In this document: piece after piece, positions 1 through 64,000 of the stretch
How positions within the stretch are numbered: the first letter of the stretch is position 1
Layout: each line of letters starts with the position of its first letter
Origin: Gautieria morchelliformis
Lineage: Eukaryota > Basidiomycota > Agaricomycetes > Gomphales > Gomphaceae
Direction of reading: 5' to 3'
DNA length: 64,000 nt
NCBI GenBank assembly: GCA_015179125.1
Contig: WHVA01000040.1
Span: 186,001-250,000 of the forward strand
The notes under the pieces: model-generated
What the model saw: the letters and a program-made list of their open reading frames with translations, nothing else
Told to the model about the DNA's origin: nothing
The model's database searches: none
Translations under genes and position numbers: made by a program

Positions 1-433
1 AGGTATCTCTCCAGCTTCTCCTCGGCCTTATCCATCTGAGTTTCCTCAGCTTCTGTTAGAATATGGCCTGGGGGCATGACTGGAGGATCAGGAGGTCGAG
101 TGACTCTCCCTTCTACATGCTTGAGCAGATTTTTGGACTCGAAATAGCTGATGAGAGTGGCTCGCCACAATGGCCAATTACTTCCATCAGTAGCAAGCTT
201 CTCAACACCCAATAGCTTCTCAGAAGTGTCTCCGGGGCCCATAACCCTGTAGAGGACAGGAATTATAGGCAGTAGGTATGGACTTGTTATTCAAAAGAAT
301 GGACTAGAAATCAATTCACTCTCTCAGTGAATTTAGTGGTCACTATAAATATATTATACACTACCTAGAAATCAATTCACTACAGAGCATTTCTAGGTCA
401 ATAAATGCAAAGACTACTAGACTAATTTACTTG

Positions 434-468
434 CCTCTCTCAGTGAATTTAGTGGTCACTGAGAGAGG
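434..468. repeat. Perfect 13-bp inverted repeat in the copia leader
   Basis: CCTCTCTCAGTGA (434-446) and TCACTGAGAGAGG (456-468) are exact reverse complements around a 9-base loop. The left arm and loop are repeated almost exactly at about 319-344, so part of the leader is duplicated. The hairpin sits 8 bases from the LTR, where a primer-binding site would normally lie. Confidence 0.75.
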
Positions 469-476
469 GGGAAATG

Positions 477-745
477 TGTTCCACTGCGCATGTACTACTA
501 CCCGGCCCTTTAGCGCCCAAGAGCTCGCGCGTCGAAGTCATTTCAGACTCCGCTGGGTGCAGCCGCTTGTGAAAGTAGGAATAACAAGATGAAATAGAGA
601 GATAAGGAATGAGTGGAAAATTTCGAAAATAACCAGAGAAATGGATGCATAATACAAGAACAATGTGAGAAGAAATCGGAAGGCCACACAACAAATTGGA
701 TATATTATGCTTGATTTTGGTGCAGGAGCATAAATGCACCCAACA
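477..745 (-). repeat. 5' LTR of the Ty1/copia element
   Basis: The 269-base block starts TGTTCCACTG and ends GCACCCAACA on the plus strand, giving the TGTT...AACA inverted ends typical of LTRs. It lies directly upstream of the minus-strand leader and Gag. The bases after it (ctccg, 746-750) would be the target-site duplication if the distal end were visible. Boundaries rest on the terminal motif only. Confidence 0.7.
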
Positions 746-3700
746 CTCCGCCCCTCGAAGCCCTCGAATTGCGCTCGTTTCCGCCACCGCTTTCCGCGTA
801 TTGCAACGGCAAGATGATACGACCGTCTTCCAGCTTCACCTCTCCGATTCGGCTTCAGTGAAGGCTCGTTCCGCCTCGACTTCCGCTCCGGTCGACATGA
901 GCTCAGTTCCGGAAGAATATCGTGACTTCCCGGACGTGTTCAATAAGGCCAAAGCCGACAAACCTGCTGAACATCGACCTTACGACTTGAAGATAGATTT
1001 GGAAGAAGGAGCATCTCCGCCCCTTGGACCGATCTACTCTCTTTCGCAAAGTGAACTCCTAACTCTCCGAGAGTTCGTCGATGAACATCTCAACATGGGC
1101 TTTATCCGCCCTTCGCTGTCTCCGCACGGCGCTCCGGTCCTCTTCGTCAAGAAGAAGGATGGATCTCTCCGCCTCTGCGTCGATTTCCGCGGACTCAATG
1201 CCCTCACTAAAAAGGACAAATATCCGCTTCCGCGCATTTCCGACTTACTCGACACTCCCCGCAGGGCGAAGATCTACACCAAAATTGACCTCCGGCACGC
1301 TTATCACCTTGTCCGCATCCGGGAAGGTGACGAGTGGAAAACCACCTTCCGCACCCGCTACGGTGCCTTTGAGTGGACTGTCATGCCTTTTGGTCTAACC
1401 AACGCTCCCGCCGCTTTTCAGCGATTCATGAACGACGTATTTTCCGACCTCCTCGACGTATGCGTTCTAGTCTACATTGACGACATCCTCATCTATTCCG
1501 ACACACCGGAAAAACATCGGGAACATGTCCGCGAAGTACTCCGCCGTCTACGCAAACACCATCTCTACGCAAAAGCAGAGAAATGCGAATGGCATCGCGA
1601 CACGGTCGAATACCTCGGCTACATCCTCTCTCCAACAGGTCTTACCATGGCAGAGGACAAGGTCAAGGCAATTCAAGAATGGCCGGAACCCCGACGTGTT
1701 AAGGATGTGCAGTCTTTCCTTGGCTTCGCCAACTTTTACCGGCGTTTCATTTATAATTTTTCCGACATTACTGTTCCGCTCACGCGTCTCACCAGGAAGG
1801 GTGCCCCATGGAATTTCACACCGGAATGCCGTTCCGCATTTGAAGCCTCAAATCGGCCTTCACCACGGCTCCCATACTCGGTTTCTGGATTCCTGATGCC
1901 CAACTTGTACTCGAAACCGACGCTTCTGACTACGCGCTAGCCGCCATTCTTTCCATCATTTCACCCGACGACGGAGAAATTCATCCGATCGCCTTTCATT
2001 CCCGCACCTTTTCCGCCCCGGAACTCAACTACGACGTCCACGATAAGGAACTACTTGCGATTTTCGAAGCCTTCAAAATCTGGAGACATTACCTCGAAGG
2101 TCCAACTTATCCGATCGACGTTGTAACGGATCATAAGAACCTTGAGTATTTTGCAACCACTAAGATTTTGACTCGCCGTCAAGTCCGCTGGTCTGAATAC
2201 CTCTCACAGTTCAACATGGTGATCCGTTTCCGCCCCGGAAAGCTCGGAGCAAAACCCGACGCGCTCACTAGACGTTGGGACGTCTACCCAAAAGAGGGAA
2301 GTAGCGACTATGCCAGCGTTAATCCGCACAATTTCCGCCCAGTATTCTCCACTGAGCAACTGGCATCGTCCCTGCGTGCCACAGCATTGCAGTTTCCGCT
2401 ACTCCGCGCCTCAATTATTATGGACACCGAGTCTCTCCATTCCGACATCCGTTCCGCACTCCGTTCCGACCCCACCTCCGCAACCCACCTCGATGACCCC
2501 ACCAGTCCTGGATGGTCCCTCGATTCCGACGGATTTCTCCGGTACAAGTCCCGGATTTACGTTCCGGACACCAACGATCTACGACTTCGCGTGCTCCAGC
2601 AAAGCCACGATCATCCGCTCTCAGGACACCAAGGCCAGAACAAGACCCTCGACATAATCCGACGTACCTATACTTGGCCTCTCCTCCGCACGATGGTCCA
2701 AGACTACTGCAAGTCATGCACCACCTGTATGCGAGCCAAGCCTCAACGTCACAAACCCTACGGCCTCCTGAAGCAACTTCCGATCCCGGAACAACCGTGG
2801 AATTCAATATCCATGGATTTCATTGAGAAACTTCCTAAGTCATCCGGCTATGATACCATTCTAGTGATCGTTGACCGCCTCACAAAGCAGTCCATCTTTA
2901 TTCCGACCTACGACACCATAACTTCCGCCCAGCTCGCACAGCTCTTTGTGCTCCACGTCTTTTCCAAGCACGGAATCCCTTCCCATGTCACTTCCGACCG
3001 TGGATCCGAATTTGTGTCCTCCTTTTTCCGCACACTCGGCAAGGCTCTCGACATGAAACTCCACTTCACTTCCGGTTATCACCCCGAAGGAGACGGACAA
3101 ACGGAACGTACTAATCAGACCCTTGAGCAGTATCTCCGCGTCTATTGCAACTACCAACATAGCAATTGGTCCGACCTTCTTCCCTCGCGGAATTTGCCTA
3201 CAACAACGCGCCTTCCGCTACCACCGGAATTTCACCCTTTTATGCCAACAAGGGCTACCACCCGAATCTCGCCATCCACCCTGAACGCGACCTCGCCTCT
3301 GCAAGAGCCCGAGATTTCGTTGTGGAACTTGACGACCTTCACCAGCACCTCCGAGAGAACATTACCGCTGCCCAGAAGAGATACCAAACTTCCGCCGATC
3401 GGAAACGCCTTCCGCAACCGGCATTCGAGATAGGCGACAAAGCCTTTGTCAAAGCGGAAAACTTCCGCACCACTCGCCCCTCGAAGAAGCTCTCTGAGAA
3501 ATACCTCGGTCCTTACGAGATCATCGCTAAGGCCGGCAGTCGTTCTTTCACCCTCAGACTTCCTGACAATATGCGCGCAGTACATCCGGTATTCCACGTC
3601 TCATGCTTGAGCCAGCAGTTCCGAATACAATTCCGAATCGAGAACAACCTCCGCCTCCGCCAGTCGTCATCGACGGAGAACCGGAATATGAGATTTCGGA

Positions 3701-3999
3701 AATTCTCAACTCCAAGCTCGACAGAAGATACCGCTGCCAACTCCAGTACCTAGTCAAGTGGGCAGGCTATGAAAACACTGACGAAGAGACTTCGTGGATT
3801 TCCGCCACGGAACTTGACCACGCCTCTGACCTCGTCTCTGATTTCCACAAGTCATATCCTGACAAGCCTGGCCCCATTTCCGCGCCCTAGTCATTCCGAC
3901 CTCATTTCCGACGCCCATTGATTCTTACAGTTCTCAAGTCATTTGTCAAAATCCGATTAATTTCCCGTTACTCTATTTTCCGACACTTCAAGAAATTAT

Positions 4000-5244
4000 C
4001 TACAAGTCCTTGATACCCCTACTCCTCCCCATTGTCTCCGCCTCGACCTCTTTTTCCGCTTCCGGCTCTTTTTCCGCCTCCCCTACCTCGACACTCACCA
4101 ACTCCATTTCCACCCTTTCCCTCGTTTCCGCCCCACCGCTCGAACCCGTTCCCGCCCCAACTCCCTGCTCCCGCAGCCGCGCATCCATTCGGTCCCGGAC
4201 CAAATCATTCCGCCACCTCATTTCCCGCGTCAACTGCTGTAGCACTGTGGACATAACAGTCATCTGGTTCTGAATCGACAGAACCTGATGCTGTTGAACC
4301 TCGGCCATATCGATCATGATATCCCGGATTTCGCGTTGCTGTTCCCGCATGGCCCTCAGCGACCCGGCGATGTCGAGGAGCGGAGAAGCCATGGTGAACC
4401 GGTTCAACACCGCCTGTGCCGACTTTCCGGTCACCGGAAAAGATTCCTCGGCCCTCCCTCCGCTCGGTCCCGGTTCCGCCTTCGGATTTGACTCCTCAAC
4501 CTTCTGTTTCTTTCGCTCCAGCCTCGAAGCGCACCCGTCCACGACGCAGCGCCTTTTCCTGTCACGGCACTGGTCGCACGACGTTTCCCGTGGATTGCTC
4601 GACCACGTGCAATCCACCCCCTTAGACTCGCATGGGTCACAAGGGGCCTTTTCCTCATCGCCGTCCCGAGTTTTCCGCTTCTTAGTCGCGGGATTTTCCG
4701 GCCCCAGTTCACGGAGTTCTAACATCCGACTCAACTTCTCCTTTCGAGCCTTCTGGAATGCGTCCGCTCGAGTTTTCCGTTCCGCCACAAGGTTCACCGG
4801 GGTCGCAATCTCCTTTTGCTTCCCTTTTCCTTCCGGAGTCGGTGTACTTTCCGCCGAACCTTCCGAGTCTGACTCTGACTCGTCCTGAACATGATTCTGG
4901 AAGAACTCTAGTTAATTTCAAGATCATTTCCGCCGGACATTTCCGACTCACCTGATCCCTTTCCGCTTTCTCCGCAGCCGCTTTCTCTGCAGCAGCCTTG
5001 TCCGCAGCAGCCTTCCGTGCCGCATTCCGTTTCCGTTTCTCTTCACGGACGCGCTCCTCCTCCTCGCGGCGTTCGCGCTCTTTCCTCTCCTGCTCCTTCC
5101 GCTCCTTCTCCCGACGTTCTTTCTCTTTCCGCCAGCTTCCTCAGCCTCGCGTTTCTCGGCCATTTCCTTTTGCGCGAGCATATCAGCGAAGTGCTGTTTC
5201 ATCTCCGCGCTGGACATCTTAGAGAAATCTACTGGGGCACTCAT
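4000..5244 (-). other. Antisense accessory ORF of the Ty3/gypsy element with a zinc-cluster motif
   Basis: On the strand opposite to pol, between the chromodomain and the LTR, lies an ORF block beginning 'MSAPVDFSKMSSAEMKQHF'. A very charged K/R/E-rich segment follows, then six cysteines spaced CX2CX6CX10CX2CX6C, which fits the fungal Zn2Cys6 binuclear cluster consensus. After that come a basic stretch, a likely coiled coil (about 4230-4400) and an acidic C-terminal tail rich in EAEKE-type repeats. It looks broken (about one break). The zinc-cluster spacing is seen directly. DNA binding is inferred from the family, and an unrelated Cys-rich fold cannot be excluded. Confidence 0.6.
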
Positions 5245-5366
5245 GATGGAATAGAGAGAAGACGCGTTTGTCTTTCAGCCTATATTTCAAACTCCGACGC
5301 GTTTGTTCACAGGTCACGTGATTCCGACTTGTGGTCTCGCGGGGCTCGACCTTAGAAGGGAGATAC

Positions 5367-5984
5367 TGTTACGACCGTTCATTTCCGACTTCCGACCCTC
5401 AGTTCCGCCATACATCCGCCTCTCCAATAGTTCCGCCACACGTTCCGCCCCTCCGACATTTCCGCCATTCCGCCCCTTGTACATTTCCCTTGTTCTTTCG
5501 ACTCTATTACTCGGACCCACCGGATCTACCTCGCCATTCATCAAAACCATATATCCGGTCACCCTTGTAGTTCGTTGTCAGATATGTTTTCCCGACCCCT
5601 TGTTCTTTGCCATTGTTCTACCTTACCCTGAACCCCCCTTGTAGTCCCATTGTTCCCAATTAGTTAGTTCCCACACATTGTACTCGACTTCCGCTTCCTC
5701 CGGAATTTGCTTAGTACAACACCATTACTTGTTGCTCTGCGCTTTGTATAAAACCCCCCTCATGTATGTCTGTTATTCTGCAATCAGATAATCACCTTCG
5801 ATACTTGATTTCCTTCGCTCCATCTCCTGTTCTTAGCACAGCGAGTCTAGCAAGATCTCAGTCTCTCTCTCAGCCTTCCGTCTTCCGCCTTCCACCTCAG
5901 TTCCGACTCAAGTTCCGACCAAACCTCTGGTCCAGTACTTTCCGACTTCCGGCTCATTTCCGAACTACCTAGGATGATAGTTCA
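5367..5984 (+). repeat. LTR of the Ty3/gypsy element
   Basis: It begins TGTTACGACCG directly after a purine-rich tract, as expected for a 3' LTR. It contains a TATA-like box (gtataaaacc, about 5746) and ends at ...TAGTTCA (5984). I count about 16 TTCCG copies in roughly 620 bases. The following bases (TTGGGGGCGCAACC) look more like an internal leader than host flank. The right boundary is therefore a best guess, and this could instead be the 5' LTR of a second, truncated copy. Confidence 0.6.
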
Positions 5985-6033
5985 TTGGGGGCGCAACCTA
6001 TAAGTTGAAGCCGCTGTCCTTTCCAGTTCCGAC

Positions 6034-8379
6034 TTAGTGGAAATCTCAATACGTAACATGCTTTTGCTAAGAGAATCCCTACTGAGCTGTGATATCCCGC
6101 ACCGAACCACAATCCGCAGCTTAATTGGAAAGGCATGGGATCACAACTTCAGAGAACTCAAAAAGGAGCTAGCAGTAAGTTTATCTCGTGAATTGTATAG
6201 GAATACTAAATCTCACACTTCATATACTAGCAATCGGTTGGGAAGATATCACTTACAATAGACATATGGGATGATAAGAGTATGCGTGCGTATGGAGCTG
6301 TAACTGCTCACTACTTACTTCATGGGTCAACATCGATGTCACTGGCTGGTAAGGGAGAGCTGGTGCTATGTGCTGCTCTGATCAGTTTCCTTCCAATGCC
6401 TGGCTGCCACTTTGGTCAGGATCTTGCGAAGGGTTTGCTTTTTATCACAGATCGTGTCAACATAACGGACAAGGCAAGCTATTTATTTTCTCACACAGTT
6501 ATCACAACTAAATCCCTGTAGATTATGTTTGTCACTACAGATGGTGCATCTAATATGGCCGCAATGATGCATGACTTTGAACATCTCCTAATGGCGCGAT
6601 TCATAGATTTTGATAGTGCTAATCAACAAATCATGTAAGTTTCGCTATTATTGAATAGCCTCAGTCTTCTTACTGTATTTAGCTGCTTCCCACCTCGTCT
6701 TCATGTCACCGTTGCCGTCATGCTACGAGAATGCACAAGCATCGAGGCATTAGAAAATTCTACTGGTGATTTTGGCCTGACTGAGGAACCGGTAAATCCT
6801 TCTAGTCAGACACCTGCACAGGCCTTACAGCGCGATCCGGTTGCGATCGCGCGCAACATTGTGAACACAATTCGGACCTCCCAACTTCGCCGTGAGGAAT
6901 TTAAAGAGATAGTTTCAACTGGCAACCATCGAGCATGCTGGCTCAATGATCAGAAGATGCCTTACCAAATGGCACATGTCACCCTTATTCGGGATAGTCC
7001 AATCCGATGGGGATCATCGTATATGATGATTGAACGGACATTGTATCTTCGTCAGGTAAGTCGTTCTGGTGCTATTGACGAATATGAAATGCTAATGTTT
7101 TTTAGGCAATTGAAGTTTATACTTCACCACCAGTCATGAGTACTGTCTTCAAGCAACGACTCACAAACAACGAATGGGCCGTTCTGAAGGATATAAAAGA
7201 TGTATTAGAGGCAAGTCTTGTTTATCTCTTTAACCTAAGTGCAATACTTATTCCATCAAGCCGGCTCATGCTCTACAAGCTGTTATGTGCACTGAACACA
7301 CGCCTATCCTTGCTTGCGTACTCCCAGCTTTCGATGCCCTCCTATCATCTTGGACACGGATGCGCAAGGAGCCTTCAAAGGCACACCTAAGAAAGATGAT
7401 CGATGCAGCTATTGAAAAAATGACCTCACAGTACAACAAGCATCGGTTTTCAAAGGCTCATATTATTTCTATTGGTATGTGGCAAATAGATACAATGTGA
7501 GTTTGCTAATCAAGCCTTGGCCAGTTCTTCATCCATCGCTCAGATTTCGGTGGATTGAAAGGAATTGGCTGACCAATCAGGTTGCATTTGCTAAACGGAC
7601 TATTCTATCAGAGGTAAGTTATCACACTCTGCTATACAATGAAAAGTGACCATGATCACCTAGCTTGCAAAATACAACGGGTGTCAACCAGCCATTCAAT
7701 CTACCAGAGAGACCATAAACCTACCAGGCTTGTCACGCAATGTCTACACACTCCTTTTCGGCCAGGGAATCGATGAGACTCAAACAGGGCGTACCTCAGG
7801 CTTACCATCAATCGAAGAAGAATGGGACTCTTATTGTCATGCTGCGAACTGGCCCGACATATATAGTGTCGACCTAGTAAAATGGTGGGATGTGAGTAAT
7901 AATATCTTTGTTTGATTCAACATTCTAATCATAACCAGCACAACAACGGAAACTATCCGCGACTTTCTCATTGGGCACTCGACTACCTCCCAGCACAAGC
8001 GTCATCAGTCCCTGCGGAGCGGCTCTTCTCTTCTAGTGCAGAGACAGATACACGTCGCAGAAACCACATATCACCCTATCTGATGGAGCAACTCCAGATG
8101 CTCAAATTTATGATCAAGAAGGCACGGCTGGATTTCACGGCTAGCTGGAAGTGGGAGGAGAAAGATATAGAACGGGAGAACACATGGCAAGACCAGGGGT
8201 TCTCAGCATGTGTGCAGAACCTTCACAACGACTTTGACTGGCAGATGGATATATTGAGTGACAAGGATGCACAGGAGATCGATAGGGAGGCCAATAGGGG
8301 ATCTGGGAGGGACTCAACAGATCTAGAGCCCGAAGAGTTTACTTTTGAGAGCTGTGATGAATGGGAGGAACTTAAGTAG
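6034..8379 (+). mobile_element. hAT-family DNA transposon (transposase lacking its N-terminus)
   Basis: The transposase is encoded in about eight exons, readable in phase from about 6034 to the stop at 8379. It carries the hAT landmarks: 'LTIDIWDD' (first catalytic Asp), 'VTTDGASNM' (second Asp), a middle helical region, and a C-terminal dimerisation domain with 'LSHWALDYLPAQASSVPAER' then 'RLFSSSAE', followed by an acidic tail. Two introns appear to be GC-AG (6474-6521 and 7211-7260); the others are GT-AG. I found no stop or frameshift inside the exons I could follow. The N-terminal BED zinc finger and start codon are missing: sequence upstream of 'HRTTIRSLIGKAW' runs into the gypsy LTR/leader at about 6030. 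No terminal inverted repeats were identified. Confidence 0.85.
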
Positions 8380-9237
8380 GTCTTGTAATAATGAGTTTCT
8401 AATACCAACAACGTATATTTCCTAAGTATTGCAAAAAATCTCGAACAGACTGGCCCAGGCGCCAGAGGTTCGGAGCCTGAACACTGTTGCTCTTGACCAC
8501 GAGCCTCTTCACTTGTGTCACCATCTGTGGTGGCAGTGACAGGAGGCGGAACTTGAACATTTGCAGCAAGAGCTGGAAACTGTGAAAAAGGCTGCGAACG
8601 CTGCACAAGGTGATTTCGTTGACCCCACAAGCTACATACTAACTAACCAGTTGTTGTGATTTTTATGGTGTGCAGAAGCTTCTAGGAATGTGTCTTCTCA
8701 CCCTTGCACTCAGCGAAGAGTCTGGAGGCGTATCACAAGCTGTAAGCATTCATCCGGTCGCTTGTCTCATACATGATACATATTTCTTTCCATCAGCAAA
8801 GCTATTGCGAATGTGGAACAGATCTGGGATTGCCAGAAGCTCAAAACGCTCTGTCGTGAGGAAAAGACTCATGGTAGAGCATTAGCTGTGTAAGCGAAAA
8901 AGTGAGCCAGTTCAATGGACGGAAACAGGAGCTAGACCCTATACTCTCGCTCACTATTTCTTTTCCCAATGACAGGACTTAGGAGCCATGCGTTTGCCCA
9001 TGGGGATCCCGGTTAGTAACCATGTTTTGGAACTTTCGTATAGTCTCTAACGTTGTTCATGAATATTGTATCAGATCTCCCTGGCGTTGGGTATGTAATT
9101 CACTATACCCATCATTCATTAGTACATATCTGACATCCTGGCTAAAGTGAGCAATATCAAGACCACTACACCACACTGTCAAGTATGTTTTGTTGACGTA
9201 TAATACAAATTATGTGACCTCATATCTATGCTGCTAG
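8380..9237. other. Unassigned sequence between the hAT transposase and captured exons
   Basis: No intact gene. A short frame around 8790-8890 (KAIANVEQIW...CREEKTHGRA) looks like a decayed exon of unknown origin. The hAT 3' end and the Helitron 5' end must both lie in or near this stretch, but neither could be placed. Confidence 0.4.
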
Positions 9238-10122
9238 TCTTTCGCATCTCCAACGAATCATTCACCCTCGACAACTTCCTTCGAGGAGACAAGGCTACTC
9301 AGGACAGGGTGCGTTCACTCTTCCCAAGAGAGTTATCACATTTTATTAATTCATTGCACTTTAGCTCTTCCAACAATGGGAGATTAGCGTAGAGAAGGCT
9401 GCCCTTTCTGTAAGGGCAACCCTGGCTGGTTGTGGAGATCACACTACCACACAACTGACAAGGGGAAATCCAAAGAGAAAAGTCTAAGGACCCCCAATGT
9501 CAGTGAGCCTGTATTATACTATGCTGCGCAGCCAGGGACAACACTTGGCACTCGCCATCAACCCTGCATCCCCCTGACCTCCCTGACCCTTGATTGACCC
9601 TTGATGCCACCTATTACGCAAGTCGCTTGATTTCCGACACTGTTCCGAGAGCGGAAGTCGGAAATTGGAGTGGAACTGGCAAAGCGAACAGAGCTGGTGG
9701 AAGTTCTCCCAGAAGCGGAATCATTTCCGAAAGCAGAGGCGGAGATAGAATCGGAACCGGAAGCGGAGTCAGAAATAGAGTCGGAACTAGGTATGGTGTC
9801 GGAACTGGAAATGGAAAACAGGGTGTCCCCTGACACTTTCGTCCAATGCCATCGATGCTGGTTTCAAGGCGAGTATCGTGTGATGAGCCCTTTTCGCTCC
9901 TGCTGATATGTTTGTAGATTCGTCCCACTGAGGAAGAACTCAAAGAAATGGGCCCTGAATTCAACGCATTGTGGAACACATACTTCAAGGACAAGCCCGA
10001 CAAGCCCGTGATGGTACGTATAAGTATTTAGTAACATCCGTGATACTCACAGCGGTACCCCACTCTTGTAGTTCGGCAGCATCGTTTCTGGTGCATATGC
10101 CGACCACATGTTGCTGCCACCT
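9238..10122 (+). pseudogene. Captured exons of an unidentified host gene
   Basis: Four exon-like pieces are bordered by good splice sites: 9238-9308 ('NESFTLDNFLRGDK', donor GTGCGT), from 9365 ('LFQQWEISVEKAAL'), 9918-10013 ('IRPTEEELKEMGPEFNALW', donor GTACGT) and 10072-10122 ('FGSIVSGAYADHMLLPP', donor GTAAGC). The second piece has no clear donor and runs into foreign sequence. I do not recognise the gene. Some of the pieces may come from different genes. Confidence 0.4.
9620..9830. repeat. Fragment related to the antisense ORF of the Ty3/gypsy family
   Basis: About 10 CGGAA/TTCCG pentamers lie in some 200 bases, the same density as in the 746-5984 element and unlike the flanking DNA. The plus frame reads as an acidic tail (PEAESFPKAEAEIESEPEAE) resembling the C-terminal end of the antisense ORF at 4000. 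It is a small fossil piece in opposite orientation relative to that element. Confidence 0.5.
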
Positions 10123-10209
10123 GTAAGCACCTAAGGTTTGTGGTGCACAGTCCGAGAGAACTCAAGTCACGTTCATCACTGCTCTGCTTCGTTGGTTAAC
10201 TGATTACAT

Positions 10210-10563
10210 ATGCACTGCGGCAGTAAACTGGAGACTGAAATCAACGAGAAGCACCAGGAATGTCACGTGAAGCTTCTCCAAGCAAGCGTAGATCAAAAAG
10301 AGTCTGAGGCAGCAGAGCGAAAGGAGACATTTGCTCGCCTGCAGCGTATATTTCCAGGCACGCCTTCGCTTCATGACCCGTTCTCAAACCACGCTGATAT
10401 CCAGCCTACGTTGGTTGGGTGCGACAGCGGCATGCTTGGGCCCACAGCCCATCCAGGAGGTGGAGAGGGCAAAGCGGGGAAGAAGAGCGAAAAGAAGAAG
10501 AAAGGTGCCGTGCAACCTGCTCTTCCTTCTATCTTCCTTCTAATGCTCCCCCCGTTGCCATAA
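10210..10563 (+). other. Open frame of 117 residues, unrecognised
   Basis: The N-terminal half is charged and probably helical (KLETEINEKHQECHVKLLQ...), then Gly/Lys-rich. No family is recognised. It lies inside the putative Helitron between captured exons, so it is more likely captured coding debris than a gene. Confidence 0.3.
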
Positions 10564-10799
10564 CACCAGTTCCATATCCGATTCCCTCCGCCCCGCTTCC
10601 TGCTCCGTCCTCACCAGTCTCGCCATCCACAGTACTTGACCCCACAGGTTTTCTGGACTCGCGCTGAGTTGCGTCGCGTGACAACCAGTGGCCTGAGGGG
10701 TGCGGTGTATCTTTGTTTTTGGAGCCTCTAACATCGAGGTCTAGTGAAATTTTCCCTGTTTCATTGCTTGGATGTCTAAGTTTCTTTCAAATCAAGGTC

Positions 10800-11230
10800 T
10801 CGAATAAGTATACGGGAGATAACTTTGACAGCGACAGCGGTGCTTAGGCGTGCTGGTACCAAGGGCAAAAAAATATGTTTTATCATGGATGGGTTGAATG
10901 TCCTTGACCCGGGCTTCCTCAAGCGCATGAATACACTCCTCGCCAATGCAGAGGTGCCGGTTTTTTTTTTTGAAGGGGACGAACACTCCACTCTCATGAC
11001 TGCTTGCAAAGAGGGTTCTCAGCGAGATGGTTTAATGCTGGATTCTCACGAAGAACTGGTATCGCTGGTTCATGCAACACGTTGCCAAGAATCTACACGT
11101 CGTATTTACCATGAACCCACCAGAGAATGGACTGGCATCTCGAGCTGCCACTTCTCCAGCTTTGTTCAATCGAGCGTTCCAGACTGGTTTGGCGATTGGA
11201 ACGATCAAGCTTTCTATCAGCTGGAACGGT
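10800..11230 (+). pseudogene. Dynein heavy chain AAA4 fragment (captured, broken)
   Basis: The frame from 10,825 reads 'GTKGKKICFIMDGLNVLD', 'MNTLLANAEVP' and '[20 protein letters not shown]', which is the AAA4 Walker-B/sensor region of cytoplasmic dynein heavy chain. After an extra base near 11,058 the match continues in another frame ('[19 protein letters not shown]', 'SPALFNR'). After a further shift near 11,170 it continues as '[13 protein letters not shown]'. A poly-T run near 10,962 replaces the usual PGLFEGDE-type junction. It ends at a donor-like site (gtaagtt, 11,230). The real gene encodes over 4,000 residues, so only one small exon is present. Two frameshifts make it non-functional. 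The family assignment is very secure. Confidence 0.88.
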
Positions 11231-11409
11231 AAGTTATATATTTGATTTATGTTATTTGAGTTATAAGCGACATCATTAACGTTTCCGCTCCAAACCTGTA
11301 GCAGCGACGATCACAACAACTTAGTGGCAACAGAGACAATGAAGATTTTGATTGATAGAGTTATGTTACTAATCTAAAATAATGTATTAATAAACCCGTA
11401 TCTCCCCCC

Positions 11410-11560
11410 TTAAGTATGTTCGGCTTCCGGCTAAAAGCCGGCTTTTAACCAAGCCAAGCTGAGGAACCGCAGCTTGGCTTATAGCCATAATTATAATAGC
11501 CGGCTCTTGTAAGCGTGGCTTGGCGCTAAGCCAAAGCCGCGCCGCGGCAACACTATCCCT
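11410..11560. repeat. Cluster of GC-rich hairpins
   Basis: Several inverted repeats lie side by side: CCGGCT-AAA-AGCCGG near 11,428; AAGCCAAGCT / AGCTTGGCTT, a perfect 10-bp stem with a 10-base loop, near 11,452-11,481; and GGCTT...AAGCC around 11,520. The variants AAGCCAAGC and GCCGGCT recur on both strands. It lies about 300 bases before the Helitron 3' end and could be an embedded MITE or a subterminal repeat. Confidence 0.55.
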
Positions 11561-11803
11561 ACCCAGTGCTGTGCCACATCCAGGCATATCCTGATGTGCA
11601 GCACAGGGGCATGGTAGGAGTAGACTTGCAATATGCAGTATTTTCCCATGGGAAGTTTTATGTTGCACTAATTGGAACAAGTCCATGTTCTTTAATATTG
11701 TATACAAAGAGGTATTGCTAAAGCCTGATTAAATATGTAGTTTCATTCCACCAAATAATTCTTTAATACTATTAACTACCGCTGTGCGATGTTAGCCTTA
11801 ACT

Positions 11804-11836
11804 AACCCAGTGCGAAGCACGGGTCAATTGGCTAGT
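11804..11836 (+). repeat. Helitron 3' terminus (hairpin plus CTAG|T)
   Basis: The hairpin ACCC-A-GTGC / GAA / GCAC-GGGT is followed by CAATTGG and CTAGT. A GC-rich hairpin just before a CTRR end is the defining mark of Helitron 3' ends. The T after CTAG would belong to the A|T target site. Confidence 0.65.
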
Positions 11837-11955
11837 ACATACTTATAATTAGAGTACTCTGGCGTCCGAGGTGTATTGAACCGTCCTCAGCTTACTTATG
11901 TAAGGGGTGCGACTTAGATGACTTGTACTTACTTACATAACTTCGAACAGCCTGT

Positions 11956-14750
11956 ATGGCTCCAAAGGCGAAATTCGATCCAAATGATACAACGGTCCTA
12001 ACAACGATCAGTCTGTTCACGTCTATTGGTCTCACGCATACGAAAGCTACGGAGACAGTGCGCAATACCAGAAATTCGACGTCGCTTAAGGAGCTCATCG
12101 ACCGAAATGAACTGGCAACCCTAGGACTGGAAGAAAAACAAGGGAACCTAATCCTTCATCTAGCAGTACAAGGGTCGAAATTGGGATTGGATGAACAAGA
12201 CTATGTTGCGAAAGCTGTGGTAGAAGCCAGGTTGAAAACAAATGACCAAGTCACAGGTATGCTTGGCACGTTTGTTCTCGTGCTCGTCACAATTCCACCG
12301 CACTATGTTAGCTTCAATCAAGTATTTTGAGACCCACTCCTTACCAGTTGACAGACAGCAGTTCGAGTTGGAGTGTGGCGTTGGTGTGTAAATTTTCACG
12401 GTCTTTAGTATCATCTATTTGACTTACGGATAATCAGGCGTGGATGTTACTCCAGAACAAGTGTATTCATCTGTCTCGGATTACGTGGAATCTAATTCAT
12501 CAGATGTCGCGGGTTGGATCCATCTCACATCTGTCCTTTCCGGGGTCAAAAACACTCCAGCGTTACGCTGGGCCAGCACCCTCGATGTAAAGACATCAGT
12601 CGAGCGTGTGTTCACAGAGAGATATGGTCCAAAGGAGGCGGCAAAGCCGAAAGCCAGAGTGAGCCCTTCGACGGGAAAGTAATGACGAATGAGCTTTACG
12701 AGTAGGATCGCAGGATGCTAAACCATCATCAAGACCCAAAGCTGCTGAAACTCCCAATGCAACTATTCCCGAAAAGGCTGTTTTTGAACAGGGTTTCTTG
12801 GGAGGTCTACATAAGCCTGGAGAGAACCCACAACTCAGCTCACGACTTCGGGAGCAACACCTAGCCGTAACCGGTGGTCAGGTTTGGACGCGGTTTCCCC
12901 CGGAACCCAATGGATACCTTCATATCGGCCATTCAAAAGCAATATTTGTTAACTTTGGATATGCAGCTCTTTACGGAGGTCGTTGTTACCTGCGCTATGA
13001 CGACACAAACCCCGAAGCTGAGGAAGCTCGATACTTCGAGAGCATCTTGGAAATCATACGATGGCTTGGCTATGAGCCTTGGAAGGTTACTTACTCAAGC
13101 GACTACTTCCAGCAATTGTATGAGCTGGCGGTGGAACTCATCCGACGGGACAAAGGATATGTATGCCACTGTACAGGTGCGTAGAACTTGTGGCTTCGTT
13201 TTCATGTTTCACATTCGCCTGTCCCTAGGCGAAGAAATCAAGGCTAACCGTGGAGAAAAGGAGGGTGTTGCTAGAAAGACTTGTGCACATCGTAATCGCC
13301 CTATTTCTGAGTCGTTGGCCGAGTTTGAAGGGATGAAGGACGGAAAGTATCGTCGTGGCGAGGCAATTCTGCGAATGAAGCAGGATCTAGAGGACGGAAA
13401 TCCTCAGATGTGGGATTTAATCGCTTATCGGGTCGTGGACGCTCCCCATCATCGGACTGGAGCTAAATGGCGTATCTATCCCACCTACGATTTCACACAC
13501 TGTCTCGTCGATAGCTTTGAGAACATATCGTGAGTCTGTCCATTAACATAACTTGCGAGAACTAATCTCTTTTCACTTTCTCCAGGCACTCCCTTTGCAC
13601 AACTGAGTTCATTCTCTCCCGAGTCTCTTATGAATGGCTGTGCGATGCCGTTGAAGTTTACAAACCCCGTCAATCAGAATTCGGACGGCTCAACATGCAG
13701 GGGACTGTCACCTCGAAACGCAAGATTCTGGCTTTAGTCAAGGAAGGGCACGTGCAGGGCTGGGATGATCCTCGCCTCTTCACGCTCGTTGCATTACGTC
13801 GTCGAGGTGTCCCTCCAGGAGCTATAACATCATTCGTGGCATCTTTGGGGGTGTCGAGTTCAATGAGCACAGTAGAGGTTTCACGTTTCGACCAGGCGAT
13901 CCGCCAGCATCTCGAAAGCACTGCTCCCCGGCTTCTAATGGTTCTTCGTCCGCTCAAAGTGACAATTGAGAATCTTCCAGAAGATTATGTCCTTCTAGTT
14001 GAGAAGCCCTTACATCCCAAACTCCACAACGCTGGGACCGTGACTATCCCGTTCACTAGAAATATCTATATTGACGCGGAGGATTTCCGACTTCACGATT
14101 CCAAAGATTACTTCCGACTTGCCCCGGGTAAAACTGTCGGACTTTTCCAGGCACCTTATCCGATCACTTGTACGGCGTACAGAACTGATCCATCTTCTGG
14201 TGACGTTGTCGAACTCATTTGTCGTCTTGAAGATGGCAAGGACGGCACAGTCTCGAAGAAGCCCAAGGCATTTATACAATGGGTCGCGAAGCATGATGCC
14301 TCGGGTAGCCCGCTGAGGATCGACGAAACGCGTATCTTCCATCCGTTGTTCCGAAGTGATAACCCGGCTGCCTTGCCCGACTTTAAGGTTGACCTCAACC
14401 CAGACAGCCTCGAGGTTGTTAAAGGTGCCCTCATGGAAATTGGCTTCTGGTCCGTAGCGAAGAAGGCAATTACAGACGCTCGCGAGGAGGAGATATTAAG
14501 GACCCAGAAAGCACTGACCAACGGGGCCATCCCAGCCGATGCGGGAGCGCTCAAGCGAGCCAGCCAGCAGCTGTTTGGAAATGAAGTTGTGAGATTTCAA
14601 GGCCTGCGGGTAGCGTACTTCACGCTTGACAACGATGCACATCTTTCTTGTTTGAAAGAGGACTTGGCCACGCCTGGAAGACGAGAGGGTGATCTTCTCA
14701 TACTCAATCGGATCGTGTCACTCAAAGAAGATTCAGGAAAGGCAGTTTAG
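11956..14750 (+). CDS. GLN4: Cytosolic glutaminyl-tRNA synthetase
   Basis: Charges tRNA-Gln with glutamine for translation. Five exons fit in phase: 11956-12256, 12438-12658, 12714-13176, 13229-13529 and 13586-14750, giving 816 residues, the usual eukaryotic length. The N-terminal appended domain (residues about 1-200) is the eukaryotic GlnRS non-specific RNA-binding region. The class I core follows with '[12 protein letters not shown]' (HIGH motif) and '[10 protein letters not shown]', then the KMSKS loop written 'VTSKRK'. The C-terminal beta-barrel anticodon-binding domains follow ('[11 protein letters not shown]', '[11 protein letters not shown]'). The start was chosen at the ATG opening the conserved N-terminal domain. 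No breaks were seen. It converges with the next gene, whose 3' end is 170 bases away. Confidence 0.96.
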
Positions 14751-14922
14751 AGTTTTAGAGATAGAACTAGTTTCATGATACACTTAAAAGTTGAGCGTAA
14801 TACATCGTGAAAAGCATTTCCAACTGATTGAAAGCCCAAAGTGTCTGATTGGCACTGATAATTAGAATGCATATAGTAGAGCCGTCTGCGAAAACCATGC
14901 AGGGTGAAACAATATACATTGC

Positions 14923-17844
14923 TTACGATGCCATACTTCTCCACATACCCGCCTCTGGAATTACGCTACCTGCCTGGAGAATGCTTAGGGCATGCCGTCG
15001 CCCCCGCTCTCCGTCACTGCTATCGTGACAAACATCTTCATCCTCGATGTCTTCCTGTTCGCTGAAATCGAGAGTGGGACCGGGATCAATCGAACGATTG
15101 CGATCTCGCTCAGCGTACATTGCTTTGCGGATTGCTGTGGCATCCACTCGTGAGTTCGTCGCCTTTAGAGGGGGAACGAGGACACCATGTTTCTCAGACA
15201 GGCTAGTCTTTGGCTCCAGCGTGGGGCGATACTGTATCAAAGGTCGAATCTGTATGGGAAGCGAACTCGCATAATGGGAGGGATTGCGCCAAGTGCCATC
15301 TGTCATAAACACCTTGTAAGATTCTGACCTCGAAATAAAGCATGACCTACTAGTAAGGCTCTCGCGGCTTGAGGCATCACTGTTGTTACCAAGGCTACTT
15401 GATGTGCCATCGCTTCCTTCCTCCGCGATAGCGCCTTTAATCTTCCTGTTCTTATCCCGTTCACGCTGATGGAACATTTCCCAAGCCCGGCCACCCTCTT
15501 TCCATGCGTGTCGGTGACTCGGGGCTGAAGCAGCCAATAAATGCTTCAATTCGGCTTCTGCAGACTCTGTGACATCGTTCGATGGAGCCGTGGGAGACGG
15601 CGTTCCGCCGTCGTCCATGTCTAGCTGTGTATAGGTTTGCGGGGCTGTAGGTGGCGATGATGTTCCGGGAGTTTGACCCAGTTCCTCTCCTAACGTAGAC
15701 GTCTCCAACGATCGCCTTGTGAGTATACGATCGCCTGCTGGTACAGAGGAGCTCAGTAGAGGGAGGGCATCGGATAAACCAACCGATCTCCGAGTGGAGC
15801 TACCGATCCAACTCGGATGTCCGTTAGTCATTGATTGAGGAGGTATCTCACGAGAAATTGGCAATGAGGCAGGCTGTGACGTAGAAGCACCGTCATTAGC
15901 CCGAAGTTTGTAGGATGGCGTGCGAACAACAGGCTGAGGTCGTGTGGGTCTCGAAGGAGGCGGTGGATCTGGAGCCTGATTGTGCTCGCCTGGCAGGTCG
16001 TCAAGGTCGAAGAGCTCAACTGGATATAGCAATAAGTAAGCATTACTTTGATGAGGGAAAGGACAGACCTTCAGGTGCGGGTTCACTAGGCCTCATTGTA
16101 GTAGTCTTGTTAGCGATAGGCACCTCGGGTTGTACAAATGTCACCCTCCGTTTACTTTTGCTAGTCGGACTTAGAACATCCAGCTCGGATCGCACTTTGT
16201 TACCGGGTGAAGGTCTGCGTGTTTCGCCTAGGATTTGAATTGTCGGAACCCCCATGGCGTTGTTAATCAACTGCTTTCCGGAGTCTTGAATGTGTTGAGC
16301 CTCACCTTTGAGCGCGGCATTCTGTTCTTCTACGGAGATAGCAGGCTTTGTCCCGACAGCACCAATACCTAAGTTTTTGGAGGTGCGTTTACGCGCTCGC
16401 TCCTTCGGTTGTTCGTCCTCTCCACCTCCAAATCGTCGTCGCATCTCCTCTTCCCCCCGAGTCGTTGCCAAGGAGCTCGCTATGTCCATGGCGGTATCCA
16501 TGTTTCGCTTGAAGGCACCAGGATATTGAGCGTCGACATAGTGGTTGGGAGACATTGACGACGAAGACGCCGACGGGCGTTTTCCATTCGCTCGGGAAGA
16601 GGGAACAAAAGAGCCGCTGGGAGCACCAATGTCTGAATATTGAACTGCGCTTCCAGACACGATGGAGTTTGATGCAGGCAATCGGGTCGAAGTTGGGAGA
16701 TGGGATCCGGTCTGGATCATCGATGCAGACAGCAATGATGTGGAGGGAGGAGGAACACTTTGAGATAATGTCGGGGGCGAGATGGGTGTCGGCTGCGGCT
16801 GCGGAGGGACGATGGGGCTGAAATCACGTATGGACATCGGTACCCCTGATCTCGCACTTGAAGTGGGTATTAACGTGTCAGACTTGGGAGGCAACGAGCG
16901 CCGACGCTCTTCATTGACCCGACCAAGTACCTCGTTCCATCCTTCACGATACGCGCGCCAAATCGCCTCAACGTCTCTCCGCAAACGTAACTCCTCTTGT
17001 TCAAGGACGTCAAGCTTCGCTTTAGCATAAGATCTTGTCTCTGCTTCAGCCTGCAGGCGCATTTCCGTTGACTTTGCTATGGCAAAGGCAGAAAGGGACT
17101 GAAAAACGGGATGGGATGGGGTGAACGGCGGTGGCGGAAAGAGAGCTGGCAGGGATGGTAATAATTGGCTAGGTAGAGATAAAGGCTTTGCGACGTCATC
17201 AGTAGAAGAGCGGGGCCCAGGCTGCGCAAGAGGCGAGGACTCGCTGGGTGGAGTGTCAGAATAAGGTTGGACACCTATAGAAAAGGTAGGAGAGAGCTGC
17301 AGCGAGTTGAAATGCTGGAGGATTGCATCTTTCCCCACCTGCAAAGCGTGAATGGGGGGAATCATAACGAAGAAGTATGCATACCAAGCAGCCACTGGGT
17401 CCTACGTAGACCTCGACCCAACCAGTCTTGCTCAGCAAAGCCTCCTGCTCTACCCAATCTTCAGTGGGAACCACGGGTCCTTCACGAGCTTCATAACCGC
17501 GGGATATCTCCTGGGACACTCGGTATACAAGGGACCTGCATGCCAGACACGAAAGAGCGAGATGCTGTAGCAGTTTATTGGGTGAAGTTTGTAGCTCCTG
17601 GGCGCGGCTTCTTGTCCTCAGAGTCAAATAATGATGGTTCTATGTAGGCTAAGAAGCGGAGACTGGACGTGGATAAAGATTGGCAACTTACGATGTGAAT
17701 GCCGCTTTCGCCAACAAAGACGCGGTGGTAGTCTGTGTCCGGGTTGGTTGTTGGACCAGGACTGGTGCCGTAGGCATTGATTGCGATGTTATGACAACGA
17801 CAGCTGTATTGCTGCACGACATTTCCCTGTTCAGACGAAGCCAT
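14923..17844 (-). CDS. Uncharacterised agaricomycete protein with an N-terminal Cys-pair domain
   Basis: Four exons join in phase (17844-17692, 17639-17385, 17338-16069, 16019-14923), giving 924 residues. The first about 135 residues look folded: 'QYSCRCHNIAINAYG' (CxC) and later 'ALSCLACRSLVYRV' (CxxC) flank beta-strand-like segments such as 'YHRVFVGESGIHINHHYL'. This is reminiscent of Mss4-like or Yippee-type zinc folds, but that is inference. The rest is low complexity, rich in Ser, Pro and charged residues, with one coiled-coil stretch (residues about 220-260, 'KLDVLEQEELRLRRDVEAIW') and a conserved-looking patch 'GRAWEMFHQRERDKNRK'. I do not recognise a function. An upstream in-frame ATG exists at 18,021, but MASSEQ at 17,844 gives a cleaner start. 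Confidence 0.75.
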
Positions 17845-19302
17845 GCTGACGCAGCTGGCGAAGATGATGAGCGGAGAGAAAGGGTCGCGCGTCGCGGCTC
17901 CTTCACGGTCCGAGTCCGACCTCTCAATAGCCTGCCGGTACCAGTCGCTTCCTTTCACCAGAGCTTGTTCACTTCCATAGTCACTCAACTCAGTGAACTG
18001 CCAACACACATTGCAGTGCAATTAATAATTAGATATAGCCTTTGCAGTCATTCCATGTATTGCCAATGCGCATGACGGGTGGTGAACAGTTGCAACACGG
18101 GCGGTCTACAGTAGAGTCAGGTTGTGCGAGGGGCTTCACAACTCAAGCATCAGAGATGCCGTAGTGGATAGATGAACTGGCTCGAGTTCTGGTGAGAGAC
18201 CCGTTCAGTGTGGTATGTATAGTTCTTCAAGTCAAATGGGTGTCCGCGATCTACGTACCCAGATGTTCATTCCTAAGACCGCGAGGCATTACCTTGAAGG
18301 GAAAGCATGACTGCAGCAGAAGCAACTTGAAGGGGAAGTGGAAATCGACTTTCAAACCACTACTGGTTCCGCTACCAGACGCCACCCCCGCCCCCAACAA
18401 CAAAAAAGAGGCATCAACAACGCTGGGAAGACAACAGTCTGACAATGGAGACAGCAGTATTGCAGACCGAGACGAGGCAAGCCACACACTGAGCTCCCGT
18501 CCGTCATAATCTGGTAACTGAGTAAGTTGGCGGTGTTTCCCCAGAGCCTCTGAGCAGAACCTGTACCCCGATGGTGAGCGTTGGAATACTGAGACAGAGG
18601 TTAGAACATCCATGAACACCAAGGAATTGATAAACCCTTTTCTGCGAAGGTACTTATTAGATGATATGCAGAAGGATCGGGGCCACCATCCCGGACCACG
18701 GAGCTATCCCATAGACCGCGTAGAGCAAGAGAGATAGGTTGACTCTGACTTGGACGCCTCAAGTCGTTGCTTTATGACCAGCCTCACCATGTATAAGTTA
18801 CCTCCACTCTACAGCGGTGTTCCTTTTGCGCGGCCATATTCCCGTCACGGTAATACCAGAACTGTAGCCGGGATCGATCATCTCCTGAAGCGCCGTAGCC
18901 AGGCCGTCGACTCTCAGTTCCCAAGGCTTATCCAACTTTGGAGGTTCGGCGAGGCACCATCCTCCGCCACAGAACGCCAGAAGGGTTTTAAGGCTTAGAA
19001 TTACCTGTGCGGGAGCGGTGGTGTGTCCTGCGCAATATACACCGCTAGACATGTCCTGCGTTCTGTATGTTGGACAGTGTCGAGCGAGTGGTAGAGAGGT
19101 CCTGTTACAGCAAGCGTACAACCAGACGTAATTTTCTCATGCGATCATTTTGCGTCCGATACCACTGGGGCCCTGAAAGCAGCGGGGTCAGGCATTTATT
19201 TGATATCTATCGTCCTTGTGGCTCATTAGGTCTGTCATGACGTTCCATCACACCCTCCATGAAATACCCGGCACCCACTCATCACCTACCATCGCCTCCA
19301 AG
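17845..19302. other. Intergenic stretch, no supported gene
   Basis: Frames of about 100-120 codons exist on both strands (for example 18192-18509 plus and 18251-18622 minus, overlapping each other) but show no recognisable family or consistent splice structure. The segment 18,800-19,120 minus (LAEPPKLDKPWELRVDGL) might be an old coding remnant. Confidence 0.45.
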
Positions 19303-21312
19303 ATGCCTGTAGTCTACCGCTCACCTATCCCAGATGTCCCTATCCCAAAACGTTTGATTTTTACCCGGAGCTCCGTCATCAGCTAGAGCTACATTCATTT
19401 CATCCCGCTGTATGGTCTGTTCCGATGTTGGCCATCGTTATAGGACAGTGGTGCGTACCACGTCTTGAACCTATTAGACTCTATCGGAGCCACCCTTAAA
19501 TTGATGGGTGTGAGTGATACCGAAGCAAAGAACAGGATTATCCAGGCAGCACCTGCCGGATCAGCCATTCCTGGCTGGCGATTCATGGACGAGTTCCTTG
19601 GCAAGGGACAACTTACAAAGCAAGAACCCTTTGATGGCGTCGCAGCACATGAGACAGCACTCCTCTGTTACTCTTCCGGAACCACATCCAAGTCGAGAGG
19701 CGTCGAGGCAAGTACACATACTTAATATGCTACCCATATTTTCATCAAGAAGGCTCTATCTTGCTCAGCGTCCTGCCTTTCGTGCGTTCTGTGGTCTGAT
19801 GTTCGAGTCCAAATGCCTTCCGCCCACTATGATATTTTTCCTTATCTCAGTATCATATATACGGGCTCGTCAACCTCGTCTTTAATCCTATTTACCGAGG
19901 CGCTCCACAAGACATTATGTCGCACTTTGACCCAGACGCCGCCTGTGCCAACATTGAGCGCTACAAAGTCACTGTTGCGCTTGTCGTACCGCCTATCCTC
20001 GTGGTGCTAACCCACCACCCTGGTGAGTTCCACTTATATCACGATAATCTTCGCAATTTTTGTTTATATTGAGTTTTCGGCGATTGGGAGCCCCGGAGAA
20101 ATATGATTTATCTAGTCTCAAGCTACTTTTCTCTGCAGCTCCGTTGGGAGACAGTCTGGCTCTTGCCATCCATGCACGCCTGCGCAAGCTCGGCGCTGAT
20201 GTCATGTTCCCACAAGGTTTGTAAACAATCTCTATCTCCTTTCTATTTCCACCGGCTGACAGGGATGTCGGATACTGATTCCTTGAAGGTTGGGGCTTGA
20301 CGGAAACCAGCCCGACTTGTACTGTGCAGCTCGATACCGACTGGCACACACGCAGGTTCCATCGGGAAGCTGCTTCCGAACATGCAGGCACGACTAGTGC
20401 TGGATGACGGTGAGATAGATGCGGCGACATGTGAGGCAGGTGAGATATGGGTCAAAGGGCCAAACGTCATGAAGTCATCATTTCTTTCTCTTACCCTCTG
20501 TCCGTGCCTTTACTTTACTTTACACACTCCTCTCCGCGTATTGAGGGGGATACCTGAATATCCCCCAAGCGACAATGGATGTAATCACGCCCGATGGATG
20601 GTTCAAAACGGGGGATATAGCAGTTGTGGACAATGAAGGCAACTTCAAGGTCGTGGATCGCAAAAAGGAGCTAATCAAATGCAAGGTGGTTGCTTATTTT
20701 CTCATTGCCTTAGGCTAAACGCTAATATTAGGGCTTCCAAGGTCTGCAAAATTTGCCACAGATGTATGAGATTGTCACAGCCTGACGCACACCACAGTCA
20801 CACCAGCTGAACTTGAAGAAATTCTCCTCGCCCATCCCAAGGTGGTTGATGCTGGCGTGATAGGTGTATTTTCTGAGGCAGAGGCGACAGAATATCTGCG
20901 GTAGGTCCTCCCCCGCGCAGCAAGTACGGCACCAATGCCAGTTCGTCATTAAGCATACTGTCTGTTTAGGGCATACATCATCCCTCGTGGTGTGTAGCGT
21001 CTCTCCAGGCCTCAGCAGCCGGGAGGCCTTTAGGCATGAGATCCAGGCTTGGATACAGGCCAAGGTGGCGCGCCACAGGTATCTGTGCTCGTCGATTCCT
21101 CTAGTTATCTAGGTCGTGAAAGGACCTGACGTGCACCACCTTGTTAATGATGCAGGTGTTGTGACAGTTGACACAATACCCAAGAGGTGAGACAATACTC
21201 GTAACTTTGCGGCCTGTTGCAAGTCACTCGCAGACACTTGCCAACCTATAGCGCAGCAGGGAAGATTTTGCGAAGGGAGCTTAGAGAGCTCGCGAAGAAG
21301 GATTTACAGGTG
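19303..21312 (+). pseudogene. 4-coumarate-CoA ligase-like AMP-binding enzyme, decayed
   Basis: Pieces of an ANL-superfamily acyl-CoA ligase run in order: start 'MPVVYRSPIPDVPIPK', 'LCYSSGTTSKSRGVE' (the AMP-binding P-loop, with Ser where Gly is usual), 'YGLVNLVFNPIYRGAP', 'LFSAAPLGDSLALAI', 'GWGLTETSPTCTV', '[13 protein letters not shown]', 'VDRKKELIK', 'ELEEILLAHPKVVDAGVIG' and 'AAGKILRRELRELAKKDL' (catalytic Lys motif). About 100 residues between 'PMLAIVIG' and 'NLLDSIGATL' are missing. There is a frame change near 19,355 and a stop just after 'AYIIPRGV' near 20,997 with the frame changing afterwards. Introns with good borders persist in places. The gene would have activated a carboxylic acid with ATP and CoA. 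It is judged non-functional. Confidence 0.82.
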
Positions 21313-21776
21313 AGCGGGTCTGTTAAGGCGAGGCTTTAGAATGATAAAGGCGCGTTGGAGGGTGTATATACAAGCTTTGTGCAATATTCCACTCTGGAGG
21401 TCAACGCAGCGGTGAAATTTGAATTTGTGGACTCCAAGCGTCCACGCGCACCATGGCAGTTCTCAAGTCTGCAAGGTATTACATGGAGCAAGCCCTGAGT
21501 TTGACATCAGTGAACAAACTCGATGAATGTTAACGTCATTCATAGAAGACGCGTCTTACAAAGATCCTAAGATCGACCACTTGTTTGTCGGAGTAATGCA
21601 AGATCGTTAGGACAATAGTAGTGGATCTGGGGAATGCCCAAGTATTTACCCCGTCTGCTAAATTAGATAGCCAGCACAAAGCAAATTAATATATATTGGC
21701 GGAGCCTTCCGAGCAAAGATATAAGTTAAGAGATCGTAGGTGCATACAATTGGGACATCACTGGCGGGAATCGGCT
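21311..21776. other. Intergenic stretch, nothing recognised
   Basis: Lies between the decayed ligase and the 3' end of the AAA gene. AT-rich patches near 21,680-21,730; no coding frame or RNA gene seen. Confidence 0.5.
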
Positions 21777-23647
21777 TTAAGAAAACAGCCTCCTGAACGA
21801 TGAATCTGCATGGCCACTCGCTGATGGAACATTACGCTGCAGATGCAAATCGTCCTTTTCTAGCTGCTTTTTCAATAACTTGATTTGCTCTTTTATCACC
21901 TTTTCGAAGGTTCCAAGAGACTTGTCACCTGCGAGAAGTATCAAGGCAGAGACGCTATAGCCTCAGATGAGTACAGTTAAGCTCTACGCGCACGCCCGAA
22001 GCTTACAATGCTTCCTTGAGGTATGCAAATGAAAACCCTTCGCATAGTTCGGCAATGTCCCGCAGCAGTGTATCAGGGAATTCAATGTCCTTGTTATTCT
22101 TAAGCTTTTCTTGCCAATACCTAATGTATAAAACCCTCTCATCCATGTCTGGATCTGAGAACAGGCTAGAGTCACGGTTAGTATAGTACTCTGGAAATCT
22201 TGAATTTCATACCAATACCCACTATTTCCGATCAAATCTTGAAGGGCGTTTCGAAAGCCCAGCATCCAGTCTATCAAAGTGGTTGGTAGTTGCTATGACT
22301 AGCAAGCCATCGTTACTCTCCAGTCCGTCAAGCTGATTTAGGAAGAACGAGCGATTTTGGTCATTGATAAGTGCGTCCAAGTCTTCGAGGATGACTACGC
22401 AAGGTGAGTACTCCCGAGCTTTATCGAAGACGATACGCATTGAGGCTTCCTCTCCGAAAAAGCCTACAAGAAACAAGAAGCCCTCGGCGTAGTACATGGA
22501 AAGTCATGAATTAGTTTACTTTTAAAGGACCTGACATAAAGACAGGGGTAACCAGCTGTCTTCATGATAGTCTTGACGGAAATGGTCTTGCCGTTGCCTT
22601 TCATATTGCCTTTCCAGAACTCTGACCCGCAGTATCAGATGATCTTACCTGGTGGACCATACATAATCAAGCCTCGCTAAGACATAAATATTAGTAAAAC
22701 AAATCAACACGGTGTCGCACGTCTTTACCTTCCAGGGGACGGAGAGATCTTTGTAAACCTGCTCCGAAGCGAAGAAACCATTAACGTCTTGTCGCAGAGC
22801 ATTTTTGAACTGCTCTTTCAGTATGACATCATCCAGGATGCCTTCTGAACCTCAAGCCACAGTTTATGGTCCTTGGCCCAAAATCCTTGGTCAAATACCC
22901 AGACCTCATCGTGGAGACCCTGTCCCCAAACGCCAGCTTCCAGGAGTAGCTGCCGAGCGTTTTGGTCGTGGGGATGGTCGTGCACAAGAATCTGTAGTGT
23001 CTGCGGACCAGCGAAACCACCTCCAGGATACTGATCTCATCCGTGAGTGGAGATCTTAGGAAGCTGAAGAGGAAATGAAGTTTACGGATATTATATAGAG
23101 CAGAAATTCAAACTCCTATTCGTGAATTAGACAAACTTTAAGAGGTTTAATAAGGGATTACCTTCCATGCAACACGAAAAGTGGCGAATTGTAAACGATC
23201 TACAAGCATTCCGGGGACCTGAGAGAGGCGGCGTGCGAGAGCTACGAACGTGACCTGTGACAGCTTTTGGACATCGGGAAGAGGGGCGCATACGGCACTT
23301 GGGTAGGCAAGAATATCGATTTGACGATCTTTTGTGAATACAAGAGAGGACTTTGGGTGCACATTTCGTAAAGTTTCGGCTCTGCGTAACATGAGTCAAT
23401 TCGCAAGGCAGGCGTAGATCGCGCTTACATCACCGTCTCCGTGTTCGTGGCTTTGGCAGAAACTACATCGTCGATCGTCTTAGCCAAGTAGCAACGACGA
23501 ACAGTGGGAGACCGTACAATGCTCAATGAATTGTCTGTACATTTTCGATCCTGAGCTCCTGTCATCCATCTGGAACCGTTCGTCCGTGAAATCCACTTTA
23601 ATAAAAGCATCTTCAATGTTACTTATGGATTCTGCGAGCGAGCTCAT
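21777..23647 (-). CDS. AAA+ ATPase of a fungal family, with a frameshift (possibly a recent pseudogene)
   Basis: The C-terminal half is a standard AAA module: 'GLIMYGPPG|NGKT' (Walker A, split by an intron), 'CVVILEDLDAL' (Walker B), 'LLVIATTNHFDRLD' (sensor 1) and 'LSKRPSRFDRK' (arginine-finger region). Then come 'DPDMDERVLYIRYW' and a small helical C-terminal domain ending near 21,777. The N-terminal family domain includes 'LPDVQKLSQVTFVALARRL', 'RLQFATFRVAWK' and 'DEVWVFDQGFWAKDHKLWLE'. Between 'EVQKASW' and 'DDVILKEQFKNALRQDVNGF' one base is missing near 22,833, which breaks the frame. A second discontinuity may lie near 23,500 ('FIEHCTV' to 'TVRRCYLAKTIDDVV'). All other exon joins I checked are clean. 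The substrate is unknown. It is divergent from TOM20, with start codons 86 bases apart. Confidence 0.72.
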
Positions 23648-23733
23648 GGTGACGTGCGCGTGTTAGCACGCTTCCGAAAGTCACACTCTGTGACCGGTAG
23701 CGCCTGCTATTTTTCTTTGAGACTTCGCTGGGA

Positions 23734-24512
23734 ATGAGTCGCGCGACGGTGAGCCTCAACTTGTGCATCAGGGCTAAGATTCTGTAATCATCCCGCTTCA
23801 AGACATTCGTTACCATTGCAGCAGTGACTGCGTTGACTGTCGTCGTTGGCTACGCTGCTTATTTTGACTACAAACGGAGAAACGATGCATCGTTTCGCAA
23901 ACGGTTGCGTGAGTGTTGTATCCTTGAAACTGATTTTACGTACCAAACCTGCATTCCAGGAAAAGAACAAAAGAAGGCCCATCGCACCGCGACAGCAACA
24001 AAGGCAAGCGAGGGGGCAGAAGGTCCTTCGAAGGAGGTGCTGCGTGAAGCCCTTGAGAAAGTCAAGAACGAGAAGGTCCCAGATTCTCCAGAAGAAAAAG
24101 AGCAATACTTCATGCAGAATGTCAGTGTCGGCGAGCAGCTTTGTGCTCAGGGTACGTACAGCTATTATGTTCACGGACCTGCCTTACGACACAGTACTCA
24201 GGCGAGACATTCTACCTTCCTGCCGCGTTGTCATTTTATCGAGCCCTACGCGTCTATCCGTCGCCTGTGGAGCTTATAATGATCTATCAGAAAACAGTTC
24301 CCGAGCCTGTGTTCAAGATTGTGATGGAAATGACCAGTCTCGACGTGAGTGTGCCTTTGTCAGCGACAGGCATGACGGCGGGGAGGGCTAGCGGGATCAA
24401 TGAAGGTGATGCAGGGAGGAGTCCGAGTTCGACTAGCCGTAGTGGTCCACCTTCCGAGGCTTCTTCACAGGAATGGGAGAATCTCACGGACCCCGGCGCG
24501 CGAACATACTAA
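23734..24512 (+). CDS. TOM20: Mitochondrial import receptor subunit TOM20
   Basis: Presequence receptor of the mitochondrial outer-membrane translocase. Exons 23734-23748, 23803-23908, 23960-24151 and 24202-24512 join in phase to 207 residues, the family's usual size. There is an N-terminal membrane anchor (residues about 6-25), the diagnostic 'YFDYKRRND' right after it, and a charged linker. The MAS20/TPR-like receptor domain follows ('EQYFMQNVSVGEQLCAQG', 'ALSFYRALRVYPSPVEL', 'IYQKTVPEPVFKIVMEM'). The first exon is only 15 bases. A strong donor (GAC|GTGAGT, 24,345) lies within the last exon and could splice in phase onto the SET gene just downstream. The tail from there to the stop ('PPSEASSQEWENL') nevertheless looks like genuine coding sequence. 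Confidence 0.93.
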
Positions 24513-24625
24513 ACTGTCGCGTGAAGTAGCATACACATCCCTCCCCGCCGCATGTTTGCATCTCAGGATATGTCCACCATTGTCTAATATACACATTATC
24601 TCATATTTGTTTGTATCGTAACCAG

Positions 24626-26073
24626 ATGCAGGATCGCATCGAAGGTGAGCAACATGTCAATGGCTGGTGTCCGGATTGGTGCGAGTACTTACGCTGGCAT
24701 TTGAAGGTTATTACGACCATTTTCCTCGGGCAGAAATGAATGTGTCGGTCACGGCAGCCACTGTGAAAACTGGTGATAATCAGACCATGAAGAAAAATAT
24801 ATTGACTGTGACGAAGGACATAAAAGCAGGCGAAGTGATATATAAGGTAACATTTTTATACTGTACACCCTTATATTATCTTTAATTTGATTTCCAGGAA
24901 GATCCCATAATTGCCGCCCTTGACAGGGATTTAGAGTCTACAGGGTCTTACTGCTCCCACTGCCTTCGAAGGATCGACACCGAGATGCCTCTTCGTTTTC
25001 CAGATGATCCACTGAACACGGCCTATTGCTCAGAGACTTGCCAAACTAAAGCCAGCACCGAATCACAAAACCTACTTTTTGGCCTCGATTCTCCAGTACC
25101 AAACCTGCCAGCTATACCTCCTATATCCGACGTGGCAAAAGACGATCGGAGAGAGGCACAGCAGCGGCTGGTAGCAAGTTTGGGCAGTGACAAAGTCACT
25201 CCTTTGCTCGTAGCTCGGTTCATCGGAAGACAAGTAACCGCTGAAACCGTAAAGCTTGGAACTGGTTCGGTTGGCAGTACATCGATTACGGCCAGTGGCG
25301 GGGCCACTAGTGAAGAGTACAGCCTTTATGACCATATTGAGCGGCTTCGATACCTTGACCTGTCGACGCAGCATGAGGAAGTTCAGCTGATATCTCAGGT
25401 TTTGGAAACGGCCATGCCTGGCTTGGAGCAGTTCGTGAACGACGAGCGGTATACTACGTTGAAAGGGAAAATGGCTTACAATGTCATCGGTGTCTGCTTT
25501 GATGGCGGTCGCAGTGATAAGGTTAGTTGCGAAGTTCTATGATGGAGTCCCTCACAGACGATTGGTCTTCCTAGCCTCCCCCCACATTGAGACCTGAAGA
25601 TTTAGAGAAGACACGCACACCGTATGGAACTGATCGTCAAATTGGCTGTGGTCTTTATCAAGTTTCATCATACGTATGTTCCATACGACTACATGAGACA
25701 TATTCGCATCCAATGACACGTACCGCAGCTTTCACACTCGTGTAGCCCTGCTGTGCGACCGTCATTCCCAGAAGGCACCTCCACACTACACTTAATCGCT
25801 AATCATGCGCTCACGAAGGGGGAAGAGTTAACTATGGCCTACGTGGATGTTACGCAGGGGTCGCATGAGTCTGTTCACGAATGCCGACTACGAAGACGGA
25901 AGGAACTAGCACGTGGTTGGAGGTTTGCTTGCACTTGTCAACGGTGCATTCTTGAGGGCCAGCAAGGGAGTAGTACAGGAGAGAAAAACGCTGCAGATGA
26001 AAGTAAAGTTGAAGACGTGGTGCACCGTTATGACAAGAACAAACAAGCACCGCCCCCTTACGGAGATATATAA
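24626..26073 (+). CDS. SET-domain protein, SET5/SMYD-like lysine methyltransferase
   Basis: Exons 24626-24644, 24707-24846, 24898-25521, 25575-25673 and 25729-26073 give 408 residues in phase. A SET N-terminal strand pair ('TVTKDIKAGEVIY') is followed by a Cys-rich MYND-like insert ('YCSHCLRRID', 'YCSETCQ'), a helical middle, then the SET core 'YGTDRQIGCGLY' and 'LSHSCSPAVRPSF' (NHSCxPN-type cofactor motif), 'KGEELTMAYVD' and a post-SET Cys cluster 'CTCQRC'. This layout matches fungal Set5 and animal SMYD proteins, which methylate lysines on histones or other proteins. The ATG at 24,626 is directly preceded by an acceptor-like 'aaccag', only 113 bases after the TOM20 stop, so the two genes may form one transcription unit or a fusion. 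Substrate unknown. Confidence 0.88.
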
Positions 26074-26399
26074 AATTCAGTGTCGTTTGTGACTAGAGCG
26101 AAGTTGAATAGAATTACTCCTTTCATCTTCATACACGCCGGGACTGCGCCTTAAACAACTTAGTAGTGTGGAAGCTTAAAGGCATCGTCTGAAAAAGGAG
26201 AATGAATTAGTGAGGATGATGCTGGCAATGGAAAACGTATGGAGGGCGTCAGATTAGATCAAGAAAGCCATCAATGGTTCTCCTCCACTTCTTAGATGAA
26301 GGGGGTTCCCTCCGGCCACTATTTCAAGTCATCCATGTAAAATAAGTAAAAGGACATACCTGTTTCCCCATATACCTGTATATATGCAACCCTTAACCG
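26074..26399. other. Convergent intergenic region SET / COX18
   Basis: Holds both 3' untranslated regions. No coding frame, RNA gene or repeat seen. Confidence 0.6.
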
Positions 26400-27541
26400 C
26401 TACGTTTGGATCTGTCCATTACGCGGTATAGACTCCGAATGTGACTTTCTTGTCAATTCCCGACGGGAGTCGTTGTAGTGCATGGCCCAGTTTGTGAATA
26501 GACCAAACGTCGCGGAAGTCAGCCAATATATCTCGATAGACTGCATCGAAACAATGAATACCGAAACCCATATTTCAAGATATAACTCACGCCAGGCGCC
26601 ATGGAGGCCAAGATAATCCTACCAACAGAAAGCCCTCTCAGGATACTTCTAACGTACTTCATCGGCTGTATCACAATCTTGCCATGCGCCCTCCGAGTTT
26701 GCTCTCTGCGTCTGACCTCCGCGAATCTTCTTGACTGCTCCTCACTGGTAAACCACCCGGAAGTTTCGATGCTTGCGAGGGAAATTAGACCGAGTGCAAT
26801 TGGTAGGACGACGGTCGGGTCAGGATGGGCGAGAGAGTTAAGAGTGAGGAACTCCTCATTGCGTAACACGGACCCTGGCTCATTCGCAGCGTGCAAAAAA
26901 GTGGCCGAAAGTAGCACAAAGATAGGTATTTGGGAAATCGGAGGAACGAGCATTGTGATCCAAGGGGTACAGTTATGAAGTTTAAACAGTTCATCTCTTT
27001 TAGTTTTGAGCTACGAGATCGTCGAGATTGAACAATCTGAGCCATGCAACGATTCAAGGCATACCTAACTAACCCTTTTCGTTATAATATGGTTAAAATA
27101 GTCACGAGCTGCCTCGCTGTCGGCTTTGACAAGTTGTTGCTGGGCTCGTTCCTCTAACCTCGCCCGATATGCCTTCAGGTAGGGAACCACATTTTCTTTG
27201 ACTCTGCGTTCTCGTTTCCAGGCCTGGAACATGGTCGTAGGTTAGCATCCGCTGTTGAAACAAAATATACTTTGATTCACCCATAAAAACACGGGTAATA
27301 ATGCCACGCGGGACGCCACTCCTACTAGAACGATCGTACAAGAGTATACAGGCCACGTTGGTGGATAAGGGAGCCCCATAGCGAGGTCCAGATAGGCATT
27401 GGTGCAGGACTGTAACGTTTCAGTGAACAACGTTCTTCGCGGACGGTTTTTACAATGCGACAAGAGCCTTGACTGAAAAGCTCGTCCGGAATGGTGAGAA
27501 ATCAACATAGATCGACATTGTTCTATGAAACAAGCGCGCAT
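26400..27541 (-). CDS. COX18: Mitochondrial inner-membrane insertase COX18 (YidC/Oxa1 family)
   Basis: Inserts the C-terminal part of Cox2 into the mitochondrial inner membrane. Exons 27541-27281, 27223-27074, 27010-26591 and 26540-26400 join in phase to 323 residues. An N-terminal basic, Ser/Arg-rich targeting region is followed by a first membrane segment ('VYSCTIVLVGVASRVALLPV') and a charged matrix loop ('RERRVKENVVPYLKAYRARL'). Further membrane segments are 'LVPPISQIPIFVLLSATF', 'TVVLPIALGLISLASIE', 'ILASMAPG' and 'YWLTSATFGLFTNWAM'. The short length and lack of a long C-terminal coiled coil favour COX18 over OXA1. An in-frame ATG ten codons upstream (27,571) is possible. It follows RPL6 on the same strand at 127 bases. 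Confidence 0.85.
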
Positions 27542-27667
27542 ACTAAATCGTGGGTCAAGGGAATCAAACATGTGTTGAATGTAGTAACAAGCAGCATATG
27601 CATGTGGTCATATCGTAGAAAACAAATGCCACCAAGAGCCGCATCTACTATACACCTCAACGTCAAA

Positions 27668-28438
27668 TCAGAATACCAACTGATGAGGGTGCTGCCCTTT
27701 CGACAGACCCCAGCTTGCCTTTAAATACTTGCCCAAATTTTCCGTCCTCCTCACTGACTCAATAACAACCTTATCGACAACCTTCTGCTCCGAAGACTTT
27801 GCCTCGGGATAGGACTCCTTAACCTTGGGCTTTCCTTCGGCAAAGAATTCTGATTCAGCATCGCGTGAACGCGGAACCGTGGGCTTGGCAAAGTATGAAT
27901 CGTTGACTTTCTCGTCCAACTGCAGTAAAGTGAATTATGGCCTTGATTACATACTAACGAGTCGATGACTCACCTTGAAGTCCCCCAAATCCACCTTTGT
28001 AGACGTGGCAATGACATACGCCTGGTTTACTCGCCGCAAAGGCACACCATTGATGGCATAGGGCCCCGTGACGAGTAAGAGTCCACTTGCCAACTGCTTC
28101 AAAAACACAACCCTCTTTCCCCTAAAGCGACCCGCGAGTAGAATTAAAACAGTCCCGGGAGTAATAGACCCTCTGAGTCTGGTTGGCTGGGGGGTCTTTC
28201 TACTCTTCTTCGGCTGACGGATATCCTCGGCCGGGTAGAAAGTAGCAGCCTTTTGTGTGGGTACCAGACGGGTCTGGCTGTTTTTCTCGCCGCCGACCTG
28301 AACCTCCTTGTAGGCTTGGGGCTCAGACTTCGCAGGCGCGTCTGATTTTTTGAGACCTTTATGGAGGCCACGACGTGCGTTAACCTTGGAACGCGAGAGA
28401 CGACCGATGTGAGGGACTAGCTGCTTGCTGCGAGCCAT
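27668..28438 (-). CDS. RPL6: 60S ribosomal protein L6 (eL6)
   Basis: Structural protein of the large ribosomal subunit. Two exons (28438-27974 and 27919-27668) give 238 residues. It has a basic N-terminus, the KOW-type core '[20 protein letters not shown]' then '[18 protein letters not shown]', and the conserved 'DSYFAKP' and '[11 protein letters not shown]' segments of eL6. The acceptor-like 'caatag' immediately before ATG suggests a 5' UTR intron. It is divergent from the 5'-nucleotidase gene, with 214 bases between start codons. Confidence 0.95.
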
Positions 28439-28652
28439 CTATTGAAGACCTTCGAATTAGTAAATATCGCCACGGTTGCAAGTCATCCGAACTGCAGGTA
28501 TGCCATCCATCGCACACTGCTTTAAATCCCAACTTGGAACACATTGTGCGCTAAGCCTCCTGGATCACGAGTACATGTACTCTTGACAATCGTGAAATAG
28601 ACTCACCGTCGTATAATGGTTATTGAACGTTGAGGATTGAGGATGTTGAGAT

Positions 28653-29770
28653 ATGAGCGCCCCAAGCAGTTTGCTTCCGCGGCGCTGGTCCATTGAGACT
28701 TCTTCAAGGTCACCAGTAAGTACAGTACCTCCCAGCTATCAATTCGGTATATCATGACAGCTATTTGCAGATGGTTCCTCCCGACGGTGGGTCTCGGAAA
28801 CTTACAATAATGACAATGCCACCATAACTGGTTGTTGCAAACTTAGATGAGCAGCATGAGCACCCATATCATGTGTGGTTAGACATTGACAATACCCTGT
28901 ATACCTCCAACGCGAAAATATCTGAACTCATGACACAACGAATTCATTGTAGGCTGGCTCTGCCTTTCTATGTTGTTGATTTATGCCAATGCTACCATAG
29001 CGTACTTCGTCTCCGACCTTGGACTAAGCGAATTAGAAGCTTCAACCTTACACCGTGACTACTATACCAGGTATGGGTTGGCTTTACGTGGGCTTGTTCG
29101 ACACCATGGAGCAGGTGGGTATGTTTGGACGTTCGTAAACCCGCGGCCTCATACTCTTTCCTGTGAAGACGGCCTCGATTTTGACAGGAAATGCGATCAG
29201 TCTCTACCCTTAGAAGAATTGCTATCTGAAGACGAAACAGTTTGCAAACTTCTGGAGGATATGGATAGACGCAAGACCCGCGTTTGGGCGCTCACTAATG
29301 CATATGTGACTGTGCGTTGCAGCCTTCAATTGAAACATATCAGAATCGCAGACTCTTACTGAGAGCTCAGCATGCCACTCGAGTACTTCGTATACTCAAG
29401 CTTGAAGACCTCATTGAAGATATCGTCTACTGCGATTACGCTGTACCTGACTTTTCTTGTAAACCTGAACCTGAATATTACCAACAGGTATTGTGGGATT
29501 GATCACTTTCTTCCATTGGTAACGCCTGTTGCATTTCAGGCCCTTGACAAGGCCAAGGTTAGCGACCCCTCGAAATGCCATTTTGTAGACGATAATTTAC
29601 AAAATGTGCAAGCGGCGAAGAAATTAGGTTGGGGGTCATGCGTCTACTTCCGCGAGCGGAGAGCAACAGATGGAGAGCTGAGGGACAAAGAAGACGCCGA
29701 AGGCGTAGATGCAACCATAGAAAGCTTGGAAGAGTTGCGAACGTTGTGGAAACACATCTTCAAAACATGA
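28653..29770 (+). CDS. HAD-superfamily pyrimidine 5'-nucleotidase-like protein (SDT1/PHM8 type)
   Basis: Predicted to dephosphorylate nucleoside monophosphates. Seven exons fit in phase (28653-28715, 28771-28786, 28847-28948, 29001-29114, 29169-29311, 29371-29487, 29540-29770), giving 261 residues. HAD motif I is 'VWLDIDNTLY' (nucleophile and acid/base Asp), a helical cap follows ('YFVSDLGLSELEASTLH'), motif II is 'VWALTNAY', the Lys motif is 'FSCKPEPEYY' and motif IV is 'CHFVDDNLQNV'. The second exon itself starts with ATG (28,771), so the first exon may instead be untranslated. It converges with PHAF1, with the stops 73 bases apart. The exact substrate cannot be told from the sequence. Confidence 0.9.
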
Positions 29771-29843
29771 GAAGTACAAGTATTACGCACATTACGCACA
29801 TTATGCATAGTTTAGGGCAGATTATGTTCAGTTGCAATGAACT

Positions 29844-31312
29844 TAGAATAACATAAGGGTGAGGACATTTGCCACAGACACTTCGGCGACTGCGCCATCG
29901 AACCCAAGCAATTCTGCAGGATCTGTTTGATCATGTCTACGTGCAAGAGCGGGAAAGGTGACCTACGAGTCTTAGAGCCTGGTAAACAAAGTCTCTCATC
30001 GTCCACTCGGTCAAGTTCCATGGAAGGGGTAGTTGCCAAAGATACAGGATTAAGCAGTTGTGATATTACATCAATCTATATCAGAGGTATCACACAGTTG
30101 GCCAGAAAAAAAGAAAGAGCGATCAGCGCACCTTATCATAAAATTTAGCACGTGGTGGAGAATCTGAAATATGCAATTGACTGAGTTTCATGTATAAAAT
30201 GAGTGGCCCTTGACAAACCGTCGTCGTCATCCTCCGGGTTTCCTTGTATTTCCCAAGGACAACGCATATACCGTTGAAACGCAGGTGAACCAGGCTGTAT
30301 AATTGAGTCGGCGTAAAGAAAAGTGAAAACATCCCTGCTCACCACGTTGGTATGAAGTATGATTTTCTTCACTTTATGTGCTGAGCCTGAGATCAGGAAA
30401 TCCATCCCTAAGTGGAAGTAGTTGTAGAAATCTGGATGACCTCTCTGAATGAATTGGCATCAGTTTGCTTAGTGAATCTCACAATCCGTTTCTGCTCCCT
30501 CCTCTGTAAGTCCAGACGACGCGTGAATATTCATTCTGTCGTCCTCTTTGTAGTGGACACGTAGCGGTGGACCCAGGTCGCAATTCAGATCTTCAGCGCT
30601 AGTACCCAACCGTATACGAACCACAGGCGATGTAGAAGGATGGAAATGGAGGGTTATTCCATCATGTACCTGGTATACCAGTTTATAAAAAAATAGTGCA
30701 GGATGCGCAGGTGCATGCCTTTACTATGGCGCTGCTTAACTCCCCTGACATGGCGGAACACTCGCAAACCTCGTCCAAGACATCTCGAGCTTCGTCTTCG
30801 AGTGCTTTCTGACGAATCACCACCTTTCTAACTTCGCAGGTACGGTCGTCGCCTTGGCCTACCTTTGAGCCTTTGTTGAGATCCTCTCCATCCTCCTGAA
30901 ATCCAAACCAAACTCCTGGATATCGCATCACGTCTCCAGGGTAGGTTGGCCCAAAAACTCTCGTTACTCCAGACTTGCGCAACGGCTCGTCTGATGATGC
31001 GAGGATAGAATTCTTATATCGCAGGGTGAATGGCATTCCTAAGCCGGTAGGTTGAAGGCGTCGAACAGAAATAGTATGTAGTCTCTGGTAAGCACCAGAG
31101 AAGAGGAGGTCGAGGTAGGGTACCACATGAAGAATAACCGGTGAAGTGACTGGGTTCTCTGGGTCGAATTTGACGTTGACTTGAGGATAAGACCCTTTTG
31201 ATTCTCTGAGGTATTCTAAAGTCTTCCATAGTGAGGAGCCCAATACAAAGGGACCCAGACTGTGGCCTGGCACAAGATCATACTCCAAGGACAAGAGAGG
31301 AGTTTCTTGCAT
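29844..31312 (-). CDS. PHAF1 / UPF0183 family protein
   Basis: The first exon (31312-30725) opens with the family hallmark 'YDLVPGHSLGPFVLGSSLW', then 'VLHVVPYLDLLFSGAYQRLH' and 'VFGPTYPGDVMRYPGVWFGF'. Downstream exons give 'VHDGITLHFHPSTSPVV', 'HKVKKIILHTNVPGSPAFQR' across an intron, 'SPPRAKFYDK' and a C-terminal 'LLGFDGAVAEVSVANVL'. Animal PHAF1 (C16orf70) acts on phagophores and fungal members are barely studied, so the role here is inferred from the family only. The intron at 30,342-30,295 is 48 bases, a multiple of three, and keeps an open frame if retained. The start was placed at MQETPLL, where conservation begins. It is divergent from DPB2 across only 85 bases. Confidence 0.85.
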
Positions 31313-31354
31313 AGATGTAATTGACTCGTTCACATGCGTCCATAACACACCATA

Positions 31355-31360
31355 ACGCGT
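31355..31360. promoter_or_regulatory. MluI cell-cycle box (ACGCGT) in the DPB2/PHAF1 divergent promoter
   Basis: ACGCGT is the core site of the fungal MBF/DSC1 factor that drives G1/S expression of DNA-replication genes. It lies 37 bases upstream of the DPB2 ATG in an 85-base intergenic region, beside a related 'atgcgtc' at 31,334. The motif is seen directly; its function is inferred from yeast. Confidence 0.55.
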
Positions 31361-31397
31361 CCCCGCCTTCACCCAAACCTCTTATACCATCCGCCAC

Positions 31398-33604
31398 ATG
31401 GACACTAATCGCCAACAGGTTATTATCAAGGTCTATATCTTATACCTACGGTGTTATTGCTCTCACTCATGTTTTCACCCAGGTTTTTTTCGCAAAGTAT
31501 AAGAATACCCTTGGACCTCAAGTCATTTCGTTTGTTGAAGAGTTGCTAGATCGCCACGGCATAGAAGACGAAGACGTCGCTAGCTCTGTAGAGCATCTGG
31601 CTAGAGAATATAACCGACAAGATGGTATGCTTGTGACCTCGATATATCTGGCACGATGATCATGTCAGCTCCAGACGCGGAGATGGTTGTGCGACTTGAC
31701 GTGTTACGAAGGGTGTATGAAACCATGCAGAATTCACAGACAACGGGAGATGAGGACCTCATGGACGACAGGCTAGACACCGATAGCCAATTGTATTTCG
31801 TTGATGCATTTGAGATGCCAATGTGGCATTGGTCTCCAGAACGTAGCACATTCGAGAAGTACACGGAAAAGATACTAACTCTCTGGATATTGTCTGACAG
31901 TCCTCTTTAGGTTATCCCGTAAATTGACTGTGTCTGGATCTCCAGAATCGCGAGTTTTAGCAGTACGGGATCGATTGAATATAATCAAGCAGACCATTTT
32001 GCGTAACGATAATTTCTCACCCCGTCCATTTGGGGGAGCAGGTCGGGAAACGTTCCTGAGAGTTGGTTAGCGACAAATCTCATGCTAGTCCAAGACTGAC
32101 TGTATGGATAGCTTTCGACGACCAAAGATCTTTTAGGCCGAACTGGCGTAGATTTTTTGTTGTTCGGTATGCTGGCCCATAATCAAGAAGGCAAACTTTG
32201 CCTTGAAGATCTGGATGGAAAGGTTGCGCTAGATGTCACCATCGAGGTAACGTCGATTCTGCCCATGGTCCCTGAAAAATCAAATTGCATTTTTCAGGCG
32301 CATACTAGTGAAGGTTTCTTCACAGACGGCTGCTTCGCGTTAGTGGAAGGGACGTATACTGATGAAGAGGTTCTCCTGGTTAATGCCATTGGGCATCCGC
32401 CCTGCGAGAGGCGAGCAGAGACAAGGCAGGTATTAAGTTTCCGTTACCTATGTTCTTTCATCAGACAGCAAACATCCTCTAGGGCTATATATGGTCACAT
32501 TGATTTCCTTGGCAAAGGGGCCACTACAGTATTGGAAGATGTAAAGCAGCACTTGGTTCACTTTCACTGATGCCTGCTAAATATTGATGCGCAGTATATA
32601 GAACAGGCTTGCAGAACAACTGTCGGAGCATACACAGCTAACATTCTTCATCCTTTCTGATTTATGGTTGGATCATCCCCGGACGATGGTTGGACTCCGT
32701 AAATTGTTTCAGAATTGCATCGAAAACAACTGGCTCCCAAAAGTCTTTATCATGTGTGGTAACTTCTCCAGCAAGGGCGTGGCCAAAGGCAGTGGGCGGA
32801 ACATAATGAAATATCAAGGTCAGCTATTTGCCGCTTGCTTGTGCATGAGCTACTGCTCAGGATAATACAGATGATTTCGATGCCTTGGCCGATCTGATAG
32901 CGTCGTACCCCGTCATCACACGTAGATGTCATTTTGTATTTGTGCCAGGCCCTCAAGATCCTTGCTCTTCCACTATCCTTCCACGGCGTCCAATACTTCC
33001 CAGTTTCACTACGCGACTGAAAGCAAAGATCCCTAAAGTATATCTTGCGAGCAACCCATGTCGCATCAGATTCTTCAGCCAGGAGATTGTTGTATTCAGG
33101 GAAGATATGATGGCTCGTATGCTTCGAAACCTAGTTGGGGTCAAACCTAACCCGGGAACGGATGATCTTAAACGATATGTAAGTTCTACAGATTGTCTTC
33201 CGACATATTTTCGTGGCTTATTCTGGTATGTCATCAGCTAGTTCAATCTGTCATCGACCAATGCCATCTTTCCCCTTTAACTACTCACATACAGCCTACT
33301 TTGTGTGAATATGATCATTCCCTGAGACTGTACCCAATGCCTACCACAGTGAGTTTTCAGACTCTGCCGATGGCACAATACCTCATGCAACTCCCAGTTG
33401 GTTCTTGCAGATAAATATGAACGCTATGAGTTGACTTACGAAGGTTGCCATGTCTTCAACCCTGGCAGTTTTTTAGGGGCATCTTATGCATTTTCTACCT
33501 ACTATCCGGCAACTGGGAAGTCAGAACCATCGTGAGTTGGGATCAGAGAGCTACTTCAAATCTTCAGTCTAACAAAAAGGATCCTTAGAGAGCTAGACGT
33601 ATGA
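31398..33604 (+). CDS. DPB2: DNA polymerase epsilon subunit B (Dpb2/POLE2)
   Basis: Second subunit of the leading-strand replicative polymerase, also needed for CMG helicase assembly. It is a many-exon gene. A short first exon ('[11 protein letters not shown]') leads to '[20 protein letters not shown]'. The OB-fold part follows ('[15 protein letters not shown]', '[15 protein letters not shown]'). Then comes the inactive calcineurin-like phosphoesterase domain ('[12 protein letters not shown]', '[11 protein letters not shown]', '[11 protein letters not shown]', '[11 protein letters not shown]', '[12 protein letters not shown]', '[12 protein letters not shown]'). The end was placed after a last intron (SEPS-ELDV, stop 33,602-33,604); without it a TGA occurs at 33,533-33,535. 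The MluI box just upstream fits cell-cycle expression. Confidence 0.92.
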
Positions 33605-33997
33605 GCTGTGCAACAGGTTTTGACTAGAGTTTTTATTCAGAGAACATTCGTCGTTATTTATGCTTTCTTATGTATTGCACTTCTGAAAAGACATAGCAAC
33701 TGTAGGTCCCAAAATCACCCATCAGCGAACGCGACATTAGCATAGCAGTGCAGGAACCAGAATGCTCAGGAATATGTCAAACATGAAGCATTTGAATTAT
33801 CGGTTTATCACCTTCAGAGTCGCTAAACAGATTTTCTCTTAATAAATTCTCATCAAATGTCTGAAATATTCAAACTTCCAATGTGCCACACGATCGGTTC
33901 ATTGTCACGTGACTCATGTATTTGCTTACTCAACACTCGTCGTGGCTTTGTGGCAACCTGACTTATTTTGGGGTCTACGGTTCATATCATACTGCCA
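33605..33997. other. Intergenic region upstream of FMP27
   Basis: AT-rich; contains 'gtcacgtgac' (a palindromic CACGTG box near 33,905), about 90 bases upstream of the FMP27 start. No gene seen. Confidence 0.5.
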
Positions 33998-36900
33998 ATG
34001 CAGCTCCTCATCGACATCTGGCATGTTACTAGTCGTCTTGTAAATGCATTGCTATTCAACCCGCCCAGTCTTCCCGGATGGGCGACGTGGTTCACCCTCG
34101 TTATCAGGACTATCGTTGTCCTTGTCATATTCCGTAGGAATATCGCACCCTTTCTCTTAGCAAAAGTTACGCGGCGCATCCGGGCGCGAAGCATCAGCAT
34201 TCTTTCCATCAAAGGTCTTTATTTTCACAGTGCTGGACGGACCTGGAGAGTCGAACGTATCGGCTGGTCATTTCATCCTTGGGCAGAGAGCCGTTTGTCA
34301 GTTAAAATCGAAGGATTACGGCTGGAAATTTCCAAACCTCGTACAGTTGTTCGACGCAACCGACAACCTCAGCCGCGAATAACGGCGCGACGTTTAATGG
34401 CACCGTTGGTGTGTATTAGGGAGGTTCTTTTATCATTGGAACGGCTGTGGGAGTGGCTATTGATGAGCTCACGATTCACATGGCTCCGAACTGCATTTTC
34501 CTCCAGTTTCATCCTCGCAGCTCAATTATTCATTCGGTGTCTGCCGTCCCTCACTCAGCATCTGGATTTCGAACTGGACACTGTGATCATAACCTTCGAG
34601 GCATTGCTGGGGGCTCAGCTCACAATTCATGGTATCACACTCGGTACTAAGGTCGAGTTCTCGCAGATGGACAAAGAAATTGAGGCTCCAAGTTCGGATT
34701 CGAGACGACCTGGGGTGGGTGTTAGGCGCGTAACATCGCATCATTGGAATTCAATGTTACGCGGTGGTGCGGATCGTTTTTGGGAACGTATTTGGGGTCA
34801 GACGGAGGGCTTCGCGGCTGTGCATGTCTCTGTTCGTGAACTTTCAGGTCATATGCCCCCACGTCCCCCACTTTGCCATCTCCGCAGTCACCGTATAAAG
34901 GAAACAAATGGTCTGCCTCCTCAGACAACGGGTTTGGCCTTGGGCATCAACTTCCATCTGATTTATTTCTATGTGTTGCTGCACCCCACATTATAGTCTC
35001 AACACAATTTAGTCCAAAACTTTTGACTCTTCAGCGGCATAGTTTAGATTTTTCACTAGATATTGCCGCGATCGATGCCTCAGCAGATCGATTCCAGTCA
35101 CTTCTTGATCTCATCTCGACCGACAAGTCAGAGGAAGGGGAGAAAATGACACCCAAGCACACTGGACCCTCGTCTTCCCCATCATCGGTTCGTGCATCAC
35201 CACCACCTCCTGGTGTATCGCCAATCTTAGATCTTCCTGTCTCACCGACGTCACCATTCAAAAATGCGTTCTCTCAAATGGTTAGTGCAGCATCCCTCCT
35301 CATAACGGACGCAATCTTACATTGAACTAGCGTGGTGCTATGTCTTCGCACCCCCTTCCTGTCCATCGCCTTAAAAGGCCAAAGGTTCAGGTATGATGCA
35401 TGTTCGACTAGTAGGGATTCACGTCTTACATCAAACGATTTAGCCTTTAGTCACGGCATTCAATTCTATTCAAGTTCGTTTCCCATCCATCAGGGTATTC
35501 CACAGGTCTTCCTCCAATTCGAGTAGACAAACTCACCTATATACCGTTGATGGTGTCAATTTCAAACTGGGGCTCAGCAACCCTAGTACGAATCGGTTGC
35601 ATCGCGAATGGTTCGGTTCCGGGAGCCAATCATCATTGGATGGATCGATATACGCTCTTTCGTGGCACATTGGTTTAGCGACAATAGGACGTTTGCCTGT
35701 GATGGGCGCACCAGTTCGCCTACTGGCCTTACATAAAATAGAGATTGGCCTTGTTGCTCATCATTGGCCGCTAACCCTGACCACAGTACCCCGATTTTTA
35801 CCCGGTGACCCCAACGGCTCCTTCGTGGCATGCGATATATCTGTCCTTAGGTTTCATGTAACTGAGCAACTTGAGGAGCTTCGAACAAGTGTAGATTCGG
35901 CCATGCCGAATAAACCTACTGCTTCTTCCGACTCAATTGCTATGACGTTATCGAATATTCCCCGTATTGAACTTCGGATTGCATGTAGCGACATTCGAGC
36001 CTCTCTTACGACGCGGGACATGAAATCCGCACACACCACCTCGATGCTTGCTCTTCACACCCCTGGTTTCAGTGCCAATTTTAGCACTGCGTTTGCTATG
36101 GGTACTAGCAAGGCAGTGCTTGGTATCTTCCCAAATTTTCATCAGGGAGATGTTCATATGGACGCCAAATGTTACGCGTTTTTGCAACCCACTTTCGTCC
36201 GAGTAGGATTGGCACATGATTGCGAAGATGGCGCGGAATATGAATGGGAGAACACAGAGGAACCTGATCCATTCATCAGTGTAGACGAGGTGGAACTTTC
36301 GATGACTTGCAACACCCTTGGTCACAAAGATATCGACGATGGTGTTGTTATAGAACCCGGTACGTCTGTACTGGACATAAGGTGCATTACGGACGATGTC
36401 TCCATTGAAATATGGAAGCGCGAGAGCATCGCGGCAATGCTCACTTTCGCTGATGCTGTCGGGTCGCCCGGTAATGTCCGACAGGCGACACCTCCCTCAA
36501 CAATACTAGATGGCTTTCGCCCTGGGATAGCCGCTCATTTTGCCATCCGGTGTTTAACTTGCGTCCTTACAGGTTCCGATATAAACCCACATTGTGGCCT
36601 TGAGCTCTCAAGAGGCCTCGAGCTCCGCACAGGTATTTGCCTACAATACTATTGCAAGCAGTCACTCCATCATCCTCAGCATGTGAGAAGTCGGATTTCT
36701 CATGACCTGGATCGAGAACAGTTAGGCCTTTCAGCAGACCTCCTGGTCCTAGCAATGGAGGTAGCTCAGACAGAATCCGACCCCCAAGATATTTCGGCTG
36801 TTCTTCAATGCCTGACGTGGCAGACGATCTGTCGTAAGGTCACATCGACCCGTTATGAGTATGGGACGGACTATGATGTACAAGGAAGCAACAACGAAGG

Positions 36901-39900
36901 TCGTTTTATTTTCATTCCGCGAACGGTCACGAAGGTCCGCCTTTGTCGGCGGAGACGAACCTCCCCCCAAATTGATCTGTCAGCTGAAGAGACATGCGAC
37001 GTTTCTTTGAATATACCTCACGTGCGGAGTCAATTGGATCTTCTAAATGCGTATTCCGCCCTTCTTGCATCGCATACATTGAAATTGTTTATCCCTCGTC
37101 AATCCAACATCCATGGCATAAGTAAACCCACCAGCACCCGAGCCACCACGTTTAGATTACAGGTGGCCAATGCGCATATATTCTCTTATTTACCGCTGCA
37201 CGAGCGAATGTTCATTCGAGTGCTCTCGGTGTCTTTGGAGCAGAGTGACGTCGTTCTCAAAGCTGAATGCGGTTCTGTCACCGCGTGGGTGACAAGTCCA
37301 CAAGTCAAGGATAAATGGGAGGAATTGTCCCGTTTATATGGTGGAAGTGTCACGGTGACCGGAAAGCTCCCAGGAGCCAAGGTGGCAGTGTCAGCCAAGG
37401 GTCTCCGGATTGCGATCCCTCACGGCTATGTTCTTTCTGAACTGATTTTAAACGTAAATCTTGTGATAAAATCTCTTCGACACCTGCACCGCGTTGTATC
37501 CCTTGGACATTATATTCCTCTGGAATCGCCTGGGGCCGAACCTCCCAAACAGCTGTTGGTAATTGACATCTTCATTCGTACCACTACATTGGAGGCTGCC
37601 GATGACCCCTTTGAGTCAAAGCTGGGGCTCATTTGGAGAACAGGTTTTCAGGCGCAGAAGATTCGACGTGAGCGGGAGCTTGCGTTTGAAGCCAAACTTC
37701 GTGCCATCATGGCGTCGGGTGACTCTGAGGTTCATGTGGACTCCTCACCCCAGTCTGACATCCGTTATCGTTTTACTTCAAAGCGATCAACTTCTTTGGC
37801 TGATGCGCGCGCCAGACTGAACATGGTACATTCTAACAGTTGGATTAACTCCATGTCGCGCCAAAAGGATGAAATCGGTAAAAAAGAAAATGCAATTTTG
37901 AGGCAGCTTCGCCATGCCACCAACACTATTGGACCCCACGTTCCGTTACCTATCGCTATTCACATGCCAGAGAAGACACCGCCTCTTTTCCGTGCAGTAG
38001 TCAATGGACTCTCTGTATCTCTAGCCCCGCCGAACTTTCCTGCAGGTTACGAAGGCTTCCTCGGGGATCTCGGAGGTATGCCTTCTTCAACGGAATACAC
38101 TTTACTGCTGCCTATGCATTTAAAATGCAGTCTTGATGCTGCGATGATGAACATCAGAGACTACCCTCTACCTCTCCTCAGTGTCCCATTTCACGTTGAC
38201 GGTCCTAGTCTGGAATTTGACACGGACCTGGTAATCGCGGAGGAAGCGGGCTCTACCGATTCTGTGGAATGGTTCGAGTGTCCTCTTATTCCGCACAATG
38301 CTGGAATCGTTGGGGCGAGCGCGTTTGTTATCCAAGTCCCTAAGACCATCATGCCAGTGAAAAGCTATGCAAACCCGGACATCAGATTCTGTACCAAATC
38401 AGTCACCGAGTTTACTTGGGGTGTTTCATACAATCCCGCCGTTCAAGAAGTCATGCGTGTGGTAGGCAACTTCTATTCATTGGGCTCATTGGGTCTTGTC
38501 TGAAGGCGAGAATCAGATAGAAACGCTGTCCCACCCTCCCCAAGATCCATCTCCAGCTATCGGATTTTGGGTATGGTCCGTATATCTTTATGAAGTGGTC
38601 ACGGTTAATTTAAGTTGTAGGATAAACTTCGCCTTGTATTTCATTGGCGGATCAGTGCTACATTCCAAGGTGGCGCGCATCTCCATTTCAAAGGTCAGTA
38701 TTACTAGGCTGTACTATTAAAGTTTTTACCGACCACTTCAATAGGTTCCCGTGACCCGTATCACATCAGTGATGCTGGGGCAGGCTTTGACTTCTGCTGG
38801 GACGGCAATGTCTCCATCAACGTAGGACATGGCAATGACGAACAAGAACTGATTCAGCTCAGGTCAGATACAATGTTAATAACCATTCCGGAGTAAGCTT
38901 TTACTTCTTGCTTTCATGTCCATTCGGTTGAGATGTATGCGTAGTCATGAAACTATTGATGAGGGGACTGCAATCGGTGACTTAGCTCGCACTCTGGAAC
39001 GTAGAAGTCAGACTTCCTCTGCTCAAACACTTAGGAGCGATAGAAAGATATGCGCTAAGTTCAGCAACGGCATTCGTTGGGGAATCGGGTTATCTTTGGA
39101 ACGCACTTGCGGCTCCGAGTGCAAAAAATGCAGTGGTGACACTTTCAGCCGAAAATGTCGATTTTTCACTTTCGTCCCGCATTATGAGGTTGTACTACAC
39201 TCTATCAGTGGTAACAATAAGGTCTGCATTCATTTTTCACAGCGGAGGGATTTGTTGATAATTGTGTAGAAATTTGAAGACTCGTACGCTGGGTTCCGGT
39301 CCAACTTTATACATTTTTCAACATCCCTCATCTCACCACTCCGGCAAGGCGGGGAGACAAGACATAACAGTTTTCACCTCACCCCTAAAGCTTTTGCGCA
39401 CTTCTGGTCTTGGTGGCACCTTTTTGACAGTGCTTTATCGTTGCCTATTCGCCAGGGGAGCCTTTTTCCTGATTCACGCCCTCCTTCAAAGAAGTTTGGT
39501 CGGCATTTAGCCACTCTCAAATATCGAATCATCTTCTCCTCTGTTTACATTGCACATGTCTACAAGGTTGACAGTGGAAACGCTTGGGCTGCGGGTGAAT
39601 CCCATTGCGTCGGGGTGAGCTTGACACGTACAGCCTATCTCTTCATCATAACTGACGAGGCGACGAACTATAAGGTTAAAGCACTTCTAGAGCACTTCCA
39701 GGCTGACATGCACCAACGAGAGGAAGAAACGTATCTGAACCAGCGGGAAGGGGACGAACCCAAAATTTTGAGGCACAAGCCCTTCAGTGCCGTCGATGTT
39801 GTGATTACTGGTATTGACCTTCGAGCTCTTTTTGCTGTGTTTGCTGAACCCCAGAAAAAATACATTTCGTTGAAGGAATCGCTGCCAAGCGTAACTAGGT

Positions 39901-42900
39901 TTTGGGATGATTTGGACCCAATTCCGTTGCCTTCCACTTGGCTAGACATTGATGATTTCAAGGAAATTGACTGGCTCCCTAGCGACAAGGAGCCCAACCT
40001 GTATCTCCACGAGACGGCTCACTGCCCACGGTTCGTATATTTCAAACGCACTCCTCGAACGGCTTTCCTACAAGGCGGGTACGGTGCTGGTCGATCTAAT
40101 ACAAAATTTGGTGAAGAAGAAACCCACAAGTGCCTGATGGGAAAAGAACCAAGTGGGTCGCACGTCTCACACATCGCTCTTAGGTTGATAAAACTTCCCT
40201 AGGCGCTCTAGAAGTTCAACTTGAGTTTGGTGAAAAACGGCTGGTGGAACTACGTGCCCGACTAGCGGATGCTCTGAGAACACACAATGGTGAAACATCC
40301 CATGATACCGCCTACGGTGACTCGAGCGAAAAGCCCTTTAACTGGCGAAGCAACGTAAGCTCCCTTATATTTGTGGCCTTTACGACACCGACATGAAGGC
40401 TAGGTGGCCAGAGAGACGAGTATCACTCAAATGATAGCTCTATTAGAGAGATACACTCAACATTTGTCTACCTTGCGTGCCTCGTCTGCAGACTGTGGAT
40501 CAAGTGGCTATAAATCGGCGGATGATATTTACGACATGCCTGCAGATATTCAACTTCCGCAAGAACTGGGCGAATTTGCAAATGTATATCAAGTCCATTG
40601 TCCCAAGATCAACTTGAATAATACCACTCGTGACGTAATTCGTTTCGCTTCTTTTAGCTTCCCTTGTTGAGACTTATATGAATTCACGCAGATACTTCAA
40701 AAGTACTACCTTGCATCGAGGGCGCGTATGGGTGCGTACAAGATGCATCCTATTGACCATCCAGTTAATATATACAATGACTTAGGTTTTGAATATCACA
40801 TGTCAGCGAGAGCTGTCAAGTTTATACGAGATCAAGCGCATACAACTCGAGGCCCTCCTCGAAATCCGAACCCTGAAAAGCGACGTCCGCGAGCAGGAAG
40901 TGCCCAGGCTGCCGCACAGGCTGTTCGTCGCATGCTGACGGGTGATGAACGACAAAAAGACGACAAAGAGATACACAACGAAGAACGAACCAGCAAGTTG
41001 ACTAACGCTGACCCTCTGTATGGCTGGGGTCGAGGTGTTTCTGAACGAAAGGCTCATCTATGCCTGCTTCTTAAGCCTCAGATTGTTCTACGCAGCGAAC
41101 GCAGTACACGCTCCAAACTCGTTCTCGCTGCTGACCATGTTGTACTTCGGAACTACGTCATTCTTGATATATTTAACGCTGAAGATCCAGTCAGCGGGTA
41201 TATCATGCATAGGTAAGATCATACAGTTCACGACATGAAATGCTCATCATGCCTGGAAACAGGAATTACGCCAATATCGACCGCCTCCAGGTCTTTCAGC
41301 CCGTAGATGATGCATCCGCCGATCATCTTCCTTTAGAGGTTTTCCTTGATTTCCGTTGTGAATCACGGGACTTCGATAGACTTGTGCCTCAAACTAACGC
41401 AACACTTCGCTATGACAAATTCAATCGCTTGCGGCTGCGCAATGACGCGACCACTCTAGCCGTCTATTCAACTGATGGTGAAATGGACATGGTCGATCAT
41501 CTTCAGCATGAAATGGTAAGGTTTATCAAAGGCACCATGTTCATCTTTGATAAAAGTCTGTAGGATTTGATCGCCATCCAAGTTCCTCGTTTCCAGATTG
41601 CTGCGGATGCGGCTGCCTTTGCATCCATCGCTGACGTCGTTACGGACCTTCTTCTTTTTAGCGATCCTGTCCACAAGGCCCGCATGACGCAACTAGAAAC
41701 AATGCTGTTTAGCTACGATTTTACCGATCTGCCCTCCGCCGCCAAAGTAGTTGCAGATTTGCAGTCGCGGATAAGGCGGCTCATCCGGATTGAAGGGGAA
41801 TGCGCTCTCAAAGCGACTGATCTAAGTGCCACTGATCAACAGGACCTACTCGCTAGCAAAGCGCATATCCTCACTCTGTCCCAGGAGCTTAATTTGATTT
41901 TCGACGCCATCAGACTGGCGCAAGACAAAGCAGATGATCGCAACCAAGAGAAAAAATCGGCCTTGCACCTTCGAATTTCATCCTCCGAGATCTCGTGGCA
42001 GATGCTGGATGAAAGTCGAGAGCTTCTTGCGAAACTGGCAGTTCGAGGAATTGATTACTCTTGGATGAGCCGTCAAGACAGCTCGACGACATCTGTTCTG
42101 TGGGCTGTCGATCTCCAGGCATTTGATGGCTCGCCCAATGCCCTCTGGCCTGAGATATTGGCGAAACATGACGACCCTCCGACACATCGTATGGTTCGAG
42201 TACGCCCCTCCACCAATTTCATGTGGAAATAATCTGACATCATCGCTATTCATTTAGCGGGGTCTGTTTGCTGAGGCTCAGTGGAAAGTCCTTGCCCCGG
42301 TGGGAGGTATCTCAATATATGATTATTTCGAACTGGAATTACACCCCATTCGTCTCGCGCTTGAAACACAACTGGGAAATAAACTCGTGGATTATTTGAT
42401 CCCCGGGCGGCGTTCTCGACGGGAAGCAATGGGGTCAGATTCAGCTACACTTGCGGAACCATATGACCATGCGTCTCACTCTACACCTTATCATGACACG
42501 GAGCCGTTTGACAAATTCGTACCTCAACTCGCGGTCTATCCGCCACAAGAGAATGAATCAACACCTACCTGGACGGCTCGCCAGGAGACAAAGCGAAAGG
42601 AGCGGCCAATTGCATCCCGATCCTTTTCTAATCTCAGGTCGGCTGCTGCAGAGTCCAGCAGGAAAGGATACCACGCACCAGGGTTGCCTAAGTCGAGATC
42701 CTCCACTGCGTTGGTCCAACGTAAAGACTCCATGGAGTCGAACGATGGCGGAAAAGTTAGTCCTATTCCCAAATCTGGGACAGCGTCAAGCAATGAGGAT
42801 GGCGACGCCTCGGAGATGCGGCATAGGTCGGCTCAAAAAACCTTTGTCCATGTAAAAGTTCCCAGGTACGATATGATACGTTTAGTATCCTATATTGCTA

Positions 42901-43532
42901 GGCTAACACTAGGGGCTAGTGTGCATGTTCTACTGAGTGTCATGGTATTGCTTGTTTCAGGTGCGGTATATGCCGATATCTAATACCCCCTTTTTTTCAG
43001 AAGGGACGAGGATTCTTAGTGCGCGATGCGCGCCTCCGTACACATGATCTGGAATGGCGAAACCGGACTTCAAGCGTGGGTGTACCCTTACCTTTCTTTT
43101 AGTGAATGTTCTCATTGTCCATTTCAGTTCGAAGGTCTTATCAATCAGTTCATCCCATCGGATCCTTCCTTACGCGGCTGGGTTAAAGTCGCTTGGCAGC
43201 AGCCGGTATTTAGCGTTGGGGGCGTGGTCAAAGAACTCATCACAAAAACGCAATGGGGGAGATTAGGAAAGAGTCCGGACACTACCAGTACTTCAGCAGG
43301 CAGGCGTAAGATTAACGGACGCCGATCTGAAGATGGTGCGATGCAAGCCCCTTCTGATCCTTTGGAAAGTTCCTCCGCAGACAACCATCCACTCCCGTTG
43401 CAAAGAGTTGGAAGCCGGGCACGACGAGGCAGTGAGGATACTGGAGTGCGGCAGCCACCCCAACAATTCACCACTAGACCACGACTGACGAGCTTATTTC
43501 GACGCCCAGAAACACGAAAACCGAGCATTTGA
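33998..43532 (+). CDS. FMP27: FMP27 / BLTP2 (Hobbit) bridge-like lipid transfer protein
   Basis: Giant rod-shaped protein that forms a hydrophobic groove for bulk lipid transfer at ER-plasma membrane contact sites. The coding span of about 9.5 kb with many short introns matches the family's 2,500-3,000 residues. The N-terminus has a membrane anchor ('WFTLVIRTIVVLVIF') and a chorein-like beginning ('SISILSIKGLYFHSAGRTW'). The longest exon (about 35,600-38,500) holds repeating beta-groove sequence. The FMP27 GFWDK block spans an intron ('IGFW|DKLRLVFHW', near 38,570-38,630), followed by 'GSRDPYHISDAGAGFDF'. Later come 'WLDIDDFKEIDWLPSD', 'LLKPQIVLRSE' and the WPPW-type C-terminal region ('DDPPTHRMVRV', 'VDYLIPGRR', 'VKVAWQQPVFSVGG'). 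The tail is Ser/Arg-rich and disordered. No breaks were recognised, though not every exon border was verified. Confidence 0.9.
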
Positions 43533-43958
43533 TTCATTTATCGGGGCCCTAGTAGATTTCAACTTCATGTAGCCTCTAGCTTGATTTTGTAGCAGTTAGT
43601 TTACTAGTACTGTAAATGATGGAGGTAATGGATTATATATTATTATGTTTACTTTCCTGAGTTCATGCGATCCCCGACTAACGGCTTTGGCTGCGAATCT
43701 AATTAGCGCGCATTGAATATTGAATCATGGTAAGGTGTACAAAACGGGTAATAAGCCGTACTATATACATCAACCCGCTGATTGAGCAAGGAAATGATCA
43801 ACTAACACGGACACAATTGCAAAACAAAGAAAGACCTCCAGGACAATTCGAATAAAGAGGCAGGCCAAGGAAAGGAATGGCTGAAAAGGAGTATAAGTAC
43901 CAAGGACACATGGCGGCTACAAAAACATTAAAGGAACAAACAGAAAGGAGCTAGCTTC
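43533..43958. other. 3' flank of FMP27, nothing recognised
   Basis: AT-rich with 'tatattattatg' near 43,640. No coding frame, RNA gene or repeat identified. Confidence 0.5.
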
Positions 43959-44735
43959 TCAAGTGTCCATCAGCCATTCGTCGTCTAGCAGTTCCAGTGC
44001 CGTAGGCCGTACGCGGGGATCGACGGTCACACCTCAGGATGAAGGCAGGGGCAGGGGCAATGTCTTGCCCGTTCATAACATTATATGCGGGGAGTACTAG
44101 TATATTGTCGATCACGGCAGGAACTGAACCCTTAGAAAGAATCAGAAACTGCTTGCTAATACGTAAAGGTGTTGATACTTTACCTTGCTCGTCAAAGAAA
44201 TCGGTACGGCGTTTACAGGTCTTTAAAAGCTATCTGGAAAACGACCTGAGATTTCAAAGATCCGCTGGAGATGAACATGTTAGAGGGTCGTGGCGGAAGA
44301 CTCCCAAGCACCCCACAGACCATATGTCGATGGGTGTAGACCACATGGCTTCCGATGCACGAAGGAGAACTGGCTGAGCTTGCTCCAGGTGTTGCTTGGC
44401 GGGAGGTGCTGAAGATGAGTGAATTGATCGGGTGGGAAGCGATAGTTCACGCGAAATCATGTCAGACGTCGGTGCGGCCATTCATCTGTCCTACGGAGGC
44501 TAGTCATGTTCTTTCCTATGACATTGGTGACATGGCAAATGTGAGGACCGTGGTAGCTTGTCTCAGTGAACAGATGGAGGCAGTCTTTATTGCCTGGGTG
44601 ATTAAGCTTGGCCGTTTGAATTTCTAAGATCATCGAGGGCAGGCGGTAAGCGCCTGTGGCGGAGTTTGCGCCACGTTCAGTAATTATCCATGACGTACAG
44701 TGCTCCCATCCGGAAGCATTAATGGCCAGTATCAC
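43959..44735 (-). pseudogene. Protein kinase (SRPK-like) pseudogene
   Basis: Kinase fragments appear in the correct order on the minus strand: 'EIQTAKLNHPGNKDCLHLF' and 'HGPHICHVTNVIG' (N-lobe, helix C to hinge), 'LLRASEAMWSTPIDIWSVGC' (APE-like and DxWSxG motifs), 'KTCKRRTDFFDEQG' and the C-terminal 'DPRVRPTALELLDDEWLM'. The glycine loop with the ATP-binding Lys, and the catalytic HRD/DFG region, are absent. The frame is interrupted before 'LLKTCKRR'. The family would phosphorylate SR-type or similar proteins. With the active site gone it is a relic. It lies head to head with the DUF2985 gene. Confidence 0.72.
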
Positions 44736-44772
44736 TACACACTAATTGCTCCAGGCGCCACAGGCCATTATC

Positions 44773-47155
44773 ATGCCACCATCATGCAGGGTTCGTAGGG
44801 CAAGTATTCTCTGTCCATCGACATACGCCCCCTTTGGAGCTGGCGCAGACAACCAAACCCAGGCAGTACATGCCCAAACTTCGCAAAGCAATCAGGCTGG
44901 CGTTGTTCCACAGCCTCGTATGGCTTCCCTGCAGCCAGGGTCTTTTACACGGAGTCGTGGCCATTCCGAGTCCACCACACCACAGATGCTGCAGCCAGAG
45001 TCCGCGAATCGTGTGCGTCGTAGCCACTCTGAGGCGACTAGACCATGGGCCGTAGCATCTGCTGAATCCCGCGACACAAACTCGGCGACCCATCCCCCAA
45101 TCCATATCCCTTGTCAGTTCGCAGTCCGTCAGAGACTGTCGACGGAACAGCACGAGTTCCTATGGTCCGGATGCCTTCATATGGTCTTATCTCTGGTCAT
45201 TTCGGTTCTAGACGTAGTCAGCGTCCGCGGCGCGTCTCAAGTACGTTGGACATCCCCGCACCAAACGAAATCGCCCTTCATGGTTCTCAAGTCGACATCC
45301 TTGTTCCCAATCAGCCTGAATCTGGTTTGGTTGATAATTCCTTGGATCATTCTACTGGTCATCAGTCCGAGGACCATGAGGATGACATAGTGGAGCATCT
45401 AGAAGCTATCGGTGTGTTTCACGGCCTGTCTGCAGTCTGCAGACCTTTTACTCAACCTCTTGCTTCACTAAAGATCCCTATGTTGCAACCGTTTCGCACC
45501 TCAGCAACGCTGCGAATTCAATTCTTATGTCCGTCCAAGCTCAGTTCACTTCTTGAGTCGTTACCGCTCACTCCCTCTGCCAACCTGCAGACCCCCCATG
45601 TCGCTTTATTCTCGTCGTCCCATCATTCATCTGCCTAGATCAGAGTATTCAGTTCTCCCAGACTCAGAAAAGGGACGTACGGAGCACGTAGATGACCTGG
45701 ATCGCCATGTGGAAAATGCATTGCGTAAACGCGACAAACTGCGACAAACTGCAGCTGGAGTATGGTCATTTATTAAAACACGTGCGTGCCTTGCTTTGTA
45801 GGTGATGGCGTATTACTCACCTGTGAGCAGCTATGGGCGTACGTTTGTTTATTCCATTTCGGCTTTGCTTGCTTCATAGCTGGGAGTAACAGATCATCAC
45901 TGCCATCTATGGATTTCTTGTAGGTATGGGAGTTAGCTTGTTGATAATTCCGATTATACATGACTGTGTCTATCTAGTCTTCTGGGGTGCCGCAATCGTA
46001 CTGTTTCTACTCAATTGGATACCTACTGGCAGTAAAGACCGGCAAGGTTTTTGGGTCGAAATCTCCTCCCAAGTAGAGAACGGTATGTTTTCATTATCTA
46101 TCGACCTGGCGAAACCGCATTCACAATAACATTAGCGCTATTTACCATCACAGGAATTGGCTTACTTCCCTGGAGAATCGTTGATACTTATCGTGCGTTC
46201 TTGTCGAGGTCCTTCCGGTTGTTCTTGTACCAGTTAAATGGCAGGCATAACAAAAATATGGAAATTGAAGAGGATCTCAACTCGACTTCGTAAATCAGCG
46301 GGTCTTCCCGAGTTATACGATGAAGATGACTTGCCTGTCAGTACGACGCTATTCGTACTTTCTGATAGTCTTACTGTGTTTCCTTTAGGATCCACAGTAT
46401 GATCCCGACTATGTTCATGTGCTCACAGATGAGCAGCAGAAGGAGTTGCATCACCGTATGTTGATTTTACCTGACATGGACGTTAGTTGAATGGTGCTTG
46501 ATAGAACAGAAAGAGTTTGCAAAATCACAGACCTGGTACCGACCTCACGGTACGGAGTCTCACCGGGTATGTCTGCCTTGTGATTGGTTTCTCCGTCTTT
46601 CTTAACACATCTGTAGGCATTCCCCATAGCGTGAGTTGGAAGATTGTAGGCACGAAAACATGTCATCTGATGCAGTCTTAGGACGGCGTTATTGATCTGT
46701 TTGTTTGTTGATGGTAATTCATTTTTCCAAGCGATCCTATGCGCTTGCATGTGGAGTATGAATCGTTTTCAGGTATGACGAACATGAATGACTTGCCCTC
46801 TTTACTCACTTGCGACGCTCAGAGGCCAGCGTGGACCACAGGTGAAGTTAATTTCCACCTTCAAATTTATCCACTCCACTGATATCTCATAGGTACACTC
46901 ATTCCGGCTTCATTTCTGTGCGGCATTATTGCTGCTATCCTCATATGGAGGGGCGGCCAGAAGACGAAGAGAACAAAGGCGGTCGAAGAGACCCTCCGCA
47001 CCGCGCTGGAAGCAGAGCAACAAACAGGTGTCCCGGCTGCAGTCGTTGCGGTTAACCAGTATAGGGCACAGTCCATGGCGGATTTCGATGACGTTGCTTC
47101 TACTTCATTGCTGGATAACCACGCTTCTCCACGTGGACATTTTGTTAAAACTTGA
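44773..47155 (+). CDS. DUF2985 integral membrane protein
   Basis: The N-terminal third is disordered and Ser/Arg-rich ('RSRGHSESTTPQMLQPES', 'SRRSQRPRRVSSTLD'), then 'HVENALRKRDKLRQT' and the entry 'AAGVWSFIKT'. Membrane segments include 'VFWGAAIVLFLLNWI' (45,970-46,020), the DUF2985 signature 'KDRQGFWVEISSQVEN|ALF' with 'LPWRIVDTYRAF', 'FFQAILCACMWSMNR' and 'LIPASFLCGIIAAILIW'. The stop is at 47,153-47,155. Seven or more introns. Near 45,110 the frame changes by one base between 'THPPIHIP' and 'SVRSPSETVDG' with no intron I could place, so the N-terminal model is unsure. No function is established for this fungal family. Confidence 0.75.
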
Positions 47156-47399
47156 AATCATTCGACAGAACTATGTTATTTTGTATTTTGTTTCATTTAT
47201 CAATTACAATCACGTGGATTGAAGGATTGTTGAGAATCCTGTGCAACGTACAATGCGTACACTTCTCATCTACCTTCGAACACAGGAGCCATGGCCCCGG
47301 CGCGACCTGCTTTCTCAACAACTACTCACAGCTCAGGGACCGTTATGGTCCGGCTGTGAAACGAGTGAACGCTGTTGAAGCGCAAGGACAGGAACACGC

Positions 47400-50138
47400 T
47401 CAGGCGTAGGTGGCACGAGCCCACTTCGCCGCCTTGGTCAAGTTCAGAAGCGAGGCTGCAGATTAGAAAAGGTTAAATGTTGCCGGGCAAGTGCTAATGA
47501 AACACGGACCTTCGGTCTCCTTCCAGGCACGGGTCTTGAGACCGCAATCCTAAACGGTTGTCAGAACTCCAGGAAACATGAAAAATCCACCAAAAGAACT
47601 CACGGGGTTAATAACAAGAAGATGCTCGGGGACCAACGCGAGCAAAGCCTTGATACGGTCCTTGATTTCCTGCTCTGAGGGCACACGAGGGGAGTGTATA
47701 TCGTAGACACCCGGGCCAATCTCGTTCGAATAGCCGAACTCCTTAAAGGCGCTAAGGAGCTTAAGGTCACTCTTAGAAGCTTCGATAGAGATGACGTCGG
47801 CATCAAGACGCTGTATCGAGGGGAAGATATCATTGAAATCCGAATAACAGAAGTGAGAGTGAGTCTGCAAAGAGTCGGTGACACCAGCAGTGGCAAGTTT
47901 AAATGAGTCGACAGCCCAGGTGAGGTAGTTGTCCCAATCTACGCGACGAAGCGGCAACTGTAAACGGAGAATAACGTGAGTATTGCTAATCGAAACATGG
48001 AGGCCAAGACACGCACCCCTTCACGAATAGCAGGCTCATCAACCTGAATAGCCTGGATGCCAGCTTTCTCAAGATCAATGACCTCGTCGCGCAACGCAAG
48101 AGCTAACTGCTTGGATTGAATCTCTCGCGAGACGTCGACACGGGGGAAAGACCAGTTCAAGATGGTGACAGGTCCAGTGAGCATGCCTTTCATGGGTTTC
48201 TTCGTGAGGCTCTGGGCATAGCTACTCCATTTGACGGTCATGGGGCCAGGGCGACTGACGTCGGAAACGATGATAGGGGGCGAACGTAGCTATCAAGAGC
48301 ATGTAAGCGTCATGGGCAGAGACCATAGTACGTATAACATACCGACTACCATAGCTCTGTACCCACGCGTTCTCGGTGAAGACAAAGCCTTTCAGGCGCT
48401 CGCCAAAGTATTGGACCATGTCATTTCGTTCCGGTTCGCCGTGCACTAGTAAGTCCAATTCAACCTTCTCCTGGAAACGAACAACCATCTCGATTTCCTT
48501 CTTAATGAACTCGTCATATTCCGCCTCTGTGACTTGACCCTTGGTGAGCTTGGCACGAACGGCACGAATTTCTTTAGTTTGCTATTTACAAAGATACACG
48601 TTACAGGTTAGATAAGTTCATAAACGATATGATAAAGGACGTACGGGGAAGGAACCGATGGTGGTGGTCGGGAACTTGGGCAAATTCAGGTGCTTCTTCT
48701 GAGCCTCACGACGGACTGGGAAGGGGTTCTTGCGATGAAGCATTTCTGGGGTGATCGCTGCGACACGCTTCCGGACGGCGTCATCCGAACTGCTCTCGAA
48801 CTCACGACGTTTCGCTATCGAGACTTTGTTTGCCTCAAGGGCTGCAGACATGCCGCTGTCCTGCGACCCAGAAAGGACTGAAGCGATGACAGCCACCTCA
48901 CCCGCTTTCTCCAGAGCAAACGAGAACCAATCCTTCTCCTCAGCAGTCAGTTTTTTTTCAGAAGACAGAGTGACTGGGGTATGGAGAAGTGAGGAGGATG
49001 TCGCAACAATAACACGGTCAACAGTGAGTGCGTCCACAGCCTTTTGGGCAAGGGCGATAGCCGCTGACAGGTCTGTCTTCCAAATGTTACGACCAGAAAC
49101 AAGACCGAGGGAAATGACGATGTTTGTTGGCTTGATAGCGGCAACGACGGACTCAAGCTGTTGAGGCTCGCGGTCGAGGTCGATGTGAAGACCAGCAACA
49201 GGAAGTTTAGCGACAAACGTCAGATTATTGTCAAGGCGCCCGAAGTAAGTGGTGAGCAAAATCTTGGGCGCGATTTTCTCGAGCTCTGTATAAGCTTGAG
49301 CGAACTGAGTTTGGAAGTTCACTGCAGAGTCGAGGACGAGAATAGGCTCATCGACCTGAACCCATTCAACGCCGGCCTGTTTGAGCTGAGACAAGAGCTG
49401 GACATAGAGAGGGAGAAGCTTGGGAAGGAGAGAAATGGTCTGGAAGCCTGCCGGGGCATCCCTGGCAGCCTTACCTAAGACGAGGTAAGAAATGGGACCA
49501 AGAATGACAGGACGAGTCTGGAAGCCAGCTTTATCGGCTTCGGTGTACTCGGCTAGGGCTTTGTTGAAGTTAAGCTTGAAGTCGACGGCATCGGAGAGCT
49601 CGGGAACCACGTAGTGGTAGTTAGAGTCAAACCTGGACAATAAATACAATAAGAGAAAATAATTTCATCTAGGGGCAGTACGAACCACTTCTTCATTTCG
49701 GAGGCAGGGACGTCGACACCGTCCGCCTGTCGGCCGCGACCCATGGCAAAGTAGATGTCTAGGTCAGAGAGACCCTGACCAGCGTACCGAGGAGGAACGA
49801 CATTGAACGCGGCAGAATGATCCAAGACATGGTCGTACAGGGAAAATTCGCCACTGCAAAACGATACCGTTCGATCGTACCTCGGACAGAGTCAAACAAA
49901 AATTACCTGGGAACGAAGGTTACACCCTTCCCCTTGACAGTAGACCAACTGGTCTTCTTGACGTCTGCAGACACTTTGGTAAGGTCGTCGCTCGAAATCT
50001 TTCCAGCCCAATACGCCTCCACGGCCTTTTTTATTTCACGGTTGGCACCTTTGACAGATTTGGGTCAGCAGCGTGTGGGGAAGGCAGATGAGACTGACCG
50101 ATGCGAGGGAAACCAAGGACGCTAGATGCGACAACCAT
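47400..50138 (-). CDS. MET6: Cobalamin-independent methionine synthase
   Basis: Transfers a methyl group from 5-methyltetrahydropteroyl-triglutamate to homocysteine, making methionine. It starts '[20 protein letters not shown]'. The N-terminal (beta-alpha)8 domain includes '[16 protein letters not shown]' and '[15 protein letters not shown]'. The C-terminal catalytic domain has '[14 protein letters not shown]', '[15 protein letters not shown]', '[13 protein letters not shown]' and the zinc ligands in '[12 protein letters not shown]', 'SIEASKSD' and 'DCGLKTR'. All four ligands (His, Cys, Glu, Cys) are present. About eight introns; the C-terminus is '[11 protein letters not shown]'. It is divergent from alpha-tubulin 1 over 790 bases and converges with the DUF2985 gene. 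Confidence 0.95.
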
Positions 50139-50928
50139 TTTTTTTGTCAAGTTGAGGTAGAACAGGGGAAGGATGTGGAACGGGAAAGAAAAGGAAACCT
50201 GTTATAAAAAGTTTTATAATCACGCGAGGCGCTAATCAGGGTCGAGTCGGAGAAACCCGAAACGGTCACGGGTATCATGCTACTTATTTTTTTTATTTTT
50301 TTTCGAGGCCAACCCGTACGCACGCCGTGTATGCATATACATGGTCGTCAATGATAAGCTGAAATGCTCTACCTCCACATGTATCTGCTCTCGACGACGC
50401 GTTGGCACTTGAGCTTGGGCAGAGCCATTCTATCAGATGCATGGCGCGACGCGCGAGATGATCTGTTATCCCGCTAAGTACTTTCAGAACCGAACTTTGA
50501 GTTTGAAGGCTTGATGCTATCTTCGAATGTCTTCTGAGGTCCGTGTTGAATCGAATGCACATCCAGACGTTGAGCGAGACTTCTAACGTCTCGAGGTATA
50601 TCCCCCAGGTGTTTTTGTTTTGACAGAGACAGACACTCGCCATTTTCGACAGACTCGTACCACGTGTCCCCGCGTTGAATGCCCGTTCAGAATATGGAAT
50701 TATACTGTCTCACGCGCGTTGGAACAAGCTGGCCCAGTCCTTGTATAATACTTGAGCTACTTAAGACGCGTAAATAGTTATTTTTTTTGATTACGTATGC
50801 AACGCGCGGAACCTAATCTTTAAGCGTCACATTCTTCACATTTTAAAAGGGATCCCTTTTCGCCCTAACCCTAGCCTTCGCCCGTCCCCGTCCAGTCTCC
50901 AACTCCTTCTTGCCCTTCGTCGTGCACC
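50139..50928. promoter_or_regulatory. Divergent promoter region MET6 / alpha-tubulin 1
   Basis: It holds the palindromic TATA element near MET6, a CACGTG E-box at 50,661-50,666 (in yeast the Cbf1 site of methionine genes), poly-T tracts, a perfect 16-bp palindrome AAAAGGGATCCCTTTT at 50,845-50,860 and a pyrimidine-rich leader before the tubulin ATG. A 116-codon minus-strand frame at 50,293-50,643 shows no family resemblance and is not called. Confidence 0.5.
50202..50219. promoter_or_regulatory. Palindromic TATA element upstream of MET6
   Basis: TTATAAAA-AG-TTTTATAA is a perfect inverted repeat about 65-80 bases upstream of the MET6 ATG. It can be read as a TATA box on either strand. A T-rich tract follows at 50,285-50,304. 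Confidence 0.5.
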
Positions 50929-52986
<2,058 letters not shown>

Positions 52987-53259
52987 GGTTCTCTTTCTTT
53001 ACGATACCTTTTCCTTCCTGTTGTCAATTGTCGCATCGCATTCAACTTCATTACCCTTACGACTATTCTTTCTCTGGCCATAATCCTCTTACAAATGAAG
53101 TAATATGAAACAGTCGGGCGCAGTTTGAATCATGGCTAGTTTAGGCGCCCTAATTTGAGCTACATCCACCATCTCCAAAGCAACAAGTCTTCATATATAA
53201 GTACGAGGCACATCGCCTGCAATGTTCTCGTTTTACTTACATTGTAATCAACTGATAGA

Positions 53260-55328
53260 ATGCGTGAAGTTATCTCCATTCACGTTGGTCAGGCTGGTGT
53301 ACAAATTGGAAATGCGTGTTGTACGTTTACTCTTTTTCCTTCCAGATGTGGATACACGTGCCTCATATTGACTGTACGCGTAGGGGAGCTGTACACCGTT
53401 GAGCACGGTTTGAGTGTGAGTATTATACATTCATGACCGAGAAGGCAACTGTTGATCGTGTGGTGTGGTAGCCTGATGGTCGTCTCTCAGAAAACTCGCC
53501 TTCAATCCACGATAGTGGCTTCTCCACTTTCTTCTCCGAGACTGGCAGTGGAAAGCATGTGCCGCGTTCGTTGTACGTAGACTTGGAGCCGAATGTGATC
53601 GATGAGGTCAAGACGGGTACCTACCGCTCACTATTCCATCCGGAGACTCTCGTTACAGGCAAAGAGGATGCCGCCAACAACTGTAAGAGTACTGCCCAGA
53701 AAACATAATGCAAATGAAGGTAATCATCTTTTACAGATGCACGTGGCCACTACACCATTGGCAAGGAGCTGATAGACACAGTTATGGACAAGGTCCGCCG
53801 TCTTGCCGATAACTGTACTGGTCTGCAGGGATTCTTCGTTTTCCATTCCTTTGGTGGTGGAACTGGTTCCGGTTTCGGTGCTCTGCTGCTGGAACGTCTT
53901 TCCACAGACTACGGCAAAAAGTCTAAGCTGGAGTTCAGCGTGTACCCCGCACCGAAGATGTCGAGCTCCGTCGTTGAGCCTTACAACTCGATCTTGACAA
54001 CCCATACAACCCTCGAGCACTCGGACTGTTCCTTCATGGTCTGACTTTCAGTTGTGTTATCGGTCGTTTCCTTACTTTGTATCTTCATTTTTCAGGTCGA
54101 CAACGAGGCGATCTATGACATCTGCAAGCGCAACTTGGGTGTTGCGTCGCCATCCTACACTAACCTTAACCGTCTCATCGCACGTACGTCATGTTCTCCA
54201 TAGAAAACGTGAAGGGTATCGTGCTGACTGCTACCACGTATATAGAGGTTGTCTCGAGTATCACCGCCTCTCTGCGCTTCGACGGCAGTCTCAACGTGGA
54301 CTTGAATGAGTTCCAGACAAACTTGGTCCCGTGAGCCCGGCTCGATAAGGATACCGATAAATTGAATATCCTAACATCAGAAAACAGCTTCCCGCGTATT
54401 CATTTCCCACTGGCTAGCTACTCTCCCCTTATTTCGGTCGAGAAAGCGCATCATGAACAGAATTCAGTTTCTGAAATGACCTACGCATGCTTTGAGAGCA
54501 CAAACCAAATGGTCCGCTCGTTCTATGATCTATAAACCATATATGCTAAAAGCATGGGTTTCTTTGATAGGTTAAATGCGATCCCAAGGAAGGGAAATTC
54601 AGTGCGTATTATGTAGATTTTGGTCATCCCATATCTGACAGAGGCGCATTCTAGTGGCTTGCTGCTTGTTGTATAGGGGCGATGTCGTACCCAAGGACGT
54701 CCAAGCAGCAGTTGCTAGCATCAAAACTAAACGCACGATCCAATTCGTGGATTGGTGCCCAACTGGTTCGGACCCATGATTGTGTTTTTTGCAATTCGCT
54801 GCTTACCGTAGTTTTTAGGCTTCAAACTCGGTATCTGCAACGAGCCTCCGGCCCTCATTCCCGGTGGTGACCTTGCCAGGGTCTCCCGCAGCCTTTGTAT
54901 GCTCTCCAAGTGAGTTTCTCCGGGCAGCGTGATACGTATGGATTTTACCTTATTCCTGTCTTAGCACCACCTCCATCTCAACCGCGTGGAGTCGTCTCGG
55001 TATATATTTCTTGCTCTATAATTGAATTCCTTTGGCTGATTCATCCCAGACCATAAATTCGATCTTTTGTATTCCAAACGTGCGTTCGTACACTGGTATG
55101 TCGGTGAGGGTATGGAGGAAGTACGTTTCAAAATCATCGGCTTTCCTCTTGTTGTTAACGCACAACGTAGGGTGAATTCTCCGAAGCTCGCGAGGATCTC
55201 GCTGCTCTTGAGAAGGATTATGAGGAAGTATGTACAATCTTTTTGGTTCCCTTCAAGATACTCACGGAACGCTTCATTAGGTTGGTATTGATAGCGCTGA
55301 TGGCGAGGAAGAAGTTGGTGAATACTAG
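53260..55328 (+). CDS. Alpha-tubulin, copy 2 (tandem paralogue)
   Basis: Same architecture as copy 1, 273 bases downstream on the same strand. It starts '[20 protein letters not shown]' and contains 'GGGTGSG', '[11 protein letters not shown]', '[17 protein letters not shown]' and '[20 protein letters not shown]'. The tail is 'DGEEEVGEY', more acidic and glycine-containing than copy 1. The Lys40-equivalent loop reads '[11 protein letters not shown]' and also lacks the lysine. It has one intron (54,184-54,245, inside the Gln codon of 'RLIAQVVSS') that copy 1 lacks at the same place; other introns coincide. Both copies look functional. Separate promoters or stage-specific use are possible but not shown by the sequence. 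Confidence 0.95.
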
Positions 55329-55730
55329 GCGCGAAAATATTGTTCTATGAAAATGATCTAGCGTCACTACTGTTTTCCTTCAACTTTCCCTGTCGCTTGG
55401 TTGACCCTTCCCTTATACCCAGTCACTGCACAAAGATGGATTTCACGTATTGTCTAACTTTTTTAATTGTCAAATACGCATCGGTTGCTCCCAGTGTGCG
55501 TACGAAGGGTACAAATTACTCTATTGCAGGAAGTACAAGACTTCTGAGGCTGATCGACAACAAGCGTGTGGATTGGCTAATTTTGTATATGCTGTTGCCG
55601 CCGCTGCCGTCGCTGTACATAGCCATATGCTATAGCTTCAAAGAAAGCCTCGATCCAGGAACCTGGCCCCGCATGACGCCAATAGAAATTAGAACGCTCA
55701 AACAGTACCATGAGTAATGCACAACGCTTG
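55329..55730. other. Convergent 3' region alpha-tubulin 2 / CFT2
   Basis: Open frames here (for example 55,340-55,717) show no family match and most likely reflect untranslated sequence. Confidence 0.5.
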
Positions 55731-58700
55731 TTACGCTGCAACAAGTGCATGCAGATTATAGATCTCTTTACGCACAATATAATAGACGTCAGATACCGTT
55801 CCCTCCATCACCACCTTGCCTCTTCCAGTCTTCCTGACAGCCACCGACTCGCTAGTTGTCTCCCCTGCTGCCTTACTAGCCGCAGCACCACAAACCAGAA
55901 CACCCTCACCAGCAAATTCAGCCGCAATCCCAAGTTTCGCCAAGCGCGACTTCAGCGCAGTCAGCTTTAAGTCCCCTATCATGGTCGACCGCGGGAGCGT
56001 GGCGATAGGACGCAACCCCATACCAGCGATGGGCTTGGCATCATCACCACCATCCAACGGAGCCACAGGTGCAACTGCAGCTGCTGGCTCTAGTATGGGG
56101 ATCGAAGAAGTAGCATGACTCGCGATACGCCCAACAACGAAGCCCACTTCGTTATCCTCAAACTACAAATCGACCGCTTCAGTATCGATCTCCACTAGAG
56201 TTGCCAATGCTTACGCTGGACATTTTGATGGAAGCTAATAGCTCGTCACTGAGGGATATCGAAAAGCTATTTGTATGTTGCCCTATCTGGCAGGTATCCC
56301 CCAGAGCTGGTGCGTATATATCTCTTGTCATTGCCCTTATCGCAGCGCAGCTTTCGGTCAACGACTCTGTAGCTTCACGAGATGCATGTACGATGATCTA
56401 TGATCCGAAAAGAATATATAAGTCAAGAAGCTCAATGACATTGCGTTTTCGTACCATCTTTCGGGGATTAACTTGGGGAACAATCGTTTTCAATGCTCGT
56501 CCATCGTTCAGACCCTCCATATCCACAAAGCACAGCTTGCAAGCTAATCTTACTTCTACGTTGTGTGACACGAACTTAGTTGGTGGTTCAACTGCCGTTT
56601 TCTGAAATGTCACAAGTCATTGATGATAGATTATAGAGCAATTGAACTGATAATCACCTTGGCTTCATCTTCTGCAAGTTTGCTTCGTTTAGCCTCTCGA
56701 ACCTCTTCAGTCTCAGCATCCTCTTCAAGTGCCTTTCCTTTACGGAGCCACATTCCTACATCGATTGTCTCGCCATATGAATCAACACGGCGTTTTCTCT
56801 CCACGTATGGGAACATTCGAAAACGCTGCGTCTGCCCAGCCGCTGTTTTGAAAAATGATGTTGTGCGCGACACGTTTCCTTTGAGGTAGATGTCATACGA
56901 GAGAAGTTGCTTTGTCAATGCCTCGTCTTGATCAAAAGCCCAGTCGCCTCGCTCTCCTACCCCACCTGTGCCTTGCCTACCCCCGCGGCGGCGTGACCCT
57001 ACGCCACCACCAGGTTCGAGAACAGTTGGGGATATAGCTGCGGTCATATCCATTTCTGCGTCCATGCCTTCTTGCAGATCGTCATCTGACTGTGAGTCAC
57101 TGTCCTCGGATTCACTGTCGTCCTCGTCGGCCTCGAGCATCATCTGAGTCCTGGCCATGGCTGCTTGATGGGCTGCTTCTCGTTCTTTAGCAGCTCGCTC
57201 TCGTTGGAGGTATGCATCCAGTTCAGTCCCTTGTAAGGGTACTTTGGAGTTGAGCTAGTACTGACTCAGCGACGGCTCAAAAAACGGTCACCAAATGAAA
57301 GCTTACCATAATGTTGATCGTCTCGTCAAGCTCCATAACCGACCCTAAACCGCCTTGATCCCATCTCCCATCATCTGCTTGGCGCTGATTCCACTTATCC
57401 AACAAGGAGCGACTGAGTGTGCCCTCTTCTGACAAAGAAGTAAGCAAGACCACATTGTCCCGCACGGAGGCAAAGTCGGCGAACAAGGCTCGAGACGATC
57501 CATGAGACAATGAGGCAGGTACTGCAAGGATGAGTTTGGGTTTGCTTGACGGGTAAGTGGCTGTTAATGCGGCAGGAGAGGAATAAAATTCCAGGTGACT
57601 TGAAGAACGTCAAATATATATATGATAAAACAAATACTTGACTCACGGGAATCGGAGGGAAAATGCCCCGAAATTCCGGTCGTCCTCCGCTGCCCCTCGC
57701 TTTCGCTTTCTACCATCGTCACCTACGTCCTCTTTAGAGATGGTACCACCAAGCCATTCCATCATACTCCTCACAAAAGTCAACATCTCCTCTCCTGTGT
57801 TAGAGATGAGGCAGATGGGGCTTTTAAGTTTGGAGTAAGACCAATGTTGATCCAAAAGAACAAGAAGCTCGAGGAGACGCGTCGAGGCATCACAAGGGAT
57901 AAGCAACGAGTTTGTGCGCAAAGTCGATGTTATGACGTCTAGGTACATACATTTGTTAAATGTGGTATAGCGGAAATAAGAAACGCAATTGCCATCCATT
58001 TACCTAAGAAGAAAGAATCACGATCCTTTCGACGACTGCTAATCACGAGGGCACGTTCTGCATCAGTTATCAACAAGTCGGGGCGTGCGAGTGGTTCGAA
58101 AACGCCCACCCCCCCTGAGGAAGGACGAAGGATTACTGTGCCATCGATATGTCGTTCGCGAGTATGATTCAGGTCGACAGCATACAGAATGGTGCCTGAC
58201 GAAGGAGACCTGATTTTCCAGATGGTTCCACCTAGCGTATGGCCAGCGCTATAGGGTGTAATTGTTAAACCTTGACACTTTCCTGAGGGCAAGTAGTGTA
58301 CCGATTGGGTAAATAGAGAGAAAATACATTAGATGTAGATAGTCTGACCTTGGAGATGAGTGGGTTGCGAATAGCGTAGGGCAGTGAACGAGTCAAACGC
58401 ATCGTGCACTTGCTTTACCGTTGCAATGCATTTGCCGCCCTTGCTACGCTTGACCGCTTCACCACTGTGCTCTGAGGTATCGGCGTAGACCTCGCTTTGC
58501 GCAGCTCCTGCGTCCACGTCCTCTTCTGAACGCAGAGCCTCGACATGGTCAACAACGGCTATTCGAGCCATAGCCTGCACCGGAAGAGTACAATACGACG
58601 GCGCCCGAAGATTCCATCGGGAATAAGCATATGGAATCAAACCTGCATGTCCTAAATCTCCGTGCGAGAGGAGAACGAGGTCAACGGTGTATGCTATACT

Positions 58701-58945
58701 GGTACGGGATAAGTGGTAGAGTAGTACCGCACAACGCGCACCCACCTCTCTAAAGAACGGGTGTATTGGTCCCAAGGCTCTTCTCCGTCATCGCCATCCT
58801 CGGGTTTCGTCGTTTGGGATTCAGGATTCCAGTCTGGGGAGCCACAATCCAACAAAATTCGTACGTCGTCGACCTGGAGAAGGTAACAAAGTGGAGTTGT
58901 TTGGGATGATTGAGCACCACCAGCTAGCGGTGTGAACGTGATCAT
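55731..58945 (-). CDS. CFT2: Cleavage and polyadenylation specificity factor subunit 2 (CPSF100/Cft2)
   Basis: Non-catalytic partner of the CPSF73 endonuclease in mRNA 3'-end formation. It starts 'MITFTPLAGGAQSSQTTPLC', typical of Cft2, with the metallo-beta-lactamase fold ('ILLDCGSPDWN', 'VLLSHGDLGHAGLIPY', 'ITPYSAGHTLGGTIW', 'LYAVDLNHTRERHIDG'). The active-site motif reads SHGDLGH instead of HxHxDH, as expected for the inactive subunit. A beta-CASP segment follows ('LLIPCDASTRLLELL', 'LAVPASLSHGSSRALF'), then a strongly acidic insert ('DSESEDSDSQSDDD') and the C-terminal domain ending 'IYNLHALVAA'. Several introns. Divergent from ARF1 (237 bases). Confidence 0.93.
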
Positions 58946-59182
58946 GATTCCAGGCGAGAAGTTTACCAGCGGCCTGAGATAGGCTGAAACTAAGAAGAAC
59001 TAGAGAACATCCAAACTCCGCAAAGTTAACTTGCTCCTTCCTCTGTCGTTGTCTCCAGCTTTTTCCTACGTTTCTTTTGTTGTACGTAGGTCATTATTGC
59101 ACGGTGTATTTCAGGCTAAGTTCTATTACGCTTAGCAAATCTGAAAACCTTGCGCACTTCGTTCCGCATCATCACCATCATC

Positions 59183-60007
<825 letters not shown>

Positions 60008-60446
60008 ATTAATGCCAGTTGTTATTGTCACACCATGTCATGTCCTCATTCCCTAGACCACTCTTATCCCTCCTGGCAGTTATCGTCTTGTGTACCACCA
60101 GGAGTTCTGTTGCTTTACGTTTATCTTACAAAAATTAAATCTGGTGTACAATGCAACTTCCCTATCCCCTTGCTGCAAAGATCGCTCACCTTGCGCAAGT
60201 ACGATGATATTCACAAGCACAATTACCAATTATCATAACGTGCTTGTCGCGTGAGGCACTCCTATATACGCACTGTCCTGTGAACTGACGAACAGCTCTT
60301 ACTGACAACACAACGCTAATTACTGACCCAGTACGTTGTACAATTTTGCGCGCCTCGACCCAGAGTGAAAGAGCAACTGAGCCTGAACAACTGACGCGAA
60401 ATAACCAACGACCTGATCAGTACTATTTCATGGGGAAAAGAGAAAT
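60008..60446. other. Convergent intergenic region ARF1 / RBM42-like
   Basis: 3' untranslated sequence of both genes. No further feature recognised. Confidence 0.5.
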
Positions 60447-61255
60447 TTAATAGGGCTTGTGCCGGTTGTTCTTCCTCTCCTTCTCCAATTGCTTCGCCTT
60501 CCTGTGTCCAATTTCCACAGGCCTAATGGCGGTTGTATCGGCTTTCTTGAGCTTGACAGGCCTATTGCCAACGTACTTTCCTGTAAAATAAATTAAAACT
60601 CAGAATCTTCAAAATGTCCTGGGGTAGCCTTGTAAGACGCTAACCATCCATCTCTTTCCAAGCCTTCAAGAAATCTTCAGGGTCTGAGAAGGCGACAAAG
60701 CCATACTTAGCCTAGAACAGGTCAGGGCAGACAAAAGGACGCGTAATGAAACAAACCTTCTGACTCAACCTGTCCCTAATAACCCGAGCCTTAGTGAAAG
60801 ACGTATACTTGTTGAAGGCATTCGCAAGCACGTCATCGGAGACATCATTGCTCAGATCACCGACGAATAGCCGAAACCAGTCTATCGCGGGTCAGCTGAT
60901 TAGCTGATTCGATTCGGAGGTGTACCCACGGAACAAAGTGCTCACTTGGATCCCACTCAAGCAATGTCTGGTCTTCCCAGACTTTGCCGGCCCCCTTGCG
61001 CAAAACCGTTGTACGCTTTCCCCCTTTAGCAACTTTGCCACCAGCACCGCCTTTCTTGTCTATCATGGCACCTGGAACGTAGACACTTTGCTGAGCGAGT
61101 ATTCCGACGTCATATTCGTATGCATTTGCAGGAACCGGGGCGCTTGATGAGGGTCCGGGAAGAGATGGACCTTGGTATGGCTGGTGATATGGATTAACAT
61201 CGTACCCTTGGGACTGTTGGGCGGCGTACTGAGTGTAGTAAGGGTTTTGGCTCAT
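60447..61255 (-). CDS. RNA-binding protein of the RBM42 type (single RRM)
   Basis: The N-terminal half is Gln/Tyr/Pro-rich and disordered ('MSQNPYYTQYAAQQSQGYD'), with a basic patch ('KVAKGGKRTTVLRKGAGKVW') just before the RRM. The RRM starts after 'LLEWDP' with 'FRLFVGDLSNDVSDDVLANAF' shortened by introns: RNP2 'LFVGDL', RNP1 'KYGFVAFSD'. The C-terminus 'NRPVKLKK...HRKAKQLEKERKNN' matches the conserved end of RBM42. RBM42 proteins act in splicing and mRNA control. Four exons. It is divergent from RPL5 with 276 bases between start codons, probably containing a 5' UTR intron of RPL5. Confidence 0.88.
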
Positions 61256-61531
61256 GGTGGAGTGGATAGCAAGACGGAGATCGCCGAGTCTTACGTAACA
61301 TTATTACTTACATAACGTCAAGACCGTCGATATCGTCTCAATATTTCCTCTTGCTCCTGAAAGTGAGTATTTCTTAATTTTCTTTGGGATTCACAAGGAA
61401 ATAGCCATGGTGAAGATGTGGAGATAGTCCGGGGTCAGAGCGATTAAGTGGTTCAGAGCGATGGATTGGTGTTACAGAATACGGATGCACTTCCATAGAA
61501 CGCGTCTCTCTGACTTCAGTATTTTGTTTAG

Positions 61532-62667
61532 ATGCCTTTCGTCAAGGTCGTCAAGTCCAATGCATACTTCTCGCGATACCAAGTGAAATATCGCCGCCGG
61601 AGAGAAGGTAAAACCGACTGTAAGTTCAAGTACCTACATGGAGATGCGCTCTGTTTTGACGTGCATGAATAGACTACGCGCGCAAACGTCTAGTTGTTCA
61701 GGCAAAGAACAAATAGTATGAACTGTCATCTTCCTCCTCAGGGCGTATTTTGACTCCCCACTCAGCAACGCACCGAAGTACCGCCTTGTCGTTCGTTTCA
61801 CCAACAAGCAAGTCATCTGTCAAATCGTGTATGCGCGGATACAGGGTGATTTCGTTCTGTGTGCCGCACGGTCAAGCGAACTCCCTCGCTATGGAATCAA
61901 ACACGGCTTAACAAACTGGACTGCTGGTATGATCATTCTTAAATCCGATTTGGCTTACTTCTAATTTTCATGCAGCCTATGCTACTGGCTTGCTTGTCGC
62001 TCGTCGTGCCCTGCATAAACTTGGCTTAGCTGACAAGTATGAGGGTATTGCAGAACCAGATGGCACCGTCAGCATGACGGAAGCGCTTGATGACGAGGAC
62101 GCACCGCGTCCTTTCAAATGTTTCCTTGATGTCGGTCTCAAGCGCACTTCAACGGGAGCTCGTGTGTTCGGCGCTCTAAAAGGCGCATCCGACGGTGGTA
62201 TATTTATACCCCACTCCGAGAAACGCTTCCCCGGCTATGATGCAGAAAGCAAGCAGCTTGATGCAGAGGTGCTTAAAAAGTACATTTTCGGAGGTCATGT
62301 CGCTGAATACATGGAAAGCCTGGAAGAGGAGGATGATGAGAGGTCAGTTTTGCACCATATGCCTCTGGCATCTACTGACGCCATCTTGCATAGGTTCAAA
62401 AAGCAGTTCGCGACCTACCTGGCGGACGGCATTGGCTCTGAAGACATGGAGGAGCTTTACCAAAATGCGTACGCGGCGATCCGTGAAGATCCCACGTTCA
62501 AGCCCACAGAGAAGCCGAAAGACTGGAAGGCCGAAAGTCTCAAGTACAAGGTTGCTCGACTTACGAAGGACCAGAGGCAGGAGAGAATCCAGAAGAAGAT
62601 CCAGGAGTTCAAGGAGAGTGGGGGCGATGCTATGGAGGAGGATGCCGAAGAGGAGGACGACGAGTAA
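61532..62667 (+). CDS. RPL5: 60S ribosomal protein L5 (uL18)
   Basis: Binds 5S rRNA and enters the large subunit as the 5S RNP. It starts '[19 protein letters not shown]', then '[16 protein letters not shown]', '[19 protein letters not shown]', '[19 protein letters not shown]', '[19 protein letters not shown]', '[16 protein letters not shown]' and an acidic C-terminus '[10 protein letters not shown]'. Length about 300 residues, as expected. The intron at 62,343-62,393 is 51 bases with no in-frame stop; removal restores 'DDER|FKKQF', the family sequence, so it must be an intron. Small introns interrupt the first third repeatedly. Confidence 0.95.
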
Positions 62668-62871
62668 GGGCACGCGATGTCTCATGCAATTACTTTGGGC
62701 AGCTTTTAAAATGCACAATCAATATGCACATGCTATGATGGTCCCAATTGTTTGGTCGCGGTTATGACATAGCCCCGATGAGTCAATGACTCATGTCATG
62801 CGTGACACATAAGGATCCATATAAGCCCCCCAAGTTAAACCGTCATGTGGGGTCGAAACTCCTCAGCTCTT

Positions 62872-64000
62872 ATGTCAAATTATCAACTCTATCAGCAAGC
62901 TCTAACCTCTGCAGGTCATGGTACTCCGCTATGGGAGCCATCCAGTACCACCAGCCAAACTGCGTTGCGAATTGGAGATGTTGGGTATCTTCGGTTTGGC
63001 ACATTCGTTCGCTTGTTCAATGTCACCTTACCCTCTGGACACCGGGAAAACGAAAACGGAGAACCAGAGAACTATGTTCCTTTAGTGGTGCATCCCACTG
63101 AATGGCATCGCACAGTAATACCGAAGGGAATCATAGCAAGCTCTGGTATTCAGGTTTCAAGTTTGCAGCAGGATGACAGGTCAGCCATCACCTCGTTTTG
63201 AGAAAATACCGAATTGACAGTATGACTTGTAGTCCCCACGTCAGTTTTAGATGTACAGACAAAATCGGAGCAGTGATCATGGCGGAAGATGACGTGATTC
63301 GCGAGGACGTCGTGAATCTGGGGCCGTTTGCAGACTACGCTGCTACCCATTCGCACACCTGGATCAGATTCGCGCGGCATACCCTCATGCGGGAAGTCGC
63401 ATTGCACGAGCTGATCCTATTGACTGGCTGTGATCTCACTCGTGGCCGGTACTCCGTCACAGTGTTCAATGGTGCCCATACTTCAAAGAGGCCTGGGCAC
63501 GGTGCCTCCTTCCAGCTTGCTCGCCCCGGATCCGGAACGCGCCTCTGCCCGAATCCAGAAGCCATCAGCTATTTTCAGCATAACTACGGGCCTTCGTCGT
63601 CAATGCGATCCGTGACGCCATGCTTGTTTATACGTGGGTTCAAGCTCTTGGATCGCCATGTCGAGAGAATGGAGGACGAGGAAGCAGATCGGAACGAAAT
63701 TGAGGACAGCTGCGGTACTGCTCAGGTATGGCTGGAACCTTTACATTGAGATAGGCTGAGCTGATCCCTGTCTTGCATAAGTCACGCGGGCCATTGGATG
63801 CCATCTTACGCTACTTATGTGATGTACGTTGCTGTTCGAGTACTACGAAAAACACTTACGCATTGGTGTAGAAATCGGATGCGGATATGGCGATCACTCA
63901 TGATCTTGATCTTATACGGCTGCTACATGTAAGTAGCATGGCTAGCTGATGTTGGTTTTTTCTAACTCTATACCCAGAAGGACAAGGTTTCTTGGGATTA
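62872..64000 (+). CDS. Uncharacterised agaricomycete-type protein, N-terminal part
   Basis: Belongs to an expanded family seen in agaricomycete genomes whose members begin 'xxYxLYxxAL..xGHGxPLW', continue 'RIGDVGYLRFGTFVRLFNV' and contain 'FRCTDKIGAVI', 'LHELILLTGCD' and 'CLFIRGFKLL'. The first exon ends near 63,179 and the second starts near 63,242. Later exons run off the window at 64,000. The start was placed at 62,872 (MSNYQLY), matching the family, although an in-frame ATG lies at 62,845. No function is known to me for this family. Confidence 0.7.

Follow-up and report, generated by a model that had tools for sequence, protein, structure and literature searches.

A family-specific dispersed motif and a putative antisense zinc-cluster gene in a Ty3/gypsy chromovirus of Gautieria morchelliformis

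A Ty3/gypsy chromovirus in the genome of Gautieria morchelliformis carries the pentamer TTCCG or its complement CGGAA at approximately 150 sites per element (about 1 per 53 bp). The motif is dispersed and enriched at the nucleotide level in both orientations, and a sister family in the same genome is enriched in a different motif. The element also carries, antisense to pol, what looks like a real, conserved gene for a Zn2Cys6-like protein. We put at about even the chance that this protein binds CGGAA across its own element and counters silencing in a manner analogous to the VANC/VANDAL system.

Element structure and copies

Positions 746 to 6058 of the window (the whole stretch of 64,000 nucleotides analyzed) hold a 5'-truncated copy of a chromovirus whose full length is ~8.0 kb. 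The truncation point is base 746, where precisely all 20 fetched loci start to align. The features are as follows.

746 to 3890, + strand: truncated pol (reverse transcriptase, integrase, Tf2-like SH3 and chromodomain; Pfam)
3603 to 3890, + strand: chromodomain, 3' of the integrase (Pfam Chromo, 35.6 bits; cut-off, 25.1)
3891 to 5366, unstranded: spacer from pol to LTR, containing the antisense gene
4000 to 4896, − strand: antisense exon 2 (Zn2Cys6-like cluster, linker, long helix)
4168 to 4383, − strand: predicted helix of 72 residues, ORF residues 139 to 210 (AlphaFold2; pLDDT mostly >90)
4546 to 4641, − strand: six-cysteine cluster CDPCESKGVDCTWSSNPRETSCDQCRDRKRRC, C-x2-C-x6-C-x10-C-x2-C-x6-C
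4897 to 4951, − strand: predicted antisense intron, 55 nt, GTGAGT...TTCCAG, phase 0 (pattern match; frame arithmetic by hand)
4952 to 5244, − strand: putative antisense exon 1 (MSAPVDFSKM..., highly charged), frame broken in the window copy
5367 to 6058, + strand: 3' LTR (TGTTACG...CGTAACA), 692 bases, delimited by LTR pairs and LTR ends

The pol frame is disrupted in the window copy, which matched RVT_1 (3.5e-41), Integrase_H2C2 (4.9e-20), rve (2.3e-8), SH3_Tf2-1 (2.3e-18) and Chromo (8.7e-9). Reverse transcriptase precedes integrase and the chromodomain is C-terminal, as in chromoviruses, with RVT_1, Integrase_H2C2, rve and Chromo all above the Pfam cut-offs. LTR-like direct pairs were present at 19 of the 20 fetched loci (the exception was L025), some of them clipped by a locus or contig end and that of L013 only 85% alike. 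Target-site duplications of 5 bp were recognized by eye at 5 of 12 listed loci (L015, L016, L019, L022 and L026); at the rest, the flanks differed or were unclear. The first-pass annotation had ended the element and its LTR at 5984, which is corrected here to 6058. A scan of genome contigs gave L050 and L051, which sit in records named as bacterial metagenome-assembled genomes, and L050 is without the dispersed motif. Three scans of viral contigs confirmed no relative.

Enrichment of TTCCG/CGGAA

Both orientations of the motif were frequent in pol, where 37 TTCCG were present, compared with 3.6 expected from base composition and 6.5 under dinucleotide shuffles (maximum, 15; n = 300 shuffles), together with 16 CGGAA (2.4 and 4.3, respectively; maximum, 14). 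The + strand of the spacer held 26 TTCCG (3.0 and 5.5; maximum, 13) and 1 CGGAA, and the LTR held 16 TTCCG (1.2 and 1.5; maximum, 6) and 1 CGGAA. As these TTCCG counts lie far above composition and shuffles, the recurrence through pol, spacer and LTR described in the first-pass annotation is real; its figure of about 16 in a roughly 620-base LTR block, with about 1 expected, compares with 15 counted in 5367 to 5984. Counts in the remainder of the window (8001 to 64000) were near expectation (TTCCG, 57 versus 54 to 55; CGGAA, 51 versus 52 to 53), and the background is therefore normal. Eight copies contained 116 to 128 TTCCG and 26 to 32 CGGAA each, spread over LTR, gag, pol and spacer. Sites fell in all three frames and on both strands, and no helical phasing was seen. 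Genome-wide, triple TTCCG clusters numbered 9664+9672, compared with 620+620 for the control. TTCCG clusters also occur in another type of LTR, at C2:100123-111360; among the matches listed, neither antisense type matched nearby, which counts against the proposal that the element marks its own DNA.

Codon bias and base composition, which had been named beforehand as explanations that could undo the claim, were rejected, since both synonymous and dinucleotide shuffles fell short of the observed counts. The TTCCG count was reached by 0 of 500 synonymous shuffles in all 11 long pol ORFs (near-identical relatives, and so nearly a single test) and in two gag-side ORFs; for CGGAA, the same held in 10 of the 11 pol ORFs. 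With codon usage and protein kept, the L009 pol ORF had 49 TTCCG versus 15.3 and 15 CGGAA versus 5.1 (0/500), and the L015 gag ORF had 14 TTCCG versus 3.2 and 10 CGGAA versus 3.0 (0/500 each). Ranked among 512 pentamer pairs, TTCCG/CGGAA came first in pol (64 versus 20.6 codon-shuffled; z, 11.8), in the integrase-chromodomain region (z, 9.6) and in the two gag-side ORFs (z, 8.6 and 6.9; gag, 24 versus 6.2), compared with peaks of only z 3.2 to 4.0 in ten control ORFs (8 of 12 window ORFs, L050 and the L028 flank). Nor can the enrichment be put down to a scarcity of the remaining CpG contexts, most of which were near expectation, with none strongly depleted in pol.

The motif is biased toward the sense orientation: TTCCG outnumbered CGGAA 122:28 in L015, with ratios of 16:1 for the LTR and 26:1 for the spacer. 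The earlier description of the motif as mostly in one orientation thus applies to the LTR and spacer and not to coding DNA, where CGGAA is also enriched (L009 pol, L015 gag). A simple DNA site would predict no such bias, which weighs against self-marking.

A sister family with a different motif

The sister family, whose integrase is 73% identical, was analyzed over its integrase-chromodomain DNA. Equal enrichment in gypsy families lacking the antisense ORF had been put forward as a possible refutation. In the half of this check that the integrase-chromodomain DNA allowed, no TTCCG excess was present in the sister, yet it had an excess of its own, in CCGAG/CTCGG. Over the homologous 610 codons, this pair ranked first of 512 (28 versus 9.6 shuffled; z, 7.3), compared with a maximum z for any pair of 6.4 in 1000 shuffles, and its two orientations occurred 17 and 11 times. 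Genome-wide, triple CCGAG clusters were weakly above control (1106+1101 versus 910+861). A different dispersed pair in the sister argues against codon usage, composition and genome-wide mutation bias. Each family thus has its own short dispersed motif (in the sister, over integrase-chromodomain DNA), as is expected of VANC-like self-recognition. The per-family motifs fit family-specific recognition of double-stranded DNA and suggest self-marking by each family, perhaps as a way around silencing. Against this, two protein searches found no antisense gene at sister-family loci among the matches listed. Likewise, the CVVDG codon pattern, sought on contigs C2, C10, C91 and C102, was not found at sister loci in the first 100 of 381 places.

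The antisense gene and its exchange

The antisense gene is under protein-level selection (dN/dS, 0.10 to 0.25 in 19 of 28 sequence pairs). An intron is likely, judging from the sequence pattern, which was present in 6 of 10 sequences examined (the window, L012, L016, L018, L026 and L028) and absent from L022, L024, L025 and L027; in L025, a 47-nt GTAAGT...ACAG candidate was recognized by eye at the same place. The exon 1 frame is open for longer in the second copy of L015, and a TAG near residue 260, common in exon 2 of relatives, is missing from the window copy. The spacer with its antisense gene is a cassette swapped between almost identical elements, as read from the identity profile along them; the L025 protein is 30% identical to that of the window. 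The gene was partly missing in 4 of the 20 fetched copies (L009, L017, L019 and L021), three of which have LTR pairs 99.4 to 99.85% alike, and it is therefore not needed in cis, a further point against self-marking.

Of five antisense-gene sequences scanned, three (the L024, L025 and L027 cassettes) had CGGAA as their highest-ranking pair (z, 4.5 to 4.6; 95% level of the shuffle maximum, 4.3 to 4.4). The pair ranked third in window exon 2 (z, 3.5) and sixth in L018 (z, 2.7), both within the shuffle range and both unfavorable to self-marking. CGGAA positions were retained above other pentamers between the window and L024 (6/11 versus 24%) and between the window and L025 (3/9 versus 4%). Between L024 and L025 they were hardly better retained (2/12 versus 7%), which again does not favor a self-marking role.

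The zinc cluster and helix

The antisense ORF with Zn2Cys6 spacing noted earlier was found at 4641 to 4546 on the minus strand, and the pattern C-x2-C-x6-C-x5..14-C-x2-C-x6..8-C was matched by 11 distinct clusters in the window and L009 to L049. Against the Zn_clus profile (PF00172; cut-off, 21), native ORFs scored 15.3, 16.7 and 12.2 bits, below the cut-off and so adverse to the proposed role, and trimmed native pieces scored 20.5 and 19.9 bits. With the halves exchanged and a joining loop picked by the analyst, scores rose to 31.4, 29.1 and 23.7 bits; of six shuffles that kept the cysteines, one matched (17.7 bits). The first half of the native piece matches profile positions 15 to 37, and the second half alone matches 1 to 13. 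The native cluster does not follow the PF00172 order, in which the basic half comes first, and its halves appear to be swapped relative to Gal4-type domains. The protein would resemble that class in the spacing of its cysteines, in having a basic half and a long helix after the cluster, and in the CGG core of its presumed site, and would differ in the apparent swap, the native score below the cut-off and its antisense encoding in a retroelement.

A Foldseek search with the AlphaFold model returned 12 PDB matches (E up to 10), all of them Leu3, Gal4, Ppr1, Pho7, Put3 or Hap1 domains, which we take to be DNA-binding domains of Zn2Cys6 proteins; the matches were weak (best E, 0.42; rmsd, 2.8 to 17.5). 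Sequence searching of solved structures gave no Zn2Cys6 match, only weak matches to the long helix, which in the predicted model is likely a coiled coil. CGG is the classical core recognized by Zn2Cys6 proteins, and both family motifs contain it (CGGAA and CTCGG).

Alternative explanations

A host activator or chromatin factor could instead read the motif, a different one for each family, with the antisense gene serving, e.g., RNA export or integration control. Binding of the motif by the antisense protein is something we infer, the sister has its own motif though no antisense gene was among the matches listed at its loci, and LTR pairs are very similar in copies with a damaged antisense gene. 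However, a separate factor would be needed for each family, along with selection for ~150 sites, far beyond what a promoter needs; TTCCG numbers are normal in the rest of the window, and CGGAA leads in three of the five antisense-gene scans. We therefore regard a host reader as unlikely. Still less probable is an RNA-level signal, in which UUCCG in the sense RNA would serve packaging or nuclear export by binding Gag or some other factor. It would account for the sense bias of L015, LTR and spacer, but CGGAA exceeds codon shuffles in L009 pol, and orientations are near equal in gag (14 and 10) and comparable in the sister. Enrichment in both orientations is a double-stranded signature and is unexpected for an RNA signal.

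A mutational origin, in which the reverse transcriptase of the element, or a host enzyme, generates the pentamer through errors biased by sequence context, appears very improbable. Context-dependent mutation is compatible with the codon-shuffle results, and single-mismatch neighbors are raised in pol (ATCCG, 13 versus 3.8; CTCCG, 19 versus 5.2). However, the sister has a different motif in the same genome, most other CpG contexts and neighbors are near expectation, and sites occupy all frames and both strands. In 14 LTR pairs, CpG changes affected 5/235 TTCCG sites and 13/309 other CpGs (all columns, 97/9501); such changes within TTCCG sites indicate that sites decay after insertion, which speaks against a mutational origin. 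Codon usage or base composition is hardly credible: the sense strand is indeed C-rich (33 to 35%) with frequent CCG and TCC, which would favor this explanation, but shuffles give only 15.3 of 49 TTCCG (L009 pol, synonymous) and 1.5 of 16 (LTR, dinucleotide).

Comparison with known systems

The idea of self-recognition has a precedent in the plant VANC/VANDAL system. PMC5735166 describes VANC proteins that bind short motifs recurring throughout the element encoding them, motifs that differ among related families, with the bound sites of VANDAL21 in noncoding DNA. The likeness, as far as the accessible text of PMC5735166 and PMC10398659 goes, lies in an element-encoded protein, a short repeated self-motif, per-family motifs and high turnover of motif and protein. 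By the same text, VANDALs are Arabidopsis Mutator-like DNA transposons with 8- to 9-bp motifs often in noncoding tandem repeats, and their binding and demethylation have been demonstrated, whereas the fungal element is known here from sequence. It is an LTR retrotransposon with an antisense zinc-cluster-like gene and a 5-bp CGG-type motif that loads coding DNA too, and a Pfam scan of the antisense ORF up to E 1 gave neither VANC domain (DUF1985/DUF287).

The aORF-3R of the plant LTR retrotransposons Grande, RIRE2 and Retand is likewise a conserved ORF between pol and the 3' LTR, antisense to gag-pol and present in most copies; in the portions seen of PMC7264820 and PMC11963269, its function is stated as unknown and no mention of dispersed motifs was found. 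Retand belongs to a nonchromovirus lineage, unlike the fungal element; DNA binding is predicted for its TRP28 domain, which those portions do not call a zinc cluster. Boty/BcGypsy1 of Botrytis cinerea, a fungal gypsy-type element, has an extra antisense gene, brtn, likened here by description only (Zhao 2011, as cited in excerpts of PMC7264820 and PMC8365987). A literature search with thin coverage of subscription journals listed no earlier case in which an antisense gene for a zinc-cluster protein accompanies a dispersed motif.

Proposed mechanism and implications

Under the preferred reading, recognition of its own element by the antisense protein, the chromovirus would mark its DNA with CGGAA/TTCCG through LTR, gag, pol and antisense gene. 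A Zn2Cys6-like protein with swapped halves, probably dimerizing through its coiled coil, would recognize these sites and coat the element at ~3 sites per nucleosome length. Coating could keep the chromatin open or counter silencing, and the protein may also switch on LTR transcription. It would act in trans, restricted to its own family; related families would diverge by switching motif, as to CCGAG/CTCGG in the sister, while the cassette is exchanged among elements. A broader version, which we find possible but somewhat unlikely, is that each family of this fungus's LTR retrotransposons writes its own CGG-type word over all of its DNA, genes as well, ~3 times per nucleosome, and is protected from silencing by an exchangeable, antisense-encoded, half-swapped Zn2Cys6 reader; brtn and Retand TRP28 would then be comparable readers.

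For this antisense gene there is a candidate target, present ~150 times in the element that carries it, and the sister family (CTCGG) is a natural control for specificity. If confirmed, sequence-specific anti-silencing, described for DNA transposons of plants, would extend to retroelements of fungi. Synonymous codon choice would be shown to accommodate binding sites inside genes, and a new topology of zinc cluster would be added, one that has shifted in specificity among closely related elements.

Pentamer content of the element

The window contains one Ty3/gypsy chromovirus copy, in which reverse transcriptase, integrase and chromodomain follow one another (Pfam). It is truncated at its 5' end at base 746, where the alignment of all 20 other loci fetched from the same genome for comparison begins. 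LTR boundaries were taken from paired LTRs, and the full element is approximately 8.0 kb. At least 40 places in the 122-Mb genome, the window included, match a 2-kb element probe (best 40 of 1,302 candidates).

746-6058: chromovirus copy
746-3890: pol
3891-5366: spacer, with the minus-strand antisense gene
5367-6058: LTR
6651-8379: fragments resembling a hAT transposase (by eye)
3-242, minus strand: ORF resembling a copia-type gag (by eye)

A contig filed under a Bacteroidales MAG (PUOJ01000189.1), possibly a eukaryotic contaminant, has a 1,334-residue ORF and codes for a protein remotely related to the query integrase (31%).

The first-pass annotation had described TTCCG as recurring through pol, the 3' spacer and the LTR, and in each the count was found to exceed dinucleotide shuffles (37 versus 6.5, 26 versus 5.5 and 16 versus 1.5, respectively). 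The same was observed for gag plus leader of copy L015 (27 versus 4.0); over L015 as a whole, TTCCG and CGGAA sites together occur about once per 53 bases. The eight two-LTR copies counted, of the 20 fetched, each contain 116 to 128 TTCCG and 26 to 32 CGGAA, its reverse complement. The remainder of the window is at background level. Most flanking stretches of the fetched copies have 0 to 2 sites, with the exception of L011 (5 and 4), L023 (4), L024 (3) and L028 (5). The L011 flank is part of a related element; at L011:8009-9004, a neighbouring related element has TTCCG sites of its own and an antisense exon 1 like that of the divergent copy L025. Genome-wide, TTCCG triple clusters numbered 9,664 plus 9,672, versus 620 plus 620 for the reversed pattern.

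Codon bias was ruled out as the cause of this excess by synonymous-codon shuffles of pol and gag, which leave protein and codon usage unchanged. The excess persisted in the window copy and in related copies: in each of the 11 pol ORFs with 600 aa or more, 0 of 500 shuffles attained the TTCCG count (49 versus 15.3 in the 1,257-aa ORF of L009), although these come from copies 91 to 99% alike and are close to one test. CGGAA was likewise in excess in 10 of the 11 (0/500), the exception being L016 (45/500), and pol sites are spread over all three reading frames. Within the window copy, TTCCG was significant in the reverse transcriptase and integrase pieces (0/2,000 each) and reached by 24 of 2,000 shuffles in the chromodomain piece; CGGAA was significant in the integrase piece (3/2,000) and antisense ORF A (1/2,000), but not in the reverse transcriptase piece (225/2,000) or antisense ORF B (312/2,000). 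The L015 gag (TTCCG, 14 versus 3.2; CGGAA, 10 versus 3.0; 0/500 each) and the L022 gag-side ORF (12 versus 2.9, 0/500; 9 versus 3.5, 1/500) behaved similarly. When all 512 reverse-complement pentamer pairs were scanned, none scored higher than TTCCG/CGGAA, whose z was 11.8 in pol and 8.6 and 6.9 in two gag-side ORFs; the best pair of a shuffle stays below 4.3 to 4.7 in 95% of cases. Eight ORFs of the window, from the 12 that are 220 aa or longer, were scanned as controls and gave z values of 3.2 to 4.0.

A sister family with another word

Locus L049 encodes the integrase and chromodomain of another chromovirus in the same genome, 73% identical to the TTCCG family over 610 codons, with saturated synonymous sites. 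In this single sequence of 2,001 bases, on which the sister-family counts rest, TTCCG is at background (4 versus 3.4 expected), whereas CCGAG (17 versus 5.2) and its reverse complement CTCGG (11 versus 4.5) are in excess (0/1,000 shuffles each). The pair (28 versus 9.6) ranks first of 512 with a z of 7.3, unmatched by any pair in any shuffle (maximum, 6.4). The counterpart stretch of L009 has 3 of each sister word, versus 23 TTCCG plus 10 CGGAA. Among the places listed, sister-word clusters occur in pairs 6.95 to 6.99 kb apart on either side of integrase matches in contigs C2 and C91, and we read them as LTRs of the sister family. CCGAG triples are weakly above control genome-wide. Within a single host, then, nearly the same protein is spelled with different five-letter words, and we regard this as the strongest of the new findings.

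The antisense gene

On the minus strand, the stretch from chromodomain to 3' LTR appears to contain a gene of two exons, with a predicted 55-nt intron (GTGAGT...CAG) connecting two frames. Of 10 sequences examined, the intron pattern was present in 6, all window-type, and absent from L022, L024, L025 and L027; in L025, whose protein is 30% identical, a 47-nt candidate matching in location and phase was picked out by eye. Two protein searches returned at least 149 matches (best 144 of 699 candidates) and at least 151 (best 147 of 616), fragments included. dN/dS was 0.10 to 0.25 in 19 of 28 sequence pairs; higher values came from L020-L026 (0.40), from window-L014, where changes are very few (2.04), and from all seven pairs that include L025 (0.40 to 0.56, with synonymous sites near saturation). 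Part of the gene is missing in 4 of the 20 fetched copies (L009, L017, L019 and L021). As the LTR pairs of the last three are 99.4 to 99.85% alike, these damaged copies suggest either that the gene is complemented in trans or that elements can do without it.

The earlier reading of the antisense ORF as zinc-cluster-like is supported. Across six aligned sequences that represent three lineages, the six cysteines and the CVVDG at the last of them do not vary. The native cluster scores below the Pfam cut-off for Zn2Cys6, and its halves appear swapped: the first half of the cluster matches the profile's second half, and vice versa. Exchanged on paper and joined by a loop of our choice, they score 31.4, 29.1 and 23.7 bits in the three lineages, against a cut-off of 21; the fair comparator for the window cluster is the native piece trimmed alike (20.5 bits). 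One of six cysteine-keeping shuffles matched Zn_clus (17.7 bits). An AlphaFold2 model of modest confidence (mean pLDDT, 64.9; 6 sequences) has two short helices inside the cluster and a 72-residue helix. All 12 structural matches in the PDB were Leu3, Gal4, Ppr1, Pho7, Put3 or Hap1 domains, all from Zn2Cys6 proteins, at weak E values (0.42 to 8.7); none of these domains came up when PDB sequences were searched with a profile.

Copies L022, L023 and L024 are 98 to 100% identical to the window copy as far as about position 3745. Identity is 94% in the bin that follows, falls to 62 to 88% over 3946-5345 and recovers to 90 to 100% in the LTR, where present. L025 is 96 to 100% identical up to 3945 and 38 to 68% over the same stretch. 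The antisense gene is thus swapped between nearly identical elements. CGGAA is the top pair in the divergent cassettes of L024, L027 and L025 (z, 4.5 to 4.6, just over the 95% shuffle level), third in the window antisense sequence and sixth in L018. Aligned CGGAA sites were kept in 6 of 11 cases between the window copy and L024 (24% for other pentamers) and 3 of 9 with L025 (4%); L024-L025 was less clear (2 of 12, versus 7%).

Possible self-recognition

The word is kept at the nucleotide level, in both orientations and across the whole element, and two sister families of a single host have different words. The best fit as a common cause of both facts is a sequence-specific factor acting on element DNA. 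This factor may be the element's own antisense protein. Zn2Cys6 proteins recognise CGG triplets, and since CGG is present in both words, the protein is the obvious candidate reader. The link between protein and motif is circumstantial.

The sense bias of the sites, which a simple DNA site would not be expected to show, is a point against this model. The four copies that have lost part of the antisense gene also weigh against it. Among the matches listed, no antisense gene was found at sister-family loci, where the pol-to-LTR spacer, estimated at about 1.4 kb, could accommodate one. TTCCG clusters are also dense in another LTR type of different sequence (contigs C2:100123-111360 and C1:128544), which had neither antisense type nearby among the matches listed; if it represents a TTCCG family without the gene, it would be evidence against the model.

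LTR elements with antisense genes are already known, including the fungal Boty with its brtn, as cited in PMC7264820 and PMC8365987, as is motif-based self-recognition in plant DNA transposons. Our literature search listed no report that combines the two in a fungal chromovirus, with sites in coding DNA, words that differ by family and a zinc cluster whose halves are swapped. According to PMC5735166 and PMC10398659, VANC proteins bind motifs over their own element and hypomethylate it, and related VANCs use differing motifs. They provide a plant precedent for the element-encoded self-recognition proposed here, in which binding by the fungal protein is putative. Overall, site density suggests chromatin coating rather than a promoter; that the antisense protein binds the word is about as probable as that it does not, and that such self-recognition would serve anti-silencing or activation is a less secure proposal than the binding itself.
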